Source of the DNA: Oceanobacillus indicireducens
Lineage (GTDB): Bacteria; Bacillota; Bacilli; Bacillales; Amphibacillaceae
Direction of reading: 5' to 3'
Length of the DNA: 64,000 nucleotides
Assembly (NCBI RefSeq): GCF_014647195.1
Contig: NZ_BMOS01000010.1
Span: 30,993 to 94,992 of the forward strand
In this document: piece by piece, positions 1-64,000 of the stretch
How the letters are laid out: each line of letters starts with the position of its first letter
Position numbering within the stretch: the first letter of the stretch is position 1
Notes under the pieces: generated by a model
Told to the model about the DNA's origin: nothing
Databases searched by the model: none
The model's input: the letters and a program-made list of their open reading frames with translations, nothing else
Made by a program: the position numbers and the translations under genes

Positions 1-673
1 GGATCGAGCGGTCGACATACACATCATCCACTTCAGCTTGAATCATCGTTAGTTCTGCATTGGACATGACGGCTTGAATGGTTTCAATCGGGTGCTTTAA
101 CGAGGTTTTCTCCAACAGGTCAATTTCTTCGGCAAAGGCCGGATAGCCCATTTTTAACTTTAAAATAAACCGGTCCAACTGCGCTTCTGGCAGTGGATAA
201 GTCCCTTCATACTCAATCGGGTTCTGGGTTGCCATGACAAAGAATGGTTGGTTTAGTGTAATCGTGCGGCCGTCAACACTGACACTTTGCTCTTCCATCG
301 CCTCAAGAAGTGCGGACTGGGTTTTCGGAGAGGTGCGGTTAATCTCATCCGCTAAAATAATATTCCCTAAAATCGGACCACCCCGGAATTCAAACTCCAT
401 TTCTTTCGGATTATATATGGAAATTCCAGTAACATCGGACGGAAGTAAGTCCGGGGTGAATTGAATCCGTTTAAAATCACAATCTAATGATTTCGCTAAT
501 GTCCGGACGAGCATCGTTTTCCCAACACCTGGAACATCCTCTAGTAGGACATGCCCCTTCGCAAGTAAAGCAACTAGGCTGAGGGTAATAACTTCCTCTT
601 TCCCAATAATTACCTGGTTCATATTCTGAATGACTGGATTAATCTTTTCATTATAAACGATCACTTCTGCCAT
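1..673 (-). CDS. MoxR-family AAA+ ATPase (C-terminus outside window)
   Basis: The reading frame starts at the ATG at 673 and runs off the left edge. About 224 residues are visible. A Walker A motif (EDVPGVGKT) lies near residue 45, followed by a Walker B-like ILADEINR and a sensor segment (VMATQNPIE), the order seen in MoxR/RavA ATPases. The start is supported by a GAGAGGG ribosome binding site. Such ATPases act as cytoplasmic chaperones that help cofactor insertion or maturation of partner proteins, usually encoded with a DUF58 and a transglutaminase-like protein. Those partners would lie to the left, outside the window, so the client is unknown. The assignment to the family is firm, the specific role is not. 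Confidence 0.93.
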   Translation of the reverse strand, partial: MAEVIVYNEKINPVIQNMNQVIIGKEEVITLSLVALLAKGHVLLEDVPGVGKTMLVRTLAKSLDCDFKRIQFTPDLLPSDVTGISIYNPKEMEFEFRGGPILGNIILADEINRTSPKTQSALLEAMEEQSVSVDGRTITLNQPFFVMATQNPIEYEGTYPLPEAQLDRFILKLKMGYPAFAEEIDLLEKTSLKHPIETIQAVMSNAELTMIQAEVDDVYVDRSI

Positions 674-1037
674 CTTATCCAACCCTCTCTCAACTTCTAT
701 ATATCAAGCTATTGTTCTAGCATTTAGTATGTAACAGATTATTAGTAATTATACCATCACTATACAAAAAAAGAGTAGTGATGTAAAAGGAAGATAGCTG
801 GATTTATTATAGTTCAGGGGACGCAAAAGAATGTAGGCTACAGGGTGAGGTTAGGATGTTAGAATTTGCGAGATTAGATCATCGGTATTCTAGCAAAGTA
901 GCGAGAATCGGTGGCATTTGAGCGATTAAATCAGCCTTATTCAAGCGAAAGTGCGCAAAATCCGGGCATTCAAGCGATTAGAGAAGCGATAAGCATCCAA
1001 ACAAGCATACTCGTCCACCTTCATAGATGTAAAAAAC
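674..1037. other. intergenic region, no gene seen
   Basis: About 360 bases between the MoxR gene start and the terminator of the amidase gene. The first 100 bases are AT-rich and should carry the MoxR promoter. I found no convincing coding frame; a 116-residue frame here overlaps the amidase end on the other strand and has no ribosome binding site. Confidence 0.5.
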
Positions 1038-1073
1038 AAAAAAGCAGTGAACCATCACATCGTCCACTGCTTT
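1038..1073 (-). terminator. intrinsic terminator of the amidase gene
   Basis: Read on the minus strand, a stem GAAAGCAGTG pairs with CACTGCTTTT across a 15-base loop and is followed by a T-rich run. It lies directly downstream of the amidase stop codon. Confidence 0.8.
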
Positions 1074-1079
1074 CATCAT

Positions 1080-2579
1080 TTATTTTACAAAATATGGATT
1101 CCCTTTCAATCCAATCCAGTGATCCGTCTGCTCGAGCTCGGAAGCAAGCTTCAGCAAGCGATGCTCCTCACCCTTCGAAGCAATCACTTGAACACCAAGC
1201 GGCAATCCTTCTTCCGATAAGTAAACAGGCAAGGACATCGCCGGCTGACCCGTCAAGTTAGCAAGCATGCCAAATGGCGTATAGGTCAAGCTCGGCAGGA
1301 ACATATCGTAAACAAGCTGCTGTTGTTCGTCTTTCGTTCCTTTATGAATATCGCGCAGGAACGCCTCTTTCTTCTCCCCTGTCACTTCAAGCTGTCCAAT
1401 TTTCGGAGCGATATCCGCTGTCGCAGGAGTAATATAGAAATCATACGTTTCATGCAGTGTCGCCATCTGAGCAGCTGCTGTATCCCAGGAAGCAAGACTT
1501 GCGGAGAAGTCTGCTCCGGAGATGGATTTTCCGGCAACATGCATCATCCAACCCTCAAGCTCGATATCATCTTCCGTCAACTCTCGACCGAGTGCCTGCT
1601 CCAAACCTTGCACGGTCATATTCATTTCACCGCTATTCATGATGTAGTAATCCTTCATCAATTGTATGCCATCTACACCATTCGTGCGTTCATCCACCTC
1701 ATGCCCTTCCGACTCAAGCCAATTCACGACTTTCATGACGGCATTCTTCGCATCGTCTGACACCGGTGTGCCAACTGGAGACTCGGTGGTAAATGCAACT
1801 CGGAGCGGCTTTTTCTGACCGCCCTTCAAACTGTCCAAATAATGATCTACAAAAACAGGTGCATGGAAAGCCGCTTCTGGTTGGAACGTCTGCAACTGAT
1901 CCATCATCGCTGCTGCGTCACGCACGGTTTTCGTCAGCATAAAGTTAATCGATGCACCTTGCCAGTCACGCCCTGCACCGGGACCAACTGGCATTCTTCC
2001 TCTTGTCGGCTTCAGACCAAATAATCCAGAGAAAGACGCCGGGATACGAATCGATCCCCCACCGTCACTCGCACCGGCAACAGGTACCACGCCGGAAGCA
2101 ATTGCGGCTGCCGCTCCCCCGCTGGAACCACCCGGTGAATACTCGGGATTCCACGGGTTACGGGTTGGCCCATATAATTTTGGTTCGGTAATATTTTTTA
2201 AAGCAAATTCGGGTGTATTCGTATGCCCTAAAAATACAAACCCTGCTTCTCTTAGTTTTCTTACAAAATGAGATTCTACTTCAGCAACATAATTTGCAAG
2301 CAGTTTCGAGCCGGAGCTTAAAATTTCCCCGGGAAGTGATTGGGATACGTTTTTAAGCATCGTTGGCACACCGGCAAAGGGCGCCTTCCCTACTTCTATC
2401 TCTTCTGCTTCTGTTAATGCTTTGTCTTTCCGGATACTTGTTGCTAGATTCAAGTCTGGTTGGACTTCCTCCAAGCGATTCAGTGCTATTTCAGTTAATT
2501 CTTTCGGTGACACTTCTTTTCTTTCTAATAGTTCAGCTAAGCCTACTGCGTCATAGTGTACATATTCTTCTGTTTTCAC
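1080..2579 (-). CDS. amidase-signature family hydrolase
   Basis: A 499-residue protein of the amidase signature (GatA-like) family. The catalytic triad is visible: Lys76 in TMLKNVSQ, cis-Ser152 in the GGSSGG motif and the nucleophile Ser176 in SDGGGSIRIP. The protein would cleave a carboxylic amide in the cytoplasm; it has no signal peptide. It is not GatA itself, because no gatB or gatC flanks it and the C-terminal half differs from GatA. The gene is alone, with its own terminator downstream and an AbrB-like gene upstream. Substrate cannot be read from the sequence. Confidence 0.9.
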   Translation of the reverse strand: MKTEEYVHYDAVGLAELLERKEVSPKELTEIALNRLEEVQPDLNLATSIRKDKALTEAEEIEVGKAPFAGVPTMLKNVSQSLPGEILSSGSKLLANYVAEVESHFVRKLREAGFVFLGHTNTPEFALKNITEPKLYGPTRNPWNPEYSPGGSSGGAAAAIASGVVPVAGASDGGGSIRIPASFSGLFGLKPTRGRMPVGPGAGRDWQGASINFMLTKTVRDAAAMMDQLQTFQPEAAFHAPVFVDHYLDSLKGGQKKPLRVAFTTESPVGTPVSDDAKNAVMKVVNWLESEGHEVDERTNGVDGIQLMKDYYIMNSGEMNMTVQGLEQALGRELTEDDIELEGWMMHVAGKSISGADFSASLASWDTAAAQMATLHETYDFYITPATADIAPKIGQLEVTGEKKEAFLRDIHKGTKDEQQQLVYDMFLPSLTYTPFGMLANLTGQPAMSLPVYLSEEGLPLGVQVIASKGEEHRLLKLASELEQTDHWIGLKGNPYFVK

Positions 2580-2629
2580 TTCATCACCTCAAGTAAAAAT
2601 TTGGCATTGCAACTTCACTATATCGTAAT

Positions 2630-2929
2630 CTAGTCTTTTTTCAATATAAAAGCCTCTTTCTCTATGTCGACATAAAGAGAAAGGGGTGTTGGTTCCGTGA
2701 TGCCTAATAGTCTTCTAAACTCGGCAGGGATTGTAATCGAACCTTTCGTTGAGACATACCGCTGATTTTTCTTGTCATCGAGGCCTGAATGGTAAATCCA
2801 AATTTCCTTTCCTTTTAGATGGATCTCAAGTAATGTACCCGGTTCAAAACCGAATTTTGTCCGTTCTTTTTTAGGCAGATTAATAATACCCGATTTATCG
2901 GATGCTCTCACTTTTTTCAGGAAAATCAT
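2630..2929 (-). CDS. AbrB/SpoVT-like protein with two swapped-hairpin repeats
   Basis: Ninety-nine residues made of two similar halves: one from VRASDKSGIINLPKKER and one from YVSTKGSITIPAEFRR. Each has the strand-turn-strand pattern followed by an I-x-I/L-P motif typical of AbrB/SpoVT DNA-binding domains. The ATG at 2929 is preferred over the upstream GTG because AGGAG lies eight bases before it. AbrB-type domains bind DNA as dimers, so a two-repeat protein could act as a pseudo-dimer. It may be a transition-state type regulator or an antitoxin-like DNA binder, but no toxin gene is adjacent. Confidence 0.75.
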   Translation of the reverse strand: MIFLKKVRASDKSGIINLPKKERTKFGFEPGTLLEIHLKGKEIWIYHSGLDDKKNQRYVSTKGSITIPAEFRRLLGITEPTPLSLYVDIEKEAFILKKD

Positions 2930-3026
2930 ACTGTTCACTCCTATGCTTCTTGGATTCCTGCTATACCAATATGAAAAAACTCACTCATTCCAATAGAACG
3001 CACAGGAAAAGAAATCTGTAAATGGA

Positions 3027-3710
3027 TTATACAATGGGAAGTAGACGATCGAGTTGAATCGTGGATGCTGTTACATGACTATCATAAGCAAGAATGCTTA
3101 CACCTAGACGTTCCGCCTCTTGTAAAGCCTCGTGAAAATGGGGGTCCATGACGCGATGTGACGTAAATGAATGACAGCCTTTCATCTGGATGACAAAAAG
3201 AACCGTCGCCTCATAGCCTTCTTGCACTGCTTGAATAAGTGTTTCCACATGCTTCGTTCCTCTTGTTGTCGGAGCATCAGGAAACATTGCAAGCCCGTCT
3301 TGTTCTAACGTGACACCTTTCACTTCGATAAAACCACCGCGCTCATCCCGGTAATAAAAAAGATCAAACCGACTGTTTCCGAAACGCGCCTCACGTTTCA
3401 AATCTCTTATTCCATGAAACTCTTTTATTTTTCCCGCGGCAAGTGCATCATAAACAAGCTTGTTCGGAATCTGTGAATCAATGTTAACCCAGCGTTCTTC
3501 CTTACGTGCTGCAATGATGGAAAAGCGGGTTTTCCGATTTGGATTATCTGAAGTTTCTAAAGAAAGCGGAACACCAGGCTTTAAAATTTCTGTTAAACGA
3601 CCTGTATTTTTTATATGGACTTTTTCAAGTTCCCCATTAATATAAACTTCAGCGACAAAGCGGTTTAACTTCTTCGCAAAAATTCCTTCCACGACCTTCC
3701 CGTACTTCAT
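3027..3710 (-). CDS. sfsA: SfsA family DNA/RNA nuclease-like protein
   Basis: A 227-residue protein of normal SfsA length. The N-terminal OB-fold-like half contains VEVYINGELEKVHIKNTGRL, and the C-terminal restriction-enzyme-like half contains FDLFYYRDERGGFIEVKGVTLEQDG with the E-x-K core and the conserved FPDAPTTRGTKHV segment. The family was first linked to maltose metabolism and binds DNA nonspecifically; its biological role is still unclear. It is a single gene between the AbrB-like gene and a dispersed repeat. Confidence 0.93.
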   Translation of the reverse strand: MKYGKVVEGIFAKKLNRFVAEVYINGELEKVHIKNTGRLTEILKPGVPLSLETSDNPNRKTRFSIIAARKEERWVNIDSQIPNKLVYDALAAGKIKEFHGIRDLKREARFGNSRFDLFYYRDERGGFIEVKGVTLEQDGLAMFPDAPTTRGTKHVETLIQAVQEGYEATVLFVIQMKGCHSFTSHRVMDPHFHEALQEAERLGVSILAYDSHVTASTIQLDRLLPIV

Positions 3711-3800
3711 CTCTACACATCCAATCCACTTGGGTTCCTATAAAATATTTCTAATTCCTCATTTTAGCATATCATGTTCTGCTCATTAGAGAAATTTTCA

Positions 3801-3952
3801 TCACGTATTAACGGTCTGTAATACCCCCACTTCTAAACATGAGGGAAGCCCATTATGTGAGGGGTGGGGATAACAGTTCGTAAATCCCTGATTCTGTTCA
3901 ACTAACATTCAGTGGGGAGAAGGGATCCCCACTGAATGAAGTTTCACTTTAT
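3801..3952 (+). repeat. dispersed two-hairpin repeat, copy A (full length)
   Basis: A 152-bp unit beginning TCACGTATTAACGG and ending GTTTCACTTTAT. It contains an imperfect left hairpin around 3830-3873 (ACCCCCAC with GTGGGG) and a right hairpin with stem ATTCAGTGGGG/CCCCACTGAAT. Related copies are at 10323, 30372, 50351, 57177 and 61766. There are no terminal inverted repeats and no open frame. The layout recalls IS200/IS605-derived non-autonomous elements. It fills most of the sfsA to hydrolase intergenic space. Confidence 0.85.
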
Positions 3953-4055
3953 GGAGTAAGTATTTGTATTTAGCAATCTTTCCGCTTATGATAGTACTAT
4001 ATATTTTCTGTAAAACTCTGACAACTCAACTGGGAGAATGGAGGAATCCATCTTG

Positions 4056-5069
4056 ATGACCTATACGATTGAAAAAACAAATACGAAAATTATTCCGCTG
4101 GAAGTGCCAGCACCTAATACGTTAAAGAGCATTAACTTTTATTTACTTCAAAAAAATGACCGGACGTTTTTAATCGATGCTGGCCTTGATAAAGATACCT
4201 ACTGGGAATACTTACAGCAATCCATGCAAGCAAACGGCATCCGGTTCCGTGATTTGACGGCAATTTTATTAACGCATCATCACTTCGACCACGTGGGGCT
4301 TGTTCACCGGATTTCTAAAGAATACGATACTCCGGTCTATATCCACCCCTACGCACTACCGAAGATAAAAGGAGACCCGGAATTTTTATATAAAAACTAT
4401 ACATTCTTCGCTGATTTACTGAATAAATTAAATACTGGAGAATTCGGAGCAGAACAGGTAAAGGCTAGATACAAGCGGCAAATGAACAATCCGAAAACAG
4501 CTTTAAACTGGAATGTGAAAGCAATTGAATCAAGTACACTATTCGACTTTGAAGTGATTGAAATCCCCGGACATGCGCCGGATCAAGTTGCGTTTTATTT
4601 ACCAGAAGAAAGTATTATCTTCATCGGGGATTTATTAATCGATCATTTAAGGAGTAACGCCTTTGTCGAACCAGCACTGGATGGGACCCGAATCCCTGCC
4701 CTTACGCAACACGTAGCTTCGCTTGAAAAAATTATCGAGCTCAATCCGGAAACTGCCCTTTCTGGACATGGGAAGGTCATCTATGAACCTGCTAAACTAG
4801 CAAAGAGAAGGCTTGATGCGATTGAAGCAAAAGCAAAAAGCATCAAGTCCATCATCGAAGCAGGCATTACAACCGGAAGGGAAATCGTGAAAAAACGGCA
4901 CCCAAACAAATACGAAGATATCTTCTTCACGCTCATGTCCGACACGCTAAGCTTCCTCGACTACCTCGAAACAAAAGGCCAACTAACCAAAAAAGAAAAA
5001 AACGGAATCTGGCACTGGGACACGGGGTCAGAGAATTTGTCCCAAAAACACTACGGTAAATGGCAATGA
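4056..5069 (+). CDS. metallo-beta-lactamase-fold hydrolase
   Basis: A 337-residue protein with the metal-binding THHHFDHVG motif near residue 80, a second metal ligand in EIPGHAPDQ and a later GHGK. This places it with glyoxalase II/MBL-fold hydrolases that have a C-terminal winged-helix extension. I chose the ATG at 4056 (MTYTIEK) because GGAGG sits 11 bases upstream; an ATG at 4038 lies inside that ribosome binding site. The last ~20 residues are encoded by a REP-like unit (5018-5046). It overlaps the ribosome binding site of the following oxidase gene, so the two are co-transcribed. Substrate unknown. Confidence 0.88.
   Translation: MTYTIEKTNTKIIPLEVPAPNTLKSINFYLLQKNDRTFLIDAGLDKDTYWEYLQQSMQANGIRFRDLTAILLTHHHFDHVGLVHRISKEYDTPVYIHPYALPKIKGDPEFLYKNYTFFADLLNKLNTGEFGAEQVKARYKRQMNNPKTALNWNVKAIESSTLFDFEVIEIPGHAPDQVAFYLPEESIIFIGDLLIDHLRSNAFVEPALDGTRIPALTQHVASLEKIIELNPETALSGHGKVIYEPAKLAKRRLDAIEAKAKSIKSIIEAGITTGREIVKKRHPNKYEDIFFTLMSDTLSFLDYLETKGQLTKKEKNGIWHWDTGSENLSQKHYGKWQ
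5018..5046 (+). repeat. REP-like palindromic unit inside the hydrolase gene end
   Basis: The stretch begins CTGGGACACGGGG, continues TCAGAGAATT and closes with TGTCCCA. It matches, with one base deleted, the tandem units near 11,811-11,873. It now codes the C-terminus of the MBL-fold hydrolase. Confidence 0.65.
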
Positions 5070-5083
5070 AAGGAGTCTACACA

Positions 5084-6454
5084 TTGGAACAACTATTACA
5101 ACATTTAAAAGAAAACTTAACAGAAGATCAGGTAACAACGAATAAAACCGTAAGAGAATTACATGGTCGCGACGAAACATATCTTGCAGAGAGTCTACCG
5201 GACGTTGTCGTCTATCCGAAATCAACAGCAGACGTTGCCCACATTATTAAAGTTGCCCAAAAGTTTAATACACCTGTCACCCCTTTTGGAGTCGGGTCCA
5301 GCCTAGAAGGTCATATCATTCCGTACAAAAACGGAATCACAATTGACTTCTCTTTAATGAATAAAATCTTAGAAATTAAAGCTGAAGACTTGCTCGTGAA
5401 GGTCCAGCCTGGTGTGACGAGGGAACAGCTCAATAAAGAACTGAAAAAACACGGATTGTTCTTCACCGTCGATCCAGGAGCAAACGCAACACTTGGAGGT
5501 ATGGCTGCAACGAATGCAAGTGGTACAACTTCTGTTAAGTATGGTGTGATGCGAGACCAAGTGAGAGATATGGAAGTTGTTCTTGCAGATGGCAGCATTA
5601 TCCATACAGGAAGCTTAGCAACGAAATCATCTTCCGGCTATCATCTGAACGGACTTTTCGTCGGGTCGGAAGGTACACTCGGCTGTTTCACGGAATTAAC
5701 ATTGCAAGTATACGGAATTCCTGAGCATATTGTAGCAGCCCGCGCGGTATTCCCGGATCTCTCCGATGCTTTCCAGGCTGTAACATCAATTTTACAAGCT
5801 GGTATTCCGATTGCACGGGTAGAATTTGTCGATGAAGCATCGATCGTTCAATTAAATAAATTCAGTGATACAGATTACCCGGCAGTCCCGACACTTTTCC
5901 TTGAGTTCCATGGAAATGCAGAAGGTCTCAAGGCAGACCTCGCCTTTGCAAAAGAAATTATGGAAGATCAGGGCTGTCAGGAGTTTATTTCTGAATCGGA
6001 TACAGCAGCCCGCAATCACTTATGGGAAGCCCGTCATAACTTGGCCTATGCCTTTGCTCATGATTATCCAGGTAAAAAAATGATGCTCACCGATGTAGCC
6101 GTACCGATTTCGGAACTAGCGAATGCTGCAATTTATGCACGACAGGAAGTTGATAAATTAGGGATACCGGGCGGAATTGTTGGGCACGTAGGGGACGGAA
6201 ATTTCCATTCCATACTAATGATTGATTTGGATAACGAAGAGGAGATCAGGAAGGCAAAAGAATTCAACAAAAACATTGTTCTCTATGCGCTGGAACGCGG
6301 TGGAACTTGTACGGGTGAACATGGTGTCGGGATTGGGAAAAAGCCATACCAAGAGCAAGAACATGGTGCTTCTCTTGAAATAATGAAGCAGATTAAGAAG
6401 ACATTAGACCCGAATAACATCTTAAATCCAATGAAGATTGTAGATATCGATTAA
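5084..6454 (+). CDS. FAD-dependent 2-hydroxyacid oxidase, GlcD/D-lactate dehydrogenase type
   Basis: A 456-residue protein with an N-terminal PCMH-type FAD domain (VVYPKSTADVAHIIKVA, TPFGVGSSLEGH, PGANATLGGMAATNASG) and a C-terminal FAD-oxidase cap ending in HVGDGNFH and GTCTGEHGVG. These features fit glycolate oxidase subunit GlcD or the cytochrome-type D-lactate dehydrogenase. The enzyme would oxidise a D-2-hydroxyacid and pass electrons to the membrane chain. The TTG at 5084 is favoured since AAAGGAG precedes it by eight bases and overlaps the stop of the upstream gene; ATG codons at 5060 and 5066 lack a site. There is no GlcE/GlcF partner, so it likely works alone. Confidence 0.85.
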   Translation: MEQLLQHLKENLTEDQVTTNKTVRELHGRDETYLAESLPDVVVYPKSTADVAHIIKVAQKFNTPVTPFGVGSSLEGHIIPYKNGITIDFSLMNKILEIKAEDLLVKVQPGVTREQLNKELKKHGLFFTVDPGANATLGGMAATNASGTTSVKYGVMRDQVRDMEVVLADGSIIHTGSLATKSSSGYHLNGLFVGSEGTLGCFTELTLQVYGIPEHIVAARAVFPDLSDAFQAVTSILQAGIPIARVEFVDEASIVQLNKFSDTDYPAVPTLFLEFHGNAEGLKADLAFAKEIMEDQGCQEFISESDTAARNHLWEARHNLAYAFAHDYPGKKMMLTDVAVPISELANAAIYARQEVDKLGIPGGIVGHVGDGNFHSILMIDLDNEEEIRKAKEFNKNIVLYALERGGTCTGEHGVGIGKKPYQEQEHGASLEIMKQIKKTLDPNNILNPMKIVDID

Positions 6455-6467
6455 GCGAAAGAAACGC

Positions 6468-6508
6468 ATCGCAGCGGCTCAAACCCTTGAACCGTTGTGA
6501 TGCGTTTT
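6468..6508. terminator. bidirectional terminator between glcD-type and cheV genes
   Basis: AACGCATCGCAGCGG pairs imperfectly with CCGTTGTGATGCGTT and is followed by a T-rich stretch on the plus strand. It separates two convergent genes. Confidence 0.8.
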
Positions 6509-6521
6509 ACTTTTCTCTAAC

Positions 6522-7439
6522 CTATAAGATATATTTATCGATTTCTTTCACAAGGTCGACAAGCTGCGGTTTACTCACTTGTGCACTTGCTCCGACCTTT
6601 TCCCCCTTATGATATAAATCATCCGTGATCAGGGAGGAGAAAATAATGACCGGGATACCTTTCAGACGATTATTTTGCTTAATCCGGTGGGTCAGATGAT
6701 GCCCGTCCATCTGGGGCATTTCAATATCTGTCAGTACAAGCTGCACGATTTCTTCGGGATCGACCGTTTGATCCTTCGCAAGTACTTCCAAATACTCCCA
6801 AGCTTCCTTCCCGTTTTGAAAAACTGTCACATTATCATAGCCGGATTTTTCCAATGTATCTTTAAGCAATGCCCGCAATACACCTGAGTCTTCTGCGAGA
6901 ATGATTTTTTTCATCGTGCGTTCCCTCGGCCCTAACGCCTTAATACTGTCCACATTCCCGCCTAATTCCGGATTAATTTCGACGACGATTTTCTCAATAT
7001 CAAGGAAGACCGCGAGCGTGTCATCATGAAGTTTAATCAAGCCTGTCGCATACGGTTGGTTGCCTGTGGCGAGTTCGCTTGGCTTCTCAATTTGCTCCCA
7101 GGAAATCCGGTTGATACGCTTCACTTTATGCACCCGAAAGGCAATCTTGATCTGGTTTAGTTCGGCGATAATAAAATGATCTTGCTCTGGATTTATCGAA
7201 TCCTCTTTATTTACAATGTCTGAAAGCTTGACTACAGGTATGATTTCTCCCCTCAAGTGGATGACACCTTCTACATAGTCAGGAGCTTTCGGAATGCTTG
7301 TAATCGGAATAGGAGTGATGATTTCCCGCGTTTTCAGCACATTAATCGCAAAGGTTTCATCCCCTAATTCGAAAAGGATAATTTCCAGTTCATTCGTTCC
7401 GCTTTCTAATAAAATTCCATTGTTTATACTTTTTGTCAT
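6522..7439 (-). CDS. cheV: chemotaxis coupling protein CheV
   Basis: A 305-residue protein with an N-terminal CheW-like domain (about residues 15-155, including FELGDETFAINVLKTREI and VEGVIHLRGEIIPVV) and a C-terminal receiver domain (about 175-300) with acidic pocket AEDSG, phospho-acceptor Asp in LVLTDIEMPQMDG and the Lys of SKPQ. CheV couples chemoreceptors to the CheA kinase and its phosphorylation contributes to adaptation in Bacillus. The start is supported by AGGAGAATCGGT before the ATG. The gene stands alone; a chemoreceptor is encoded far away at 54,891. Confidence 0.95.
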   Translation of the reverse strand: MTKSINNGILLESGTNELEIILFELGDETFAINVLKTREIITPIPITSIPKAPDYVEGVIHLRGEIIPVVKLSDIVNKEDSINPEQDHFIIAELNQIKIAFRVHKVKRINRISWEQIEKPSELATGNQPYATGLIKLHDDTLAVFLDIEKIVVEINPELGGNVDSIKALGPRERTMKKIILAEDSGVLRALLKDTLEKSGYDNVTVFQNGKEAWEYLEVLAKDQTVDPEEIVQLVLTDIEMPQMDGHHLTHRIKQNNRLKGIPVIIFSSLITDDLYHKGEKVGASAQVSKPQLVDLVKEIDKYIL

Positions 7440-7638
7440 ACCGATTCTCCTATCTCCAATACGTGAGATATTTTACACTATATTTTACGGTGTTACCACC
7501 ATATTTTCAATCGATATTGACATGAAGCATTTTATATATCAAAATCCCATCGCTGTGACATGGTAAATTCTAGAATTTTTTTCATAATATGCAGCTCCCC
7601 CACCTGATGGAAATAGCTTTTTCCAGAAATCTGATTCA

Positions 7639-8610
7639 TTACGATGTATGTTCCGCGAGACGTGAATTGGCGCTTTCTCTCATTTGCTTTTTCCGCTCGG
7701 TCATTCTTAAATAAAGGTTATTGCCGAGTAAGGAGACGATGATGAACAATGTACCGATATAATCATACGCTGTCAGGCTAGTGCCTTGGATAAATGAAAT
7801 GGTCAGTGTTGTGATTGGTACAAAGTTAATGAATAATAGCGCATTAATCGGTGACAAGATCGTTACCCCGACGTTCCAGCCTACAAGTGCAATAACTCCG
7901 GGGAAAATTGTCATAAATGCCAAATGTGGACTTGTCACAACGAGCGTCTCAACCGTTGGAACTGAAACATAGCCGGTAAATGTTAAGATAGCAACGATAA
8001 CTACCGCAGTTCCTGTCCCTAGCAAACAACTTAACGTGGAATAGCGTAATGCAGACCAACCAGCAAACCGCGGTCCCCCCATCGTATAGACAACCCAGCC
8101 AATCACTGCAATTAATATTAACAAGGATGGAAACATATTGCTCGTTGCGCCGAGGAATGATTGGATATCTCCCTTTGTAATAACCAATACCGCCCCGACA
8201 AAAGCAAGAACGACGAATCCTAAAGTAAGACTTTTCGGTAAGCTTTTATATAGCAAGGAGACGATCACGATGGAGATCATCGGCATTAATGCTTCCATGA
8301 CCGAAGCAACCATGATTCCAGACTCCCCTAATAAGTCTTCTCCCCAGAAGATCAGCAAATTATAAATGGTAAATGCCATTGTACCGAAAAACCATAGTTG
8401 CTTTCCATTTCCTTCCAAACGGAAAGCCTGCTTCCCTTCTTTCCATAATAAAAACGCCACTAAAATGACGCTTACACCTACATAACGAATAATCGTAAAA
8501 TAAAATGGATCGATATGTTGAAACGCCGAATGAGCAACTGGGAACATCGCACCCCAGGAAGCCGCGGCGATAAAACAAAGAATCGCTCCAAACCACAAAC
8601 TCTTTCTCAT
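7639..8610 (-). CDS. EamA/DMT-family exporter
   Basis: A 323-residue membrane protein with about ten hydrophobic segments arranged as two EamA repeats (for example ASWGAMFPVAHSAF near the N-terminus and IGWVVYTMGGPRF in the second half). DMT proteins of this type export amino acids or other metabolites. The gene is transcribed away from a LysR-type regulator whose start lies 140 bases away, so that regulator probably controls it. The C-terminal tail (TERKKQMRESANSR) is hydrophilic. Substrate unknown. Confidence 0.9.
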   Translation of the reverse strand: MRKSLWFGAILCFIAAASWGAMFPVAHSAFQHIDPFYFTIIRYVGVSVILVAFLLWKEGKQAFRLEGNGKQLWFFGTMAFTIYNLLIFWGEDLLGESGIMVASVMEALMPMISIVIVSLLYKSLPKSLTLGFVVLAFVGAVLVITKGDIQSFLGATSNMFPSLLILIAVIGWVVYTMGGPRFAGWSALRYSTLSCLLGTGTAVVIVAILTFTGYVSVPTVETLVVTSPHLAFMTIFPGVIALVGWNVGVTILSPINALLFINFVPITTLTISFIQGTSLTAYDYIGTLFIIVSLLGNNLYLRMTERKKQMRESANSRLAEHTS

Positions 8611-8749
8611 TACTGCCCTTTTCCCCTCTCTTTATCTATTCTATTACGATTGTCTAATACTGTAGGTATCTTGTAAAACGAATTAAAATGATGACATCCA
8701 TCACTTTAAGTGATACCATTGAGTTGCTATAAGATTGAGGGGGAAAGCC

Positions 8750-9628
8750 ATGGAATTAAAGGATCTGGAAATATTCCAAGTTGTGGCGAAGAAAGGGACG
8801 ATTACAGCTGCAGCGAAAGAACTTCGCTACGTCCAATCCAATATCACATCTCGGATTCAGAAATTGGAAGAAGAATTGAACACACCTTTATTTAATCGCC
8901 ACCATCGCGGCATGACTCTGACACCGGAAGGAAAAAAGCTTTTGACATATAGTGAGGACATTACGTTGCTCGCCAAGGAAATGAAAAAAGCAGTGCAAAG
9001 TAAAGAAGAACCTGCCGGGAGACTCGAAATTGGCACAATCGAAACAGTCTTTCAACTGCCGAATATCCTTGCTTCTTTCGTTAAAAAGTACAAAAATGTC
9101 AATTTGTCGCTATATTCCGGAGTGACCGACCATTTGGAAAAACAAGTATTGGACCACCAGTTGGACGGTGCCTTTGTGACGGCGGGGAATTTCTCTCCAG
9201 AAATTGTGGCGCATGAAGTGATTGAAGAGGAACTTGTACTCATCGCCCACCACCAAGCGGATTTGACCGATGCAATCCAGGAAGAGCCGGTTCTTTGTTT
9301 TTCAAAAGGATGTGGATACCGGGCCCGTCTGGAGTCTTGGTATGAGGATGAGAATATTCATCCGAAGAAAATTATGGAGTTCGGTACATTGGAGACGATC
9401 CTCCGTAGTGTTGTCGTCGGACTGGGGATTGCCTTTGTTCCGAGATCATCCGTAAGTCATTTAGAAGAAAGTGGGCTGATCTCCTGTTATTCTTTACCGG
9501 ATGCATATAGTAAAGTGAAAACAATGTTCATTCGGAGAGAAGATACATTCCTTACAAATACATTGCAGAAGTTTATTGAAACAATTGAAACGAATAAAGA
9601 TATGGAGATTCATTCGCTTAAATATTAA
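8750..9628 (+). CDS. LysR-type transcriptional regulator
   Basis: A 292-residue protein. The N-terminal winged helix-turn-helix (MELKDLEIFQVVAKKGTIT, AAKELRYVQSNITSRI) is followed by a linker helix and a periplasmic-binding-like effector domain (CFSKGCGYRARLESW, VGLGIAFVPRSS). The ATG at 8750 has a GAGGGGG site seven bases upstream; a TTG at 8735 lies within it and is unlikely. It is divergent from the DMT exporter, the classic arrangement for a LysR regulator and its target. It resembles the CzcR/CysL-like group, but the inducer is not known. Confidence 0.93.
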   Translation: MELKDLEIFQVVAKKGTITAAAKELRYVQSNITSRIQKLEEELNTPLFNRHHRGMTLTPEGKKLLTYSEDITLLAKEMKKAVQSKEEPAGRLEIGTIETVFQLPNILASFVKKYKNVNLSLYSGVTDHLEKQVLDHQLDGAFVTAGNFSPEIVAHEVIEEELVLIAHHQADLTDAIQEEPVLCFSKGCGYRARLESWYEDENIHPKKIMEFGTLETILRSVVVGLGIAFVPRSSVSHLEESGLISCYSLPDAYSKVKTMFIRREDTFLTNTLQKFIETIETNKDMEIHSLKY

Positions 9629-9696
9629 TACGAAAGACAGTTTTGCTAGTCATTATATTTACCTACTTTAAAATCTTACTACCTTCTTTAACTATT

Positions 9697-10227
9697 TTAA
9701 TTGACTATAATTAGTAGTCCTAATAATCCTATAACGCAAACTGTACCAATTATACCTAAGACATTTAAGACTTTATTTATTTTCTGTTTCTCTTTAAATA
9801 TTTTGCAGAGTATAAAGTAAACCCCAATGCCTACCATTCCACCTAATGTATTACCTATAAAATCTGTGATATCAGATGCACCAATGGCAAATACGAATTG
9901 AAATACTTCAAACAACAAACTTACACTCGCTATTGGTGCAATTTTTTTCAAAAACGACCAATTTGGCTTCAACATGCTCAAATAAATTCCAAAAGGTATA
10001 AAAATAATGATGTTTAAAATAATCTCATCAAAATCAATTTGATTATTAATAATCGTCAAATCTGCAAAAGGTACTATATTAATATTTCTCATGTAAGGCA
10101 ATTCATAAGAAGATAAAGCCATTTTAAACAAGATAATCCAAGTTAATGCAAGCAGGTAGATAACTAGAAGACTAATAGTTATTACCCGTTGACGCCTTTT
10201 GATCTTTTCCACATTAAGCCGCTCCAT
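9697..10227 (-). CDS. VanZ-like membrane protein
   Basis: A 176-residue protein with about five transmembrane segments and the VanZ-like pattern NINIVPFAD near residue 46, IIIFIPFGIYLS and FEVFQFVFAIGASDITDFIGNTLGG. VanZ-family proteins sit in the cytoplasmic membrane and some affect glycopeptide tolerance, but most members have no known role. The start has GGTGG upstream. It is a single gene; base composition is more AT-rich than its neighbours, which may hint at transfer. Confidence 0.85.
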   Translation of the reverse strand: MERLNVEKIKRRQRVITISLLVIYLLALTWIILFKMALSSYELPYMRNINIVPFADLTIINNQIDFDEIILNIIIFIPFGIYLSMLKPNWSFLKKIAPIASVSLLFEVFQFVFAIGASDITDFIGNTLGGMVGIGVYFILCKIFKEKQKINKVLNVLGIIGTVCVIGLLGLLIIVN

Positions 10228-10322
10228 CTGCTACCACCTTTTCCATTGTAAGAAGCATCGTACGGAGATAAACACTATACCCTGCTCCACCATTAAAACT
10301 ACTCTCCCTAAATCTACTACCA

Positions 10323-10415
10323 GGTGTGGGACTTGCAGTCCGTAAATACCTGATTCTGTTCAACTAACATTCAGTGGGGGGGAAGGGTCCCCCACTAGAT
10401 GAAGTTTCACTTTAT
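10323..10415 (+). repeat. dispersed two-hairpin repeat, copy B (left part missing)
   Basis: Only the right ~93 bp remain, from the central GTCCGTAAATACCTGATTCTG block to the terminal TTCACTTTAT. The right hairpin has stem GGGGG/CCCCC. The TAA stop codon of the adjacent C45-type gene (read on the minus strand) lies inside the terminal TTTAT of this element. Confidence 0.8.
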
Positions 10416-11461
10416 CTAAGTCCATCATCCATATGGGCAAATCCGATGTCTGTATCAACCGCTCCGTAAACTTTCGATGTTGCTATATTTTCTCCCCGAA
10501 GCCAGCGAGAGAAATCAAATATAGTTGGTTCCCGATTTTCTCCAAGCGCAAGCCACGCTTGTTTTTCTTTTGGTAAATACGCAGACGTATGAATTGTTCC
10601 GGCCCAGCTTTTATATTGTTTGGAAAATACACCTTGCTCCGGATCATTCATAAAATGGAAGGCTTCCGCTACACTACCAAGAACTTCTTTTTCTGATATT
10701 TTTTCCAACCGGGCTTCAGAATCAACTAAATGCTGACGGTTCTCTTCTTTCAGGATTTCAAAATGGTTCGTACAGCTCTGCGCGCTCCGAACTGCCACAC
10801 CTCGGGGACTTGTTTCAATGATGAATGTTTCTTCATTTGGGTCTAGTACGATATAGCTGAAACTATGTCGGTGCGGGATTTCTTTTAGAAAATCAAGCGT
10901 TTCTTCGACTGTAGCACAAGTCTCAAGAAGCATCCGGCCGATCATCCAGCAAACAAATCCTGCGCCGGGCTTTTTCCGATTAATTGCATTATATCCCATT
11001 ACAAGACCTTTCTCATTCATGCCATCCATCCGACCGGTTATTCTCTGGGCAGGTCCGATTGTTGCGTATCCTGTATCAGTCGGCTCGTAAATATGATATC
11101 TGCCCTCATATGTTTTTGGATGGAAATCATAATTTCGCACCATAAAGTTTTTCCCGGTCACGATGGAACAGCCGCTTTTTTCAATGGGCAAGCGGTAGCC
11201 GGAAAAATCTCGCAAAATGATAGACATCGGGTGTTGCAATGCATCTTTCAACCCCTCAAGTTCTTCCCAAATTCCAGGTGCATATTTTGTAAGCATCTCT
11301 TTCGTTTCTTGTTCCTTTGCTGTAAACCTTGGCTGGCGCACTTTCCAGATCCGCTCCCGGTTTTTCATGATCAAGGAATCTTTGATTTGTTCACCGAGCA
11401 TGAAGCCATAATCATAATGCGAACCACGAAACTGCACCACATCACTATAAATCCGCTTCAA
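10412..11461 (-). CDS. C45-family Ntn-hydrolase (acyl-CoA:6-aminopenicillanate acyltransferase-like)
   Basis: A 349-residue protein of the peptidase C45/acyltransferase-like N-terminal nucleophile family. Family marks are SHYDYGFMLGEQIKDS near the N-terminus, the nucleophile Cys in GCSIVTGKNFMVRNYDFH, GMNEKGLVMGYNAI and SYIVLDPNEETFIIETSPRG. Relatives cleave or transfer acyl groups from amides or peptides after self-cleavage before the Cys. I chose the TTG at 11461 because GGAGGG lies eight bases upstream; an ATG at 11590 in the same frame would add 43 residues without similarity to the family. The stop codon is supplied by the end of repeat copy B. Confidence 0.8.
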   Translation of the reverse strand: MKRIYSDVVQFRGSHYDYGFMLGEQIKDSLIMKNRERIWKVRQPRFTAKEQETKEMLTKYAPGIWEELEGLKDALQHPMSIILRDFSGYRLPIEKSGCSIVTGKNFMVRNYDFHPKTYEGRYHIYEPTDTGYATIGPAQRITGRMDGMNEKGLVMGYNAINRKKPGAGFVCWMIGRMLLETCATVEETLDFLKEIPHRHSFSYIVLDPNEETFIIETSPRGVAVRSAQSCTNHFEILKEENRQHLVDSEARLEKISEKEVLGSVAEAFHFMNDPEQGVFSKQYKSWAGTIHTSAYLPKEKQAWLALGENREPTIFDFSRWLRGENIATSKVYGAVDTDIGFAHMDDGLR

Positions 11462-11763
11462 TCGTTTCCCTCCTCTATTACCATTGTACTTGAAAAGGGC
11501 TTCCGGGTCAGCCACGGGATATTGATACGCTTGGTCTGTGACCTGGAACGTTAAGATTACGCTAGGGCGGGAGCTATAGAGTCCAGTCACCTGACTTCAC
11601 ATGAAAATGGATTTTGATCAGAGTTGTCAGTAACCTAGAGCGCTAGTATTTTGCCGAGACGGGCATTGACAGGTCATTTCTGTGCTTTAACAAAGCCGTA
11701 AAAAGTAGTGGCTGGCACTAACAACTCTCATCATTACCCAACAATCATTCTCAAACAAAAAAA

Positions 11764-11792
11764 CAGACACTGATCAACCGGATCAGTGCCCA
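11764..11792 (-). terminator. intrinsic terminator downstream of pdxS
   Basis: On the minus strand a CACTGATC stem, CGGTT loop and GATCAGTG are followed by TCTGTTTTTTTG. It lies about 85 bases beyond the pdxS stop codon. Confidence 0.85.
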
Positions 11793-11810
11793 ATACATAA
11801 GCTATTTAGA

Positions 11811-11873
11811 CCGCAAGTGGGACAAATGCTCTGACCCCCGTGTCCCACTTCCTCTGACCCCCGTGTCCCACTT
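11811..11873 (-). repeat. tandem REP-like units
   Basis: Read on the minus strand the block contains GTGGGACACGGGGGTCAGAG twice in tandem, the second copy followed by CATT and TGTCCCAC. The outer GTGGGACA and TGTCCCAC arms can pair. A related unit is at 5018-5046. The layout matches REP sequences associated with RAYT-type transposases in Bacillales; no RAYT gene is in this window. Confidence 0.75.
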
Positions 11874-11876
11874 CGA

Positions 11877-12761
11877 TTACTTGCCGCGTTCTTGCATTCT
11901 TTCGTGTTCGCCTAGTGTGGAAATGTCGATTCCTTTCATGGCGGTGCCTAATTCTTTGGACAGTTGGCCGATTAATTCATAATCCTCGTAATTTGCTGTT
12001 GCTTGGACGATTGCTTTGGCGAATTTCTCTGGGTTTTCCGATTTGAAAATTCCTGAACCGACAAATACACCATCTGCACCAAGCTCCATCATTAATGCGG
12101 CGTCTGACGGAGTTGCAACTCCTCCTGCTGCATAGTTGGATACCGGTAATCTACCCGCTTCTTTAATTTGTTTTAAAATTTCATAAGGGGCACCAAGAAG
12201 TTTTGCCTCGGTCATTAATTCATCATCGCTCATCACAGAAACTTTTCGCACCTGTGCTTGAACTTGGCGCATATGACGGACAGCTTCTACAATGTTTCCA
12301 GTTCCAGGTTCACCTTTCGTACGAATCATTAAGGCACCTTCCCCGATTCGGCGAGCAGCTTCACCTAAATCTCTTGCACCACAAACAAATGGTACGGTAA
12401 AATCACTTTTCAGCAAATGGAATTCTTCATCTGCAGGTGTGAGCACCTCACTTTCATCGATGAAATCTGCTCCAAGTCCTTCTAGCACACGAGCTTCTAC
12501 AATATGACCGATTCGAGCTTTTGCCATTACCGGAATATTTACAGCCTGGATTACTTCTTCGACAATGCGTGGGTCTGCCATCCGAGCTACTCCGCCTGCT
12601 TTTCGTATGTCTGAAGGCACACGCTCTAATGCCATGACCGCAATCGCACCGCTTTCTTCCGCGATTTTTGCCTGCTCCGCATTAACGACGTCCATGATGA
12701 CCCCGCCTGTTTTAATCTTCTCCAATACTTCTGCATGTTTTGTCAGTCCTTGAATTGCCAA
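11877..12761 (-). CDS. pdxS: pyridoxal 5'-phosphate synthase, lyase subunit PdxS
   Basis: A 294-residue protein, the usual PdxS length. It carries [21 protein letters not shown], the Schiff-base Lys in [15 protein letters not shown], the second Lys region in [19 protein letters not shown] and [10 protein letters not shown]. PdxS combines ribose 5-phosphate, glyceraldehyde 3-phosphate and ammonia to make PLP; the ammonia normally comes from the glutaminase PdxT. The TTG at 12761 has AGGAG eight bases upstream and gives the standard length; a GTG at 12770 lies within that site. No pdxT follows. Divergent pdxR probably regulates it. Confidence 0.95.
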
Positions 12762-12876
12762 ATGGACCACTCCTTTGATTTATTAGAATTTTAGTTTATT
12801 ATAAGAGTATAGTGACACCATTAAAAGAACCAGATTATTAACTTTTGACAGGGTCAGATTGTAAGGAGGTCCCTAA

Positions 12877-14277
12877 ATGAATATGTTAACTTGTCATTTA
12901 GAGCGAGAAAGTGAGATCCCGCTCTATGAACAATTATATAATTTTATAAAAAAAGAAATTATGGAAGGAAGAATTACGTATGGTTCGAAGCTTCCATCCA
13001 AACGGAAGCTCGCGGATTTTTTAAAGATAAGTCAGAACACGATTGAACAAGCTTACGATCAATTAGTCGCGGAAGGTTATATTGAGGCAAAACCAAGAAA
13101 AGGCTATTTCGTCCTCGCCTCGGAAGACCTCGAATATGTACAGCCAGCACGAACCATTCAGGAATACCAAATCGAAAAGAAACAAATCCGTTATGACTTC
13201 CATCCGAGCTGGATCGATACCGAGCATTTTCCCTTTGCCAAATGGCGGAAGTACGCGAAAGATATTATAACGAAGGACAATCAAGAATTACTTCTCATGG
13301 GAGATCCGCAGGGAGAGCTTCATTTAAGAGAGGAAATCGCGACTTATATTTATCAAGCCCGCGGGGTACAATGCTCTCCCGACGACATCATTCTCGGCGC
13401 TGGAATTGAGATACTACTGCAACAATTTATCCTGCTTATGGGGAGTAAGACTACTTATGGCGTGGAAGATCCTGGTTATCATGTCATGTCTCGAATGCTC
13501 AAGCACTATCCGAATAAAGTGTATCCTTTGCAGGTCGATAACGATGGGGTAAAAATTGGTGAACTCGAGCGAACACCAATTGATATTATGTACGTCACCC
13601 CGTCCCGGCAATTCCCTTTTGGTTCCGTACTTTCAGCCAACCGCAGGATTAAATTGCTGAACTGGGCAACGGAGAAGGATGACCGCTATATTATTGAAGA
13701 TGATTATGACAGTGAATTCCGCTATACCGGTAAATCGATTCCATCCCTGCAAAGTCTTGATCAGAATGAAAAGGTCGTCTATCTTGGCACCTTTTCCAAA
13801 TCCCTGATTCCGTCCATTCGAATCAGCTATATGGTGCTCCCGAAGCACTTAATGAAATTTCACAGGAAAAAGCTATCTTATTTCCAATGCTCGGTCTCTC
13901 GTATTGACCAGCATATCCTCGCACAATTTATGAAAGAAGGCGATTTTGAAAGACATCTTAACCGGATGCGAAATGTGTACCGGCGGAAAATGGAATTGAC
14001 CTTAGAAACACTTGCATCGTATCAAGATTTCGTTGAGGTAATCGGGGACTTATCCGGCTTTCATGTTGTTTTGAAAATAAAAAACGGAATGTCGGAAGCA
14101 ACACTCGTTGAAAAAGCTTATCAAGCAGATTTAAAAATATACCCGCTTTCCTTTTATGTGATGGAAGAGCAGTTCGGTGCGGAACCGATTATTTTGCTCG
14201 GATTTGCGAGCATACCCGAGACAGAATTGGAGGAAGCGATTCAGTTGTTGATGGGTTGCTGGGAAACTCAGAAATAA
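12877..14277 (+). CDS. pdxR: MocR/PdxR-type regulator with aminotransferase-like domain
   Basis: A 466-residue fusion: a GntR-type winged helix-turn-helix at residues ~10-75 (LYEQLYNFIKKEIMEGRI, LPSKRKLADFLKISQNTIEQAY) and a fold-type I aminotransferase-like domain. The PLP-binding Lys is in LGTFSKSLIPSIRISYM and the substrate region in YVTPSRQFPFGSVLS. Such regulators sense PLP and control pdxST. The start has a strong AAGGAGG site. It lies back to back with pdxS, 115 bases between the start codons, so it is probably the pdxS activator. The gene symbol rests on this context. Confidence 0.88.
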   Translation: MNMLTCHLERESEIPLYEQLYNFIKKEIMEGRITYGSKLPSKRKLADFLKISQNTIEQAYDQLVAEGYIEAKPRKGYFVLASEDLEYVQPARTIQEYQIEKKQIRYDFHPSWIDTEHFPFAKWRKYAKDIITKDNQELLLMGDPQGELHLREEIATYIYQARGVQCSPDDIILGAGIEILLQQFILLMGSKTTYGVEDPGYHVMSRMLKHYPNKVYPLQVDNDGVKIGELERTPIDIMYVTPSRQFPFGSVLSANRRIKLLNWATEKDDRYIIEDDYDSEFRYTGKSIPSLQSLDQNEKVVYLGTFSKSLIPSIRISYMVLPKHLMKFHRKKLSYFQCSVSRIDQHILAQFMKEGDFERHLNRMRNVYRRKMELTLETLASYQDFVEVIGDLSGFHVVLKIKNGMSEATLVEKAYQADLKIYPLSFYVMEEQFGAEPIILLGFASIPETELEEAIQLLMGCWETQK

Positions 14278-14316
14278 GCCCTTGTTTACCAATATATAGC
14301 GAGGAGGGATTGCTTT

Positions 14317-14480
14317 ATGGACAAAGAATCGTACAAACGTCGAAAGCAAATGTTGTATCCACGTGACAATCTGAATGCCGTTGGGATGGATTAGCTGGAA
14401 AACAAGGATTTACTATTGAAGAACTTGATAACTTGATGATGCGGATCATTTTTGAAGCGAGAGATGAAAAAATCAAGTAA
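14317..14480 (+). pseudogene. remnant of a small gene, frameshifted
   Basis: A GAGGAGGG site precedes an ATG at 14317 that opens 25 codons (MDKESYKRRKQMLYPRDNL...) and stops at TAG. The next frame continues without a start as LAGKQGFTIEELDNLMMRIIFEARDEKIK and ends at 14480. Read together the two halves look like one ~55-residue protein broken by a frameshift near 14390. I do not recognise the family. It could also be a genuine 25-residue ORF. Confidence 0.4.
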
Positions 14481-14535
14481 TCAGTATTCAAAAGTAAAAT
14501 AAAAATATTAACTCACTTGCTAATGTATAAACGTG

Positions 14536-14576
14536 ACATTCGAAAACACTACGAACTGTCACGTTTTCTGTTTTAC
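14536..14576 (+). terminator. intrinsic terminator
   Basis: AAACGTGACA, a loop of ~18 bases, then TGTCACGTTT followed by TCTGTTTT. It terminates the pdxR-side transcript. Confidence 0.75.
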
Positions 14577-14658
14577 TTGAAAACCATTCCCTTCACACCC
14601 CCACCCCTTATCGGTACAATAGAAGTAAGAAGCAATATAAATGAAGGAGGATTCCACC

Positions 14659-14811
14659 ATGCGATGCGGTGAAAAATGTTTTCGCGTAACAATTGAGAAA
14701 GATAATGAAACAAAAAGTATCCCCGTTTACGCCAGAACACAAATCGAAGCAAGAAGAGCGGTCCGCCGAAAATACGGTAAGGAAATTGTCATTCGTACCG
14801 TCCGAAAATAA
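14659..14811 (+). CDS. small basic protein, 50 residues, unknown
   Basis: A 50-residue frame starting MRCGEKCFRVTIEKDNE with an excellent GAAGGAGG site eight bases upstream. The protein is rich in Arg and Lys (calculated from the sequence as strongly basic), has two Cys near the N-terminus and a short beta-like pattern (CFRVTIEKDNE...SIPVYARTQIEARRAVRRKYG). It resembles small phage- or sporulation-type basic proteins only in composition. It is probably expressed, given the ribosome binding site, but I do not recognise it. Confidence 0.65.
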   Translation: MRCGEKCFRVTIEKDNETKSIPVYARTQIEARRAVRRKYGKEIVIRTVRK

Positions 14812-14927
14812 ATGCTTGAATGAGCACGAATTTTACCTGAATTGGTTCATCATACATACTCCTCGCTGACACCTCTTTTTCCCTAGTTAACTACCTATCC
14901 CTTCCATATATTTAAGCACTAAGCACC

Positions 14928-14956
14928 TTTCAGACTCGCCTAAATTGTCGTATTAT
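14928..14956 (+). promoter_or_regulatory. sigma-A-type promoter of the propeller lipoprotein
   Basis: TTTCAG, a 17-base spacer and TATTAT, about 34 bases before the ATG at 14990. Confidence 0.55.
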
Positions 14957-14989
14957 TAAAACGAGTTTATCCAGAGAAAGGGTGCTTGC

Positions 14990-16351
14990 ATGCTAAAGAA
15001 AATAAAAATACTTACTTATCCACTTATGCTTTTATTTATTCTCCTTTTACTAAGCGCATGCGGGGATGATGATACGAATGAAGCAGAGAAATCTGAACCG
15101 GATGATCCAGACACGGCTGACGTAGAAGAAGATACAGGAAACGATGAAAGTAATAAGAGCGTTACTACCGGGGAAGCTGCTTTCACTGCGTTAGAAAATC
15201 TGGAAGCAACAGCTATTACAGATGGGGATTTTGAAGCCGTAATGATTGAGGAGGGCCCGTCTCCAAATAACTACTATCATTCCATCGCCAGTAACGGTCT
15301 CCTTATCATGGAAGATAATGATACTAGTCTCTATATGGATTATTTAGAAGGGACATGGGGAGGCTTAACAACTTCGATTGAGTCGTTGGAAAGTGATGCG
15401 GAAAAAGGTAGAATTACCCATTCAAACAACAGCTATACCGAAATACTTGATGAAAAATATTATTTTATAAGTTCTCTCCCAATTGGTGATAACGAATTTG
15501 ACAGGGAAAACGCCTTATTAGAATTAGATATGGAGTCAAGGGAAATTAGAGAAATCCTGCCTGAAGAAGGATTCAACACCATTGCAAAAAATGGGGACAC
15601 TCTTTTTGTCGGAACGGATGAGCGTATTTATGCAATTGACCTTGAGACGAACGAAATTCTTTGGGAAAATGACGATGGAATTAGCAGTAGTTGGTTTCCA
15701 CAGTTTTCTCTGACAGATAATAATATCGTCTTCTCCAGTTGGGAAATCCTTGAAGTGTACTCCCAGGAAACAGGAGAACTCATTTACGAAGATGAAGGTT
15801 TCTTCTATGATGTCGCAACGGATGGCGATATGTTTTATGGTCTAATGAATGTTTCAGACTACGGTGATGGGGAAATTCAAATCATTTCTTTCCATGAAGA
15901 AGATGGAAGGCAGGAAGAACTGACAGAGGCCGCCCCTATTGACCACGTCTATGATGAAAATAATGTTACACTTGATTTAATCAATAATCGCTTCTTTGTT
16001 AAAGTAGAGAACGGTATTTTAGCCTATGACGCAAGCTCATATGACCATCTTTGGACTGATGCTTACGGAACAATTGACGATCAAGATACGAATGATGATT
16101 TCAGTTATTATATGTACAGCGCTTATTCGGATGATTATATCTACATATACACCGAGGCATTAGGTAGCGCAAGCACGGATTCAAAAAACCTATTCAGTGT
16201 ACTTGACGCAGCAACTGGAGAAGTACTAGAACACTATCATCTTGGAAGTGATGCGGCAGCCGGACCATTTCTTGACGAAGCGACTGGAAAGGTCATGATA
16301 TACTACAATGAAGGTGACACATCCACTGCTTACATTCGCGACATTCAGTAA
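14990..16351 (+). CDS. lipoprotein with PQQ-like beta-propeller repeats
   Basis: A 453-residue secreted lipoprotein. The signal peptide MLKKIKILTYPLMLLFILLLLSAC ends in the lipobox LSAC, giving lipid-anchored Cys at residue 24. An Asp/Glu-rich linker (~25-60) leads to a repeat domain with PQQ-enzyme-like motifs such as FVGTDERIYAIDLETNEILWEN and LAYDASSYDHLWTDAYG, suggesting a six- to eight-bladed propeller. It would sit on the outer face of the membrane and mediate protein contacts; no PQQ-dependent catalytic site is evident. It has its own promoter and terminator. Confidence 0.8.
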   Translation: MLKKIKILTYPLMLLFILLLLSACGDDDTNEAEKSEPDDPDTADVEEDTGNDESNKSVTTGEAAFTALENLEATAITDGDFEAVMIEEGPSPNNYYHSIASNGLLIMEDNDTSLYMDYLEGTWGGLTTSIESLESDAEKGRITHSNNSYTEILDEKYYFISSLPIGDNEFDRENALLELDMESREIREILPEEGFNTIAKNGDTLFVGTDERIYAIDLETNEILWENDDGISSSWFPQFSLTDNNIVFSSWEILEVYSQETGELIYEDEGFFYDVATDGDMFYGLMNVSDYGDGEIQIISFHEEDGRQEELTEAAPIDHVYDENNVTLDLINNRFFVKVENGILAYDASSYDHLWTDAYGTIDDQDTNDDFSYYMYSAYSDDYIYIYTEALGSASTDSKNLFSVLDAATGEVLEHYHLGSDAAAGPFLDEATGKVMIYYNEGDTSTAYIRDIQ

Positions 16352-16373
16352 GTTTTCTAGTACGAACCTAAAT

Positions 16374-16429
16374 TTAGGCAGAGTTGTTTTTGGGTTTATG
16401 ACCAAATACAGCTCTGCCTTTTTCCAGTT
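16374..16429 (+). terminator. intrinsic terminator of the propeller lipoprotein gene
   Basis: AGGCAGAGTTGT pairs with ACAGCTCTGCCT across a loop of ~18 bases, followed by TTTTT. Confidence 0.85.
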
Positions 16430-16484
16430 ATAAAAATTGACCATCTTCATATATATAATGGATAACAAGAATGGAGGAATCCAT

Positions 16485-17759
16485 ATGAAAGCAATTAGTG
16501 CTATTCTAATGGACTATCCGAGTTCCGCGCATCTTCACCGAGCATTAACCTCACTTTATAACATTAATTCCCAGCTACATTCCGTCACAATCCTGCAAGA
16601 AAAAGATATTCACCTTCCCATGCCTAAGAAGCAAAGCATGCTCCCAAATCCAGTTGTTCACACCTACCAACCAAATGGATTTGGAAAGCTTCTAAATGAA
16701 GTAATAGCACAACAAAAAAGTGAATACATCCTTTTTCTAAAACAGTCCGAGTATCTTTCTCCTAAAATCACAAATGAAGCACTCCAGTTGAACTCCTCCC
16801 AGGCGGTCATGCAGCATAACTACTCCCTAAAGCATATTTCGCTGCCCTTCCCCCTCCTCGTCCGGACAGCATATTTACAGAATCATCCCTTTCTACTGGA
16901 TCATCAGCTCCCTTTCAAAGATGCACTCTTTTCTGCATGGCTTTCCACTATGGATGATGCAGTGGTAGTAGACAAAAAAGACCTAATAAAGCGGGCAACA
17001 GAAAGTACAACACGCGACCGGATCGAAAAGCTCCAACTGCTTGAAAAATATCACTACAAGAAAACCTCTACGGAACACCCAAGCCTCACCATTCTCATGG
17101 CAAACTATAATATGGAAAACTATGTGGAAGCCGCAATAACATCATGTCTTTTCCAAACCGAAAGGCCAGAACAAATTTGCATCATCGATGATGGTTCAAC
17201 GGATGACTCCTATAAACACATACAAAACTGGCGACATGAGCCCGTAATCCAATTATTCACCAAGGAGAATGCGGGAAAAGCAAAGGCACTCAATGATTTA
17301 CTGCCTTATGTTACTTCTGATTTTATTTTAGAGCTCGATGCAGACGACTGGCTTGACGCGGATGCTGTTTCTGTAATCAAAAGTCATCTCCCTCATCTAC
17401 CTGAAGATGTTGCTGTCTTATATGGTAATTTCAGACGTTGGAAGCAGCGAGAAGGGAATATTCTGTTCAAAAGTATAACGACAGGAAGACCGGTTCATGA
17501 AAGAAAGGATTTACTGTCTTATCACTTCCCGCTTGGTCCACGAATCTACCGGACGGCTTCATTAAAAGCAATCGGCGGGTTTCCCATTGTTCCTTTTAAA
17601 AATGGCAGGTTGTTTGAAGATGTAAGTGTGCTAAACCGTTTAATCACAACGTATCGTTTGCAATATGAAAATTTCACCGTTTATAATATTAGGGAACATA
17701 AGGAAAGTATTACACGAAAAAACAAGAAGCAGTGGTATGAATTTTTAAATTACTTATAA
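16485..17759 (+). CDS. glycosyltransferase family 2 with extra N-terminal domain
   Basis: A 424-residue protein. Residues ~1-190 look like a degenerate GT-A domain (MKAISAILMDYPSSAHLHRA). The second half is a clear GT2 domain with ILMANYNMENYVEAAITS, IIDDGSTDDS and the metal-binding ELDADDWLD. The ATG at 16485 is preferred; GGAGG lies six bases upstream, while an ATG at 16437 has none. It would transfer a sugar from an NDP-sugar in the cytoplasm. It converges on the DegT aminotransferase gene and begins the sugar island. Confidence 0.87.
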   Translation: MKAISAILMDYPSSAHLHRALTSLYNINSQLHSVTILQEKDIHLPMPKKQSMLPNPVVHTYQPNGFGKLLNEVIAQQKSEYILFLKQSEYLSPKITNEALQLNSSQAVMQHNYSLKHISLPFPLLVRTAYLQNHPFLLDHQLPFKDALFSAWLSTMDDAVVVDKKDLIKRATESTTRDRIEKLQLLEKYHYKKTSTEHPSLTILMANYNMENYVEAAITSCLFQTERPEQICIIDDGSTDDSYKHIQNWRHEPVIQLFTKENAGKAKALNDLLPYVTSDFILELDADDWLDADAVSVIKSHLPHLPEDVAVLYGNFRRWKQREGNILFKSITTGRPVHERKDLLSYHFPLGPRIYRTASLKAIGGFPIVPFKNGRLFEDVSVLNRLITTYRLQYENFTVYNIREHKESITRKNKKQWYEFLNYL

Positions 17760-17774
17760 ATGTTATGTTAAAAA

Positions 17775-18911
17775 TCATTTTTCTTCATTGCCTTTGCCTT
17801 CAAAAAACCGATTGATCGTTGAAATAATTAATCCCTGCTGCTGGGAGGTCATCATCGGATAAATTGGTAGGGCCAATATGCGATTTGCTGCTTGTTCCGC
17901 AACCGGGAACGCTCCTTTTTTATAATTCAAATAACGGAAAGCTTCTTGTAAATGTAAGGGGACTGGATAGTAAACCGCTGAAGCAATATGGTTTCTTGCC
18001 AATTCAGCCGCCAATTTATCCCGGTTATCCAGTTCGATACAATATTGATGGAAGGTATGCTCGCGACCACTCGGAACGTTTGGCTTCAATAAAAAGCCGG
18101 GTAAGTTTTTAGTATATCTTCTCGCGACTTCCTTCCTCTTATCCAAGAAAATATCTAAATAATATAATTTGACGAGTAAAATAGCTGCTTGCATCTCATC
18201 CAATCTGCTGTTCATACCAATTAAAGAATGATGATATTTTTTATCGCTCCCATGATTGCGGAGTTTGAGCATTGTTTCGTAGAGTGTTTTTTTATTCGTC
18301 GTGACAAGGCCCGCATCCCCGAGAGCTCCTAGATTTTTAGACGGGAAAAATGAAAAGCAGCCGATGTCTCCAATGGCACCAACTCGTTTTCCCTCAAACT
18401 CCGTGCCAATTGCCTGGCAAGCATCTTCAATCACACGTAAATTATATTTTTCAGCTAGGAACATGATCTCCTTCATATTTGCAGCCCTACCGTATAAATG
18501 GACAACTATGATTGCTTTTGTTTTCGGGGTAATAGCTGCTTCAATTTGGGCGGGATCCAAATTGTAGGTATCTGCTTCAATATCAACAAACACAGGAGAT
18601 GCCCCAACTTCAGCAATTGCCTCAGCTGTGGCGAAAAAAGTAAATGGAGTTGTAATTACTTCATCTTTTGGGCCAATATTTAATGCTTTCAACGCCAAGA
18701 CTAATGCATCCGTTCCATTCGCTACCCCGAGGGCATAGTTTGCTCCTACGTAGTCCGCGGCTAATTTCTCGAACATCTCCCCTTTTTCCCCAAGTACATA
18801 ATTCCCACTATCCAACACTTCTGTCATTATTTCAAGAATAGGGGTACGTAATAAATTCAATTCTGCCTGTAAATCAACCATTGGAATCGGCTGCATTATT
18901 TCTTCCTTCAT
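17775..18911 (-). CDS. DegT/DnrJ/EryC1-family nucleotide-sugar aminotransferase (WbpE-like)
   Basis: A 378-residue PLP enzyme. The PLP Lys is in CFSFFPSKNLGALGDAG, and GVANGTDALVLAL, TPFTFFATAEAI and VHLYGRAANM are conserved family motifs. It fits the WbpE/WlbC group that transaminates a 3-keto-uronic acid or 3-keto-GlcNAc to the 3-amino sugar. The ATG at 18911 has a GGGGGG site upstream; an in-frame ATG at 18929 lies before it. The start overlaps the end of the upstream dehydrogenase gene by 38 bases, so both are one transcript. The island also holds the acetyltransferase and epimerase of the same pathway. Confidence 0.88.
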   Translation of the reverse strand: MKEEIMQPIPMVDLQAELNLLRTPILEIMTEVLDSGNYVLGEKGEMFEKLAADYVGANYALGVANGTDALVLALKALNIGPKDEVITTPFTFFATAEAIAEVGASPVFVDIEADTYNLDPAQIEAAITPKTKAIIVVHLYGRAANMKEIMFLAEKYNLRVIEDACQAIGTEFEGKRVGAIGDIGCFSFFPSKNLGALGDAGLVTTNKKTLYETMLKLRNHGSDKKYHHSLIGMNSRLDEMQAAILLVKLYYLDIFLDKRKEVARRYTKNLPGFLLKPNVPSGREHTFHQYCIELDNRDKLAAELARNHIASAVYYPVPLHLQEAFRYLNYKKGAFPVAEQAANRILALPIYPMMTSQQQGLIISTINRFFEGKGNEEK

Positions 18912-20226
18912 TGGAATCCCCCCGTCCATTTCCGATTCCGATATACGTCATATTTAATTTCTTTATTTCCTCTTCCTTTACTTTATTCCGACCGTCCAAA
19001 ACGAGCTTGCAATTGGTGAACGCTGCAAAATCAAGATTCTCATATTCCTTATGGAAGGCTTGAATAATGATGGCATCTATTTCTTCAATCACCGAATCAC
19101 TCAACTGTAGAGGGAGGACAGCATAACGTTCTATTTCACTTGTTGTAAACTGAGGATCATGCACAAGGATATTTGCCTTTGCTCGCTTAAGCTTATCAAT
19201 GAGCATGAGCGCCGTAGACTTTGTAGGCTCTTTCACATTTTCCCGGTAAGAAAGCCCGAGGATAAGGATATTTTTATCCTGGAAAGTCCCTAACTCTTCT
19301 TCCATCTTCGCTAAGGAATAGTCAGCCATTTGATCATTAATCGTTCTCGCTAAGGGGGTTAGCCCACTAGTTAAGCCTTTATTGATGAAAAAGTAAGGAT
19401 AGATTGGAATACAATGACCGCCAACGCCAATTCCGGGGTGATGAATATGCGAATAAGGCTGACTATTACTTACTGTAATCACTTCATTGATATCAACATT
19501 TTTCTCATCCGCAAACATAGCCAATTCATTCGCGAGGGCAATGTTGACGTCCCGGTAAACGCATTCTGCTACTTTGGAAAATTCGGCTGTTTCGAGTGTA
19601 CTTACATCTATCAGCTCACAACCTAGAGACTTCGTATAAAATTGTTTTGCTAATGTGAGACTTCTTTCATCCAACCCGCCAACGATTTTAGGATAGCTCT
19701 GTAGATCGCGGATGATTCGATTCGAGTAAACTCTTTCCGGACTGTAGGCAAGATGAAAATCTTCCCCCATTTTCAAACCTGAAACTTCTTCTATTTTCGT
19801 ACCAAATCTATTGCGCGTATCGCCCGGTGCAAGTGTTGTTTCAAATATGATAAGAGAGCCTTTCTTTAATCCTTTCGCTATGTCCAGCACCGCTTGATCA
19901 ATGAACCGATAGTCTATACGATTATCATCATCAATGAGAACAGGGACAATGACAATTATGATATTCGATTGTTGAACGGCCTCTGCGGTCCGCTTCGTTG
20001 CAGACAACGTTTTACTATTATGAGCTTCGGAAACTAATTTTTCTAAACCTGGCTCATTTTTAATATGGGAAATCCCTTGATTGATCGATGATACAACATC
20101 TTCATTAATATCAGCACCATGCACATTAAACCCATTATTCGCAAACACTGCTGCTAATGTCAGTCCGATTTTACCAAGCCCGATTACAGCTACTGAATCG
20201 GTAGGTAAACTAGAATAGTCTGCCAT
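18874..20226 (-). CDS. nucleotide-sugar 6-dehydrogenase (UDP-GlcNAc/ManNAc type)
   Basis: A 450-residue UDP-glucose/GDP-mannose dehydrogenase family protein. It has the N-terminal NAD fold (VAVIGLGKIGLTLAAVFANNG), a central domain and the catalytic Cys in GVGGHCIPIYPYFF, then a C-terminal domain (LGLSYRENVKEPTKST). It would oxidise C6 of a UDP-HexNAc to the uronic acid with 2 NAD+. Sequence type is closer to WbpA/WecC than to UDP-glucose dehydrogenase. It could act first on UDP-GlcNAc (Pseudomonas order) or last on the diacetamido sugar (archaeal order). Confidence 0.88.
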   Translation of the reverse strand: MADYSSLPTDSVAVIGLGKIGLTLAAVFANNGFNVHGADINEDVVSSINQGISHIKNEPGLEKLVSEAHNSKTLSATKRTAEAVQQSNIIIVIVPVLIDDDNRIDYRFIDQAVLDIAKGLKKGSLIIFETTLAPGDTRNRFGTKIEEVSGLKMGEDFHLAYSPERVYSNRIIRDLQSYPKIVGGLDERSLTLAKQFYTKSLGCELIDVSTLETAEFSKVAECVYRDVNIALANELAMFADEKNVDINEVITVSNSQPYSHIHHPGIGVGGHCIPIYPYFFINKGLTSGLTPLARTINDQMADYSLAKMEEELGTFQDKNILILGLSYRENVKEPTKSTALMLIDKLKRAKANILVHDPQFTTSEIERYAVLPLQLSDSVIEEIDAIIIQAFHKEYENLDFAAFTNCKLVLDGRNKVKEEEIKKLNMTYIGIGNGRGDSNEGRNNAADSNG

Positions 20227-20330
20227 ACCATTCCCTCATTTCTTCATTAGTATGTGATACTTTATGTCTTATATTGTTTCATTGATTGTACGTATGATTA
20301 GAAAAATAGAATCTGGTTTATCCTCATCAT

Positions 20331-21548
20331 TCATCCACCTTCGTTAAGCTCATCATAAATAGATAGAAGCCGCTTTTCCATTTTTGCCCAACTGAATCTC
20401 TCTTCCATCACCTTTCTCGCTTGAAGACTCATTGCATGAATTTGCTTTCGGTTGAAGTTAAGATCGAGCAAACCTTTAGCATAATCTTCCGCGGTTGCTT
20501 CACGCCCTTTAACGACATAACCGCAATTATATTTCCGAATAAATTCTTTCATATCGTCACATTGATTCACAACTACCGGTAGGCCATTATTTAAATAGCT
20601 GAAGAATTTATTCGGCATTGCATATCGATTGTTCAAAGACCCTTTCGCATCCAAATCCACCCAACCCAAATCTGCTCCTTTCATCTTTTCTGGTATCTCC
20701 TCATAATCGACCCAGCCAGTTTGGATAATCTTATCCTCTAGGTGAGATGGGATTAAAAGAGGGTTCTCTGATTTTTTATTTCCACCAATCAGAATGACTT
20801 TGAGCGGGAACTGTTCATTACATAATTCTGTTATCTTCATTAACTTATGGAAGCTGCCTCTTTTTCCATTCATGACGCCTTCATACACGAGAACGAGCTG
20901 CTCATTCTTCCCTTGTCCTGGATGATAACCATTACTAAGTGGAGGTGTGTTGTAAATAACTTCTACTGATAAGGCTGCGTCCAGTGAATGGAAATCCCGT
21001 TTAATCGATTCGGAAACAGTTATTATCGTGTCTGTTTCATTTAACATCAGCTTTAACATGTCGCGCTTAATTTGTTCTGTCCGACTTGCTTGTTTCAAGA
21101 GCGGGTCTGGATCGACTTCATGGCTATCATATATTAATTTGCTTTGCTTTCCCTGAGATGAGAGTGCCCGTTTTACTTGAACACCAGTATACAGAGAGTA
21201 AAATTCATGTGCATGATAAATATCAGCCTGCTGAGCAATCGCCAATTGAATGAATCGATCTGTATAGAGAATGTCTTTATTTTTTTTAATCGTAGTATAA
21301 AGTTTTTTTAACTGTTTTTCATGGTGGATTTCCTCATATGTTAGGATTTTGATGCCTTCATGAGAGAATTGTTCTTCCCTGAAATGCTCCTTAAACAGTG
21401 TACCGTCCACATCGAATAAATAACCATTCCTACGAGGTACAATCATCGTCACTTGAAATCCCGCTTTTACGAGACTTTTAGCTTCCTTCTTAAAGATTCT
21501 CGCATCTAAAAAAGGATGCTCCGATACTAATATACATACATGTTTCAC
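20331..21548 (-). CDS. glycosyltransferase family 4, paralogue 1
   Basis: A 405-residue GT-B glycosyltransferase. N-terminal VCILVSEHPFLDARIFKKEAKSL is almost shared with the gene at 23780. The donor-binding C-terminal half carries NKFFSYLNNGLPVVVNQCDDM. The GTG at 21548 has AGGAG ten bases upstream; an ATG 24 bases further upstream has no site. It lies upstream of the dehydrogenase and aminotransferase genes in the same direction. The acceptor is unknown; duplication with the second copy suggests two successive, similar linkages. Confidence 0.85.
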   Translation of the reverse strand: MKHVCILVSEHPFLDARIFKKEAKSLVKAGFQVTMIVPRRNGYLFDVDGTLFKEHFREEQFSHEGIKILTYEEIHHEKQLKKLYTTIKKNKDILYTDRFIQLAIAQQADIYHAHEFYSLYTGVQVKRALSSQGKQSKLIYDSHEVDPDPLLKQASRTEQIKRDMLKLMLNETDTIITVSESIKRDFHSLDAALSVEVIYNTPPLSNGYHPGQGKNEQLVLVYEGVMNGKRGSFHKLMKITELCNEQFPLKVILIGGNKKSENPLLIPSHLEDKIIQTGWVDYEEIPEKMKGADLGWVDLDAKGSLNNRYAMPNKFFSYLNNGLPVVVNQCDDMKEFIRKYNCGYVVKGREATAEDYAKGLLDLNFNRKQIHAMSLQARKVMEERFSWAKMEKRLLSIYDELNEGG

Positions 21549-21636
21549 GATAATTCTCACTCCTAACTGCACGAACTCCTGAACAACTAAAAACTTAAAG
21601 AATAAAATATAGAAATTGCTTGAGAAAGGAAAGTAG

Positions 21637-22710
21637 ATGATGAAAGCATTGACGATTGTAGGTGCAAGGCCCCAGTTTATTAAAGCATGTATGTTGTCTA
21701 AAGCTTTTAAAAGCTATCCTCACATCAAAGAGATTATCGTTCACACGGGACAGCATTATGACTATAATATGTCTGATGTTTTCTTTAAGCAGTTGGATAT
21801 TGCTGAAGCGGATTATAATTTAGCTGTCGGCTCTGGGACCCATGGTGAACAAACTGCCAACATGTTGCTGAAATTAGAAAAGTTAATGATGTCTGTAAAA
21901 CCGGACGTAGTAATTGTGTATGGGGATACAAACTCTACTGTAGCCGGAAGTCTCGCTGCAGCGAAACTCCATATTCCCATTGCTCATATCGAAGCTGGTC
22001 TTCGCAGTTTTAATAAAAAAATGCCCGAAGAAATGAATCGAATCATTACCGATCATTTATCTGATTATTTATTTTGTCCAACGGATTATGCTGTGGAAAA
22101 TTTAAATAAAGAAGGAATTAAGCAAGGTGTCTATCGAACGGGAGATATCATGTATGATACGATTACACATTTTAAACCTTTTGCAACAAAGCACTCTTTC
22201 TTATTGGATAATTTAAAACTTAAGGAAAAGGACTATTATTTAGCAACAGTCCACCGAGCAGAGAACACAGATGACCCTACCCGTTTAAAAGCAATATTCC
22301 GGGCCTTCCAGCAGTTGGATAAAGTTGTCGTCCTCCCCTTGCACCCACGAACAAAAAGTAAAATTATGGAATATCAATTGGATGATCTCGTCCGCTCTCC
22401 CAATATTAAACTCGTTGATCCTTTGGATTATTTTGGTATGCTCGCATTGGCTGCAAAGGCAGATATTATTCTCACGGACTCAGGAGGCTTGCAGAAAGAA
22501 GCTTGCATGCTTCAAGTACCGTGCGTCACCCTTCGTGAGGAAACGGAATGGCTGGAAACAGTGGAATCCGGCTGGAACAAACTAGCTGGTGCCGACTCCC
22601 AAACAATAATCGATACTATTCAAAATATACAGCGACCAACAGCAAATCAATCTCTTTATCGTGCCGGAGCTGCCTACAAAATCGCTAATATACTTCTCAA
22701 AGAATTTTAA
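21637..22710 (+). CDS. UDP-N-acetylglucosamine 2-epimerase family (WecB/WbpI-like)
   Basis: A 357-residue non-hydrolysing 2-epimerase. Motifs: GARPQFIKACMLSKA at the start, TGQHYDYNMSDVFF, VYGDTNSTVAGSLAA, HIEAGLRSFNKKMPEEMNRIITDH and DSGGLQKEA. WecB makes UDP-ManNAc; the related WbpI converts UDP-GlcNAc3NAcA to UDP-ManNAc3NAcA. With the other four enzymes of the diacetamido-uronate route nearby, WbpI-like use is plausible. It is transcribed alone on the plus strand and ends at a terminator shared with the convergent glycosyltransferase. Confidence 0.9.
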   Translation: MMKALTIVGARPQFIKACMLSKAFKSYPHIKEIIVHTGQHYDYNMSDVFFKQLDIAEADYNLAVGSGTHGEQTANMLLKLEKLMMSVKPDVVIVYGDTNSTVAGSLAAAKLHIPIAHIEAGLRSFNKKMPEEMNRIITDHLSDYLFCPTDYAVENLNKEGIKQGVYRTGDIMYDTITHFKPFATKHSFLLDNLKLKEKDYYLATVHRAENTDDPTRLKAIFRAFQQLDKVVVLPLHPRTKSKIMEYQLDDLVRSPNIKLVDPLDYFGMLALAAKADIILTDSGGLQKEACMLQVPCVTLREETEWLETVESGWNKLAGADSQTIIDTIQNIQRPTANQSLYRAGAAYKIANILLKEF

Positions 22711-22717
22711 AGAATAA

Positions 22718-22750
22718 TGGAAGAGGTGACCAGCAAGTTCACCTCTTTTG
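22718..22750. terminator. terminator between convergent genes
   Basis: AAGAGGTGA, a 7-base loop and TTCACCTCTTTTG; can work in both directions. Confidence 0.8.
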
Positions 22751-22752
22751 AG

Positions 22753-23757
22753 TTATAATTTCTTGTAAACATCGATATATTGATGAATGACATTGGTCGC
22801 ACTGTGATATTTTTTCACGTAAGCCCTGCCTTGGACACCTAATGCTTTCCATTGTGCCGGAGTATGAAGCAAATCTTTCAGTACATCAGCAATATTAGCT
22901 GGATTAGCATTCACAACTGGAAATTCTTCCGGATATTTACTTACAAGATCTTCCCTTATATAGCAAATAACCGGTTTTCCTAATGCCATCGCTTCTGTGG
23001 TAAGGTATCCCGCTGCTCCAATTCGTAATTGATCTATCACAAGATCCGCTTCAGTTAAAAGCTTCATCGTTTCCGCATGATTCAGGCCTTCAATTAGCTT
23101 AAATTCAAAAGACATACCTTCATTCTTCAACTTCTGAACAGCATCCAGTACAAACTCTGTTCCCTTTAAATTCCGTTTGGTCGGGGCGTGGACGACAAGA
23201 GGGTTTTGTTTAATAGTAGGGTAATTCGGCTTTAGCTTATGGATATCAATAATGTGGGGAATAACATGTGTATGCTTATAATAATCTTTTACATAGGTTT
23301 CTATTTCATAATCAAGCGCGATCGCATGATCAACATACGATGAAAGCTTCGTCAAATTCTCTCTAATTCTTTCTTCTGTCCATTCATTTTTCACACGCAC
23401 ATACGGATTTTTCTCCTTTGCAACAGAAAGGATACGGGCATCCGATCCCCTGTGGTGGACGACCATCTTCTTTCCCGCTTTATGAAGCGTCTCTAAATCA
23501 CGCTTATCAGGAAAGAATGTGCCGCCAAAATGAAAATGAAAAACATCATAATCCTCGATAGCTTTCTTAAAAAAATTTTGAATCTTTTCCAATCGTTTGT
23601 GTTTTGGAATATCCTGTAAATTTAAGCAAATATCCGATTCAAACTGGTAACGATTCGCATAAAAATGGCATGCCGTCGCGTCAATGCCTTGCAGACGCAA
23701 TGAGCGACATAGATTGATCATTGGTAAGCCGCCCTCCGGAATATGCAACACGCGCAT
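22753..23757 (-). CDS. glycosyltransferase family 4-like
   Basis: A 334-residue GT-B protein. It starts MRVLHIPEGGLPMINLCRSLRLQGI, contains FHFHFGGTFFPD and VVHHRGSDARI, and has the donor-site pattern DLVIDQLRIGAAGYLTTEAMALGKPVI with a conserved Glu. A GGTGAGAT site precedes the ATG. It follows the second large glycosyltransferase closely (22 bases), so the two are co-transcribed. The acceptor is unknown. Confidence 0.85.
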   Translation of the reverse strand: MRVLHIPEGGLPMINLCRSLRLQGIDATACHFYANRYQFESDICLNLQDIPKHKRLEKIQNFFKKAIEDYDVFHFHFGGTFFPDKRDLETLHKAGKKMVVHHRGSDARILSVAKEKNPYVRVKNEWTEERIRENLTKLSSYVDHAIALDYEIETYVKDYYKHTHVIPHIIDIHKLKPNYPTIKQNPLVVHAPTKRNLKGTEFVLDAVQKLKNEGMSFEFKLIEGLNHAETMKLLTEADLVIDQLRIGAAGYLTTEAMALGKPVICYIREDLVSKYPEEFPVVNANPANIADVLKDLLHTPAQWKALGVQGRAYVKKYHSATNVIHQYIDVYKKL

Positions 23758-23779
23758 CTATCTCACCTCGATTCTACCG

Positions 23780-25006
23780 TTACGGAGTTGGTAAAAGTTT
23801 TGCATAAACACCGGCCAACCGTTTCTCCATTTCCTCCCATGAATAAATTTCCTCCATTACTTTCCTTCCATTCTTACTCATCTTCTCTAATTTTTCCGGA
23901 TTTCGCTTGAGATAAAGAAATGCGTTCGCAAAATCTTTTGCGTCCGCTTGCTGCTTTTGGATCACATAACCGCATTTATGCTTTCGGATGAAATTTTCCA
24001 TCTCCTGACATTTATTTACGACTACCGGAACCCCGTTATTCAGATAACTGAAAAATTTATTCGGTAGCGCATAATCACTATTAAGCGAATAATGCACCTC
24101 TTCCAAATCAATCCAACCGATATCAATAGCTTGCATATGCTTCGGAATCGAATGGTAATCCACCCAGCCCGTTTGCTTGATGATTGTTGTAAGATGCTTC
24201 GGGATTTTAAGTGGAGTTCCAAACTGGCTGCCACCAATAATCTTAAATTGAAAGTCTAGTTTCTGAGAACATATTTCTGAAATTCCGAAAATCTTTTCCT
24301 GATTGCCTTTATGATGTGTAATATTTCCTTCATAACCAACTGTTAACTGACTTCCTTCATAAGCTTTTAGCTCAACGTCTTTGATAAGTGGAGGTGAATT
24401 ATAAATCACCTCAATCGGTAAATCCGGCATTCGTGCTATATACCAATCCTTGATTGAATCGGAAACGGTAATCAAGTAATCGACTTCTTTCAACATGATG
24501 AACAGCTTATCTTCTAAGTTTTTCCTTTTTTCTTCAGACGTTCTCGGATGAAGCGGATCAGGTGTCAGCTCATGACTGTCGTAAATTAATTTTACCTTCT
24601 TTTCCTTCTCCTTCTGCATCCGCCGTTTAATACCAATTCCGGCAAAGAGCGATAAATATTCATGGGTATGATAAATATCCGCATCTTCTGCCATCGCCAA
24701 ATTTGTTAGCGGATTATTGAAGCCTTCCGTTTCCCAAACATCTTCACTACTTAACACTTTATTCAATGATTTTCTCGTTTTTTCAGCGTGATAAGTGACT
24801 ATTTTTATCCCTTCATGGATGAACACGTTACTTCTAAAGCTTTTTTTAAAAGGTGTGCCATCAATATCAAATAAATTACCATTTTTCCTAGGTACAATCA
24901 TCGAGACGTCGTACCCCATCTTTTGTAGACTTTTGGCTTCCTTTTTAAATATCCTTGCATCCAAAAACGGATGATAGGCAACAACCATACAAACCTTTTT
25001 GGACAT
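23780..25006 (-). CDS. glycosyltransferase family 4, paralogue 2
   Basis: A 408-residue GT-B protein, strikingly similar along its whole length to the product of 20331-21548: HPFLDARIFKKEAKSL, MIVPRKNG, IYDSHE, LPNKFFSYLNNGVPVVVNKC and VMEEIYSWEEMEKRL all have counterparts. The ATG at 25006 (MSKKVCMVV) has AAAGGAG nine bases upstream; an upstream start at 25081 would run into the acetyltransferase gene. The pair probably arose by duplication. Confidence 0.87.
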   Translation of the reverse strand: MSKKVCMVVAYHPFLDARIFKKEAKSLQKMGYDVSMIVPRKNGNLFDIDGTPFKKSFRSNVFIHEGIKIVTYHAEKTRKSLNKVLSSEDVWETEGFNNPLTNLAMAEDADIYHTHEYLSLFAGIGIKRRMQKEKEKKVKLIYDSHELTPDPLHPRTSEEKRKNLEDKLFIMLKEVDYLITVSDSIKDWYIARMPDLPIEVIYNSPPLIKDVELKAYEGSQLTVGYEGNITHHKGNQEKIFGISEICSQKLDFQFKIIGGSQFGTPLKIPKHLTTIIKQTGWVDYHSIPKHMQAIDIGWIDLEEVHYSLNSDYALPNKFFSYLNNGVPVVVNKCQEMENFIRKHKCGYVIQKQQADAKDFANAFLYLKRNPEKLEKMSKNGRKVMEEIYSWEEMEKRLAGVYAKLLPTP

Positions 25007-25043
25007 CTCGATTCTCCTTTCCTTTAAGAAGAGGCTAGTAGAT

Positions 25044-25724
25044 TCAGGCATCGATTTCTTTAGCTGGTACCCCTGCAACAATTATATTTGTATCAACGTC
25101 TTTCGTTACGACAGCACCTGCTCCAACAATTGTATTCGAGCCAATCGTTATACCTGGCAACAAAGAGGCATTATTACCAATCTTTGCTCCTTGTTTAATA
25201 CACGGTCCCTTCAAAGTGTATGCTTGTGCTCCCATGTATTTATCATTGGACATGGAAACACAAGGACCGATGAAAACATTATCCTCAAGAGTTGTATCAC
25301 CTGTCACATAGGCTTGGGTTTGAATCGTGCAGTTCTTCCCAATCGTCGTGTTCAATTCAATAATCGCGGCTCTACCTATGACCGAGGCTTCTTCAATGTG
25401 GACATTTTCTCTAATGCTTGCGTGATCCCCAATAAAGACATTTCTCCCGATTGTACTGCCGGCATAAATTGAAACAAGATGCCCGATTTTCGTACCTGCT
25501 CCAATAATCAAATTACGCTCTGTAGGTGATTCTTTTCGCATTTTCTCATTTGCCGCCGGTTGAATGCCAACGACACAATTACTACCAATCGTGACATGCT
25601 CCCCAATTTGTGTTCCTTGTAAAATAACAGTATGATGGCCAATCACAACATTCTCACCGATAGAAACTCCGTCTTCGATTACGACGTGATGACCTAAATG
25701 GGTACTTTTAGGTATACTTGACAA
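25044..25724 (-). CDS. left-handed beta-helix acetyltransferase (WbpD/WlbB-like)
   Basis: A 226-residue hexapeptide-repeat protein. The [LIV]-G-x-x repeat runs through most of the chain (VIEDGVSIGENVVIGHHTVI, then KIGNNASLLPGITIGSNTIVGAGAVVT) and ends VAGVPAKEID. This fits UDP-3-amino-GlcNAcA N-acetyltransferase (WbpD/WlbB), a trimeric acetyl-CoA-dependent enzyme. It is longer at the N-terminus than WlbB because of extra coils. The start is TTG at 25724, supported by GGAGGA six bases upstream. It is in the same transcript as the CgeB-like gene. Confidence 0.85.
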   Translation of the reverse strand: MSSIPKSTHLGHHVVIEDGVSIGENVVIGHHTVILQGTQIGEHVTIGSNCVVGIQPAANEKMRKESPTERNLIIGAGTKIGHLVSIYAGSTIGRNVFIGDHASIRENVHIEEASVIGRAAIIELNTTIGKNCTIQTQAYVTGDTTLEDNVFIGPCVSMSNDKYMGAQAYTLKGPCIKQGAKIGNNASLLPGITIGSNTIVGAGAVVTKDVDTNIIVAGVPAKEIDA

Positions 25725-25742
25725 CTAGAATCCTCCTTTCCG

Positions 25743-26669
25743 CTACTCGCTTTCTAGAATACATTCAATTTTCTCCATAAGTTGCTTGGCCCGAATCCTC
25801 ACCGTATGGTTCTCCTGAATGAATTGATGACCCTGTTCGGTAATCCGCTGTCTTTCCTTCTCATTCGCCAAATAATAGTCTGCTTTTTCTTTAAAATTAC
25901 TTTCATCAATTGCGACGAAATGTTTACCTGGGATAAATCCTAAGCTTTCCAGTTCATTGAACGTTGGTGCTAGTAGGAGCGTTTTACATGCTAAGGCTTC
26001 ATAATATTTCATCACAGGGTAATTATAGATCGAAGGACAGGTGAAGAAGATCTTCGTGCGGTTCAATTCCTTGGCATAATGTACACCAACCCGTTTATCT
26101 TTCTCCTCTTCCCTAGTGAAGTCACGATATCCTGGATGATGATAGCAGATGAACCGTGGATCTTTGGAATAAGCATTTACTATTTTCTCACGTAGTGGAT
26201 AAGTCTTATTAACGGCACCTATCATTAGGAAATCTATGTCTTTTTCTAAAAAATAGTCTTTATATATTCCAGGATGAACAAAGTGAGGGAACCATTCTAG
26301 TTTATGTTTAAACTGTGGATATGTTTGGACGGATTTCTCCCATCCGATTGTAAAGAGGTAGTCAATTTTATTTTTATTGATATAATTTTCTCGTATTTTA
26401 ACAAGGCGATGGACATCTGTCACAAATAATCCTGTCGGTATACTGCAATTCCTTAGTCCTTTAATCATTGGGAACAATTGGTGTCCCATATCATTCAGTA
26501 TTAAAATAAAATCCGGCTTTGTCTCCAGCCTATTTAAAATATAATCAATATTGCCGGACTTCCTCCAAACGGTAAGGCGGACAATCCTTGCCAGTTCTTG
26601 TTCCAAATAATAAAAGTTTCTATTGATAAACCGGGAAGTATCTTCCCCAATAAATAAGACATGCCGCAT
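25743..26669 (-). CDS. CgeB-like glycosyltransferase
   Basis: A 308-residue protein of the CgeB/DUF3880-glycosyltransferase type: MRHVLFIGEDTSRFINRNFYY at the N-terminus, TGLFVTDVHRL in the middle, and the C-terminal GT-B segment PSIYNYPVMKYYEALACKTLLLAP with the donor-binding Glu. CgeB of B. subtilis is needed for maturation of the outermost spore layer. This gene heads the transcript toward the acetyltransferase gene and lies divergent from the oxidoreductase. The spore link is an inference, strengthened by the crust gene cluster 1.3 kb away. Confidence 0.75.
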   Translation of the reverse strand: MRHVLFIGEDTSRFINRNFYYLEQELARIVRLTVWRKSGNIDYILNRLETKPDFILILNDMGHQLFPMIKGLRNCSIPTGLFVTDVHRLVKIRENYINKNKIDYLFTIGWEKSVQTYPQFKHKLEWFPHFVHPGIYKDYFLEKDIDFLMIGAVNKTYPLREKIVNAYSKDPRFICYHHPGYRDFTREEEKDKRVGVHYAKELNRTKIFFTCPSIYNYPVMKYYEALACKTLLLAPTFNELESLGFIPGKHFVAIDESNFKEKADYYLANEKERQRITEQGHQFIQENHTVRIRAKQLMEKIECILESE

Positions 26670-26805
26670 CGATCTATAAACCCCTTTCTATTATCTCGTA
26701 GACAAGAGCCAAATTTAGATTTTCATTATGGCAGTCTATCTCGTTTCGAGTCTCTTGCATAGAATGACAGTAATCATTGAAATTAAATAGTGAGGAGATT
26801 TATCT

Positions 26806-27741
26806 ATGAAAGTCGGTGTGATTGGAACTGGTAAAATGGGAGAATATCATGTGAAAACATATCTAGCATTACAAGATCATTGTCAGCTAGTCGGTATATT
26901 TGATAACGATGAAGATAGAAGCAGAGAAATTGCTGAAAAATATAAAGTGAAACAATTTCTATCCGTGGATGAACTTCTCCAAAGTGTAGACGCGGTAAGT
27001 ATTGCTGTCCCAACGGATTATCATTATGAAATCGGTCTAGCATGCATCAGAAATAAGACGCATCTGTTGATTGAAAAGCCGATTACAAGCACTGTAGCAG
27101 AAGCTGATGATTTAATACAAAAAGCGAAAAAGGCTGGAGTGAAGCTGCAAGTGGGACATATTGAACTATTCAATCCACTCATTCCAATCCTGAAACAGGA
27201 ACTGGAAAATGAAGAGATTATCGGTATCTCATTTTTCAGATTGAATCCGTACAATGCAAGACTAAAAGATATTGACGTCGTAAAAGACCTGATGATTCAT
27301 GATCTTTATATTCTAGATGAACTTCTGAAGCAAAAAATAGTGGAATTCCATGCTTTAGGAAATATTATCGATCATTCAACGAAACACGCGGCTGTAATTC
27401 TTAAATCGACGCAAGGAGTAACTGTAGAGCTGATTGCCAGTTTTAAATCAAAAAGAAAAGTTCGGACAATTCAAGTGTTTACAAAAGAGGCCTTGATTGA
27501 AGCTGATTTGCTGAACAGAACGATACGCGTAACAAGAACATCCACACCTTTCTCAAAGAAAATTGCAGTTCCTTTAACAAAAACGATTACAATCGATAAT
27601 AGTGTTCAGCCATTAGACATCCAATTAATAGAATTCCTTCATTGCATAAAATTTGATAAACCACCTGCTGTTTCAGGAAAACAAGGGAAACGAATCATGG
27701 AGCTTACAATTAAAATCAGCGAATCGATTCATCCAGCTTAA
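26806..27741 (+). CDS. Gfo/Idh/MocA oxidoreductase (nucleotide-sugar 3-dehydrogenase type)
   Basis: A 311-residue NAD(P)-dependent enzyme. The N-terminal GVIGTGKMGEYHVKTYL is the nucleotide-binding loop, LLIEKPIT carries the catalytic Lys, and VGHIELFNPLIP plus VVKDLMIHDLYIL match WlbA/WbpB and UDP-GlcNAc 3-dehydrogenases. It would create the 3-keto group that the DegT enzyme aminates. A GGAG site precedes the ATG. It is divergent from the CgeB-like gene and ends in a terminator facing the crust cluster. Confidence 0.87.
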   Translation: MKVGVIGTGKMGEYHVKTYLALQDHCQLVGIFDNDEDRSREIAEKYKVKQFLSVDELLQSVDAVSIAVPTDYHYEIGLACIRNKTHLLIEKPITSTVAEADDLIQKAKKAGVKLQVGHIELFNPLIPILKQELENEEIIGISFFRLNPYNARLKDIDVVKDLMIHDLYILDELLKQKIVEFHALGNIIDHSTKHAAVILKSTQGVTVELIASFKSKRKVRTIQVFTKEALIEADLLNRTIRVTRTSTPFSKKIAVPLTKTITIDNSVQPLDIQLIEFLHCIKFDKPPAVSGKQGKRIMELTIKISESIHPA

Positions 27742-27863
27742 ATTCTACAACACCAATTATCTATATGTTCAATTCTTACCTTTTATTTATTTTGTACTCA
27801 GCTTTCGCATTCTGGAACATATCGTTTTTATTCAAATGTGCGCAAGTTGAGTTTTGAATCTAA

Positions 27864-27898
27864 ATGAAACAGCCCTGTCTAATTAAGGCAGGGCTGTT
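27864..27898. terminator. terminator between oxidoreductase and crust cluster
   Basis: AAACAGCCCTG, short loop, CAGGGCTGTTTT. Symmetric, so it may serve the two convergent transcripts. Confidence 0.85.
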
Positions 27899-27931
27899 TT
27901 GAATTGGAACAGAACAGACTAGACTAGTTAA

Positions 27932-28141
27932 TTAAGCTGCAGCGGGAAAGCGTGTGTAATTGATTGCATCAACGGATACATACTGCTTGAGATTATCGTA
28001 ACCATTATCAACTTCGATAACTAGTACCAAATCGACAGTAACAGTGGATAAAATTCCTTCAATTAAATTATTGTCAGTCCCAACCTCAACAGTTGATCCG
28101 ATTCGTTTAGCCATTTCAGCAGCAAAAGTTGCTTCAAACAT
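27932..28141 (-). CDS. small DUF2642-like spore protein
   Basis: Sixty-nine residues beginning MFEATFAAEMAKRIGSTVEV. The pattern GSTVEVGTDNNLIEGILSTVTVDLVLV, a short Sm-like beta barrel motif, is typical of DUF2642 proteins found with spore coat genes. The ATG at 28141 has GGAGGG seven bases upstream. It is last in the crust cluster and shares the fold pattern with the product of the next gene. Confidence 0.7.
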   Translation of the reverse strand: MFEATFAAEMAKRIGSTVEVGTDNNLIEGILSTVTVDLVLVIEVDNGYDNLKQYVSVDAINYTRFPAAA

Positions 28142-28157
28142 GTCAAACCCTCCTTTA

Positions 28158-28520
28158 TCATTCACTGACCAGTTCAATTGCTTCTATTCGGACCAAAACT
28201 TGTGACCCACTTTCAACAAGCACAATATAGTCGTCTTTAACAGCAAGCAATAATCCCGAAACCGTTCCAAATGGAGTTGTAACCTCCACTTGTTCGTTCA
28301 CTAGAGTCATTAATAATTCTCTCATTGTTGTTGGAACATTTCCTGCCGGTGGTTTTCCAGTAGAAGGTGACGTAGACACTCCTCCAAAATCAATATTGAA
28401 GTCCACCGACGGAAAATCTATTCCAAGACCGGTTTTACTCTCAATGACGGTGCTTGTGTTTTGTGATAGTTGATTAATTAAGTTCAACAAATTTCTTTGT
28501 CTATTCGTTAGTGACGGCAA
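28158..28520 (-). CDS. DUF2642-like spore coat-associated protein
   Basis: A 120-residue protein. The first ~70 residues are polar, with a Gly/Pro/Ser-rich linker (FGGVSTSPSTGKPPAGNVP). The C-terminal 45 residues (LVNEQVEVTTPFGTVSGLLLAVKDDYIVLVE) form the DUF2642 domain. It starts at TTG 28520 with GGAGTG upstream. It ends 17 bases before the next gene, so all five crust genes are probably one transcript. Function unproven; such proteins are detected in or near the coat. Confidence 0.7.
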   Translation of the reverse strand: MPSLTNRQRNLLNLINQLSQNTSTVIESKTGLGIDFPSVDFNIDFGGVSTSPSTGKPPAGNVPTTMRELLMTLVNEQVEVTTPFGTVSGLLLAVKDDYIVLVESGSQVLVRIEAIELVSE

Positions 28521-28552
28521 GATGATTCACTCCTTTCTTTCAAGATTTAGCA

Positions 28553-28987
28553 TTAAAGGATTTCCAGCGAAACGATAACAGCAATAAGCAGTTGAATGAG
28601 TAATTGCAGGTTAATTGCAATATCCGTATCAATTGTCGTGATATTGACATCTTTCGATTTTTCCACGATTGTCTTCTGACGGTTGCTTTGTCTCGTTCTG
28701 GTAATTTGGTTAAAGTCTTGCAAAATATCTTCCACTTTGCCACCATCCGCAATGGCTAAACGGAGTACAACCGCAAGTGCCGCCTCAATCCCAATTTGTA
28801 AAGATGCTGCGGCTTGTGTGTCCGTTGTCTCTACCTCGACATATTCTGAGTCTTTAATAATAATCCATTCTTCTGATTGTTGCTTCGTAATATTTTTTTG
28901 ATTCGCATCTTGCTCTACGATAGCCTGTGACCTATTTCTTTTATCATCGCAATGGTCTAATGCTCTCCATTCTTTCACTTTCGACAT
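28553..28987 (-). CDS. spore coat protein with CotX/CotV domains
   Basis: A 144-residue protein with two CotX-type repeats: VEVETTDTQAAASLQIGIEAALAVVLRLAIADG and VNITTIDTDIAINLQLLIQLLIAVIVSLEIL. CotX and CotV of B. subtilis are insoluble crust components. The ATG at 28987 has GAGGTG upstream; a GTG at 28996 in the same frame overlaps that site. The single N-terminal Cys lies in LDHCDDKRN. It follows the paralogue by 21 bases. Confidence 0.88.
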   Translation of the reverse strand: MSKVKEWRALDHCDDKRNRSQAIVEQDANQKNITKQQSEEWIIIKDSEYVEVETTDTQAAASLQIGIEAALAVVLRLAIADGGKVEDILQDFNQITRTRQSNRQKTIVEKSKDVNITTIDTDIAINLQLLIQLLIAVIVSLEIL

Positions 28988-29007
28988 CAAATCCACCTCT
29001 TTTCATT

Positions 29008-29571
29008 TTATAGAATTTCAACTAATAGCACTAAGGCAACAAGTACTTGAAGCATTAACTGGAGATTAAGCGCTAGGTCTGTATCTCTAGTCGTTACAAC
29101 CGCATCTTTCGTATTATAGATAAAGATTTTTTGCTTATTTCTCTGCGCCATATTAAAATGTTGAGTCAACTCTTGAGACACTGCATCACGTTGTGTGCCA
29201 TCAGCAATCGAGATATTTAAAACAAGTGCAATGGCGAGCTGTAAAGCAGCTTGCAGGGATACCCCAATTTGCGTATCTGTTGAACTTACGGTGATATTAC
29301 ACGATTCTTTCACCCAAATTAGCTCTGCTGATTCCTGATCCATAAAAGATAATTCGGTACCCTCTTGCAGTACAAACGCATTGTTATCACTTGTGAAATC
29401 GGATTCTGTTGATTTATGGGATGGGCTTTTGCTAGATTCGTTAGAACATTTGCCACTACAGCTATGGCCACAGCTACAGCTTTTTAAAGGTTCTTCCATA
29501 AAGTAGGAATATCTATCTCCTTTTCCCCTGCTTACATCGTAATCATATTCCGAATGTCTATAAATCGTCAT
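29008..29571 (-). CDS. spore coat protein with Cys-rich segment and CotX domains
   Basis: A 187-residue protein. An N-terminal Tyr-rich part (YRHSEYDYDVSRGKGDRYSYF) leads to a Cys cluster (CSCGHSCSGKC) and then two CotX repeats (NITVSSTDTQIGVSLQAALQL and AVVTTRDTDLALNLQLMLQV). The Tyr- and Cys-rich head suggests cross-linking by oxidation or disulfides in the crust. AGGAG lies nine bases before the ATG. Expression in the mother cell late in sporulation is expected from the family, but I did not find a secure sigma-K promoter. Confidence 0.88.
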   Translation of the reverse strand: MTIYRHSEYDYDVSRGKGDRYSYFMEEPLKSCSCGHSCSGKCSNESSKSPSHKSTESDFTSDNNAFVLQEGTELSFMDQESAELIWVKESCNITVSSTDTQIGVSLQAALQLAIALVLNISIADGTQRDAVSQELTQHFNMAQRNKQKIFIYNTKDAVVTTRDTDLALNLQLMLQVLVALVLLVEIL

Positions 29572-29650
29572 TTTGACACTCCTTTCTTATTGGCTATATA
29601 ATATTGTTATGGTTTTTTCCTCTAGAAGATTGTACAGATTCACTACGTCT

Positions 29651-29690
29651 CATAAAAATAGCGAAAGCACCCACAGCAGGTGCTTTCACT
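29651..29690 (-). terminator. terminator downstream of cotW-like gene
   Basis: On the minus strand AAATAGTGAAAGCACC pairs with GGTGCTTTCGCTATTTTT. It would separate the cotW-like gene from the CotX genes unless read through. Confidence 0.8.
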
Positions 29691-29692
29691 AT

Positions 29693-29902
29693 TTAATCAC
29701 TTTTATCTTTTGCTTGATTTTGTTGGAAATCTGCAACCTGTTTCTTTAGGTCTTCCACCATTTCTCTAATCATCTTTTTCTGCTCTTCTGGTATATTATT
29801 CTTCACTTCGTCAGGCTTCACACCATTTTTCCTCAATATGGTCTGGACCATCACTTCCACCAGCTTTTCATTTAATGGCGGCTGTTTTGATGATTCACTC
29901 AT
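29693..29902 (-). CDS. CotW-like spore crust protein
   Basis: A 69-residue acidic, helical protein, MSESSKQPPLNEKL at the start. The stretch VMVQTILRKNGVKPDEVKNN and IREMVEDLKKQVADF recall, from memory, the N-terminal half of B. subtilis CotW (LVQNIFSKHGVTKDK...LVKDLQ). It is shorter than CotW and lacks the charged tail. GGAGGG precedes the ATG. It sits first in the crust cluster, as cotVW precede cotX in B. subtilis. Confidence 0.7.
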   Translation of the reverse strand: MSESSKQPPLNEKLVEVMVQTILRKNGVKPDEVKNNIPEEQKKMIREMVEDLKKQVADFQQNQAKDKSD

Positions 29903-30074
29903 ATAACTCACCCTCCTGTTCACATGTCTATATTAGACTATGAGATCAATCGGTTAGCTGACTATGCTGTTGTCTATATGTTTACAGGAAGGGTAACTTG
30001 CTCATGTACAATCATACATTTAAGCAGAACTGCACCATTGTCTCTAGCAAAAATATTGCAAATGCATGTTATAT

Positions 30075-30197
30075 AGTAAGGAAGGGGCGATCCTTCCTGA
30101 ACGCTGCCCAAACAGTGTCCATGTTTATAATTCTTTTTCCACAACCCTTTCTATATTTTTAAAGCCACTATCCGTAGCAGATAGTGGCTCTTTTTTT
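30075..30197 (+). ncRNA. candidate small RNA with terminator
   Basis: After an AT-rich promoter-like stretch (TTATATAGTAAGG) come a perfect hairpin GGAAGG/CCTTCC with a six-base loop (30080-30097), a short unstructured part and a strong terminator (AGCCACTATC, 7-base loop, GATAGTGGCT, seven T). No coding frame with a ribosome binding site is present. It could also be the terminator of an unseen transcript. Confidence 0.4.
30163..30197 (+). terminator. strong intrinsic terminator
   Basis: Ten-base perfect stem AGCCACTATC/GATAGTGGCT followed by CTTTTTTT, oriented to the plus strand although no plus-strand gene precedes it. Confidence 0.85.
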
Positions 30198-30371
30198 CTC
30201 TCTATAATAATACGTTCAACATCATGATTAATTTCAATTTAAATTGCGTATTTCTTGTTTGCTCATCATAACATTTCTTTCCATACGTTTCGTCTTTTAC
30301 TTTTTCCAGTCGTTCATCGACCATACATTTATATACAGCAATATCAATATGCACGATTGTTCCTCCCTTAA

Positions 30372-30521
30372 TCACGCATTAACGGTCTGTAATACCCCGC
30401 CTAAACAAGAGGGAAAACCATATGTTAAGGTGGGGGTTATACAGTCCGTAAATACCTGATTCTGTTCAACTAACATTCAGTGGGGAGGTACGGAAACCCC
30501 ACTGAATGAGTTTCACTTTAT
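30372..30521 (+). repeat. dispersed two-hairpin repeat, copy C (full length)
   Basis: A 150-bp unit from TCACGCATTAACGG to GTTTCACTTTAT with right hairpin stem CATTCAGTGGGG/CCCCACTGAATG. It lies in a gene-free region between the crust cluster and the CD3324-type gene. The flank before it is TTAAT. Confidence 0.85.
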
Positions 30522-30735
30522 CATTTACCTGAATATGAGGAAGGCTGCTTGTTTTTCGGCATGTATCTGAAATTTGGTAATGACTAGAATAGAGCCACCT
30601 CAATTATTTTTATAAACATTCTCACTACCTCCTTTCAGAATTATCAATTGCTATACTCTTATTAATGCACGAAAACGTTCGGGGGAACAAGCGACAGAAT
30701 GGTTATAATCAAACTTCCCCAGGGCTCTTCCAATA
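30522..30735. other. intergenic region, nothing recognised
   Basis: About 210 bases between repeat C and a terminator. No open frame with a ribosome binding site and no clear structure. Confidence 0.4.
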
Positions 30736-30736
30736 A

Positions 30737-30775
30737 AAGAAAGCGCGAAGTTCCTGAATAGAACTTCGCGCCGTC
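30737..30775 (-). terminator. terminator of the CD3324-type gene
   Basis: On the minus strand GCGCGAAGTTC and GAACTTCGCGC form an 11-base stem, followed by TTTCTTTT. Confidence 0.9.
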
Positions 30776-30780
30776 ATTAT

Positions 30781-31059
30781 TTATTTATAATTGTTTCGCA
30801 TTTTATAAATGATTTTTCGAATCGTATCAAAGGATAAATGAAATTTCTTCTCTAATTCTTCAAATGATTTTCCCTCATTGTATAACTGGAATATCTCTTC
30901 ATTTCGTTTCGCGATCAATTCTCTTGATCCGCTTACTTCTCCCCAAGCTGCCCGCTCTTTTTTTGCTTTCGGGATATAAATTAAATCCCCCTGGATATAC
31001 TTCTGCATTTCTTTAAGCAGACTAGGGGGAAGCACCTCTTTTGCATTTTTGTACTGCAT
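30781..31059 (-). CDS. CD3324-type helix-turn-helix protein
   Basis: A 92-residue protein: MQYKNAKEVLPPSLLKEMQKYIQG at the start, IYIPKAKKERAAWG in the middle and a C-terminal Mor-like helix-turn-helix (RNEEIFQLYNEGKSFEELEKKFHLSFDTIRKIIY). This matches small CD3324-family DNA-binding proteins of Firmicutes. GGAGG lies nine bases before the ATG. A promoter-like TATAAT at 31181-31186 would give a ~120-base leader. Targets unknown. Confidence 0.8.
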   Translation of the reverse strand: MQYKNAKEVLPPSLLKEMQKYIQGDLIYIPKAKKERAAWGEVSGSRELIAKRNEEIFQLYNEGKSFEELEKKFHLSFDTIRKIIYKMRNNYK

Positions 31060-31178
31060 GTTTAACTTCCTCCTTGAAAACGTAGAAATCTAAATAACCG
31101 CTCTTTGTTAAATAGTCCATTTTCATCCTACTCCTTTCTTTTTAAATTTATGACCTGTTTCTTTTAATTACTTACCTT

Positions 31179-31207
31179 TGATTATAATTGATTTTCTAGA
31201 CGATGGA
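31179..31207 (-). promoter_or_regulatory. promoter for the CD3324-type gene
   Basis: On the minus strand TTTCCA, a 17-base spacer and TATAAT. The 17-base stretch AAAATCAATTATAATCA is repeated exactly at 31401-31417, before the structured RNA. Confidence 0.55.
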
Positions 31208-31245
31208 AAGGTGTTAATTTTCCCAAAATTCACTTTAAATAATTA

Positions 31246-31397
31246 AGGACCGCGCTCAGGCGGTCCCATGCTGGTGATTCCCGCTAAGCGGAAACCACCT
31301 CACTAACTGTAATCAAAGTTATCAGCCTCCTTCCCGAAAGAGTCTGTCGGTCCGACACCTTTATTTACTCATTTTCCAGGTTCGGTTACAAGGGTAA
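31246..31397 (-). ncRNA. candidate structured RNA, ~150 nt
   Basis: On the minus strand, downstream of a TATAAT box (31403-31408), lie a palindromic TGTCGGACCGACA, a purine-rich CGGGAAGGAGGCTG, a long hairpin GGTGGTTTCCGC/GCGGGAATCACC (31273-31299) and a final hairpin GGACCGC/GCGGTCC (31247-31266) followed by TTAATTATTT. It does not match the cobalamin, SAM, lysine, purine or T-box cores I know. It is either a stand-alone RNA or an attenuated leader. Confidence 0.55.
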
Positions 31398-31417
31398 GAA
31401 TGATTATAATTGATTTT

Positions 31418-31747
31418 TCCCTGCTATCCCACGACTTATTTCCGAGAAGAAAGCTCATAGTTTAAGTCAAAAAAACCGATCATACTCCATTAATTGGTAT
31501 TTGACGGTTTGAAATTAACTAGAACAGGGCATAACTAAATGATATAATATCCTATCGATTAAGAAACCTTTCTTTAAGAAATTTAAAAGTGGAGTTCGTT
31601 TCCAGAAAGTAGTTAACTAATACTAAACGTAAAATATTAATCGATATGTTTAAAATAAATGTCTTGGCCATCTGAACGATTAAGGTAAAAATAAGCAATA
31701 AACCGGTCGATCGATTCATCCCCGCTATTTACCTTCTTCATCATTTT
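31418..31747. other. gene-free AT-rich stretch
   Basis: About 330 bases between the structured RNA promoter and the broken gene at 31748. A weak hairpin (AAACCG with CGGTTT, 31470-31512) is present. No coding frame seen. Confidence 0.4.
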
Positions 31748-32108
31748 TTACTTCTTTTCAGTAAAAATTGTAGATGCTCTTCTTTAAAAACAAAGACGAG
31801 ACCCGAAGACATACAAAATCCATTTAACTCTATGAGCCGCGTGAATATAAGAACATTTAGCGGTATAGACTTACTGAACTCTATATCCACTAATGTAATA
31901 ATATCATAGGATTCCTTGTAACGTCCTTTAAAAGAACGGTCCCCTTTTCCGGATTGCGCTCCATCACATGATAAAGTGCTGTATCGGATTTTACCATTGC
32001 AGATAATAGCTCTTTCTCAATATTATTTTCTGCTTCAAATTGTTCCATATATTCAGAAACTGCACTTCTATTATTTCTATATTTTTTATAAGCTTCCAAT
32101 AGAGACAT
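31748..32108 (-). pseudogene. small gene of unknown function broken by a frameshift
   Basis: The first part (31890-32108) reads MSLLEAYKKYRNNRSAVSEY and ends RNPMILLH at a TAG. Near 31915 the frame one base back continues without stop as KESYDIITLVDIEFSKSIPL and ends LQFLLKRSKK at TGA 31748. Together they give ~119 residues with even composition, so one gene with a single-base insertion (or two-base deletion), a sequencing error, or a -1 frameshift is likely. I do not recognise the family. Confidence 0.6.
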
Positions 32109-32273
32109 TTGTATTCACCCTATCCTTATTGTTGCTGCATGCTGTAATCCCCTTTAATATATGATAAAGAGTTTTCTAACACAGCCCCAACTTACAAAGA
32201 AATTTCTAAGTACGGGCAAAATTGAAGTTGTGATGTAATAAATTAAATACTTCATTCAGTTTGGAGGGATAAC

Positions 32274-32552
32274 ATGTTTACTTGCGGTTGGTGCATGAAG
32301 AAAATTTCTGCTGATCAACCATTATCTGCCGTTAATATTAAGTTTACAAAAGGGATGGATTTTTCAGAGCATGAAGGAGAAATCATTCCAGTCTATCTAC
32401 AATCACTTGATAGAAATGTTTCAATGGTTGTAACGACAGCTGATTCGGAGGCGAAGAAGGCAGGTACAGATGGTATGTTTGCGGTTTGTAGCAGTGCTTG
32501 CGGAGTAAAATTGCAGGCTGCTCTAGCGAAAGATATGAATATAGACTTGTAA
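32274..32552 (+). CDS. Cys-motif protein of unknown function
   Basis: Ninety-two residues: MFTCGWCMKKISADQ at the start and VCSSACGVKLQAALAKD near the end. The two CxxC/CxxxC pairs suggest a zinc knuckle or a redox pair, with a beta-rich middle (IIPVYLQSLDRNVSMVVTT). GGAGGG precedes the ATG by ten bases. It lies just past the end of the eut transcript, convergent to it. Function unknown. Confidence 0.7.
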   Translation: MFTCGWCMKKISADQPLSAVNIKFTKGMDFSEHEGEIIPVYLQSLDRNVSMVVTTADSEAKKAGTDGMFAVCSSACGVKLQAALAKDMNIDL

Positions 32553-32769
32553 TCTCATTCTACCATTAAGTCCTTTATTAAAAAACTTGGCAGTAAGAAT
32601 GGATTTATACTTTCTTATCTGCCAAATAATAAAGATGCACCTTTAGCGAAATATGGTAAAGTGGAAGTGCCTGAACAACCAAAAATACCAATTTGCAAGG
32701 TGCATTTTCATGCAATCAAGAATAGCGCAAGATTTTTCATTGCCTTAAGCGATACTTCCGGCAACTGGT

Positions 32770-34125
32770 TTATTTATTCGAGTCTGGGGTCAAATGAAAT
32801 ACCTTTGCACTCCGAATATATTCCACATCGGGAATATTCAACCTAAAGTTAACAAGCCTTGCTGCCACAAAAAAGTAATCCGATAATCGATTTAAATATT
32901 GTAACACTGTAGGTGGGGGAGCATTTTCCTCTTTCATTAATGCTACAATCAGTCGTTCCGCTCGTCTCGCTACAGTTCTTGCAATATGAATTGTTGCGGA
33001 AGCCTTCGAGCCGCCCGGTAATATAAACCGTTCTATTTCCGGGGTTTCTTCTGAATACTTGTCAATCTTTTCTTCCAAATAATTAACCGTTTCCTCTGTT
33101 AATTTATTCTTTCTTTCTTTAACGACACTAGCGATGTCACCGCCACAATCAAAAAGTTCGTGCTGAATTTTCTCTAAGTCATCTATAATATCCGAGAACT
33201 GATCTTTGCTAAGTTCGGTTATCGCCTTGCCTACAAATCCATTTAATTCATCAATCGTTCCATAGGCTTCGACACGGATATCATCCTTAAATACACGTCC
33301 ACCAATTAATGATGTCTTTCCTTTATCACCTGTCCGCGTATAAATCTTCATTTCAAAGTCTTTTGTTTCGTCAGTCGATTGATTTCGTGTTTGCTGATCA
33401 ATTCTTACAATATTTATGCCTAAATCTTTTGCTGCTTCTTGTGCTAATGGGGTAACGATAGTATTTCTCGCAACTTTCAACTCCCCAACCATTCCTTTAT
33501 ATTTCAGTATATCTGCACGGCTCAATAAGTTTTTTGAAAAAACATTTTGCGCAATTGAATCTTTTGAATGGGCTCGTACCACATTTTCCTCGACAGCTTG
33601 ATATAATTCGGTTGCTTTAACAAGCTGAATTCCGAATCTTTCAATGGTCGCTAAATGCGCTGCAGATAGCTCTTTATAGGCAGTGGATGCTATTCCTGCT
33701 TGATCCTGCAAGGATAAATCACTAGCTTCCCTCGCGGCAACTACAGGAATATTGTACATTAGGGCATGGGAGATGAGATTAGTCGTCATATTATCCGTGA
33801 TTCCATTCGCTATCTTTGCCACTGTATTAGCGGTCAACGTGGGCATAATAATAATTGGAACGCCTTCATATAACGGACTCAATCCCATATTTTCACTTTC
33901 GAGATAGATCTCTTCTATATCTAATTCTTTTTTTAAATCATCGATTGAATAAATATATTCTGCACTTATAGACAATGCTACCTTTAGCTTCCAATTAGCC
34001 TGATGCATTTTTTTTAATTGAACGATTGATTCTTTAAAGCCTACAGCTCCGCCCGTAAATACTATAAGAGCTGTCTTCTTCTCTTTATCAACATGGCTGA
34101 CTGTATGGTTAGCTTCCACGTTCAT
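32770..34125 (-). CDS. flavoprotein domain fused to PduO-type cobalamin adenosyltransferase
   Basis: A 451-residue fusion. Residues ~15-170 form a flavoprotein (PF02441-like) domain with IVFTGGAVGFKESI and MPTLTANTVAKIANGITDN. Residues ~215-245 hold a short motif NTIVTPLAQEAAKDLGINI also seen in EutT and PduL here. Residues ~258-451 are a PduO-type ATP:cob(I)alamin adenosyltransferase with YTRTGDKGKTSLIGG, VEAYGTIDELNGFVG and the FILPGG...R-x-x-x-RRAER region. It would reduce and adenosylate cobalamin for ethanolamine ammonia-lyase. It is last in the eut operon and overlaps eutJ by 17 bases. Confidence 0.88.
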   Translation of the reverse strand: MNVEANHTVSHVDKEKKTALIVFTGGAVGFKESIVQLKKMHQANWKLKVALSISAEYIYSIDDLKKELDIEEIYLESENMGLSPLYEGVPIIIMPTLTANTVAKIANGITDNMTTNLISHALMYNIPVVAAREASDLSLQDQAGIASTAYKELSAAHLATIERFGIQLVKATELYQAVEENVVRAHSKDSIAQNVFSKNLLSRADILKYKGMVGELKVARNTIVTPLAQEAAKDLGINIVRIDQQTRNQSTDETKDFEMKIYTRTGDKGKTSLIGGRVFKDDIRVEAYGTIDELNGFVGKAITELSKDQFSDIIDDLEKIQHELFDCGGDIASVVKERKNKLTEETVNYLEEKIDKYSEETPEIERFILPGGSKASATIHIARTVARRAERLIVALMKEENAPPPTVLQYLNRLSDYFFVAARLVNFRLNIPDVEYIRSAKVFHLTPDSNK

Positions 34126-34972
34126 CCCCCTTATTTAAACCACCTTTAAGCGCGATTCCTAGTGGTGTGATAAGTAACGGATGCTCCGGCTTTACGATCT
34201 CAATTCCAATATACTTCTGGAAAACTTTTGTAAATTCACTAAAGCAACTTGCTCCGCCAACGACATAAATCGTTTCCACATCATCAAACCCTTGTAAATG
34301 CCTTTTAATAATGGCAGCCATCTTTTCAACGACTGGCTTGATAATAGGGAAAACCTCCTTTTCCTTAGTCTTATCTTTTTTCATCTTTTCCGCTTCCTCA
34401 AATGGTATTTTTTTAGCACCAGCTAAGACTAGACTCATATGTGTTCCGCCTGTCGGTTCATCCGCTGAGTAAATCACTTTATTATTTTTTAATATACTAA
34501 TCCCTGTTGTTCCGCCACCTACATCAACGACAGCACCATCAGTTATCCTTAAAACAGCGGCTGCCGCATTCGTTTCTTCTAGGACGTCCGTCACTTCAAA
34601 TAGTGCTGATTCAAGTACGTTCGTTATCACTTTTCGACTCCCTTTGTCTACCCGTGGCGGGATTGCCGTCGAAGCTTTCGTTAGAGGAAACCCTAATAAT
34701 TCTTCCATATCCCGTTTCATTTTCTCTACAATATCCACAGCTTGCAAAAAATCAACAACAATTCCATCTTTAACAACAGAGGCTGGATATAATGCTCCGG
34801 CTAAAGGCTGATTTTCTTCGGTAATAACGGAAATTGCAATATTGGCGGTCCCCAAATCTACGCCAACTTTAACATTGCCAGAATAGACCGGGACCTTCTC
34901 TTTGTTGATAACTTTAGCAAAGGTGTTAACATAGTGATTAATTTCCCTAATAGATACTGACAAACGTATCAA
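34109..34972 (-). CDS. eutJ: ethanolamine utilisation chaperone-like protein EutJ
   Basis: A 287-residue actin/Hsp70-fold protein: VGVDLGTANIAISVI, VVDVGGGTTGISI and IYVVGGASCFSEF are the phosphate-1, phosphate-2 and adenosine motifs. This size and the location match EutJ/PduJ-type chaperones, for which the client is uncertain. The start is unclear: TTG at 34972 or TTG at 34963, the latter better spaced from GGAAGG. Confidence 0.9.
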   Translation of the reverse strand: MIRLSVSIREINHYVNTFAKVINKEKVPVYSGNVKVGVDLGTANIAISVITEENQPLAGALYPASVVKDGIVVDFLQAVDIVEKMKRDMEELLGFPLTKASTAIPPRVDKGSRKVITNVLESALFEVTDVLEETNAAAAVLRITDGAVVDVGGGTTGISILKNNKVIYSADEPTGGTHMSLVLAGAKKIPFEEAEKMKKDKTKEKEVFPIIKPVVEKMAAIIKRHLQGFDDVETIYVVGGASCFSEFTKVFQKYIGIEIVKPEHPLLITPLGIALKGGLNKGDERGS

Positions 34973-35020
34973 CCTTCCATTCCTACCTCAAGAGATATAT
35001 TGGGCTATTAATTAATAAAC

Positions 35021-35968
35021 TTAATCAACTGGTAATATTTCAATCACTTTCTTCACGTCTTCAGCTGACTGGTTCAGCTGCTTCTGTTCATCAGCTGTTA
35101 ACGGTAATTCAATAACGCTCTCAATTCCGTTTCCTCCAAGAATTGTCGGAACACCGAGGTAAATGTCTTTATAACCATATTCTCCTTCTAAATAAGCAAT
35201 GGATGGCAATATTCGCTTTTTATCCTTCACAATAGTTTCGGCCATTTGTACTAATGAAGCAGCGGGTGCATAATAAGCACTTCCATTTCCGAGCAAGTTG
35301 ACAATTTCTCCCCCACCTTTTCGAGTACGTTCCACAATCGCATCGATTTTTTCTTGGGGTAGTAAATGATCGAGTGGAATGCCTCCTACATTAGAATAGC
35401 GAATTAATGGAACCATGCTGTCTCCATGGCCGCCTAGGACAAACCCGGTAACATCTTCAACCGCTATATTAAGTGCTTCCGCTACGAAGGTGGAAAAACG
35501 TGCTGTGTCAAGAACACCAGATTGACCGATAACGCGATTCTTCGGAAATCCTGTTGTTTTAAAGCAAGTATAAGTCATTGCATCGACCGGATTACTCAAG
35601 ACAAGAATATAACTGTCAGGTGCATAACGGACAATTTCTTTTGATACATCAACCATAATCTTCGCATTGATGTTAACGAGATCGTCGCGACTCATCCCGG
35701 GTTTTCTCGCAATTCCAGCTGTTATAATGACCATATCAGCATCTTTTATATCTTCATAATTGGATGTACCGGTAACCTTTCCGTTAAACGGTTCCACTGG
35801 TCCCGCTTCCAGCATATCGAGCGCTTTTCCTTTTGTCGGATTCTGCTGTTCCGGAATATCAACTAAAACGACATCTCCCATTTCCTTTTGTGCTAATAAA
35901 AAAGCAGTCGTCGTTCCGGTAAAACCAGCTCCAATAACAGCAAACTTTCTTCTTTTAAACATAGACAT
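35021..35968 (-). CDS. mdh: malate dehydrogenase inside the eut operon
   Basis: A 315-residue LDH-like malate dehydrogenase. The NAD fold is [18 protein letters not shown], the substrate-binding Arg loop is [14 protein letters not shown] (typical of malate, not lactate, enzymes), and the catalytic His is in GGHGDSMVP. It oxidises malate to oxaloacetate with NAD+ or the reverse. It resembles the housekeeping Bacillus Mdh strongly, which is usually encoded with citZ and icd. Here it lies between a shell gene and eutJ, in the operon direction. It has no N-terminal targeting helix. Confidence 0.93.
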
Positions 35969-36039
35969 TTTCTTCCTCCTTCATTTTTGTACATATGAGT
36001 AAAATATTATGACTCCACTCACTTGTTCCATCTTTAATT

Positions 36040-36083
36040 ACAATAGGGACAGCTACTGACTTCACGCGCTGTCCCTATTTCCT
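36040..36083 (-). terminator. hairpin between shell gene and mdh
   Basis: AATAGGGACAGC, 14-base loop, GCTGTCCCTATT on the minus strand, with a weak T tail. It may attenuate or protect the upstream message. Confidence 0.6.
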
Positions 36084-36095
36084 ACTAATTCAAGC

Positions 36096-36380
36096 TTACT
36101 CCGTTTTCGGAAGGATTGCATCTAATTCATTGTGTGGACGCGGGATAACATGTACAGACACTAATTCACCAACACGGTTAGCAGCTTCACTTCCTGCATC
36201 CGTTGCAGCCTTAACTGCACCAACATCACCTGATACTAAAACAGTGACTAATCCAGCACCAATCTGTTCTTTTCCAATAATATTAACATTTGCAGCTTTT
36301 ACCATCGCATCCGCTGCTTCAATTGCACCTACCAAACCTTTCGTTTCAACCATTCCTAATGCACCATTAACTTTAGCCAT
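36096..36380 (-). CDS. eutM: BMC shell hexamer, EutM-like (second copy)
   Basis: A 94-residue single BMC-domain protein: [52 protein letters not shown] and HVIPRPH are hallmark segments. Nearly identical in design to the gene at 42356; they differ at scattered positions and in the C-terminal tail. EutM hexamers tile the facets of the ethanolamine microcompartment. It follows eutE by 20 bases. Confidence 0.95.
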
Positions 36381-36400
36381 TTAAAATTCCTCCTTATTTA

Positions 36401-37897
36401 TTAATTTTGATATTCCCTTAAGATTTGTCTTACTAACTCTTCAATTTTCTCAGGGTTAATTGGTTGATCACCAATTGATTCTTTTACCCGACTTTCCACA
36501 TTACTAAAGTTCGCCTCTGATGAATGATTTCCTTTTCCTGGGCGAGGTACTTCAACCTCTTTGATGCCGTGGGCCACCCGTTTAATATTAATTAAGTGGC
36601 GGGCAGTGATATTATCAGAACTGATATTACCACCATAACCTCCACATCCTAACGTTAAGGAAGGGGTTAAACCAGTCGTTGCTCCAACTGCTCCAATGGA
36701 GGATAGAGTATTAACCATAAAGCGGGAAACGGGCATTTCTTCTCCAAACGATTGAACAACTTGATCATCATTCGTATGAAGAGCAAAACTATGACCTCGT
36801 CCACCTAAGTTGAGCAATGCGAGAGATATTTCTTTTGCCTTTTCTTGACTTTCTGCCGTATACAACGGGAAGATTGGACCTAGTATTTCAACGGAAAGGG
36901 GTGCCTCTTTTCCAACTACGGTTTCTTCAGCAATAAGTAATCTTGTATCTGCTGGTACACGGATGCCTGCCATATCGGCAATTTTTTGAGCAGATACACC
37001 TACAACAGCTGGATTCACCCGATTGCCAAGCCAAACAATTTGCTCTAATTTTTCTTTTTCTTCAGCATTAAGGAAATAAGAACCGTTTCTCTTAAATTCT
37101 TCAATAGCCTTTTCTTTAATTGATTCATCGACGACAATGGCTTGTTCGGTTGCACAAATCGTTCCGTAATCAAACGTTTTACTGTCAACAATTTGTTTTA
37201 CCGACTTTTCTACATTCGCTGTCCGTTCGATATAAACCGGGACGTTACCAGGACCTACACCATAAGCCGGTTTCCCTGAACTATAGGCTGCTTTCACCAA
37301 GCTATCTCCACCAGTAGATAAAATCAAATCTACATCCCGGTGATGCATTAACCCATCTGTTGCTTCCATCGTAGGCTCTGTTATCCAGCCGATTAAACCA
37401 TCAGGAGCACCAGCCTTAATCGCAGCTTCATTACAAATTTTTAATGTCTCTACCGTACATTTTTTTGCACGCGGATGGGGACTTACAACGATAGCATTTC
37501 CCGTTTTAAGGGAAATAATTGTTTTAAACATAGCGGTTGAAGTTGGATTAGTCGTCGGAATAATGGCAGCTACCACACCGAAGGGATAGGCAATTTCGGT
37601 CACTCGATTAACTGTATCCTCCCTGATGACACCAACCGTTTTTTCATCTTTTATGGATTCATAAACATCTCTTGATCCGACTTCGTTTTTCATTATTTTG
37701 TGTTCGACTACACCCATTCCAGTTTCAAAAACAGCCATCTCCGCGAGTTCCTTTGAATGGCTATAAGCAGCTTCAGCAACTGCTTTAACAATGGAATCTA
37801 TTCGTTCTTTGGAAAAAGTCATAAATTCCTTTTGGGCATCTTTTGCTTTTTTTACTGCATTTCTCATTTCCTGAATTGATGTTAAATCTTTATCCAT
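36401..37897 (-). CDS. eutE: CoA-acylating acetaldehyde dehydrogenase EutE
   Basis: A 498-residue aldehyde dehydrogenase: VAAIIPTTNPTSTAMFKT, STGGDSLVKAAYSSGKPAYGVGPGN and the catalytic Cys in DYGTICATEQAIV. It converts acetaldehyde, CoA and NAD+ to acetyl-CoA inside the shell. The C-terminal tail NPEKIEELVRQILREYQN is an amphipathic helix after a linker and looks like an encapsulation peptide, here at the C-terminus rather than the N-terminus. The ATG at 37897 has AAAGGGG upstream; an ATG at 37918 overlaps that site. Confidence 0.95.
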   Translation of the reverse strand: MDKDLTSIQEMRNAVKKAKDAQKEFMTFSKERIDSIVKAVAEAAYSHSKELAEMAVFETGMGVVEHKIMKNEVGSRDVYESIKDEKTVGVIREDTVNRVTEIAYPFGVVAAIIPTTNPTSTAMFKTIISLKTGNAIVVSPHPRAKKCTVETLKICNEAAIKAGAPDGLIGWITEPTMEATDGLMHHRDVDLILSTGGDSLVKAAYSSGKPAYGVGPGNVPVYIERTANVEKSVKQIVDSKTFDYGTICATEQAIVVDESIKEKAIEEFKRNGSYFLNAEEKEKLEQIVWLGNRVNPAVVGVSAQKIADMAGIRVPADTRLLIAEETVVGKEAPLSVEILGPIFPLYTAESQEKAKEISLALLNLGGRGHSFALHTNDDQVVQSFGEEMPVSRFMVNTLSSIGAVGATTGLTPSLTLGCGGYGGNISSDNITARHLINIKRVAHGIKEVEVPRPGKGNHSSEANFSNVESRVKESIGDQPINPEKIEELVRQILREYQN

Positions 37898-37939
37898 AAG
37901 TGTCTTACCCCTTTCCATTAAATCTTACAGTTGTCTGTG

Positions 37940-38152
37940 TTACTCTTTAACATATGGTGTTATTTGGATCATTTTTTGCGTATCTTCCGGCTGAACAGTA
38001 TCCACACTAGATTGCACGATTGGATCAGGTAAAGGACTTTCATGTTTCCATATTTTAACTGCCGAGTGGTTCAATGATGTCTTATTATCGTTTAGGTCTT
38101 TTACTACCTCGATCACTATTTTAGTTACCTTTTCCACAAATTCTCTGTCCAC
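37940..38152 (-). CDS. small protein with targeting-helix-like N-terminus
   Basis: Seventy residues. The first 20, MDREFVEKVTKIVIEVVKDL, form an amphipathic helix like microcompartment encapsulation peptides. The rest is polar and Pro-rich (HESPLPDPIVQSSVDTVQPED) and ends QITPYVKE without a domain I recognise. It sits between eutP and eutE in the operon, 42 and 46 bases from them. It could recruit cargo, or be a residual N-terminus of an EutE-type enzyme. Confidence 0.7.
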   Translation of the reverse strand: MDREFVEKVTKIVIEVVKDLNDNKTSLNHSAVKIWKHESPLPDPIVQSSVDTVQPEDTQKMIQITPYVKE

Positions 38153-38198
38153 AGCACCACCTCCAGCTCTTTAAAATTAATTATTGTTAAAATATGGA

Positions 38199-38714
38199 TT
38201 AGTCTCCACCATGAAAAATGATGTTGCGGGAGTCGCTCTGTCTGGTGTAATCTTCCATAGCCTTCATTGTATTCAACCGGACTAAATCATAGATCAGTTG
38301 AAGCCCTTCTCCTGTATAAGCGGAAGTGACAACGATTGGTCCCCGCACCATCGCTTTTTTCAATATCTGGATGGAGCGCTCAATGTCAGCTTCAGCATGG
38401 TCAGCTTTCGACACGACGCCTATCGGTAATTTATTGATTCCAGAACTAAAACCCGGTGCAAATATAGTTTTGTCATTCGTAGCATCTTGTAAAAAGATAA
38501 CATGGGTCATTTCCATCGATGTTGCCATGATGTTTCGGTAATGTAATGGGTTCTCAATATACTCTCCCGGTGTATCGACAATCCAATCATCATAAATGAG
38601 CGATTGAGTTTTAACCTTTTTGTCTTTTCGTTCCCTTTTCAACAAAGCATCTGCTAATGTCGTTTTTCCAGCATCGATACCTCCGAGGACCATTACACGG
38701 TTATTCGTTCGCAA
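38199..38714 (-). CDS. eutP: EutP/PduV-family P-loop GTPase
   Basis: A 171-residue protein with the Walker A motif VMVLGGIDAGKTTLADAL near the N-terminus, the DxxG-like WIVDTPGEYIENP and VVSKADHAE as a degenerate NKxD. EutP/PduV proteins are small Ras-like GTPases of the microcompartment loci. The TTG at 38714 has GGGGGG upstream and places the P-loop at the usual distance from the N-terminus; an ATG at 38738 lies before that site. Confidence 0.9.
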   Translation of the reverse strand: MRTNNRVMVLGGIDAGKTTLADALLKRERKDKKVKTQSLIYDDWIVDTPGEYIENPLHYRNIMATSMEMTHVIFLQDATNDKTIFAPGFSSGINKLPIGVVSKADHAEADIERSIQILKKAMVRGPIVVTSAYTGEGLQLIYDLVRLNTMKAMEDYTRQSDSRNIIFHGGD

Positions 38715-38739
38715 ATTAATTCCCCCCATTCCATCCAAA

Positions 38740-39081
38740 TCATGATTTCGTTATTTTCGTTGGGGTGAATGACAAAATTTCTTTTAAAAACTGGTTGATC
38801 TCATTTAAAGCAATTTCAACTTCGGATACACTGCCAACAAGGACCAAACTGCCGGTAAATCGATCTAAAAAGCCAATTTCAACATTCGCAGCTTTTGTCG
38901 CACGGTCTCCGGCAATAATCACCGATTCACTTGGAGTCAGTGTCAGTATACCTAAGGCCCCTGCTTGCTGGATACCAAGTTTGTCAAACATATCTTCATC
39001 AGGATTGGCAATTAAATGACTCAGTGTAATCTGTTTTCCTGGAACAAATTCTTGTATAAATCGCTTTTTTTCTTCCTCCAT
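38740..39081 (-). CDS. eutS: BMC shell protein EutS/PduU type
   Basis: A 113-residue circularly permuted BMC protein: RFIQEFVPGKQITLSHLIANPD at the start, GALGILTLTPSESVIIAGD and VEIGFLDRFTGSLVLVGSV. EutS forms bent hexamers at shell edges. No targeting helix. It ends 26 bases before the eutP start codon and follows eutH by 85 bases. Confidence 0.95.
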   Translation of the reverse strand: MEEEKKRFIQEFVPGKQITLSHLIANPDEDMFDKLGIQQAGALGILTLTPSESVIIAGDRATKAANVEIGFLDRFTGSLVLVGSVSEVEIALNEINQFLKEILSFTPTKITKS

Positions 39082-39166
39082 GCTCTACACCTTACTTTCT
39101 GATTACTCTCTTATCTTATCTTTTTCCATTACTTGAAGTAGTATGATGTATGCAACTGGAGCCGGG

Positions 39167-40270
39167 TCATTTCGCTTCTTTTTTATCACCTTTACCTAAA
39201 ATCATGTTTGCAATGATAATGGCGATAATAACGGCGGCGATTCCACCAACAAGTTTTCCGACAACCATTGGAAATATCATTTCACGAGCTACACCAGCTG
39301 CGAATCCTAAATGATCACCAAGTACAAACGCTGCAGGTACAGAAAAGGCGACATTAATGATTTTTCCCCGATTATCCATATCTTTCATCAGGTTAAACAT
39401 AGCAATGTTATTAGCTAGTGTCGCTACCAAACCAGCTGCAGATACATCGTTCATTCCTAACAGTTTTCCTACTTTCATTAAAGGTTTTTTGAAAACCCGG
39501 GTAATCACTTCAACCATTACGAAGGCTCCCGCTAAAACAATCGCGATGCTACCAACTATTTGAATCCCTTCTTCTAAAGGAGTAATTCCAGGAAGAACTG
39601 TTAATCCGGTAAGTACATCGACAATACCTATGGCTAGACCTAATGTTGCGATGACAACGACCCCATAGCCGAAGATTGTAAAAGCTTTAATGATTTTATC
39701 AGGTATTTTCCACAATCCAATAATAATCAAAGCAGCTAATAGGAAAATTGGAATAAGGTTTTTCATAATCATTACGATAGAATAGCCGGACACAAGCCCA
39801 CCGACAATAGCTCCGATTGGAATTGCAATAAACCCAGCAAGCATTCCTGTTGCAAGATAGCTATGATCTTCTTTTTTTATAATACCTAGCGCTACTGGAA
39901 TAGAGAATACAACCGTTGCCCCCATCATGGAAGCCAATATAACGCCTGAAAACATGGCAACATCCTGATCAATCGCCATCTCTTGCGCAAGCTGCAATCC
40001 GCCCATATCAATTGCAAGCAAGCTACCAGCAAACATCGCTGGGTCCGCGCCAAGTGCTGTATAGATTGGAACAACAATCGGGCTTAGTACTTTGGAAATA
40101 ATGGGAGCTATAACAATAATCCCGACCATCGCAAGAGCCAAGGAACCCATAGCCATGATTCCTTCCTCAAATTTATCTCCTAACCCGAATTTATTATTAA
40201 ATATTTTATCTAGAGCACCAACGATCATAAATATGACCATAATATAGATAACTATTTCATTTATTCCCAC
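39167..40270 (-). CDS. eutH: ethanolamine permease EutH
   Basis: A 367-residue membrane protein with ten or so hydrophobic helices; NEIVIYIMVIFMIVGALDKIF at the start, GGLQLAQEMAIDQDVAMFSG and the Asn/Asp-rich loop GMNDVSAAGLVATLANNIAMF are EutH features. It imports ethanolamine when external pH is low and diffusion of the free base does not suffice. It follows eutN by 33 bases. Confidence 0.95.
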   Translation of the reverse strand: MGINEIVIYIMVIFMIVGALDKIFNNKFGLGDKFEEGIMAMGSLALAMVGIIVIAPIISKVLSPIVVPIYTALGADPAMFAGSLLAIDMGGLQLAQEMAIDQDVAMFSGVILASMMGATVVFSIPVALGIIKKEDHSYLATGMLAGFIAIPIGAIVGGLVSGYSIVMIMKNLIPIFLLAALIIIGLWKIPDKIIKAFTIFGYGVVVIATLGLAIGIVDVLTGLTVLPGITPLEEGIQIVGSIAIVLAGAFVMVEVITRVFKKPLMKVGKLLGMNDVSAAGLVATLANNIAMFNLMKDMDNRGKIINVAFSVPAAFVLGDHLGFAAGVAREMIFPMVVGKLVGGIAAVIIAIIIANMILGKGDKKEAK

Positions 40271-40303
40271 AGCTCGTCCTCCTCATTAAGGGAATAGTAA
40301 ACA

Positions 40304-40573
40304 CTATTCATCCGTTATATCAATCGAGTCGATAACACCGACAATGACTGAATCAATCGGAATTCTTTCTTTACCAAAAGCGGTTCGAGCACTACTACCT
40401 TTCGTAACAAGCACGTCATCCCCAACTCCAGCACTCGCTAAATCTGCAGCTACAAATGATGAATCCAACCCTTCAGAATATTTGGGTTTAACGACTAATA
40501 ATTTTAGTCCATTCAACCTTTCATCCTTCCGGGTCGCCCATACTGAACCAATCACATGACCAATAATCATCAT
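40304..40573 (-). CDS. eutN: BMC vertex protein EutN
   Basis: Eighty-nine residues of the EutN/CcmL family: MMIIGHVIGSVWATRKDERL, KLLVVKP, DLASAGVGDDVLVTKGSSAR and IDSVIVGVIDSIDI. Pentamers of this family close the shell vertices. Its ATG overlaps the pduL stop codon by four bases (ATGA), so translation is coupled. Confidence 0.95.
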   Translation of the reverse strand: MMIIGHVIGSVWATRKDERLNGLKLLVVKPKYSEGLDSSFVAADLASAGVGDDVLVTKGSSARTAFGKERIPIDSVIVGVIDSIDITDE

Positions 40574-41457
40574 CCATTCTCCCTATGTCTTTGGATATTC
40601 AGATTATGTCTGCGAACATAGTCGGTAGCAAGTGGAGTTATAATGCTTGAAGCAGGAATCCGGATATTTTTAACATTTTGTAAAAATACTCTTTGCAGTT
40701 CATTTTCCGTGATTACCTTGTTATTAATTTCGGTAAATTCCGCAGTCTCATGTTTCACTTCATTCGTTGGAATAAATGACCGTATCTGGCTCTTATTTTC
40801 GGGTGCTTGTACAGCTGGTGACTTTTTTATAATTTTTGCTAGTGTACCTTTTTTAAAGCCACAAGCATTCGCCTCGTCAAAGTCAATATGCATATAAGTT
40901 CGATATTTTGGACTAACTCGAATCACTACTTCATCAAAAATGAGTGATCGATCACCAAATATTTTCACTTGAACGATTTCTTTATTTTCTACATGTAGTC
41001 TTTCCGCATCGTCAGGAGATACATGAATATGTCTTTTAGCAACAATTAATCCTTTATCTATCGTTAATTCACGGTCATTATTGATTAACTTGATACCTGG
41101 CGTCCCATCAATATCACCGCTTTCTCTTACAGGTGCCTTGATACCTAGAGATACGGCATCCGTTGATGATACTTCGACTTGTGTTGCCTTTCGTTCAGGA
41201 CCTAGAATAACAACATTTTCCATCCTGCCTTTTGGACCTTCGATGGTTATTCTTTCTTTACATGCAAACTGACCTGGTTGGGACAGTTCTTTCGCCTTTG
41301 TAAGCTGATAGTCCTTTCCAAATAAAGCATCAATGGCTTCCCGGCTCAGGTGGATATGCCTACCCGATGCCTCAACTTCAACAAAAGCCTCTTCCGTCAT
41401 CGCATTTTTAACTGCATTTTTTACCATGTCTACAATAATTTGATCCAAGTGTATCAC
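40570..41457 (-). CDS. pduL: PduL-type phosphotransacetylase with C-terminal extension
   Basis: A 295-residue protein. The N-terminal 20 residues (MIHLDQIIVDMVKNAVKNAM) form a targeting-like helix. Two PduL half-barrels follow with the metal-binding ASGRHIHLS and AKRHIHVS and HIDFDEANACGF. Acetyl-CoA made by EutE would be turned into acetyl phosphate inside the shell, releasing CoA. Beyond ~residue 210 an unusual tail ends IRIPASSIITPLATDYVRRH, similar to the EutQ/EutT N-terminal motif. It replaces the unrelated eutD. Overlaps eutT by four bases. Confidence 0.92.
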   Translation of the reverse strand: MIHLDQIIVDMVKNAVKNAMTEEAFVEVEASGRHIHLSREAIDALFGKDYQLTKAKELSQPGQFACKERITIEGPKGRMENVVILGPERKATQVEVSSTDAVSLGIKAPVRESGDIDGTPGIKLINNDRELTIDKGLIVAKRHIHVSPDDAERLHVENKEIVQVKIFGDRSLIFDEVVIRVSPKYRTYMHIDFDEANACGFKKGTLAKIIKKSPAVQAPENKSQIRSFIPTNEVKHETAEFTEINNKVITENELQRVFLQNVKNIRIPASSIITPLATDYVRRHNLNIQRHRENG

Positions 41458-42242
41458 CCCTCTTTCACTTTATTGTAATCACCAGTTTTATATTTAAACA
41501 TCATGATCAAGCAAACAGAAGACAGTCGATTTAGGGCTAAAATGATATCGTCTCGTTCTGTGCTGCCATCTTCTTTTTTAAAAGCTTGATAAGCTGAAAG
41601 CTCCGTTTCCCTTACGAAGGTACGTATACTATTTAAAACAACTATTCCCTCACCCATACGATAATCGGGAGTAAAATATCCCTCTCCAAAATACTTTTCC
41701 GGCTGATGGGACATTTCCCTGATATCATGTTCATTCATATTAAGCAGGTGAATCTTTCCAAGTTCCTCTTCCATGACCTCAGAGCGGAGTATTTGACGTA
41801 CAAAGCCAATCAGTTCTGATAAATCATCAATCAGTGCCGGATATTTAACGAGTTTCATTTGCCCTTCAATCATTTTTGCCTCCAAAGAGTCCAGCTTACC
41901 ACGCAAAACAATACGTAGATGATCTTTAAACACAAGTAAATCTGAATGAAGAGAAGTCATATATTCGGGCTTTTCATCGATAAAACCACCATGCATTAAT
42001 CGATATTTAAAAGAATCATGATTGTACAAATCAGATACACTGCTTTCATCATTCACCGATGTTTCCTCTTCGTTCGGTTCTTCAGACGAAAGTTCAACAA
42101 ATTCGACAGTTACTTTTTTCTCCTGTAAAAAACTTTTCGCTGAGGGTGTTAATATAGTTCCTTTGGGAAGTTTCAGTACCGATTCTTGTAACTTATCTCT
42201 GTATTGTTGACTTCGTAATGAACTCTCCGTTAACACAGCCAT
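41454..42242 (-). CDS. eutT: corrinoid adenosyltransferase EutT (no Cys metal site)
   Basis: A 262-residue protein of the EutT family. The start contains LPKGTILTPSAKSFLQEKKV, matching the enterobacterial SRLTPSARELLE segment, and the C-terminal half has HLLNMNEHDIREMSHQPEKYF and LALNRLSSVCLIMMF. EutT adenosylates cob(I)alamin for EutBC. The His-x11-Cys-Cys-x2-Cys metal motif of Salmonella EutT is absent; the corresponding stretch SDLYNHDSFKYRLMHGG has no Cys, as reported for Listeria-type EutT. Confidence 0.92.
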   Translation of the reverse strand: MAVLTESSLRSQQYRDKLQESVLKLPKGTILTPSAKSFLQEKKVTVEFVELSSEEPNEEETSVNDESSVSDLYNHDSFKYRLMHGGFIDEKPEYMTSLHSDLLVFKDHLRIVLRGKLDSLEAKMIEGQMKLVKYPALIDDLSELIGFVRQILRSEVMEEELGKIHLLNMNEHDIREMSHQPEKYFGEGYFTPDYRMGEGIVVLNSIRTFVRETELSAYQAFKKEDGSTERDDIILALNRLSSVCLIMMFKYKTGDYNKVKEG

Positions 42243-42276
42243 CGCTTCACTTCCTTTTCACCGCGGGCAGATCCAC

Positions 42277-42330
42277 TGTCTGAAATAAGATAAGGATGAA
42301 GCCCATTCCTCATCTTATCTAAAACCCGAC
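42277..42330 (-). other. hairpin between eutM and eutT
   Basis: AGATAAGATGAGG and a complementary CATCCTTATCT flank a short loop on the minus strand, without a T run. Probably a processing or stabilising structure. Confidence 0.5.
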
Positions 42331-42355
42331 ATATTCCCTCATCATCTGTTTAATT

Positions 42356-42640
42356 TTACTTTTCTGCCTGTGGTAGGATAGCACTCATCTCACCATGTGG
42401 ACGTGGGATGACGTGAACGGAAATAAGTTCACCCACACGATCTGCTGCAGCTGCTCCTGCGTCGGTCGCCGCCTTAACTGCACCTACATCACCGGTAACA
42501 AGAACGGTGACTAATCCTGCACCAATTGATTCTTTACCAATTAATGTAACGTTTGCCGCTTTAACCATAGCATCCGCCGCCTCAATTGAACCTACTAATC
42601 CTTTTGTCTCTACCATTCCTAATGCGTTTGTGTTTGCCAT
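42356..42640 (-). CDS. eutM: BMC shell hexamer EutM
   Basis: A 94-residue BMC-domain protein, [21 protein letters not shown] at the start, closely similar to the product of 36096. Forms hexameric tiles with a central pore. It follows the EutK-like gene by 69 bases and has a GGAGGAAAT site. Confidence 0.96.
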
Positions 42641-42709
42641 TTTAATTTCCTCCTTGAATTCGTTTATATTTTATATTCTGAGTGTGTATTTTTTTAAAAA
42701 CTAATGCCT

Positions 42710-43300
42710 TTAATGTTTATCATTCGCCTTTAATAAGTGATGGATAAGCTCAGCCTTTTTGGATGTTTTAATTTTTTCAGGTTGATCCTTCATGACATTT
42801 GTCTTTCGGGCCAGCGTACGAAGCTGATTCACGGTCATCTTTTCCAACTTTTCTTTCTTGTGGACAACAGGTTTTTCAGAGCTTTCGGGGCTCTTCGCCT
42901 TAATAATTTCCGCTTCCTTTTTTTCAGGATCTACTGCCACCTGGGCGGGTTGGTCTTTTGATTGTTCCGATTGTTTTTCGTTAATTTCCTTGTCTTCAGT
43001 CGCTTGGTCAGCAGGTTCATTATCGGTTCTCTTAACTAACCGATTTGTCTCCGTATGCATTCTAGGTATGACGTGAGCTGAAATTAATGTACCAACGGAT
43101 TCCACTACTTCACTGCCTGCATCAACAGCCGCCTTGACTGCCGCTACATCTCCAGAAAGTTGCACCGTAACATAACCGCCTTTAATGACTTCCGCATTGA
43201 GAAGTGATACATTCGCCGCTTTTAATGCAGTGTCTGCTGCAACAATGGCACCTACGAACCCTTTCGTTTCAATTAATCCTAATGCATCCATATGATTCAC
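42710..43300 (-). CDS. EutK-like BMC protein with C-terminal SAP-like domain
   Basis: A 196-residue protein. Residues 1-85 are a BMC domain (DALGLIETKGFVGAIVAADTAL, SVGTLISAHVIPRMH). A charged linker (~90-150) rich in Glu, Gln and Lys follows. The last 45 residues (EKMTVNQLRTLARKTNVM and KTSKKAELIHHLLKAND) look like a SAP/Rho-N-type helical nucleic-acid-binding fold. E. coli EutK also has a C-terminal helix-turn-helix, but the sequence type differs. It abuts eutL. Confidence 0.88.
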   Translation of the reverse strand: MNHMDALGLIETKGFVGAIVAADTALKAANVSLLNAEVIKGGYVTVQLSGDVAAVKAAVDAGSEVVESVGTLISAHVIPRMHTETNRLVKRTDNEPADQATEDKEINEKQSEQSKDQPAQVAVDPEKKEAEIIKAKSPESSEKPVVHKKEKLEKMTVNQLRTLARKTNVMKDQPEKIKTSKKAELIHHLLKANDKH

Positions 43301-43954
43301 CTAATATCCTAAGGGATCGTTGGCAACTTGTTGCACAGCATCCGCAAAAGCGTCACAGGCGGCCTGACAAGCTGATTGACTTCCTGTCAGCAACGCTCCC
43401 CCAAAGTTGGTTTCGGAAGGTGGTCCATAGAAGGTGGCTACTCTTACATCTGCTGCCTTGAGTGCTAAATCCAATGCATATACTGCCTCTAATGGCGGTG
43501 CAATTAGATATGCAAGGGCCTCCCCAGTACGAATATTCGCTTCATTCGATAGAAATGTCCCGCTCCGTGAGACAAGGTGAGCAAAATAAGTGATTGAGTC
43601 ATCATCATTTGCACTCATAAAGAAAGCATCATTTTCCATATAACTTATTGCTGCATCCAATCCGCTTTTTACTTCCTCTGGATTATTACCTGCTAAAACA
43701 CCAATAACTTCTCCGGTGAGTTTCGATGTTGCGTTGTCTGCGCCAGCATACATAGACTCTGCATAAACAACGTCAACTGCAGCTTTTTTAGTAGCTTCAT
43801 CTAAGGCGGCATATACAACATCATCAATATCACCAGTGATAATCCCTAAACTTCTTTGGTTTGACTGAAGCTTAAATTCCTTAGCCAGATCTTGACTGAC
43901 ATTTGAAATTAACTTTACGCCCAACACTTGAGCATAGATCGGACTATGTTTCAT
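43301..43954 (-). CDS. eutL: BMC trimer EutL
   Basis: A 217-residue tandem-BMC protein of normal EutL length: LGVKLISNVSQDLAKEFKL, GIITGDIDDVVYAALDEATKKA, YAESMYAGADNATSKLTGEV and FYGPPSETNFGGALLTGSQSACQAACDAF. Forms pseudohexamers with a gated pore. The ATG at 43954 has GGAGG seven bases upstream; upstream ATG at 43996 is unlikely. Confidence 0.96.
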   Translation of the reverse strand: MKHSPIYAQVLGVKLISNVSQDLAKEFKLQSNQRSLGIITGDIDDVVYAALDEATKKAAVDVVYAESMYAGADNATSKLTGEVIGVLAGNNPEEVKSGLDAAISYMENDAFFMSANDDDSITYFAHLVSRSGTFLSNEANIRTGEALAYLIAPPLEAVYALDLALKAADVRVATFYGPPSETNFGGALLTGSQSACQAACDAFADAVQQVANDPLGY

Positions 43955-43997
43955 TTCAATTCCTCCGTTTCCCATTGGTTTATTAAACATACTCACT

Positions 43998-44897
43998 TCA
44001 TACTTTATTTAAATCAAGACCGGAAGCTTTATGATCGATCATCCTTTTGATTAAATCAGCAATATGTGCTCCAGCTTCAACTGGCGGAGTTCCACCCTGA
44101 TGGATGTTTGAAATCACCGTCCGTTTAGCTTCAGGCATATTCACGGTCGGCTTATAAGCGATATAAGCGCTCATTGATTCAGCTGTAACAAGACCAGGTC
44201 TTTCTCCTACAAGCAGACATACAACTTCTGCGTCCGTTAATTCACCAATCACATCCATAGCTGGAACTCGGCAATGTTTCACAAATAAATCATTCCCTAC
44301 TTCAACACCTTGCATGTTCAAGCCTTGTTTAATTGCTGGCAGTATATCTTCCAGATTAGCTTCAACGGCTGCTGAGCTAAGACCGTCACCAACAACGATC
44401 TGCACTTCGGGATGACCGCAATGTCGTTTGATTTTTTCTTTTTCTTCATCAGAAAATTGTCTACCCAAATCTGGTCGAGTTACATATTCATCTTTATCCA
44501 CAACAACTGTTTGCGTTGGAAAAAGTTGATTCTTATCCACAAATTCCTCATCGACATAGGAAAACACTGCATCCTGCGCCGCTGCATGGTCCGCTTTAAA
44601 TCTTAATGAGGTCGATGTTAAATAACGAGCGCCAGTATGCCATACTCCTAATCTTGCTGGTGATTTATCTTTCAACTCGTAATATCCTTCTTCACTTTTA
44701 GGCTCTGGAACGAGCAATTCCTTTTTAATTTCCACTTCGGAAATGTCCGGCAAAACTGCGTCGGAGTTATTCTCAGAATTTGACGAATGGGTACTTTTTT
44801 CTGCATGCTGTTGGCTGTTCTCATTCGAACCATTTCCTTCAACCATCTCATTTAAAATAGTTTTAATGAGTGATTTCAGCTCTTGATCATTAACCAT
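43998..44897 (-). CDS. eutC: ethanolamine ammonia-lyase small subunit EutC
   Basis: A 299-residue protein. [21 protein letters not shown] is an amphipathic targeting-like helix, followed by a disordered Ser/Asn-rich linker (~22-50). The catalytic domain has [44 protein letters not shown] and [20 protein letters not shown]. EutC binds AdoCbl together with EutB. It starts 12 bases after eutB. Confidence 0.96.
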
Positions 44898-44909
44898 TTG
44901 TTTTCCTCC

Positions 44910-46277
44910 TTATGCTAAAAATAGTGAAGCATCGCCAGCTTTTTTCGTAAGCCTACCCGCGTCATCACGTATTCCCATTTGAATCAGCCATTCATTATAC
45001 TCTTTTATCGGATTTAAATTTAGTAACTCACGTAAAGTTTGTATATCATGATAACCAAGTGATTGGTAATTCAACATCACGTCATCACCGTGTGGAACTG
45101 TAATTAAGAAATTAACCCCGGCTTGCGCTAGAAGTGTTGAAAGTATTTCCATATCATCCTGATCGGCTTTCATATGGTTCGTATAACAGACGTCAACACC
45201 CATCGATATACCTGAGAGTTTACCCATAAAGTGATCTTCCAGCCCTGCACGAATGACTTGTTTCGAATCATATAAATACTCAGGTCCGATAAATCCTACA
45301 ACCGTATTAACAAGAAACGGATTATACCTTTTTGCAAATCCATAACAACGTGCTTCTAGAGTAAGCTGGTCAACTCCATGGTGCGCATTGGAAGATAATT
45401 CTGCACCTTGTCCTGTTTCAAAGTACATTACATTCGGTCCTGCCGATGTTCCCTCACGTAATACAAGATCTTGAGCTTCACTAATAAGGTCAGCCGTAAT
45501 TCCGAAAGCTATATTTCCTTTTTCCGAACCTGCAATAGATTGGAAAATTAAATCTGCGGGGGCACCGCGACGGATAGCTTCCATTTGTGTTGTTACGTGC
45601 GCTAGTACGCTTATTTGGGTTGGAATATTATATTTATTTTTCACTTCGTCAAGCTTATGGAACATCCGTACAACGCTTTCTACTGTATCGTCAACCGGGT
45701 TTAAACCTAATACAGCGTCACCGGAACCATAGGAAAGCCCCTCTAATAAGGAAGCGACAATACCATCTTCATCGTCAGTTGGATGGTTTGGCTGTAATCG
45801 AGATGATAGTGTTCCAGGAAGACCGATGGTAGTATTACAATGAGCGGTGACATTTATTTTCTTTGCACCTTTAATCAAATCAAGATTAGACATAAGTTTT
45901 GCAACCGCAGCAACCATTTCAGACGTTAGGCCACGGGATAGCCGCTTAATGTCGTTCCCTGTTGTCTCAGTAGCTAAAATCTTTTCCCTCAACTCTTGTA
46001 CCGTCCAATTTTTAATGGAGTCGTAGATTTTTTCATTTACATCATCTTGAATAATACGTGTCACTTCGTCATCTTCATATGGAACGGCAGGATGATTTCT
46101 GAGATCCTCCAACGTTAAGTTGGCTAGAACAACCTTAGCAGCCACTCGTTCTTCAGCTGATTCCGCTGCTATGCCAGCCATAACATCTCCAGATTTTTCT
46201 TCATTTGCTTTTGCCATAACATCATTGATTGTTTTAAATTGGTAAGTTCGTCCAAATAATACTGTTTTTAAAATCAT
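44910..46277 (-). CDS. eutB: ethanolamine ammonia-lyase large subunit EutB
   Basis: A 455-residue TIM-barrel enzyme. MILKTVLFGRTYQFKTINDVMAKANEEKSGD, HCNTTIGLPGTLSSRLQPNHPTDDEDG, the substrate-binding Glu in MYFETGQGAELSSNAHHG and VGFIGPEYLYDSKQVIRAGLEDHFMGK are conserved. It splits ethanolamine into acetaldehyde and ammonia by AdoCbl radical chemistry. Lies 44 bases after eutA. Confidence 0.97.
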   Translation of the reverse strand: MILKTVLFGRTYQFKTINDVMAKANEEKSGDVMAGIAAESAEERVAAKVVLANLTLEDLRNHPAVPYEDDEVTRIIQDDVNEKIYDSIKNWTVQELREKILATETTGNDIKRLSRGLTSEMVAAVAKLMSNLDLIKGAKKINVTAHCNTTIGLPGTLSSRLQPNHPTDDEDGIVASLLEGLSYGSGDAVLGLNPVDDTVESVVRMFHKLDEVKNKYNIPTQISVLAHVTTQMEAIRRGAPADLIFQSIAGSEKGNIAFGITADLISEAQDLVLREGTSAGPNVMYFETGQGAELSSNAHHGVDQLTLEARCYGFAKRYNPFLVNTVVGFIGPEYLYDSKQVIRAGLEDHFMGKLSGISMGVDVCYTNHMKADQDDMEILSTLLAQAGVNFLITVPHGDDVMLNYQSLGYHDIQTLRELLNLNPIKEYNEWLIQMGIRDDAGRLTKKAGDASLFLA

Positions 46278-46321
46278 AGTGATCCTCCCTCCAAATTTCA
46301 GGAAATTTTTTTATTTCATCG

Positions 46322-47749
46322 TTAATTAAAAACAAGCGTTTTGATTACGACTGGCAGCACATTTCCATCAGCGATAGGATGACCAATATCGATATAATCC
46401 CCATCACTTACCGATACGCTATCAATACAAATGAGCGATTGGTCCTTGCCAAGTATTGATAATAATGTTTGTCCAAGTGCTTTGGCTATATCATTTTCAA
46501 CAATGACGATTAAAGGTAATCCCAGTTGGGTGTATGGTTTCATCCCTTCCGTAATGCCTTCTGCAGCCTTGACGATTTTAGGGAAACTAACGATACCATC
46601 TCCAGAAAATGAAAGGGCTACTTCTTGATTATTTTTCCGCACTTCGAACCATTCCAGCTTTTCCTGAATCGATGCTGCATACTCATCCGGATTATGTAGC
46701 AATTCGTCTTGCAGCTTAAGGACTGGTACATTTTTAACAGGAAAAACATCGCCTGAATACGTAATCGTACTTCCGCTTATTTCTGTTGTATGTGAACCAG
46801 CACCAACTACAGTGGCACGAATGAGCTCAGATGGTTCGACAAGGTTGAATGATTTTACTAGTTCTGACTCAGCAATCGCTGCACCAAGCATTTGTCCAAT
46901 ATCACCATATTTAAATACATCGCCATCCGTTTGGTTATAGATTGCTTCGGCAACACCTCCCGTAAATGAAATATGGGTTAACTGGTCGATCGCTTTAATG
47001 TTTTTATTCGTAATTATTTTTTCAAGTTGATTGGATGGAGGCTTAATCCCTACACTTTCTTCCAATAGCTGCACCATTTTGTCAACGATGGGTTGTAATA
47101 GTTCCTTTGTTGCCATTTGCCCAACTTTAATGTCCAGGCCACTTGTGTTAATTAAATCTTGGATTTTTTTAGAGATATATTCGATTTTTTTTGTACGTTG
47201 ATTAATTTTTATTAATCGGCCACCAATATCCAAACAACCTGTATCAATGACTTCACCTCGATGCATTACTGCCAGATTACTTGTTCCGCCACCGATATCC
47301 AGGTTGACTATTTTAATGGAGTGTTCTTTTGAATACGTGTGTATTCCGGCACCTTTAGCAGCGATAATACTTTCTAAATCAGGTCCGGCTGTAGCAACAA
47401 CAAAATCTCCAGCAAATCCACTTAAAGCTCGGAGAACCTCTTCGGCATTATCTTTTCTTGCCGTTTCACCAGTAATAATCACTGCACCTGTATTAATACT
47501 TTCTTTATTAACTGCAGCTTTTTGATATTCTGTTTCAACAAACTTTTGAATAGCATCTTGATCAACTTTTTCACTTTCAATAAGTGGTGTATTGATAATT
47601 TCACTTTTATAAATTACTTTTTTATCAACAATCATGATTCTCGGAACATTAAAAGCCGATGCAACATTTTCAATGGTTAAATTGGAAAATATTAATTGTG
47701 TTGTCGATGTTCCTATATCAATTCCTACACTTAATATTTTTTCCACCAA
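46322..47749 (-). CDS. eutA: EutA reactivase of ethanolamine ammonia-lyase
   Basis: A 475-residue actin-like ATPase: [38 protein letters not shown] and [13 protein letters not shown] are nucleotide-binding motifs. EutA exchanges damaged cobalamin from EutBC for fresh AdoCbl. GGTGGAAAATTT precedes the start. A EutV-type antiterminator leader lies between eutW and eutA. Confidence 0.96.
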
Positions 47750-47787
47750 ATTTTCACCTCCACTTCCTTCATAATTGACTTATAGAA

Positions 47788-47858
47788 AGCAAAAAAGCTT
47801 AAAGTACAAAAAGGACTACAAAAATCGCAGTCTACTTTATACCTTAAGCTTCTTTGCT
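47788..47858 (-). terminator. attenuator in the eutW-eutA leader
   Basis: On the minus strand GCAAAGAAGCTTAA pairs with TTAAGCTTTTTTGC across an inner hairpin (GACTGC/GTAGTC). The 5' arm is shared with the P2 hairpin, so binding of EutV would prevent the terminator. Confidence 0.75.
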
Positions 47859-47885
47859 TTCGGATAAGCTCATACACCATTGTAT
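47846..47885 (-). promoter_or_regulatory. EutV dual-hairpin RNA target before eutA
   Basis: P1 (47872-47885): stem ATAC/GTAT with hexaloop AATGGT, extended by CT/AG pairs. P2 (47846-47859): stem AAGC/GCTT with hexaloop AAAGAA. Both loops have A at position 1 and G at position 4 as ANTAR proteins require, and P2 fits the published AGCAANGRRGCUY box. P1 starts at the eutW stop codon. Confidence 0.85.
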
Positions 47886-49255
47886 TAGCTCGATTTGAAT
47901 CGGAATGTTATCTCCATTCCTTTATTTCTCTTATTAAATTTTATCGTTCCCATTAATTTATCTTTTACATAATTTTTAACAATCATCAATCCCAAGCAAT
48001 TATTGTTAATTTTATCGATTTTGAAGCCTATTCCATTATCAATAACGGAGACAACGATGTCATCACGATCTTCTTTCAATGATACATGAATCAGGCCCTT
48101 TTTATGATTGGGAAACGCATGATCATAACAATTTTGCACAAGTTCATTGACTATGAGAGATACTGAGGTTGCGACATCACTTAACACAACAGGAGAACTT
48201 TCCGCATCAATGGATAATTCGATGTGATCCAGTACGGAATAACTTCGACGTAAATTATTGATGATAAATTTCAAAACAAGACTTAAATCGACCTCATCTC
48301 CAAGATGCCTTGCTAGAATATCATGTGTTGCTGCGATGGACATAACCTGATTAATGTTATTCGTCAGCACACGTTTGACCTCTTTATTATGGGTCCTTCT
48401 CTTTTCCATTCTCAAGAGCGAAGCCATCGTTTGCAAATTGTTTTTAATTCGGTGATGGGTTTCACGTACAGCCTCTGTTTTTGAAATGATTTCTGCTTCT
48501 TTGTCCTTCAGTTGTGTAATATCCCTAAGTATGATTGCGAAATCAAGTTTATCATCGTCTAGTAATATTCGTTTCAACCGATAATATTTGCCATCAAGTT
48601 GAATTTCTTTTAAAATTTTTTTCTCTTCTCTTAAGATCAAATCACGATAGGGGAGTTGTTTTCCAAATAAATCATTATAATAAAGATCTTCTGATTTATT
48701 ATTTGAAAAAGCGTCCGCTATACTATTTTGAAAGATCAGCTTACCAGATGAATCGAAAAAATAGATTGCGTCTTCGATATAATTATTCACTCGTGCTGTC
48801 ATTGTCATATAGTCTTTTAAATCTTCTTGTTTTGGATGCTCGTCCTCGTTAAATGATTTTTCTAATATATAGGTACCAAGCACACGGTCACCATGATTAA
48901 TCGCATAAATACTTTGGCGAACTAGTTCATTTCCTTGAGTAAATGCTTTATACCCTTTGAGACTCCCGCCATACCTGGAGACTCTCCATACACCAGGCTC
49001 ATTCATTTTCAGAGCGAGTTGACCGACAGGTGACTTTTTATATAACGATTGATTCGAAACAGGTAAAACGTGATATACGACAAGAGACGCCATGCTCCCT
49101 TTAAAAGGAACATCAATAAAAATGTCACAATCAAACAACTCAGCTAGCTCATCTAATGCATGGGCCTTATTGTAAATAATATCTATCTCTTCTTCATTGA
49201 GATCTGTATACATCTTGCACAGATCAATCATTTTTGATTTATCACTCATAGACAA
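47885..49255 (-). CDS. eutW: sensor histidine kinase EutW
   Basis: A 456-residue soluble kinase. Residues ~1-150 form an N-terminal sensor (LFDCDIFIDVPFKGSMASLVVYHVLP), ~155-270 a PAS domain (IEDAIYFFDSSGKLIFQNSIAD) and ~275-455 a HisKA_2/HWE-type core with the phospho-His in ETHHRIKNNLQTMASLLRM and ATPase motifs NELVQNCYDHAF and SVIDNGIGF. EutW autophosphorylates in response to ethanolamine and activates EutV. Overlaps eutV by 14 bases. Confidence 0.95.
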   Translation of the reverse strand: MSMSDKSKMIDLCKMYTDLNEEEIDIIYNKAHALDELAELFDCDIFIDVPFKGSMASLVVYHVLPVSNQSLYKKSPVGQLALKMNEPGVWRVSRYGGSLKGYKAFTQGNELVRQSIYAINHGDRVLGTYILEKSFNEDEHPKQEDLKDYMTMTARVNNYIEDAIYFFDSSGKLIFQNSIADAFSNNKSEDLYYNDLFGKQLPYRDLILREEKKILKEIQLDGKYYRLKRILLDDDKLDFAIILRDITQLKDKEAEIISKTEAVRETHHRIKNNLQTMASLLRMEKRRTHNKEVKRVLTNNINQVMSIAATHDILARHLGDEVDLSLVLKFIINNLRRSYSVLDHIELSIDAESSPVVLSDVATSVSLIVNELVQNCYDHAFPNHKKGLIHVSLKEDRDDIVVSVIDNGIGFKIDKINNNCLGLMIVKNYVKDKLMGTIKFNKRNKGMEITFRFKSS

Positions 49256-49814
49256 TCACGATGGTCCTAGCAATTTCACCAATTGTGGTCCGCCCATCCA
49301 TACTCATTTTACGTAATAGCTTATACGCATCTTGCTCGTCAAGATTTTTCTCTTTCATTAAGAGACCCTTGGCCTTATCGATAAATTTACGATCTTCAAG
49401 TTTTTTAGAAACTTCTTCCACTTGTTGATTCAGAGACTGAATGTCCTTCGCTCTGGATATACACATTTCGACTGTTGGAATAAATGATTTCTCATCAAGC
49501 GGTTTCACCAAATAACCAAGGGCACCAACTTCTTTTGCTTGTTCGACAAATTCCTTGTCATAAAAAGCAGTTAGTAATAATATCCCGCCGGCAATATGAT
49601 CATGCATTATTTTTTTGCTAGCTTTTAATCCATCAAGCATCGGCATTTTTATATCCATGATCACCAAGTCTGGTTTATGTGTCTTGCATTCATTAATTGC
49701 TTCGAATCCGTTTGATGCCTGGCCTACTACATCGTAGCCGGCCTCTTCCAATAATTCTTTTATATCCATTTTTGTAACAGGCTCATCATCGACTATCACA
49801 ATTTTTTTAGCCAT
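49242..49814 (-). CDS. eutV: ANTAR response regulator EutV
   Basis: A 190-residue protein. Receiver domain residues 1-120 with acidic pair Asp9-Asp10, phospho-acceptor Asp54 (LVIMDIKMPMLDG) and YLVKPL; coiled linker ~125-140; C-terminal ANTAR RNA-binding domain (KFIDKAKGLLMKEKNLDEQDAYKLLRKMSMDG). Phosphorylated EutV dimerises and binds dual hairpins to block terminators. Four candidate targets are in this window. Confidence 0.96.
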   Translation of the reverse strand: MAKKIVIVDDEPVTKMDIKELLEEAGYDVVGQASNGFEAINECKTHKPDLVIMDIKMPMLDGLKASKKIMHDHIAGGILLLTAFYDKEFVEQAKEVGALGYLVKPLDEKSFIPTVEMCISRAKDIQSLNQQVEEVSKKLEDRKFIDKAKGLLMKEKNLDEQDAYKLLRKMSMDGRTTIGEIARTIVIVYE

Positions 49815-49916
49815 AACTTAGATTCTCCTTAGAATTTCTTTTCTATTTATCGTCCATTTCTAAAACGATAAATTTCTAAGACGTCTCTATTTACACAGAA
49901 ATTCTCTTTTCTTTAA

Positions 49917-50170
49917 GAGCGTATTCAAAAAAGAGGATGAAAAAGACCGAGGTCGGCTAAGCGCGCAACGTCCTGTACGTCGAATTTCGAGGCGGCGAAA
50001 GCTCCCCGCACTAGAATGTACGTTAGTAGGTACATAAGGAGAGCAAAGACGAGCCAACGAGCTTCCATCGGATGTGGTGAGTTCTACGTTGTCCACAAGA
50101 CGTGGACCGTTTTAGTAGAACCACCTTAATCACGAATTGTCCTTTTCACCAAACTTTTTGAACAACCTCT
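49917..50170 (-). mobile_element. ~250-bp GC-rich inserted element in the eutVW leader
   Basis: A stretch of clearly higher GC than the locus. Its ends are similar inverted sequences: on the minus strand it begins GAGGTTGTTCAAAAAG and on the plus strand GCGTATTCAAAAAAGAGG. It holds no gene with a ribosome binding site. It lies directly after the T run of the eutV leader terminator and before eutV. It looks like a dispersed intergenic repeat of Bacillaceae, which I cannot confirm without a search. Confidence 0.5.
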
Positions 50171-50224
50171 GAAAAAAGACATAAAGGAGCCTTGAAAAAG
50201 TCATAACCCTTTCAAAGCTCCTTT
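50171..50224 (-). terminator. attenuator in the eutV leader
   Basis: On the minus strand AAAGGAGCTTTGAA pairs with TTCAAGGCTCCTTT and is followed by ATGTCTTTTTTC. The 5' arm overlaps P2. Confidence 0.85.
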
Positions 50225-50269
50225 GCTTTAATAAACGCATTTTTTATCAATTTATGCACGTCTTTGTGC
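50214..50269 (-). promoter_or_regulatory. EutV dual-hairpin RNA target before eutV
   Basis: P1 (50256-50269): stem GCAC/GTGC with hexaloop AAAGAC. P2 (50214-50229): stem AAAGC/GCTTT with hexaloop AAAGGA. Both loops keep A1 and G4. P2 contains the AGCAAAGGAGCTT box. P1 would be within a few bases of the transcript 5' end. Confidence 0.85.
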
Positions 50270-50278
50270 TTACTAATG

Positions 50279-50307
50279 ATTATATAAGTAAAAGCGTTTA
50301 CTTGCAA
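50279..50307 (-). promoter_or_regulatory. eutVW promoter with embedded cre box
   Basis: On the minus strand TTGCAA (50302-50307), 17-base spacer, TATAAT (50279-50284). A cre-like palindrome AGTAAACGCTTTTACT (50287-50302) fills the spacer, matching 13 of 14 positions of TGWAARCGYTWNCW on the plus strand. CcpA bound there would block the polymerase. Confidence 0.82.
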
Positions 50308-50350
50308 GCGAAACGTTACGTAATTAACGCCACGGTTTTGAATGACTTTG

Positions 50351-50499
50351 TCACGCATTAACCTGTAATACCCCCATCTCTATACAGGAGGGGAGCCCAG
50401 CGTGTGAAGGTGGGAGGATATACAGTCCGTAAATCCCTGATTCTGTAACATTCAGTGGAGGAGGTAAGGAAACCCCAACTGAATGAAGTTTCACTTTAT
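50351..50499 (+). repeat. dispersed two-hairpin repeat, copy D (full length)
   Basis: A 149-bp unit from TCACGCATTAACC to GTTTCACTTTAT lying between the eutVW promoter and the end of the eutG-type gene. The central CAACTA is deleted and the right hairpin carries small changes, so this is an older copy. Confidence 0.83.
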
Positions 50500-50526
50500 C
50501 CAAAAGTTCAGGTACAACGACTGAAC

Positions 50527-51663
50527 TTATCGTAAATTAGCTAAAATAGCTACTATATCTTCATTTTTTGGTTGAATTGGGTTCGTATTAGTACAACTAT
50601 CTTGCAAAGCTGATCGCGCAATGTCCACTTTAACAGCTTCAGTGTATTCAATATCGTACCCTTTAAAATCAGCAGGCATACCTAGACCAGATCTTAGCTT
50701 TTCAATAGATTTGATAAGACTTCTTGTTCCAATAGCACTGTTTGTAGCAGGTAATCTAAGCATTTGAGCTAGGTAGGCATACTTATCTGCTGCAGGGTTT
50801 AAATCGGTGTTTAAATATCCTTCCAGACCAGCATTATATAGGATAACCTCCGGCAGCAAAATTGCGTTTAACCGTCCGTGCGGGATATGGAATTTCGCCC
50901 CGCACGCATGTGCAATACTATGATTGATCCCTAAGCCTGCCGCATTAAAGGCAATTCCAGCCATCGTGGAGGCTTGATGCATTTTCTCCCGAGCAATGGC
51001 ATTATTTCCATCATGATAGGCCTCTGGCAAATAATCGAAAATAAGACGGATCGCCTTTTCGGCAAGGGCATCCGAAAATTCATTTGCGTTGGTCGCGACA
51101 TACGCCTCGATAGCATGTGTTAATGCATCCATTCCCGTGTCTGCCGTGATAGTTTTAGGAACAGACTGAACTAGCTCGGTATCTAAAATGGCTTCTTCCG
51201 GCAATAAAGAATCTGCAACAAGTGGATATTTTACACCTTTACTGCTGTCCGTAATAATTGAAAAGGAAGTGACCTCTGACCCTGTGCCACTCGTTGTCGG
51301 AACTGCTATTAAAGGTAATTTTTCATAATTGTATATCTTACTTGCAAACTCTTTCATCGCTTTTGCCGCATCAATCGCGGAGCCCCCGCCTATCGTAACA
51401 ACTAAATCTGGTTTAAAGGCAGCAATTTCTTGTACACCTGCAACAACATTTTCAACCGGAGGATCGGGAACAATATCACTAAAGACTTTCCATTCATTTT
51501 GCCCGACCTTTAAACGACTCTTAATTTCCTCAATTATATTTGATTCAATGATGAATGGATCAGCAACAATAAATACACGCTTATCGTTAAAACTTTTCAA
51601 CCGGTCAAGTGCATTTTTTCCAGAATAAATCACTGTATGCAGTTGAATTTTCTCCATTTTCAT
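50527..51663 (-). CDS. eutG: iron-dependent alcohol dehydrogenase, EutG-type
   Basis: A 378-residue group III (iron) alcohol dehydrogenase: TIGGGSAIDAAKAMKEF and AVPTTSGTGSEVTSFSII bind NAD, DALTHAIEAYV and INHSIAHACGAKFHIPHGRLNAILLP carry the metal ligands. In the eut pathway it reduces acetaldehyde to ethanol and regenerates NAD+ for EutE. It is separated from eutVW by the leader, element and repeat D but has its own EutV-controlled leader, which supports the EutG assignment. No targeting helix is obvious. Confidence 0.88.
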   Translation of the reverse strand: MKMEKIQLHTVIYSGKNALDRLKSFNDKRVFIVADPFIIESNIIEEIKSRLKVGQNEWKVFSDIVPDPPVENVVAGVQEIAAFKPDLVVTIGGGSAIDAAKAMKEFASKIYNYEKLPLIAVPTTSGTGSEVTSFSIITDSSKGVKYPLVADSLLPEEAILDTELVQSVPKTITADTGMDALTHAIEAYVATNANEFSDALAEKAIRLIFDYLPEAYHDGNNAIAREKMHQASTMAGIAFNAAGLGINHSIAHACGAKFHIPHGRLNAILLPEVILYNAGLEGYLNTDLNPAADKYAYLAQMLRLPATNSAIGTRSLIKSIEKLRSGLGMPADFKGYDIEYTEAVKVDIARSALQDSCTNTNPIQPKNEDIVAILANLR

Positions 51664-51725
51664 TCCACACCTTTCATTGTTATTGTGATGAGGTTGTGTA
51701 CAATACTATAAATTTCAAAAAAGAC

Positions 51726-51771
51726 GCAAAGAAGCTCTATAGAAGAAATTTCTTCTATAGAGCTTCTTTGC
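51726..51771 (-). terminator. 46-bp perfect palindrome, attenuator before eutG
   Basis: Twenty-three bases beginning GCAAAGAAGCTCTATAG pair perfectly with their complement, followed on the minus strand by GTCTTTTTT. The first arm contains the P2 hairpin of the EutV target. Confidence 0.93.
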
Positions 51772-51797
51772 CTTTTAAACCTACACGTCGTTGTGTA
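51761..51797 (-). promoter_or_regulatory. EutV dual-hairpin RNA target before eutG
   Basis: P1 (51782-51797): stem TACAC/GTGTA with hexaloop AACGAC. P2 (51761-51772): stem GGC/GCT with hexaloop AAAGAA, part of GGCAAAGAAGCTC. Both loops have A1 and G4. Confidence 0.85.
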
Positions 51798-51802
51798 AAT
51801 TT

Positions 51803-51832
51803 ATTGTACTACTTCATTTGTAATTGTGTCAA
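51803..51832 (-). promoter_or_regulatory. eutG promoter
   Basis: On the minus strand TTGACA (51827-51832), 18-base spacer, TACAAT (51803-51808). The start would fall right before P1. Confidence 0.75.
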
Positions 51833-51983
51833 TCGTTATTATAACACTTCCTTAACCAAGCTTTCATTTCAGTTGATTGAATATTTTCATATACAATCGA
51901 ACCTTCAACAAATACAAATGGTTCGAAACATTTCGATTGATTCACGAGATGAATGAACTGCCAAATTGAGCAGTCATACGATG

Positions 51984-52041
51984 AATAGAGCGCCCTCATC
52001 GCCGCTCTATTAACCATCCAAAGTTACACCATTGTAACTTT
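51984..52041 (-). ncRNA. EutX-like decoy: ANTAR-type hairpins behind the riboswitch terminator
   Basis: P1-like hairpin (52020-52041): 8-bp stem AAAGTTAC/GTAACTTT with hexaloop AATGGT, the same loop as P1 of eutA. Eight bases on, a 9-bp stem AATAGAGCG/CGCTCTATT (51984-52011) encloses ten bases that can close to hexaloop GATGAG, so A1 is not conserved. The pair lies downstream of the riboswitch terminator, where EutX and Rli55 carry their EutV-sequestering element. A 62-codon frame starting at 52017 overlaps it but lacks a ribosome binding site. Confidence 0.6.
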
Positions 52042-52114
52042 AATACAATGCACAAATAAGAGAGTTGGTGTTATAATAGCAGCAAGTCAACTTTATAGTT
52101 TCTAAACACAAAAA

Positions 52115-52143
52115 AACTCTTATCTTCTGTGGGAATAAGAGTT
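52115..52143 (-). terminator. terminator following the cobalamin riboswitch
   Basis: On the minus strand AACTCTTAT, 11-base loop, ATAAGAGTT then a run of T. It is the likely AdoCbl-dependent stop of the riboswitch transcript. Confidence 0.88.
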
Positions 52144-52199
52144 CACAGACTACACCCAATACTAACTCTATTGGATGTTATGTCATGCATCTCCTTTTC

Positions 52200-52350
52200 C
52201 TGGAAGGTTCATGTGCATTTTATTTTGGCAAGTCTCCTGACTTATGGCTGAACCTCACTCTGCCTTCCCAGTAAATCCAGTGGCTTCATAGAGTAAAGAT
52301 ACCATTTACAGTGGCCGGACCGTTCAGGATTTTCACCTGATTCCTTTTTA
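52200..52350 (-). promoter_or_regulatory. adenosylcobalamin (cobalamin) riboswitch
   Basis: On the minus strand the order is GGTGAAAATCCTGAACGG, GGCCACTGTAA, GAAGCCACTGG, TGGGAAGGCAGAG and the B12 box AGCCATAAGTCAGGAGAC (52227-52249). These are the conserved blocks of cobalamin riboswitches. There is no cobalamin gene directly downstream; instead a terminator and ANTAR-type hairpins follow, then eutG. Confidence 0.95.
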
Positions 52351-52563
52351 ATCATATATATAATATATATGAACCAAAATAATACGTATTAATTTATATA
52401 TTAACTATACAACATGTATGTGAAAATGACAAATATTTATTTCTAAAAGTTGTGATTTAATATTTGAAAACCGTGTGAAGTCTGTTGCACTATCACGGAC
52501 TTCACACGGTCATTTTCTAATCACAGTAAGTTGACTTCGCTTAGCTCAATGCGAGCAGTTTTT
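52351..52563. other. AT-rich upstream region of the riboswitch
   Basis: Very AT-rich with ATATAT runs; should contain the riboswitch promoter, but I cannot fix the boxes. A hairpin CCGTGTGAAGTCCGTGATAG/complement near 52470-52515 is the likely terminator of the lipoprotein gene: ACCGTGTGAAGTC pairs with GACTTCACACGGT. Confidence 0.55.
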
Positions 52564-54096
52564 CTATTCTTCTGTTACCTTAAAGAATGTGCGAATTGCT
52601 GGAATCCCTGTTCCTGGATGGTCATCACGATACGTCAATTGTGGCTTCCGGTAAATATCTGGGATTTGCACTTTTCCTTGGTAAATAGAAGGATAGATAT
52701 CAAGTACATGATAACCTGGATCTCCAGATGCCACAAGAGGAAGTGTGATTGTACCTTGGCTATTAAATCCACAAATATAGCCTATATAAGCATTATCATA
52801 TGTTACGCCTAATGCGTTATCAAATTCCGTCCAGCCGGCACCTTTAATGGTAACAGTAATTTCAGTTCCTGGTGGTCCCTCGGAAGGTGTGATTGATTCT
52901 ACAGATGGCAGGATTCGCAGATACGTTTGACCATGAATTTCCTCCTCGACTTTTACGTCAATTAAATGAGGAATCCCACCGAGGTCATCCGGAATCTCGA
53001 ATGGATATGTAAATTCGCCATTTTCATCTGTCATCACGGTACCTAACTCTGATACTTCGGAACTGAAGCCTTCTGCTGTTACCCGGTTACCTACCATTGT
53101 ATGCCAGTCCAACGTAACTTCAACATTTTCCGGTAATCCACTACCAGTCATTTCAACCGGTTCGCCAACTACTCCCATCTCTTTATCTATGGAAATTTGA
53201 ACACCCTCTTTATTTTCAGCATCGGGCATTTCTATTCCACCAGGTGCTGGCTCTGGTGGCTCTTCAACGTAGACTAGTTCTGTTTCTGGCTCGTCATCTG
53301 TCACTTCAAAAGTAAAATTCTGTGTATGAATGTAATTAATCGCGGATGAATCCCGACTTATATAAGGAGCACCAGAAGCTCCACTCTCAATTGTGATCAT
53401 ATGGTCACCAATGCCCCCTGCTGCACGTACAACACCTCTTGCCTTGCCGTTTGTAGAGACACCGGTAAACATTCCTGTATAGGCATTATCATAATTGAGA
53501 TGCCAAACACTACCATACATTTGCCAGCTTAAGCCTTCTCCAATAATTTCAATTTCAGTTCCAATTGGGCCAGATTCAGGAGAAATACTAAATATAGTTT
53601 CAACGAAAAAGTTTGCTTTAGCAACTTTCTTGTCATTTTGATAAATAATAATATCATGGTCATCACCAAAACCTTCTGGAATTGTAATGACACCGCTCCA
53701 GTTTCCATCTTCATCCGCTGTACCGTCAGCTAGTTCCCTCTCCACTTCTTCATAGAGCGCCCCATTGAAAGAGTAATTATTATCTATGTCAAAGCTTCCT
53801 TCCATATCAACATACATGACTTTTAAGGGCTCTTTTGGCTCAAGTTCCTCCGCTGACAGATGAACCTCATCACCAATTCTACCTTCAGATTTATCCAGCG
53901 TTAACTTTCCGGTAAGTATTTCTTTTTCCTCAGGTTCGTCACTTTCTTCAGCTGATTCACTATCTGCCTTTTCACCATTTGTCGCTTCATCTGATTGATT
54001 ATCTGTATTTTCTTGTGAGTCGTCTGATGCGCAACCGGTCAATATTAGGAGAACGAATAATAGCAATACAAATAATAGATTTTTAGTTTTTGACAT
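52564..54096 (-). CDS. large lipoprotein with IPT/TIG-like repeats
   Basis: A 510-residue secreted protein. Signal peptide MSKTKNLLFVLLLFVLLILTGC with lipobox LTGC (Cys22), then an acidic linker (~23-60). At least three immunoglobulin-like segments begin SPESGPIGTEIEIIGEGL, VGEPVEMTGSGLPENVEV and TPSEGPPGTEITVTIKGAGW, the IPT/TIG pattern. It is probably anchored outside the membrane with a binding or structural role. It starts three bases after the stop of the smaller lipoprotein, so they form one operon. Confidence 0.78.
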   Translation of the reverse strand: MSKTKNLLFVLLLFVLLILTGCASDDSQENTDNQSDEATNGEKADSESAEESDEPEEKEILTGKLTLDKSEGRIGDEVHLSAEELEPKEPLKVMYVDMEGSFDIDNNYSFNGALYEEVERELADGTADEDGNWSGVITIPEGFGDDHDIIIYQNDKKVAKANFFVETIFSISPESGPIGTEIEIIGEGLSWQMYGSVWHLNYDNAYTGMFTGVSTNGKARGVVRAAGGIGDHMITIESGASGAPYISRDSSAINYIHTQNFTFEVTDDEPETELVYVEEPPEPAPGGIEMPDAENKEGVQISIDKEMGVVGEPVEMTGSGLPENVEVTLDWHTMVGNRVTAEGFSSEVSELGTVMTDENGEFTYPFEIPDDLGGIPHLIDVKVEEEIHGQTYLRILPSVESITPSEGPPGTEITVTIKGAGWTEFDNALGVTYDNAYIGYICGFNSQGTITLPLVASGDPGYHVLDIYPSIYQGKVQIPDIYRKPQLTYRDDHPGTGIPAIRTFFKVTEE

Positions 54097-54099
54097 ATA

Positions 54100-54624
54100 C
54101 TATTCTTCCGTTGTTCCTTCAATGATCGTCATTTTGGAAGGCTCCACATCAAAAGGTTCATACGCATATTCTTCTCCATCAACCGTTGCAATTATTTCAT
54201 ATTCAAGTGTACCAGTATTATAGTCTTCAGGAATTGTCCATCCAACTGTATAAAGCTGTGTGTCTTCCCCGTGATTTCCTAGTTCCATTTCAAATTCTTG
54301 TCCATCTTCTAGTACTACCTTAACATCCGCATCCTCAATTAACTCATCAGTAGTGGCGTCATTTACCGCTGCTCTAAATACCATGCGCCATCCTTGTTCA
54401 AAACGACTATTCACTACACAGACAGCATCTTCTACTAAATGTGAATTAATTGTATCTGCTTGGATTGCAACAACCCTATCCTCAGTTGAAGCTTCTTGTG
54501 TTACATCTGTCTCCTTGGTATCCGATTCACCGTTTTCCGAATCAGAATTATTACATGCCCCCAACAATACGCTTGTAATAAGTAGAACAAGCATAAATAA
54601 TAAAAACTTTTTGTTTAACTTCAT
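54100..54624 (-). CDS. small lipoprotein, partner of the IPT lipoprotein
   Basis: A 174-residue protein: MKLNKKFLLFMLVLLITSVLLGAC is a lipoprotein signal with lipobox LGAC (Cys24), followed by an acidic stretch and a beta-rich domain (VCVVNSRFEQGWRMVFRAAVNDATTDELIEDADVKVVL, VGWTIPEDYNTGTLEYEI). The composition and immunoglobulin-like look suggest it works with the larger lipoprotein. A cre box lies 76 bases upstream. Substrate or partner unknown. Confidence 0.75.
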   Translation of the reverse strand: MKLNKKFLLFMLVLLITSVLLGACNNSDSENGESDTKETDVTQEASTEDRVVAIQADTINSHLVEDAVCVVNSRFEQGWRMVFRAAVNDATTDELIEDADVKVVLEDGQEFEMELGNHGEDTQLYTVGWTIPEDYNTGTLEYEIIATVDGEEYAYEPFDVEPSKMTIIEGTTEE

Positions 54625-54699
54625 TTGAAGTCCCCCTTTGATGTTTATTTCATGAAAAGACTTTCTACTTAATACCTATCGCCTAATAACAAGTATAAA

Positions 54700-54713
54700 T
54701 AAAAGCGTTTTCT
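54700..54713 (+). promoter_or_regulatory. cre box upstream of the lipoprotein operon
   Basis: TAAAAGCGTTTTCT matches 13 of 14 positions of the CcpA consensus TGWAARCGYTWNCW. Suggests catabolite repression of the two lipoprotein genes. Confidence 0.65.
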
Positions 54714-54787
54714 AAACTTATTTCACTACTATCCTATATATCTTTCAAGAATATTATAGTGAAAAATTCAATTCTACCTGCAACAAA

Positions 54788-54843
54788 AGACCCCCACGCT
54801 AAACAGTCAGTCTAAATACAATTAACCATTTAGTATAGGGGTT
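54788..54843 (-). terminator. terminator downstream of the chemoreceptor gene
   Basis: CCCC and CTAAA blocks on one side pair with TTTAG and GGGG on the other, with a long loop between. Moderate strength. Confidence 0.5.
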
Positions 54844-54890
54844 TATTAATTTTGTGTTATAGAGAAAATCACTTAGGAATTAAGATAAGC

Positions 54891-56609
54891 TTACAACTTG
54901 AATTCATTCACAAGCATATTCAATTCTTCTGCCAACTTCGCCAGTTCATCAGAGCTTGCGGCAACTTCAACCATCGCAGAGCTCGTTTGTTGAATCGATG
55001 CTGAGTTTTCCTCTACCCCTGCTGCAGATTCTTCTGATATGGCTGCAATTTCTTGAATTGCTCGGTTCATCTGCTCATTACTTTCCGTTATCTCGCGCAG
55101 ATTGAGAGAGACTTCTTTAATACTACCTGCGACACCGGTTACGGATGTTGTAATCCTTCTAAAAGTCTCTCCTGTTTTTGTAATCTGCTCGGTACCTCGG
55201 ATGACATCTGCATATCCAGCCTTAAGTGACGCAACAACCATGCTGGACTCACTTTGGATCCGCTCGGCAATATCTGTTATATTCGTTACGGATTGGGAAG
55301 ATTGTTCGGCAAGCTTTCTTACCTCATCTGCCACAACCGCAAATCCTTGACCATGCTCGCCTGCCCTCGCCGCCTCAATCGCCGCGTTTAATGCAAGTAA
55401 GTTTGTCTGTTCCGCGATATTATGAATGACTACTACTAATTCTGATATTTGCTGAGCATGGGTATCCAACCCTTCCACTTTCGATACAGCTTCATGAACT
55501 ACTCGGTCTATTTCCGACATTTGCTCCATCGAAGCCTCCATCAACCCGGAACCTTCATTCGTCAAATGGAGTACTTCAGATGCCGTTTGTTGAATCTCTT
55601 CACCTTCTTCAGCTGTCTTTTGCAATTTCGTCGTGAATATCCCCATATTATTCGAAAGGTCCGATGCATTATTCGCTTGAGATTCAGAACCAGCTGCGAT
55701 TTCTTCCATCGTAGCTGCCACCTGCTCCGAGCTTTCCGTTACTTCATTGGACGATTGGGTTAGCTCTTCACTCTGACTTGTGACCGTTTCGGACACGGTG
55801 TTAATCCGTTGCAACAGATCGCGCATATTTTTATTCATCATATTCGTCGATACAGTCAATTGTCCTGTTTCATCCTCCGCTTTTACTTCAAGCGGTTCTT
55901 GACTTAAATCACCAGCCGCTATTTTGTCCATTCGTTCCATGACTATTTTAATTGGACTTGAAATCATGCGGGCGAAAAGAATAGCAATTCCAATACTTAA
56001 GATTATTGCCAGAACCGAGATAACAAGTGATATTACTAATGTCCATACTCCCTCTGTAATCGCATTATCTGCTCCGTTAAGAATCATTGCCTCTCGACCC
56101 TCTGCCAATTGCTGGTAACTGTCCAGCAACCCTTCACCTATCGGGACAACATTCTCTTCGAATAACTGCAGCGCCTCCTCTACGTTTCCTTCGTCGTACA
56201 TAGCAAATACATCATTTATGACTATTTCACGCCATTCGACTGTATCGTTAATAAGTTGCTCCATTTCTTCAGAATAATTTTTTTCAAGAATATCATCCTC
56301 AAATTCACGAGCTTCGTCTGTAAGAAGATCAAACTTTTCCTTAAATTCATTATCTCCCGTTAGTAAATAGCCACGGACACTGCCCACACGATTGGCAAAA
56401 TTCGTAGTCAACCCCTCATCCGCTATCAGCATTGGCAGATCTTCATCTGCAATGTTCCTTAATACATTATTGCTTTGCGTAGTGGAGATAAAGCCCATGA
56501 TTGAAATTCCAATAACAAAGGCGATTATAATAAAAAATCCTGCTAAAGTTCTTGCACGTATACTTTTAAATTTCACTTTTAATATTCGCTTCCCTTCCAT
56601 GTTAAGCAT
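54891..56609 (-). CDS. methyl-accepting chemotaxis protein
   Basis: A 572-residue chemoreceptor. A first membrane helix ([20 protein letters not shown]), a ~150-residue extracytoplasmic helical-bundle ligand domain, a second helix near 190-212 ([19 protein letters not shown]), a HAMP domain and a signalling domain with [21 protein letters not shown] and [16 protein letters not shown]. It would signal through CheA/CheW or CheV. The start is uncertain: the ATG at 56609 or the GTG at 56576 ([10 protein letters not shown]), which looks more like typical starts. Ligand unknown; ethanolamine is only a guess from position. Confidence 0.9.
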
Positions 56610-56726
56610 TGAACATTTAATAAGATGGGTATCTCGTTCACATTGCTATAATTGACGACTGTTTCTAATGTTAATCTTCATTCTGGGTTCAGTTGCCATG
56701 TTGTAAGATGTTATCATCAGCGCCTG

Positions 56727-56837
56727 TCAGTTCGGTACTTTTTTCGCTGCTTTTAACTCTTGGAATACTTTCTCATCTTCAGGCAGGGGAGCCCAAGATT
56801 TGTAAAAAGCAGTTAATATATTGTCCACTTCAATCAT
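56727..56837 (-). CDS. 36-residue open frame, unknown
   Basis: ATG at 56837 preceded by GGGGAAGAA opens MIEVDNILTAFYKSWAPLPEDEK and ends at TGA. It lies just after the stop of the membrane protein gene and may be its broken-off C-terminus or an independent small gene. Not recognised. Confidence 0.4.
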   Translation of the reverse strand: MIEVDNILTAFYKSWAPLPEDEKVFQELKAAKKVPN

Positions 56838-56849
56838 TTCTTCCCCAAT

Positions 56850-57056
56850 TTATTTTGCCGATATGACGCCATCCTTGACCTCTTGCACATGTTGCTCTGC
56901 AGCAACTTCTTCAAGCCCCTCTTCAATTTCGTTTACAAGGGCTTGCTTTCTTTCCACATCATCTTTCAACTCATTTACGGAACTGTTAGTGATAAATAAC
57001 TGAATAAATAGACCTACCAGCAGTCCGCCAATGAGCAAACCAAATGTTTTCTTTAT
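56850..57056 (-). CDS. short membrane-anchored coiled-coil protein, odd start
   Basis: About 68 codons: one hydrophobic helix (FGLLIGGLLVGLFIQLFI) then a helical, charged part (VNELKDDVERKQALVNEIEEGLEEV). The ribosome binding site GAGGTGG fits a start at an ATA codon around 57056 (IKKTF); the first standard starts lie inside the helix. Either a rare ATA start, a mutated ATG or a sequencing error. Role unknown. Confidence 0.45.
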   Translation of the reverse strand: MKKTFGLLIGGLLVGLFIQLFITNSSVNELKDDVERKQALVNEIEEGLEEVAAEQHVQEVKDGVISAK

Positions 57057-57176
57057 ATGTATTCCACCTCACTCCAATTCAAACAAAAAATCCATATCCT
57101 ACGAAAGAACTAGATTTTTATAGTATATTATGGAGTGTGTTATTTGTAAAGTTACTTATTTATTTTCTTGCATTTA

Positions 57177-57291
57177 TCACGTATTAACGGTCTTTAACCC
57201 TCCCTCCTCTAAACATGAGGAGAAGCCTATATATGAAGGATGGGGGCAAAAAGTCCGTAAATACCTGATTCTGTTCAACTAACATTCGGTG
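57177..57291 (+). repeat. dispersed two-hairpin repeat, copy E (right end missing)
   Basis: Starts TCACGTATTAACGG after a TTTAT flank and ends abruptly in ACATTCGGTG, where it joins the EamA remnant. The right hairpin and terminal TTTAT are lost. Confidence 0.8.
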
Positions 57292-57296
57292 CCGAT

Positions 57297-57749
57297 TTGT
57301 TAATGTTAGTAGTTACTATTTGTTGGGGTGCATCTTACTTATTTATGAAAATGGGACTTGATTCAATAGAAGAGTTTAATTTAATTGCCCTTCGTTTTGG
57401 ATTAGCATTTCTATGTGCTGCAGCTTTTTTCCTCATATGATAAGGAAAATAGACATGAACACTATGAATTATGCCATCATACTTGGCTTTAAATTATTTT
57501 TAGTGTTTACATTAATCACTTTTGGCTTAGATACTACTACCACATCAAAAATACACAACACCTGCTAGAACTGAATTGATTTTCTCTTTAGAACCCGTCT
57601 TTGCTGCACTATTTGGTTATATATTTATCAATGAGGTGATGGGTTCCACTGATTATATCGGGGCTTTATTAGCAATTGCAGGTGTCATTATTTCATCAAC
57701 GAATAAAAAGGGAGAAAATAAGCGATTACTCAGCAAGAATGTATCATAG
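57297..57749 (+). pseudogene. EamA/DMT transporter remnant
   Basis: Translation gives LMLVVTICWGASYLFMKMGLDSIEEFNLIALRFGLAFLCAA, a typical EamA N-terminus without start, then stop codons and frame changes near 57440 and 57540, and later a C-terminal part with VFAALFGYIFINEVMGSTDYIGALLAIAGVIIS. The middle is deleted or out of frame. It has no start codon or ribosome binding site, and its 5' end was replaced by repeat E. Confidence 0.82.
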
Positions 57750-57789
57750 ACAGAGACTTTAATATTAAACAAACCTGACTGTTATAGGA

Positions 57790-57950
57790 ATCACATATTA
57801 ACCTATCAAATATGTGATTTTCTATATTATTAAACTAACCTGCCCCTTTAGCTCCATTACTTCACACTTTAATACTAACATAATATTCCAAAAATATTAG
57901 TTAGTATTTACATAAGAAAAAGACGACCAATTGATGATCGTCTTATTTTA
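57790..57950. terminator. two hairpins after the EamA remnant
   Basis: AATCACATATT/AAATATGTGATTTT (about 57790-57824) and AAGACGA/TCGTCTTATTTT (about 57918-57950). Both are plus-oriented terminators or decoys with no active gene upstream. Confidence 0.55.
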
Positions 57951-58017
57951 TTATCGCACCCGTTACTTTAAGTGCAACAATTCACAATTAAGGAACACGG
58001 TAGCCAACTCTCTACAC

Positions 58018-58052
58018 AAAAAAGACTAGCCTCGTTTTTGAGGATAGTCTAC
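58018..58052 (-). terminator. terminator of the fic operon
   Basis: On the minus strand AGACTATCCTC, a short loop and GAGGCTAGTCTTTTTTG. It overlaps the last codons of the fic gene. Confidence 0.8.
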
Positions 58053-58663
58053 TCATTTGTTTCCATTATTTTTGTGAATAATTCCTCCAACAAACTGGTA
58101 TCCCCGTTAACTATTCCATCCATATATAAATGATATATGTCATCATCTAAATTTAAATTTACTTCTAGTATATATCCTTTTGCTAAAGCAAGTACTCTAA
58201 TGACTTCCCTTTGTGTTCTGCCGTTTCCTTCTCTAAACGGATGCATATAATTTAAATTATCCAATATTTCTGCTAAATATTTTATGATTGAGGACTTATC
58301 ATTTGCTTGTTGATGATAATCTGTTATCAGTTTATTCATATATTCTGTACCGGTATCAAAGGCTTGCATCGCCATAAACGGATTCCCATCTTTTGATATA
58401 TTAACTTGTCGAAATTCTCCAGCCCAATGATAAATTTCTTCAAAGAGGAATTGATGGATCTTCTGGATATCTCCCAACGAATAAACATGAATTGGATTTT
58501 CGAATAGATCAAGTAATTTGTTCGTAACAATACGATACTCCTTGGCCTGTAATTCTTGTGCAGATTTTATGTTAAATTTATTTCGCAGAACCCCGCTGTC
58601 TGGATATACATACAAATCATCCGGGTCTTCATATTTATATGATGCGTATCTTTTCCTAGTCAT
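58049..58663 (-). CDS. Fic-domain AMP-transferase toxin (VbhT-like)
   Basis: A 204-residue Fic protein. The active-site loop HPFREGNGR spans residues 141-149 with catalytic His141; the flap region (DGNPFMAMQAF) precedes it. Fic toxins of this type AMPylate targets such as DNA gyrase and are held off by a partner antitoxin. No inhibitory helix is visible within the protein, and the upstream small gene supplies one. The two genes overlap by eight bases. Confidence 0.92.
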   Translation of the reverse strand: MTRKRYASYKYEDPDDLYVYPDSGVLRNKFNIKSAQELQAKEYRIVTNKLLDLFENPIHVYSLGDIQKIHQFLFEEIYHWAGEFRQVNISKDGNPFMAMQAFDTGTEYMNKLITDYHQQANDKSSIIKYLAEILDNLNYMHPFREGNGRTQREVIRVLALAKGYILEVNLNLDDDIYHLYMDGIVNGDTSLLEELFTKIMETNE

Positions 58664-58844
58664 CGGATTTTTCCTTTTGTTTTAAAATAAGATAATCCTT
58701 CACTTGCTCAACATCTTGTTTCGTGGGCTGCCAGCCTTCAATCATATTCGAACTAATTGCGTATAATGCACCTCTAAATTCTTCCTGATTGTTAAACTTA
58801 ACACCCATAATGTTTAATTGAGGTTTATTAACATCCAACTTCAA
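58656..58844 (-). CDS. VbhA-like antitoxin of the Fic toxin
   Basis: Sixty-two residues. The segment AISSNMIEGWQPTKQDVEQVKDY carries the inhibitory motif [S/T]xxxE[G/N] as Ser32-x3-Glu36-Gly37, matching the VbhA antitoxin type in sequence and spacing. Glu36 would block ATP binding in the Fic pocket. It precedes the toxin gene with an eight-base overlap, the usual class I arrangement. Confidence 0.87.
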   Translation of the reverse strand: MKLDVNKPQLNIMGVKFNNQEEFRGALYAISSNMIEGWQPTKQDVEQVKDYLILKQKEKSDD

Positions 58845-58941
58845 TCCTTACACCTCCAATTGCTCATATACTTATTATACCATGGTTAAACCTGCGTAGA
58901 AACATATTCCTTCTACAAAGATTGCACCCAATTGTAAAACT

Positions 58942-59349
58942 TTATTTTGTTGCCCAAAAGACCAGAACGATAAAAAACAGTATTATAAATACAGCAACAA
59001 TCAGACTTCCAATAGTACCAAAGTGGATAATGGGACTTGCAATAACTTTATTTAGATAAATTAAATCGAAAGATAAAGCCGATAACAATAATACCATTCC
59101 AGCAAGTACAACCGTCTGTTTCCTTGCGGATTGATTTGTTATATATCTAAAACCTGCAAAGGCAAAAAGAATAAAGACAACAACCTTTTCTATGGGTTTC
59201 CCGTTACGTTCTGCCTCTAATAAGTGGATTTTTAAATCATTCGTAATTTCCTCAATTTCATCTATATTTTTCCTACTGGAAGATAAGTAAACACGCAGAT
59301 TTTCAATAAATATTTGACTCTCCTTGGAAAGCCCCAATTTATTTTTCAT
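58942..59349 (-). CDS. HAAS-like membrane protein, possibly shortened
   Basis: A 135-residue protein. Residues 1-52 form a helical HAAS/DUF1700-like head (SKESQIFIENLRVYLSSSRKN, DEIEEITNDLKIHLLEAERNGK) and the rest is three hydrophobic helices (VVVFILFAFAGFRYI, LAGMVLLLSALSFDLIYL, IGSLIVAVFIILFFIVLVFW). HAAS proteins often regulate with PadR partners; none is seen. The junction between head and membrane part is abrupt, so an internal deletion is possible. The start overlaps the end of the integrase remnant. Confidence 0.6.
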   Translation of the reverse strand: MKNKLGLSKESQIFIENLRVYLSSSRKNIDEIEEITNDLKIHLLEAERNGKPIEKVVVFILFAFAGFRYITNQSARKQTVVLAGMVLLLSALSFDLIYLNKVIASPIIHFGTIGSLIVAVFIILFFIVLVFWATK

Positions 59350-60043
59350 TCATCTCATCCCCTTTTGAATCTAATTTAGATTCTGAATTCAAAACATTAT
59401 TTATATTGTTTTGTAAGGTCAATAAATCTACACCAAGTTCTGTTTGTCGTGTTGCAAATGAATGACGCAACTGATGTGGACTAAATATTTCATATTCTGT
59501 AAAGCCCATTTTCTTTTGCCTTCTCGTCAAGCTTCGTCTAGCTGTATGCTTATTTAATCTTGTACCACTTTATGATAAAAATAAGGCACCTTCTATATTA
59601 GAATTGAATAGGGGTCTTACTCCTTCCAAGTACCATTTTATAAGTAAATCCACACCATCTAACATAGGTACCCATCTACGTTTGTATCCTGATCCTTTCC
59701 CAAAACGAACTTGTATTTTGCCTTTTTCTCCTAAATCAAATCTACAATTTTTCACATCCATCATGATTATTTCATGGGTTCTTAAACCTGTTAGCTCAAG
59801 CATTCTAAAAATTGTATAATCCCTGGCAATAGTTGAATATTTTCTTGCTGTTTTCATTTCTTGTTTCAACCTATCCCAAAATCTTTCCAGTATTCCGGGT
59901 CTCGGAGGTATTACCTTGCCATTATGATCATCTTTTCTGTGATAGTAACGGTTAAATTTATCAAATAAGTTGGGAACTTGAACTCTATATTTTTCCCATA
60001 TCTCATGCCCATGTCTGGTTTTTAGATATTCTAGGAAGCTTGG
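59339..60043 (-). pseudogene. tyrosine recombinase (integrase) remnant with in-frame stop
   Basis: The frame reads LEYLKTRHGHEIWEKY from the right end (no start), then the core-binding and catalytic parts (LELTGLRTHEIIMMDV with the first Arg, KGSGYKRRWVPML), one in-frame TAA at 59570, and on to PHQLRHSFATRQTELGVDLLTLQNNINN. The C-terminus with the nucleophile Tyr is replaced by unrelated residues. The N-terminus is cut by the HsdS fragment. It cannot be active. Confidence 0.85.
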
Positions 60044-60314
60044 AATGGAGCAGATTACGAAATGTAATGGAATTGATTTCTGGAGAGACTTAAAATCAGA
60101 CAGTTATTCGGACAGTTCAAAAGAAGGCACTCCTTATATTACAGGTGCTAGCAATTTTAAAGAAGGCACCGTGAACACGGTAAGAACAACGCAAAAACCA
60201 AGTGTTTTTTCAAGGAATGGAGATATTTTAATATCAGTAAAAGGAACAATAGGCGAATTGGCAATTAATCCGTATGATGTATCACACATCGCTAGACAAG
60301 TAATGGTCATCTAG
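60044..60314 (+). pseudogene. type I restriction specificity subunit (HsdS) fragment
   Basis: Ninety residues, MEQITKCNGIDFWRDLKSDS at the start, then GTPYITGASNFKEGTVNTVRTTQKPSVFSRNGDILISVKGTIGELAIN. This is the typical target-recognition domain pattern of HsdS. Only one partial domain is present; neither hsdM nor hsdR is nearby. It joins the integrase remnant head to head. Confidence 0.8.
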
Positions 60315-60344
60315 TTATCTTAGCCGAACCATGTTATACTTATA

Positions 60345-60456
60345 TAGCGATGAGCTGATTCGTGTAAGTCGAGGAACAGGTTAAACATGTGATGTGAACA
60401 CATAGTTCTCTCGCCACGAATAATCGTTAGCGCCTATATTTATAGGCGCTTTTTAT
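60345..60456 (+). ncRNA. compact structured RNA with terminator
   Basis: Promoter-like TATACT at 60336-60341 precedes a nested fold: outer stem ATTCGTG/CACGAAT (60358-60421), inner stem CGAGGAAC/GTTCTCTCG with one bulge, apical hairpin ATGTG/CACAT, then a terminator AGCGCCTAT/ATAGGCGCT with T run (60429-60456). No gene lies downstream on this strand. Not one of the RNA families I can identify. Confidence 0.6.
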
Positions 60457-60507
60457 TTTACGTTGATAAGATAACCTCACCTATTGGAAAAATCAATTTG
60501 ATGGAAT

Positions 60508-60541
60508 AAGGCTTCTCAAAAGTCTGACGAACCTTTGAGAA
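60508..60541 (-). terminator. terminator of the BASS transporter gene
   Basis: On the minus strand TTCTCAAAGG, loop, CTTTTGAGAAGCC. Lies directly after the stop codon. Confidence 0.75.
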
Positions 60542-60548
60542 TCCTCTG

Positions 60549-61547
60549 TTAATTTGTTAATTTCTTTTTTTCTACAGCAGCATCGTTTGATTGTTCTTCA
60601 ACTCGTGTGTTTTGTTTATTTGGAACTTCACTTTTCCCCCACTGAGAGGCAAGCACGGTACCGGTAATCAATTGCCAAGCAGACGCAAATGCACTTGGCA
60701 ATGCTGCCAATGGTGTAAAATATACGGATGCTAAAGCAACACCGAGGCCAGAGTTTTGCATTCCGACTTCAATCGAAATCGCACGTTGATCTTGCACAGG
60801 TAGTCTACATAATTTCCCTGCATAGAATCCTAATAAAAGCCCGAAACCATTATGGAGCAACACCGAGAGGAATACTAGAATTCCCGCACTCGCAATATTT
60901 TCTTTATTATTTGCAACGATGGATGAGACGATAATCGTAATCGCAACAATTGATATTAAGGGCAGGACGGATGCACCTTTTTCCGTTGTTTTCGGGAAGT
61001 ATTTATTAACTAATAGTCCTAGGATGATTGGAATAACAATTACTTGCACAATCGACATAAACATCGACATTGGATCAACGGGTAACCATTGCCCCGCGAA
61101 TATTAATAATAGAAGTGGGGTCATGATAGGAGCAAGCAAGGTGGAAACACTTGTCATCGTAATCGAAAGCGGCAAATTTCCTTTTGCCAAATACACCATT
61201 ACATTGGATGCCGTCCCGCCCGGTACGCTTCCTAACAAAACAAGGCCAGCAGCAATTTCTGCTGGTAATTGTAATAGGTAAGCAATAACAAACGCTACAG
61301 TTGGCATGATGGAAAACTGCGCAACGACGCCGATCAAAACAGGGATTGGTTTCGTAAAAACTAATTTAAAGTCGGATGCTTTTAATGTCAGCCCCATCCC
61401 GAACATGACGACTCCGAGTAAAATTGTTATGTATGATCCAAATGAAGAAAACCACTCTGGAACCAAGAAAGCAATGACTGAAAAAATGATGATAATAAGC
61501 GCGAAATATTTACCAGCTATGTTACTTATTTTGTTGACTACATCCAT
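60549..61547 (-). CDS. bile acid:sodium symporter (BASS)-family transporter
   Basis: A 332-residue membrane protein with about ten helices. MFGMGLTLKASDFKLVF, GSVPGGTASNVMVYLAKGN and EVGMQNSGLGVALASVYF are hallmark segments; the two crossing helices bind sodium. Bacterial members carry pantoate, pyruvate or other organic acids. The C-terminal ~30 residues are charged (GKSEVPNKQNTRVEEQ). The gene stands alone. Confidence 0.9.
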   Translation of the reverse strand: MDVVNKISNIAGKYFALIIIIFSVIAFLVPEWFSSFGSYITILLGVVMFGMGLTLKASDFKLVFTKPIPVLIGVVAQFSIMPTVAFVIAYLLQLPAEIAAGLVLLGSVPGGTASNVMVYLAKGNLPLSITMTSVSTLLAPIMTPLLLLIFAGQWLPVDPMSMFMSIVQVIVIPIILGLLVNKYFPKTTEKGASVLPLISIVAITIIVSSIVANNKENIASAGILVFLSVLLHNGFGLLLGFYAGKLCRLPVQDQRAISIEVGMQNSGLGVALASVYFTPLAALPSAFASAWQLITGTVLASQWGKSEVPNKQNTRVEEQSNDAAVEKKKLTN

Positions 61548-61765
61548 GACTGATTCCCCTCTTGTTTGTGCTTTGTTGGTGTGCCCCTATGTATAATTGA
61601 GATTGATAGTATCACTTTAGCCGGATAATGTAAAGTGAATGTTTAGATAAATTTAACATTGGTGATCCAGGAAGAAATAATGTAACTTAAGCAAAGGTTA
61701 GGTTTTACTTTTCTGCGGTAATATAAAAGGGCTCTTCCTCTTCAAGAAAAGCCCTTGATGCGACT

Positions 61766-61914
61766 ATAAAGTGAAACTCATTCAGTGGGGTATCCTTACC
61801 TACCCCACTGAATGTTAGTATAACAGAATCAGGGATTTACGGACTGTTTCCCCCTTCACATATTAGGTTTCCTTCATGTTTAGAGAGGGGGTATTACAGA
61901 CCGTTAATACGTGA
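61766..61914 (-). repeat. dispersed two-hairpin repeat, copy F (full length, minus strand)
   Basis: Read on the minus strand it starts TCACGTATTAACGG after TTTAT and ends GTTTCACTTTAT. Right hairpin stem CATTCAGTGGGG/CCCCACTGAATG. It ends nine bases from the stop codon of the choline-kinase-like gene. Confidence 0.86.
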
Positions 61915-61922
61915 TAAATTGG

Positions 61923-62828
61923 TCATACAACATCATCAAAATTATACGTCGTATTGTATTCCGCAATATTTTTCATAGCTCGCTCCATGCGTTCCATTGC
62001 AAGCGCTCCATAATCTTCGCCTTTTGCCTCTTTATAAATCGTCCATAAACACCATAAATAATCTTGGAAAATTTCATGCAACAAAATACGCTGCATTTCT
62101 TCAGGTCTAGGATCGCGTCCAAAATAAGTTTTTAGGAAAAACAGTTGTTCTTCCTCTGTGAAAAATAATCTTTGAAACAATGTCGCTATATCCTACATTG
62201 GGTCAAACATTCCGCTATATTCCCAATCAATCAGATACAACTGATCTTTCTTATCTACTAAAATATTGGCAGGAACCGTATCTATATGACATGGAACCTC
62301 TATCACTTCCATCGTCTCATACACTTTTTTTAAGGCCAATATATGCTCTTTCATATGTGCAATCTTTTCCATCATGAAAGGTTGGACCTCTTGAACAAGG
62401 TTTTCATAGTGTCCCATTAATCCAAATAAATCAAACCGATTGGTCATTGGCTTCTTAGAATAGTGAAGTCGCTGGAACAGGTTAATGATTTTTTGCATGA
62501 TTTGACCTTCTCTTGCCAATTCTGGAGTTAATGCTTTCGAAGACTCTAATTTCCGAGTAATCTTTAGCCCACTTTCTATATCAAAATATATAAGTTCTGG
62601 ATTTATTCCAATTTCTGTTCCATATATTAGATTATTCATTTCCGATTGGCGGTCAATTAATTCGTCAGTTCCTTTGCCAGCAATCCTTACGACATATTTT
62701 TCCCCATTGACTGTGACAAAATAACTGTCATTTGTCATCCCACCGGGCGTCCGTCTCATATCTTCAATACTCGATATCGGAATATTCAGTGTATTTTCAA
62801 TCAACGAGCTCATCAATTTTTTATCCAT
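61923..62828 (-). pseudogene. choline kinase-like phosphotransferase broken by an amber codon
   Basis: The ATG at 62828 (MDKKLMSSLI) has GGAGGGGG upstream. The frame carries GGMTNDSYFVTVNGEKYVVRI, CHIDTVPANILVD (Brenner motif with Asn) and YLIDWEYSGMFDPM, then TAG at 62193-62195. It continues in the same frame as DIATLFQRLFFTEEEQLFF to 61923. The family has a Trp after DPM, so TGG changed to TAG. Without the stop the protein is ~301 residues, normal for LicA-like kinases. Either a recent pseudogene or a sequencing error. Confidence 0.85.
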
Positions 62829-63260
62829 GTGACCCCCTCCATTTAATATTATTAGTACAGAAAACATGCATGCATTCGGCAGCAATTTTATTTATTGTTT
62901 CCTATACATTCAAAAAGAGCCAAAGGTGGGCTCTCTTAAATAAAAAATAGTATATGATTTACTGTATATATTATAACATATTCCCGCTTAATTGTAAACG
63001 TTACCATAACTGTCGTATCAACCTTTATACTCTCCCCCCCTCACGATTCCTTATAAAAAATATATAAGAAGAAATGTTGAGAACCACTGGTAGGTACTAA
63101 TAAAGTAACACGACAACCTAAACCAAAGATTTTAATGAAGCCTCCCAGAAGTTCACTGAACTTTTGAGAGGCTTTTCTTAGTTAAATAAAAGTGAGCCGG
63201 TGGTGCAGCTGGTCTGACCCTTTGGTTTTAAAAAAAACTCTTCTGGAATTCCGCTAAATA
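62829..63260. other. gene-free region between licA-like gene and proA
   Basis: Contains hairpins AGAGCCAAAGGTGGGCTCT (about 62916-62935) and AGCCTCCCAGAAGTTC/GAACTTTTGAGAGGCTTTT (63139-63174), AT-rich promoter stretches near 62950-63000, and a REP-like GGTCTGACCCTTT near 63210. No coding frame seen. Confidence 0.5.
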
Positions 63261-64000
63261 TCAACTTCTAACCTGCCCATCTCCTGTAATACGTACTTTA
63301 CTCGAAGTTAATGCTTTGAGTCCCATTGGCCCTCTTGCATGTAACTTCTGCGTACTTATTCCAATTTCCGCACCATATCCAAACTCGAATCCATCCGTGA
63401 AGCGAGTCGATACATTATGATAAACTGCCGCTGCATCCACATGTTGTAGGAACATTTCAGCATTTCGAGCGTCTTCCGTAATAATCGCTTCAGAATGCTT
63501 TGTTCCATATTGATTAATATGTTCGATTGCTTCCTGCGGTGAATCCACCACTTTAACACTAATGGCATGTCCGAGATATTCATTCGCCCAGTCTTCTTCC
63601 GATGCTTCAAGAACGTCAGGGAAATCTTCACGAACCCGCTCATCAGCATAAATCTGTACATCATTCACTTTTAACTTTTCTAAAAGCTCCTTGCCATATT
63701 CGGCAAACCAGGAAGCATCGATTAAAAGCGACTCAATTGCATTACATACGGATGGGCGTTGCAATTTCGAATTTAAAACAATCACTTCTGCCATCGGTTG
63801 CTTTGCAGTTTGATCAATAAATACATGACAATTTCCAGCACCTGTTTCAATTACCGGTACGGTAGCTTCTCGAACAACCGTATCAATCAAGTTTTTACCA
63901 CCGCGAGGTATTAATACGTCTAAATAATCATTTAACCGGAATAATTCGCTAGCTGTTTCTCTACTCGTATCCTCAATTAGCTGAACAGCATCAACGGGTA
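63261..64000 (-). CDS. proA: gamma-glutamyl phosphate reductase ProA (N-terminus outside window)
   Basis: The frame enters from the right edge and reads [21 protein letters not shown], then [24 protein letters not shown] with the catalytic Cys, and ends [35 protein letters not shown]. These are standard ProA segments. It reduces gamma-glutamyl phosphate to glutamate semialdehyde in proline synthesis. proB, usually adjacent, must lie to the right. About 246 residues are visible. Confidence 0.96.

Follow-up and report, generated by a model that had tools for sequence, protein, structure and literature searches.

The eut cluster and its predicted EutV target sites

The window, by which we mean the whole 64-kb stretch of DNA analyzed here, carries a eut cluster at ∼32 to 52 kb. 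It encodes a PduO-type adenosyltransferase fusion, EutJ, malate dehydrogenase, EutM and acetaldehyde dehydrogenase, as well as EutP, EutS, EutH, a CcmL/EutN-like vertex protein, EutD, EutT and a further shell protein, and finally EutL, EutC, EutB, EutA, a sensor kinase and an ANTAR response regulator, with several of the matches (including EutM, EutP, the vertex protein, EutT and EutG) lying below curated cut-offs. The malate dehydrogenase gene (35021-35968, minus strand) is situated within the microcompartment cluster, which also holds two cobalamin adenosyltransferases, one at 32770-34125 (minus; PduO-type with a TIGR02536-like part) and one at 41454-42242 (minus; EutT-like). The regulatory genes and sites of the cluster are the following:

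47846-47885, minus strand: predicted EutV site in cis, upstream of eutA (hexaloops AATGGT and AAAGAA), from the hexaloop search
47885-49255, minus strand: EutW-like sensor kinase, from domain matches (GAF_PdtaS, HisKA_2)
49242-49814, minus strand: EutV, response regulator with an ANTAR domain (PF03861, 1.7e-19)
50212-50269, minus strand: predicted EutV site in cis, upstream of eutV (hexaloops AAAGAC and AAAGGA), from the hexaloop search
50527-51663, minus strand: eutG-like iron-containing alcohol dehydrogenase, EutG-like but below the curated NCBIfam cut-off
51726-51803, minus strand: predicted cis EutV site of eutG (P1 AACGAC, P2 AAAGAA) with an overlapping terminator, from the hexaloop and terminator scans
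51803-51832, minus strand: promoter-like site of eutG, TTGACA-18-TACAAT (11 of 12 matches)

The solved structure closest to EutV is 6WSH/6WW6 (1.4e-65), which is EutV of Enterococcus faecalis (PMC8934654). Among the residues whose contact roles are described in that paper, K143, R168, M172 and R175 are kept in the alignment, while N173 is replaced by D and R177 by T. The genome has the EutV/EutW pair together with cis EutV sites, of which three, each with an overlapping terminator, are predicted ahead of eutG, eutV and eutA. Two further RNAs were found in the window by Rfam: a Bacillaceae-1 RNA (RF01690, 40.7 bits; 50064-50131, minus), which unexpectedly lies between eutV and its cis site, and a BsrF small RNA (RF01411, 57.8 bits; 60347-60450, plus). 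Both hits suggest that the DNA comes from a member of the Bacillaceae.

A cobalamin riboswitch, its putative terminator and the hairpins downstream

Upstream of eutG, the minus strand carries a second set of features:

52404-52432, minus strand: promoter-like site of the sigma-A type for the riboswitch RNA, TTGTCA-17-TATAGT (10 of 12 matches)
52210-52393, minus strand: cobalamin riboswitch aptamer, RF00174 (116.9 bits, full model 1-189)
52191-52217, minus strand: P13-like hairpin, with CCTTCC at 52207-52202 and the predicted antiterminator strand AGGAG at 52195-52191, from folding and conservation
52110-52143, minus strand: putative intrinsic terminator, a 9-bp AU-rich stem and a run of seven T, from sequence reading, RNAfold and the T-run conserved in seven loci
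52020-52041, minus strand: putative decoy hairpin 1, 8 bp, hexaloop AATGGT (A1, G4) at 52033-52028, from the hexaloop search
51984-52011, minus strand: putative decoy hairpin 2, 9 bp, loop GATGAG (G1, G4), from sequence reading and folding
51923-51936, minus strand: possible weak extra hexaloop, TCGA-AATGTT-TCGA, 4 bp only

RF00174 is the best family of its clan for the aptamer; RF01482 scores 52.6 bits (cut-off 50), or 43.6 bits with stricter filters, and is not its best Rfam family. The eut-associated RF00174 aptamers of the window and of three related loci (L022, L023 and L024; loci other than the window are referred to by such numbers) are 76 to 84% identical to one another and at most 61% identical to the other three aptamers of the window's genome. 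The promoter-like site ahead of the riboswitch is weak taken alone, since the scan of the window returned 6 sites against 3.8 expected in shuffles; in L022, L023, L024 and L170, too, promoter-like sites precede the riboswitch.

As read from the sequence, the terminator stem consists of the arms 52143-52135 and 52123-52115, and its T-run spans 52116-52110. RNAfold gives it an 11-bp stem, but with a z of -0.57, 47 of 200 shuffles folding equally well. The simple terminator scan of the window did not return it, because its loop exceeds the length that the scan permits. The CCTTCC of the P13-like hairpin is complementary to GGAAGG at 52268-52263, a pairing that we take to be the L5-L13 kissing pair; the labels P13 and kissing loop share this assumption. 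When the RNA was ended before the 3' arm of the terminator, in the manner of cotranscriptional folding, AGGAG paired with CTCTT in the 5' arm of the terminator (52141-52137) at a probability of 0.91 to 0.99, so that folding predicts an antiterminator in the window. The corresponding pairing in six relatives has probabilities of about 0.3 to 0.99, with low values of about 0.3 to 0.55 in four of them (L019, L020, L022 and L023), and the two strands are invariant at most of their positions over the seven loci. A longest-complement test of the antiterminator reached significance in none of the seven RF00174 leaders; L170 gave a positive result (12 bp, reached in 0 of 200 shuffles) and L169 a weakly positive one (0.035).

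Hairpin 1 (AAAGTTAC-AATGGT-GTAACTTT, 52041-52020) is an A1/G4 hexaloop of the EutV type that lies downstream of the riboswitch, with no terminator found at it in the simple scan. Only 7 of 5,000 dinucleotide shuffles of the 276-nt region produced an A1/G4 hexaloop on at least 8 Watson-Crick pairs, and a chance origin is unlikely. Folded alone, the hairpin pairs A1 with U6, leaving an AUGG tetraloop. Within the 64-kb window, the 12-mer TACAATGGTGTA is shared by hairpin 1 and P1 of eutA and has no third copy. Hairpin 2 follows eight bases later, with the arms AATAGAGCG.../...CGCTCTATT (52011-51984); its hexaloop forms only by way of one C-G pair beyond a G.G mismatch, folding extends its stem by a further short helix with CAUC, and on reading the sequence we saw no T-run 3' of it. 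The classical ANTAR dual-hexaloop motif comprises two hexaloops that both carry A1 and G4 (Ramesh 2012, PMC3369931). The two hairpins do not form this motif, loop 2 being GATGAG, and only one canonical hexaloop exists among the strong hairpins of the window; the weak extra hexaloop at 51923-51936 could be a chance product.

A preliminary description of this DNA had proposed a complete cobalamin riboswitch on the minus strand, a terminator at 52115-52143, an 8-bp hairpin with loop AATGGT and, eight bases on, a second 9-bp hairpin whose loop GATGAG lacks A1. The riboswitch is borne out by the full-length RF00174 match, and the coordinates of the other three elements are correct: the terminator has a weak folding energy and a T-run kept in seven loci, the first hairpin is rarely matched in shuffles, and the loop of the second indeed lacks A1 while keeping G4.

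Conservation of the layout and enrichment of A1/G4 hexaloops

EutV proteins of 79 to 81% identity are found in 5 of 27 other species of the genus, and one of 83% in a further genus of the family. The six close loci, four of which (L019, L020, L021 and L023) are almost copies of one another, all carry an RF00174 aptamer (114 to 123 bits), a T-run and A1/G4 hairpins, as the window does. The riboswitch lies upstream of eutG in six of the seven close loci (the window included), and the putative decoys precede eutG in five of the six relatives. In L022, both riboswitch and decoys are found directly upstream of eutV; no eutG was found in this 18-kb locus, although it has the riboswitch and a five-hairpin decoy. 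The regions downstream of the riboswitch differ in sequence among the seven loci, yet A1/G4 hairpins recur in every one.

With a threshold of at least 4 Watson-Crick pairs, the number of hairpins per decoy varies. There are five A1/G4 hairpins in L022, three in L024 and two in L019; L020 has three, its AATGCG loop perhaps arising by chance, whereas L021 and L023 each combine two A1/G4 hairpins (in L023, AATGCA is doubtful) with one G1/G4 hairpin, and the window has one strong and one weak A1/G4 hairpin. The loops of the close relatives are 27 to 34 nt apart, barring a first doubtful hairpin that lies 51 to 54 nt upstream in L020, L021 and L023; those of hairpins 1 and 2 in the window, at 52033 and 52000, are 33 nt apart and keep the same register. 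Two loci with less similar EutV proteins, L169 (68% identity) and L170 (60%), have an RF01482 aptamer followed by their putative decoys and then by eutG, with two hairpins 25 nt apart in L169 and with three A1/G4 hairpins and one G1/G4 hairpin spaced by 117, 38 and 23 nt in L170, the last of which (GGTACAC-AATGGC-GTGTACC) is followed by seven T. As judged from these sequences, the predicted decoy in the relatives is an array of separate hexaloops and not one fixed dual hairpin. The genome of L170 holds a second eut copy, L171, in which the riboswitch, inspected by eye, is cut short and the decoy array is missing, L170 having both; one 4-bp A1/G4 hairpin is all that precedes the eutG site of L171.

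Beyond these loci, none of the seven weaker EutV relatives (L025-L031) has a cobalamin riboswitch at the Rfam threshold in the stretch examined, which was only 3.9 kb for L029. Among eight eut loci of other lineages, RF01482 is the best family in seven (97 to 130 bits), and L171, with its shortened riboswitch, has no Rfam aptamer match. An A1/G4 hairpin of at least 5 Watson-Crick pairs lies downstream in six of the seven RF01482 loci, and L175 has one of 4 bp only. In L172-L174, RF01482 (117 to 119 bits) leads into other reading frames before eutG (137 and 183 aa in L172); by eye, these small frames, which stand in place of the decoy, resemble a lipoprotein and part of a membrane transporter. 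A B12 box was detected in 28 of the 54 sources searched; none was seen in L199, L200, L203 or L205-L208, of which L203 and L206 are shorter than 6 kb. In one genus, probably Streptococcus, 15 of 18 loci have the box, in all 15 cases oriented opposite to eutV, and downstream of it 14 of these 15 loci show an A1/G4 hairpin with 5 or more Watson-Crick pairs.

The strand and loop statistics were obtained for nine decoy regions, a count that leaves out L172-L174, the Streptococcus-type loci and L204. These regions have 24 A1/G4 hairpins in the sense direction against 1 in antisense, with single-locus P values from 0.0175 (window) to less than 1 in 400. Among hexaloop hairpins of at least 5 Watson-Crick pairs, A1/G4 loops make up 20 of 30 in sense versus 0 of 17 in antisense (Fisher, 5e-6), and dropping three near copies leaves six less related loci with 13 of 21 versus 0 of 11 (P = 0.0006). 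In a control set of 29 other cobalamin-riboswitch loci, 5 of 39 hexaloop hairpins are A1/G4 (Fisher, 9e-6 versus the 20 of 30 in sense). With a narrower box pattern, which misses two of the control loci, A1/G4 hairpins occur in 1 of 27, namely three of them in L001. This locus belongs to the window's own genome (contig C18), and its cobalamin riboswitch precedes a reading frame of 451 aa that contains DUF4430; the hexaloop in its terminator hairpin (ACATCTCT-AAAGGT-AGAGATGT) is A1/G4 and may be either a chance product or a second EutV contact.

These figures bear on the simplest explanation of the locus, namely an ordinary cobalamin riboswitch with hairpins downstream of it by chance. The window by itself, with its one strong A1/G4 hairpin, would leave some room for it. 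We nevertheless consider it highly improbable given the rarity of hairpin 1 among shuffles, the recurrence of A1/G4 hairpins in all seven close loci despite differing downstream sequence, the strand bias and the scarcity of A1/G4 loops at control loci. What the computation shows is which elements are present, in what order they stand, how far they are conserved and that A1/G4 loops are enriched.

Loops with G at position 1 are not confined to hairpin 2. Among the cis sites, G1/G4 is found at P1 of eutA in L021 (A1 in L019, L020 and L023) and at P1 of eutG in L169, amounting to 2 of 25 cis-site rows with the L169 decoy row excluded; the search admitted A or G at position 1 and demanded G4, so that other changes are invisible to it. 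The second decoy hairpin is likewise G1/G4 in L189 (GATGAT) and L192 (GAAGAT), and is AACGAT in L190. In the EutV crystal structure described in PMC8934654, G4 is the sole base-specific contact and the backbone contacts reach three closing pairs, and the drift between A and G at position 1 fits such a G4-only base contact; against this, PMC3369931 reports that in E. faecalis binding was lowered when either loop was altered at position 1 or 4.

Hairpin 2 is perhaps a candidate EutV element that helps hairpin 1. Alternatively, it could be a 3'-end or stabilizing hairpin in an RNA that captures EutV through a single hexaloop, a view to which we give serious though somewhat less than balanced credence and which is compatible with the sponge proposed below. 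Its loop without A1, its lengthened stem, and the single C-G closing pair past the mismatch, compared with the three pairs contacted in the structure, fit this view, and a single hexaloop is the minimal EutV target according to PMC8934654. Arguing for a role in EutV binding are the 33-nt distance from loop 1, which is the register of the close relatives' decoys, the retention of G4, the G1/G4 loops at the cis sites and decoys just listed, and the lack of a T-run afterwards.

The predicted EutV sponge and known systems

The minus-strand RNA is, in our assessment, very probably a EutV sponge of the EutX/Rli55 type, the best reading because the layout is common to the six close relatives. The preliminary description had suggested this logic, and the seven of seven close loci, the EutV/EutW pair, the three predicted cis sites and the loop enrichment argue in its favor. 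Weighing against it are the weak energy of the terminator and its absence from the scan, the non-significant complement test, the low antiterminator probabilities in four relatives, the single canonical hexaloop among the window's strong hairpins and the A1/G4 loop in the terminator of L001. We infer the identity of the ligand, the binding of EutV and the action in trans, as well as the direction of switching, the last from the published systems.

In the proposed mechanism, the sponge RNA would be produced from a promoter of its own. Binding of adenosylcobalamin would keep the P13-like hairpin closed, the terminator at 52143-52110 would form, and the resulting RNA of ∼290 nt would not bind EutV. 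When the ligand is absent, AGGAG would pair with CTCTT of the terminator arm and the polymerase would continue into a long RNA, whose A1/G4 hexaloop at 52041-52020, perhaps together with the G1/G4 hairpin at 52011-51984, would capture phosphorylated EutV and withhold it from the leaders of eutG, eutV and eutA. Expression of the eut genes would then require ethanolamine and B12 together.

A different possibility is that the riboswitch controls eutG in cis, by read-through in the absence of ligand. The aptamer ends ∼550 nt upstream of the eutG start on the same strand, and in neither the window nor L023 did the simple scan return a terminator-like site in the stretch from the decoy to the eutG leader. 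The preliminary description had placed the next EutV target and eutG on this strand, as we find (dual hexaloop at 51803-51761, alcohol dehydrogenase at 50527-51663), and had added that a long read-through could join decoy and leader. Such a transcript is possible, but eutG would not need it, since it has its own promoter-like site, with equivalents in L024 (12 of 12) and L023 (10 of 12). Moreover, of the five loci scanned (window, L022, L023, L024 and L170), L022, L024 and L170 do have a terminator-like site after the decoy; L022 keeps riboswitch and decoys with no eutG found in its 18 kb; the sense would be backwards, with eutG made when B12 is absent; and in E. faecalis the riboswitch and the eutG terminator are reported to lie on separate transcripts (PMC5821096). 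We therefore consider cis control of eutG quite unlikely, and as the main function of the RNA we rejected it on the grounds of the separate promoter-like site, the wrong sense and the L022 locus.

To our knowledge, few riboswitch-controlled protein sponges are known. The loci compared here tentatively suggest that EutV sponges are modular, combining, at one position next to the eut genes, either of two aptamer families with tandem decoys of one or two to five hexaloops whose number would tune the capacity, an idea that we find attractive while giving it rather less than full parity with its contrary. RF00174 and RF01482 both belong to Rfam clan CL00101, so that the difference in family may reflect replacement or far divergence. 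If two B12 aptamer families do serve one output, then sensor and decoy can evolve separately. Arrays that naturally contain between one and five hexaloops, in which position 1 varies between A and G while G4 is constant, offer a ready series for the question, raised in PMC8934654, of whether EutV needs one or two hexaloops.

The sponge mechanism itself is established for E. faecalis (PMC5821096, section 9) and Listeria monocytogenes (PMC8079631). EutX of E. faecalis acts by sequestration and has a B12 riboswitch, a ligand-stabilized terminator and EutV hairpins without a terminator, next to eutG (PMC5821096), and counterparts of these features are predicted in the window; EutX carries a dual motif and one extra single hexaloop with G4 (PMC8934654), compared with one strong canonical hexaloop in the window. 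Rli55 of L. monocytogenes is terminated by B12 at ∼200 nt and has a full-length form of ∼450 nt with ANTAR elements, and EutV targets lie ahead of eutV and eutA there (PMC8079631), as is predicted for the window. EutX of the Streptococcus sanguinis type is in reversed orientation (PMC5821096). The Streptococcus-type loci of our own set differ further from the window in their aptamer, which is RF01482 in five of five scanned versus RF00174, and their hexaloops, where two are in the usual places, are ∼62 to 65 nt apart. A literature search of titles and abstract openings, in which subscription journals were thinly covered, returned no EutX from Bacillaceae and none with multiple hexaloops. Relative to the known mechanism, what appears to be new here is the use of an RF00174 aptamer at eut, in contrast to the RF01482 matches at seven eut loci from other lineages, and the putative hexaloop arrays of the relatives.
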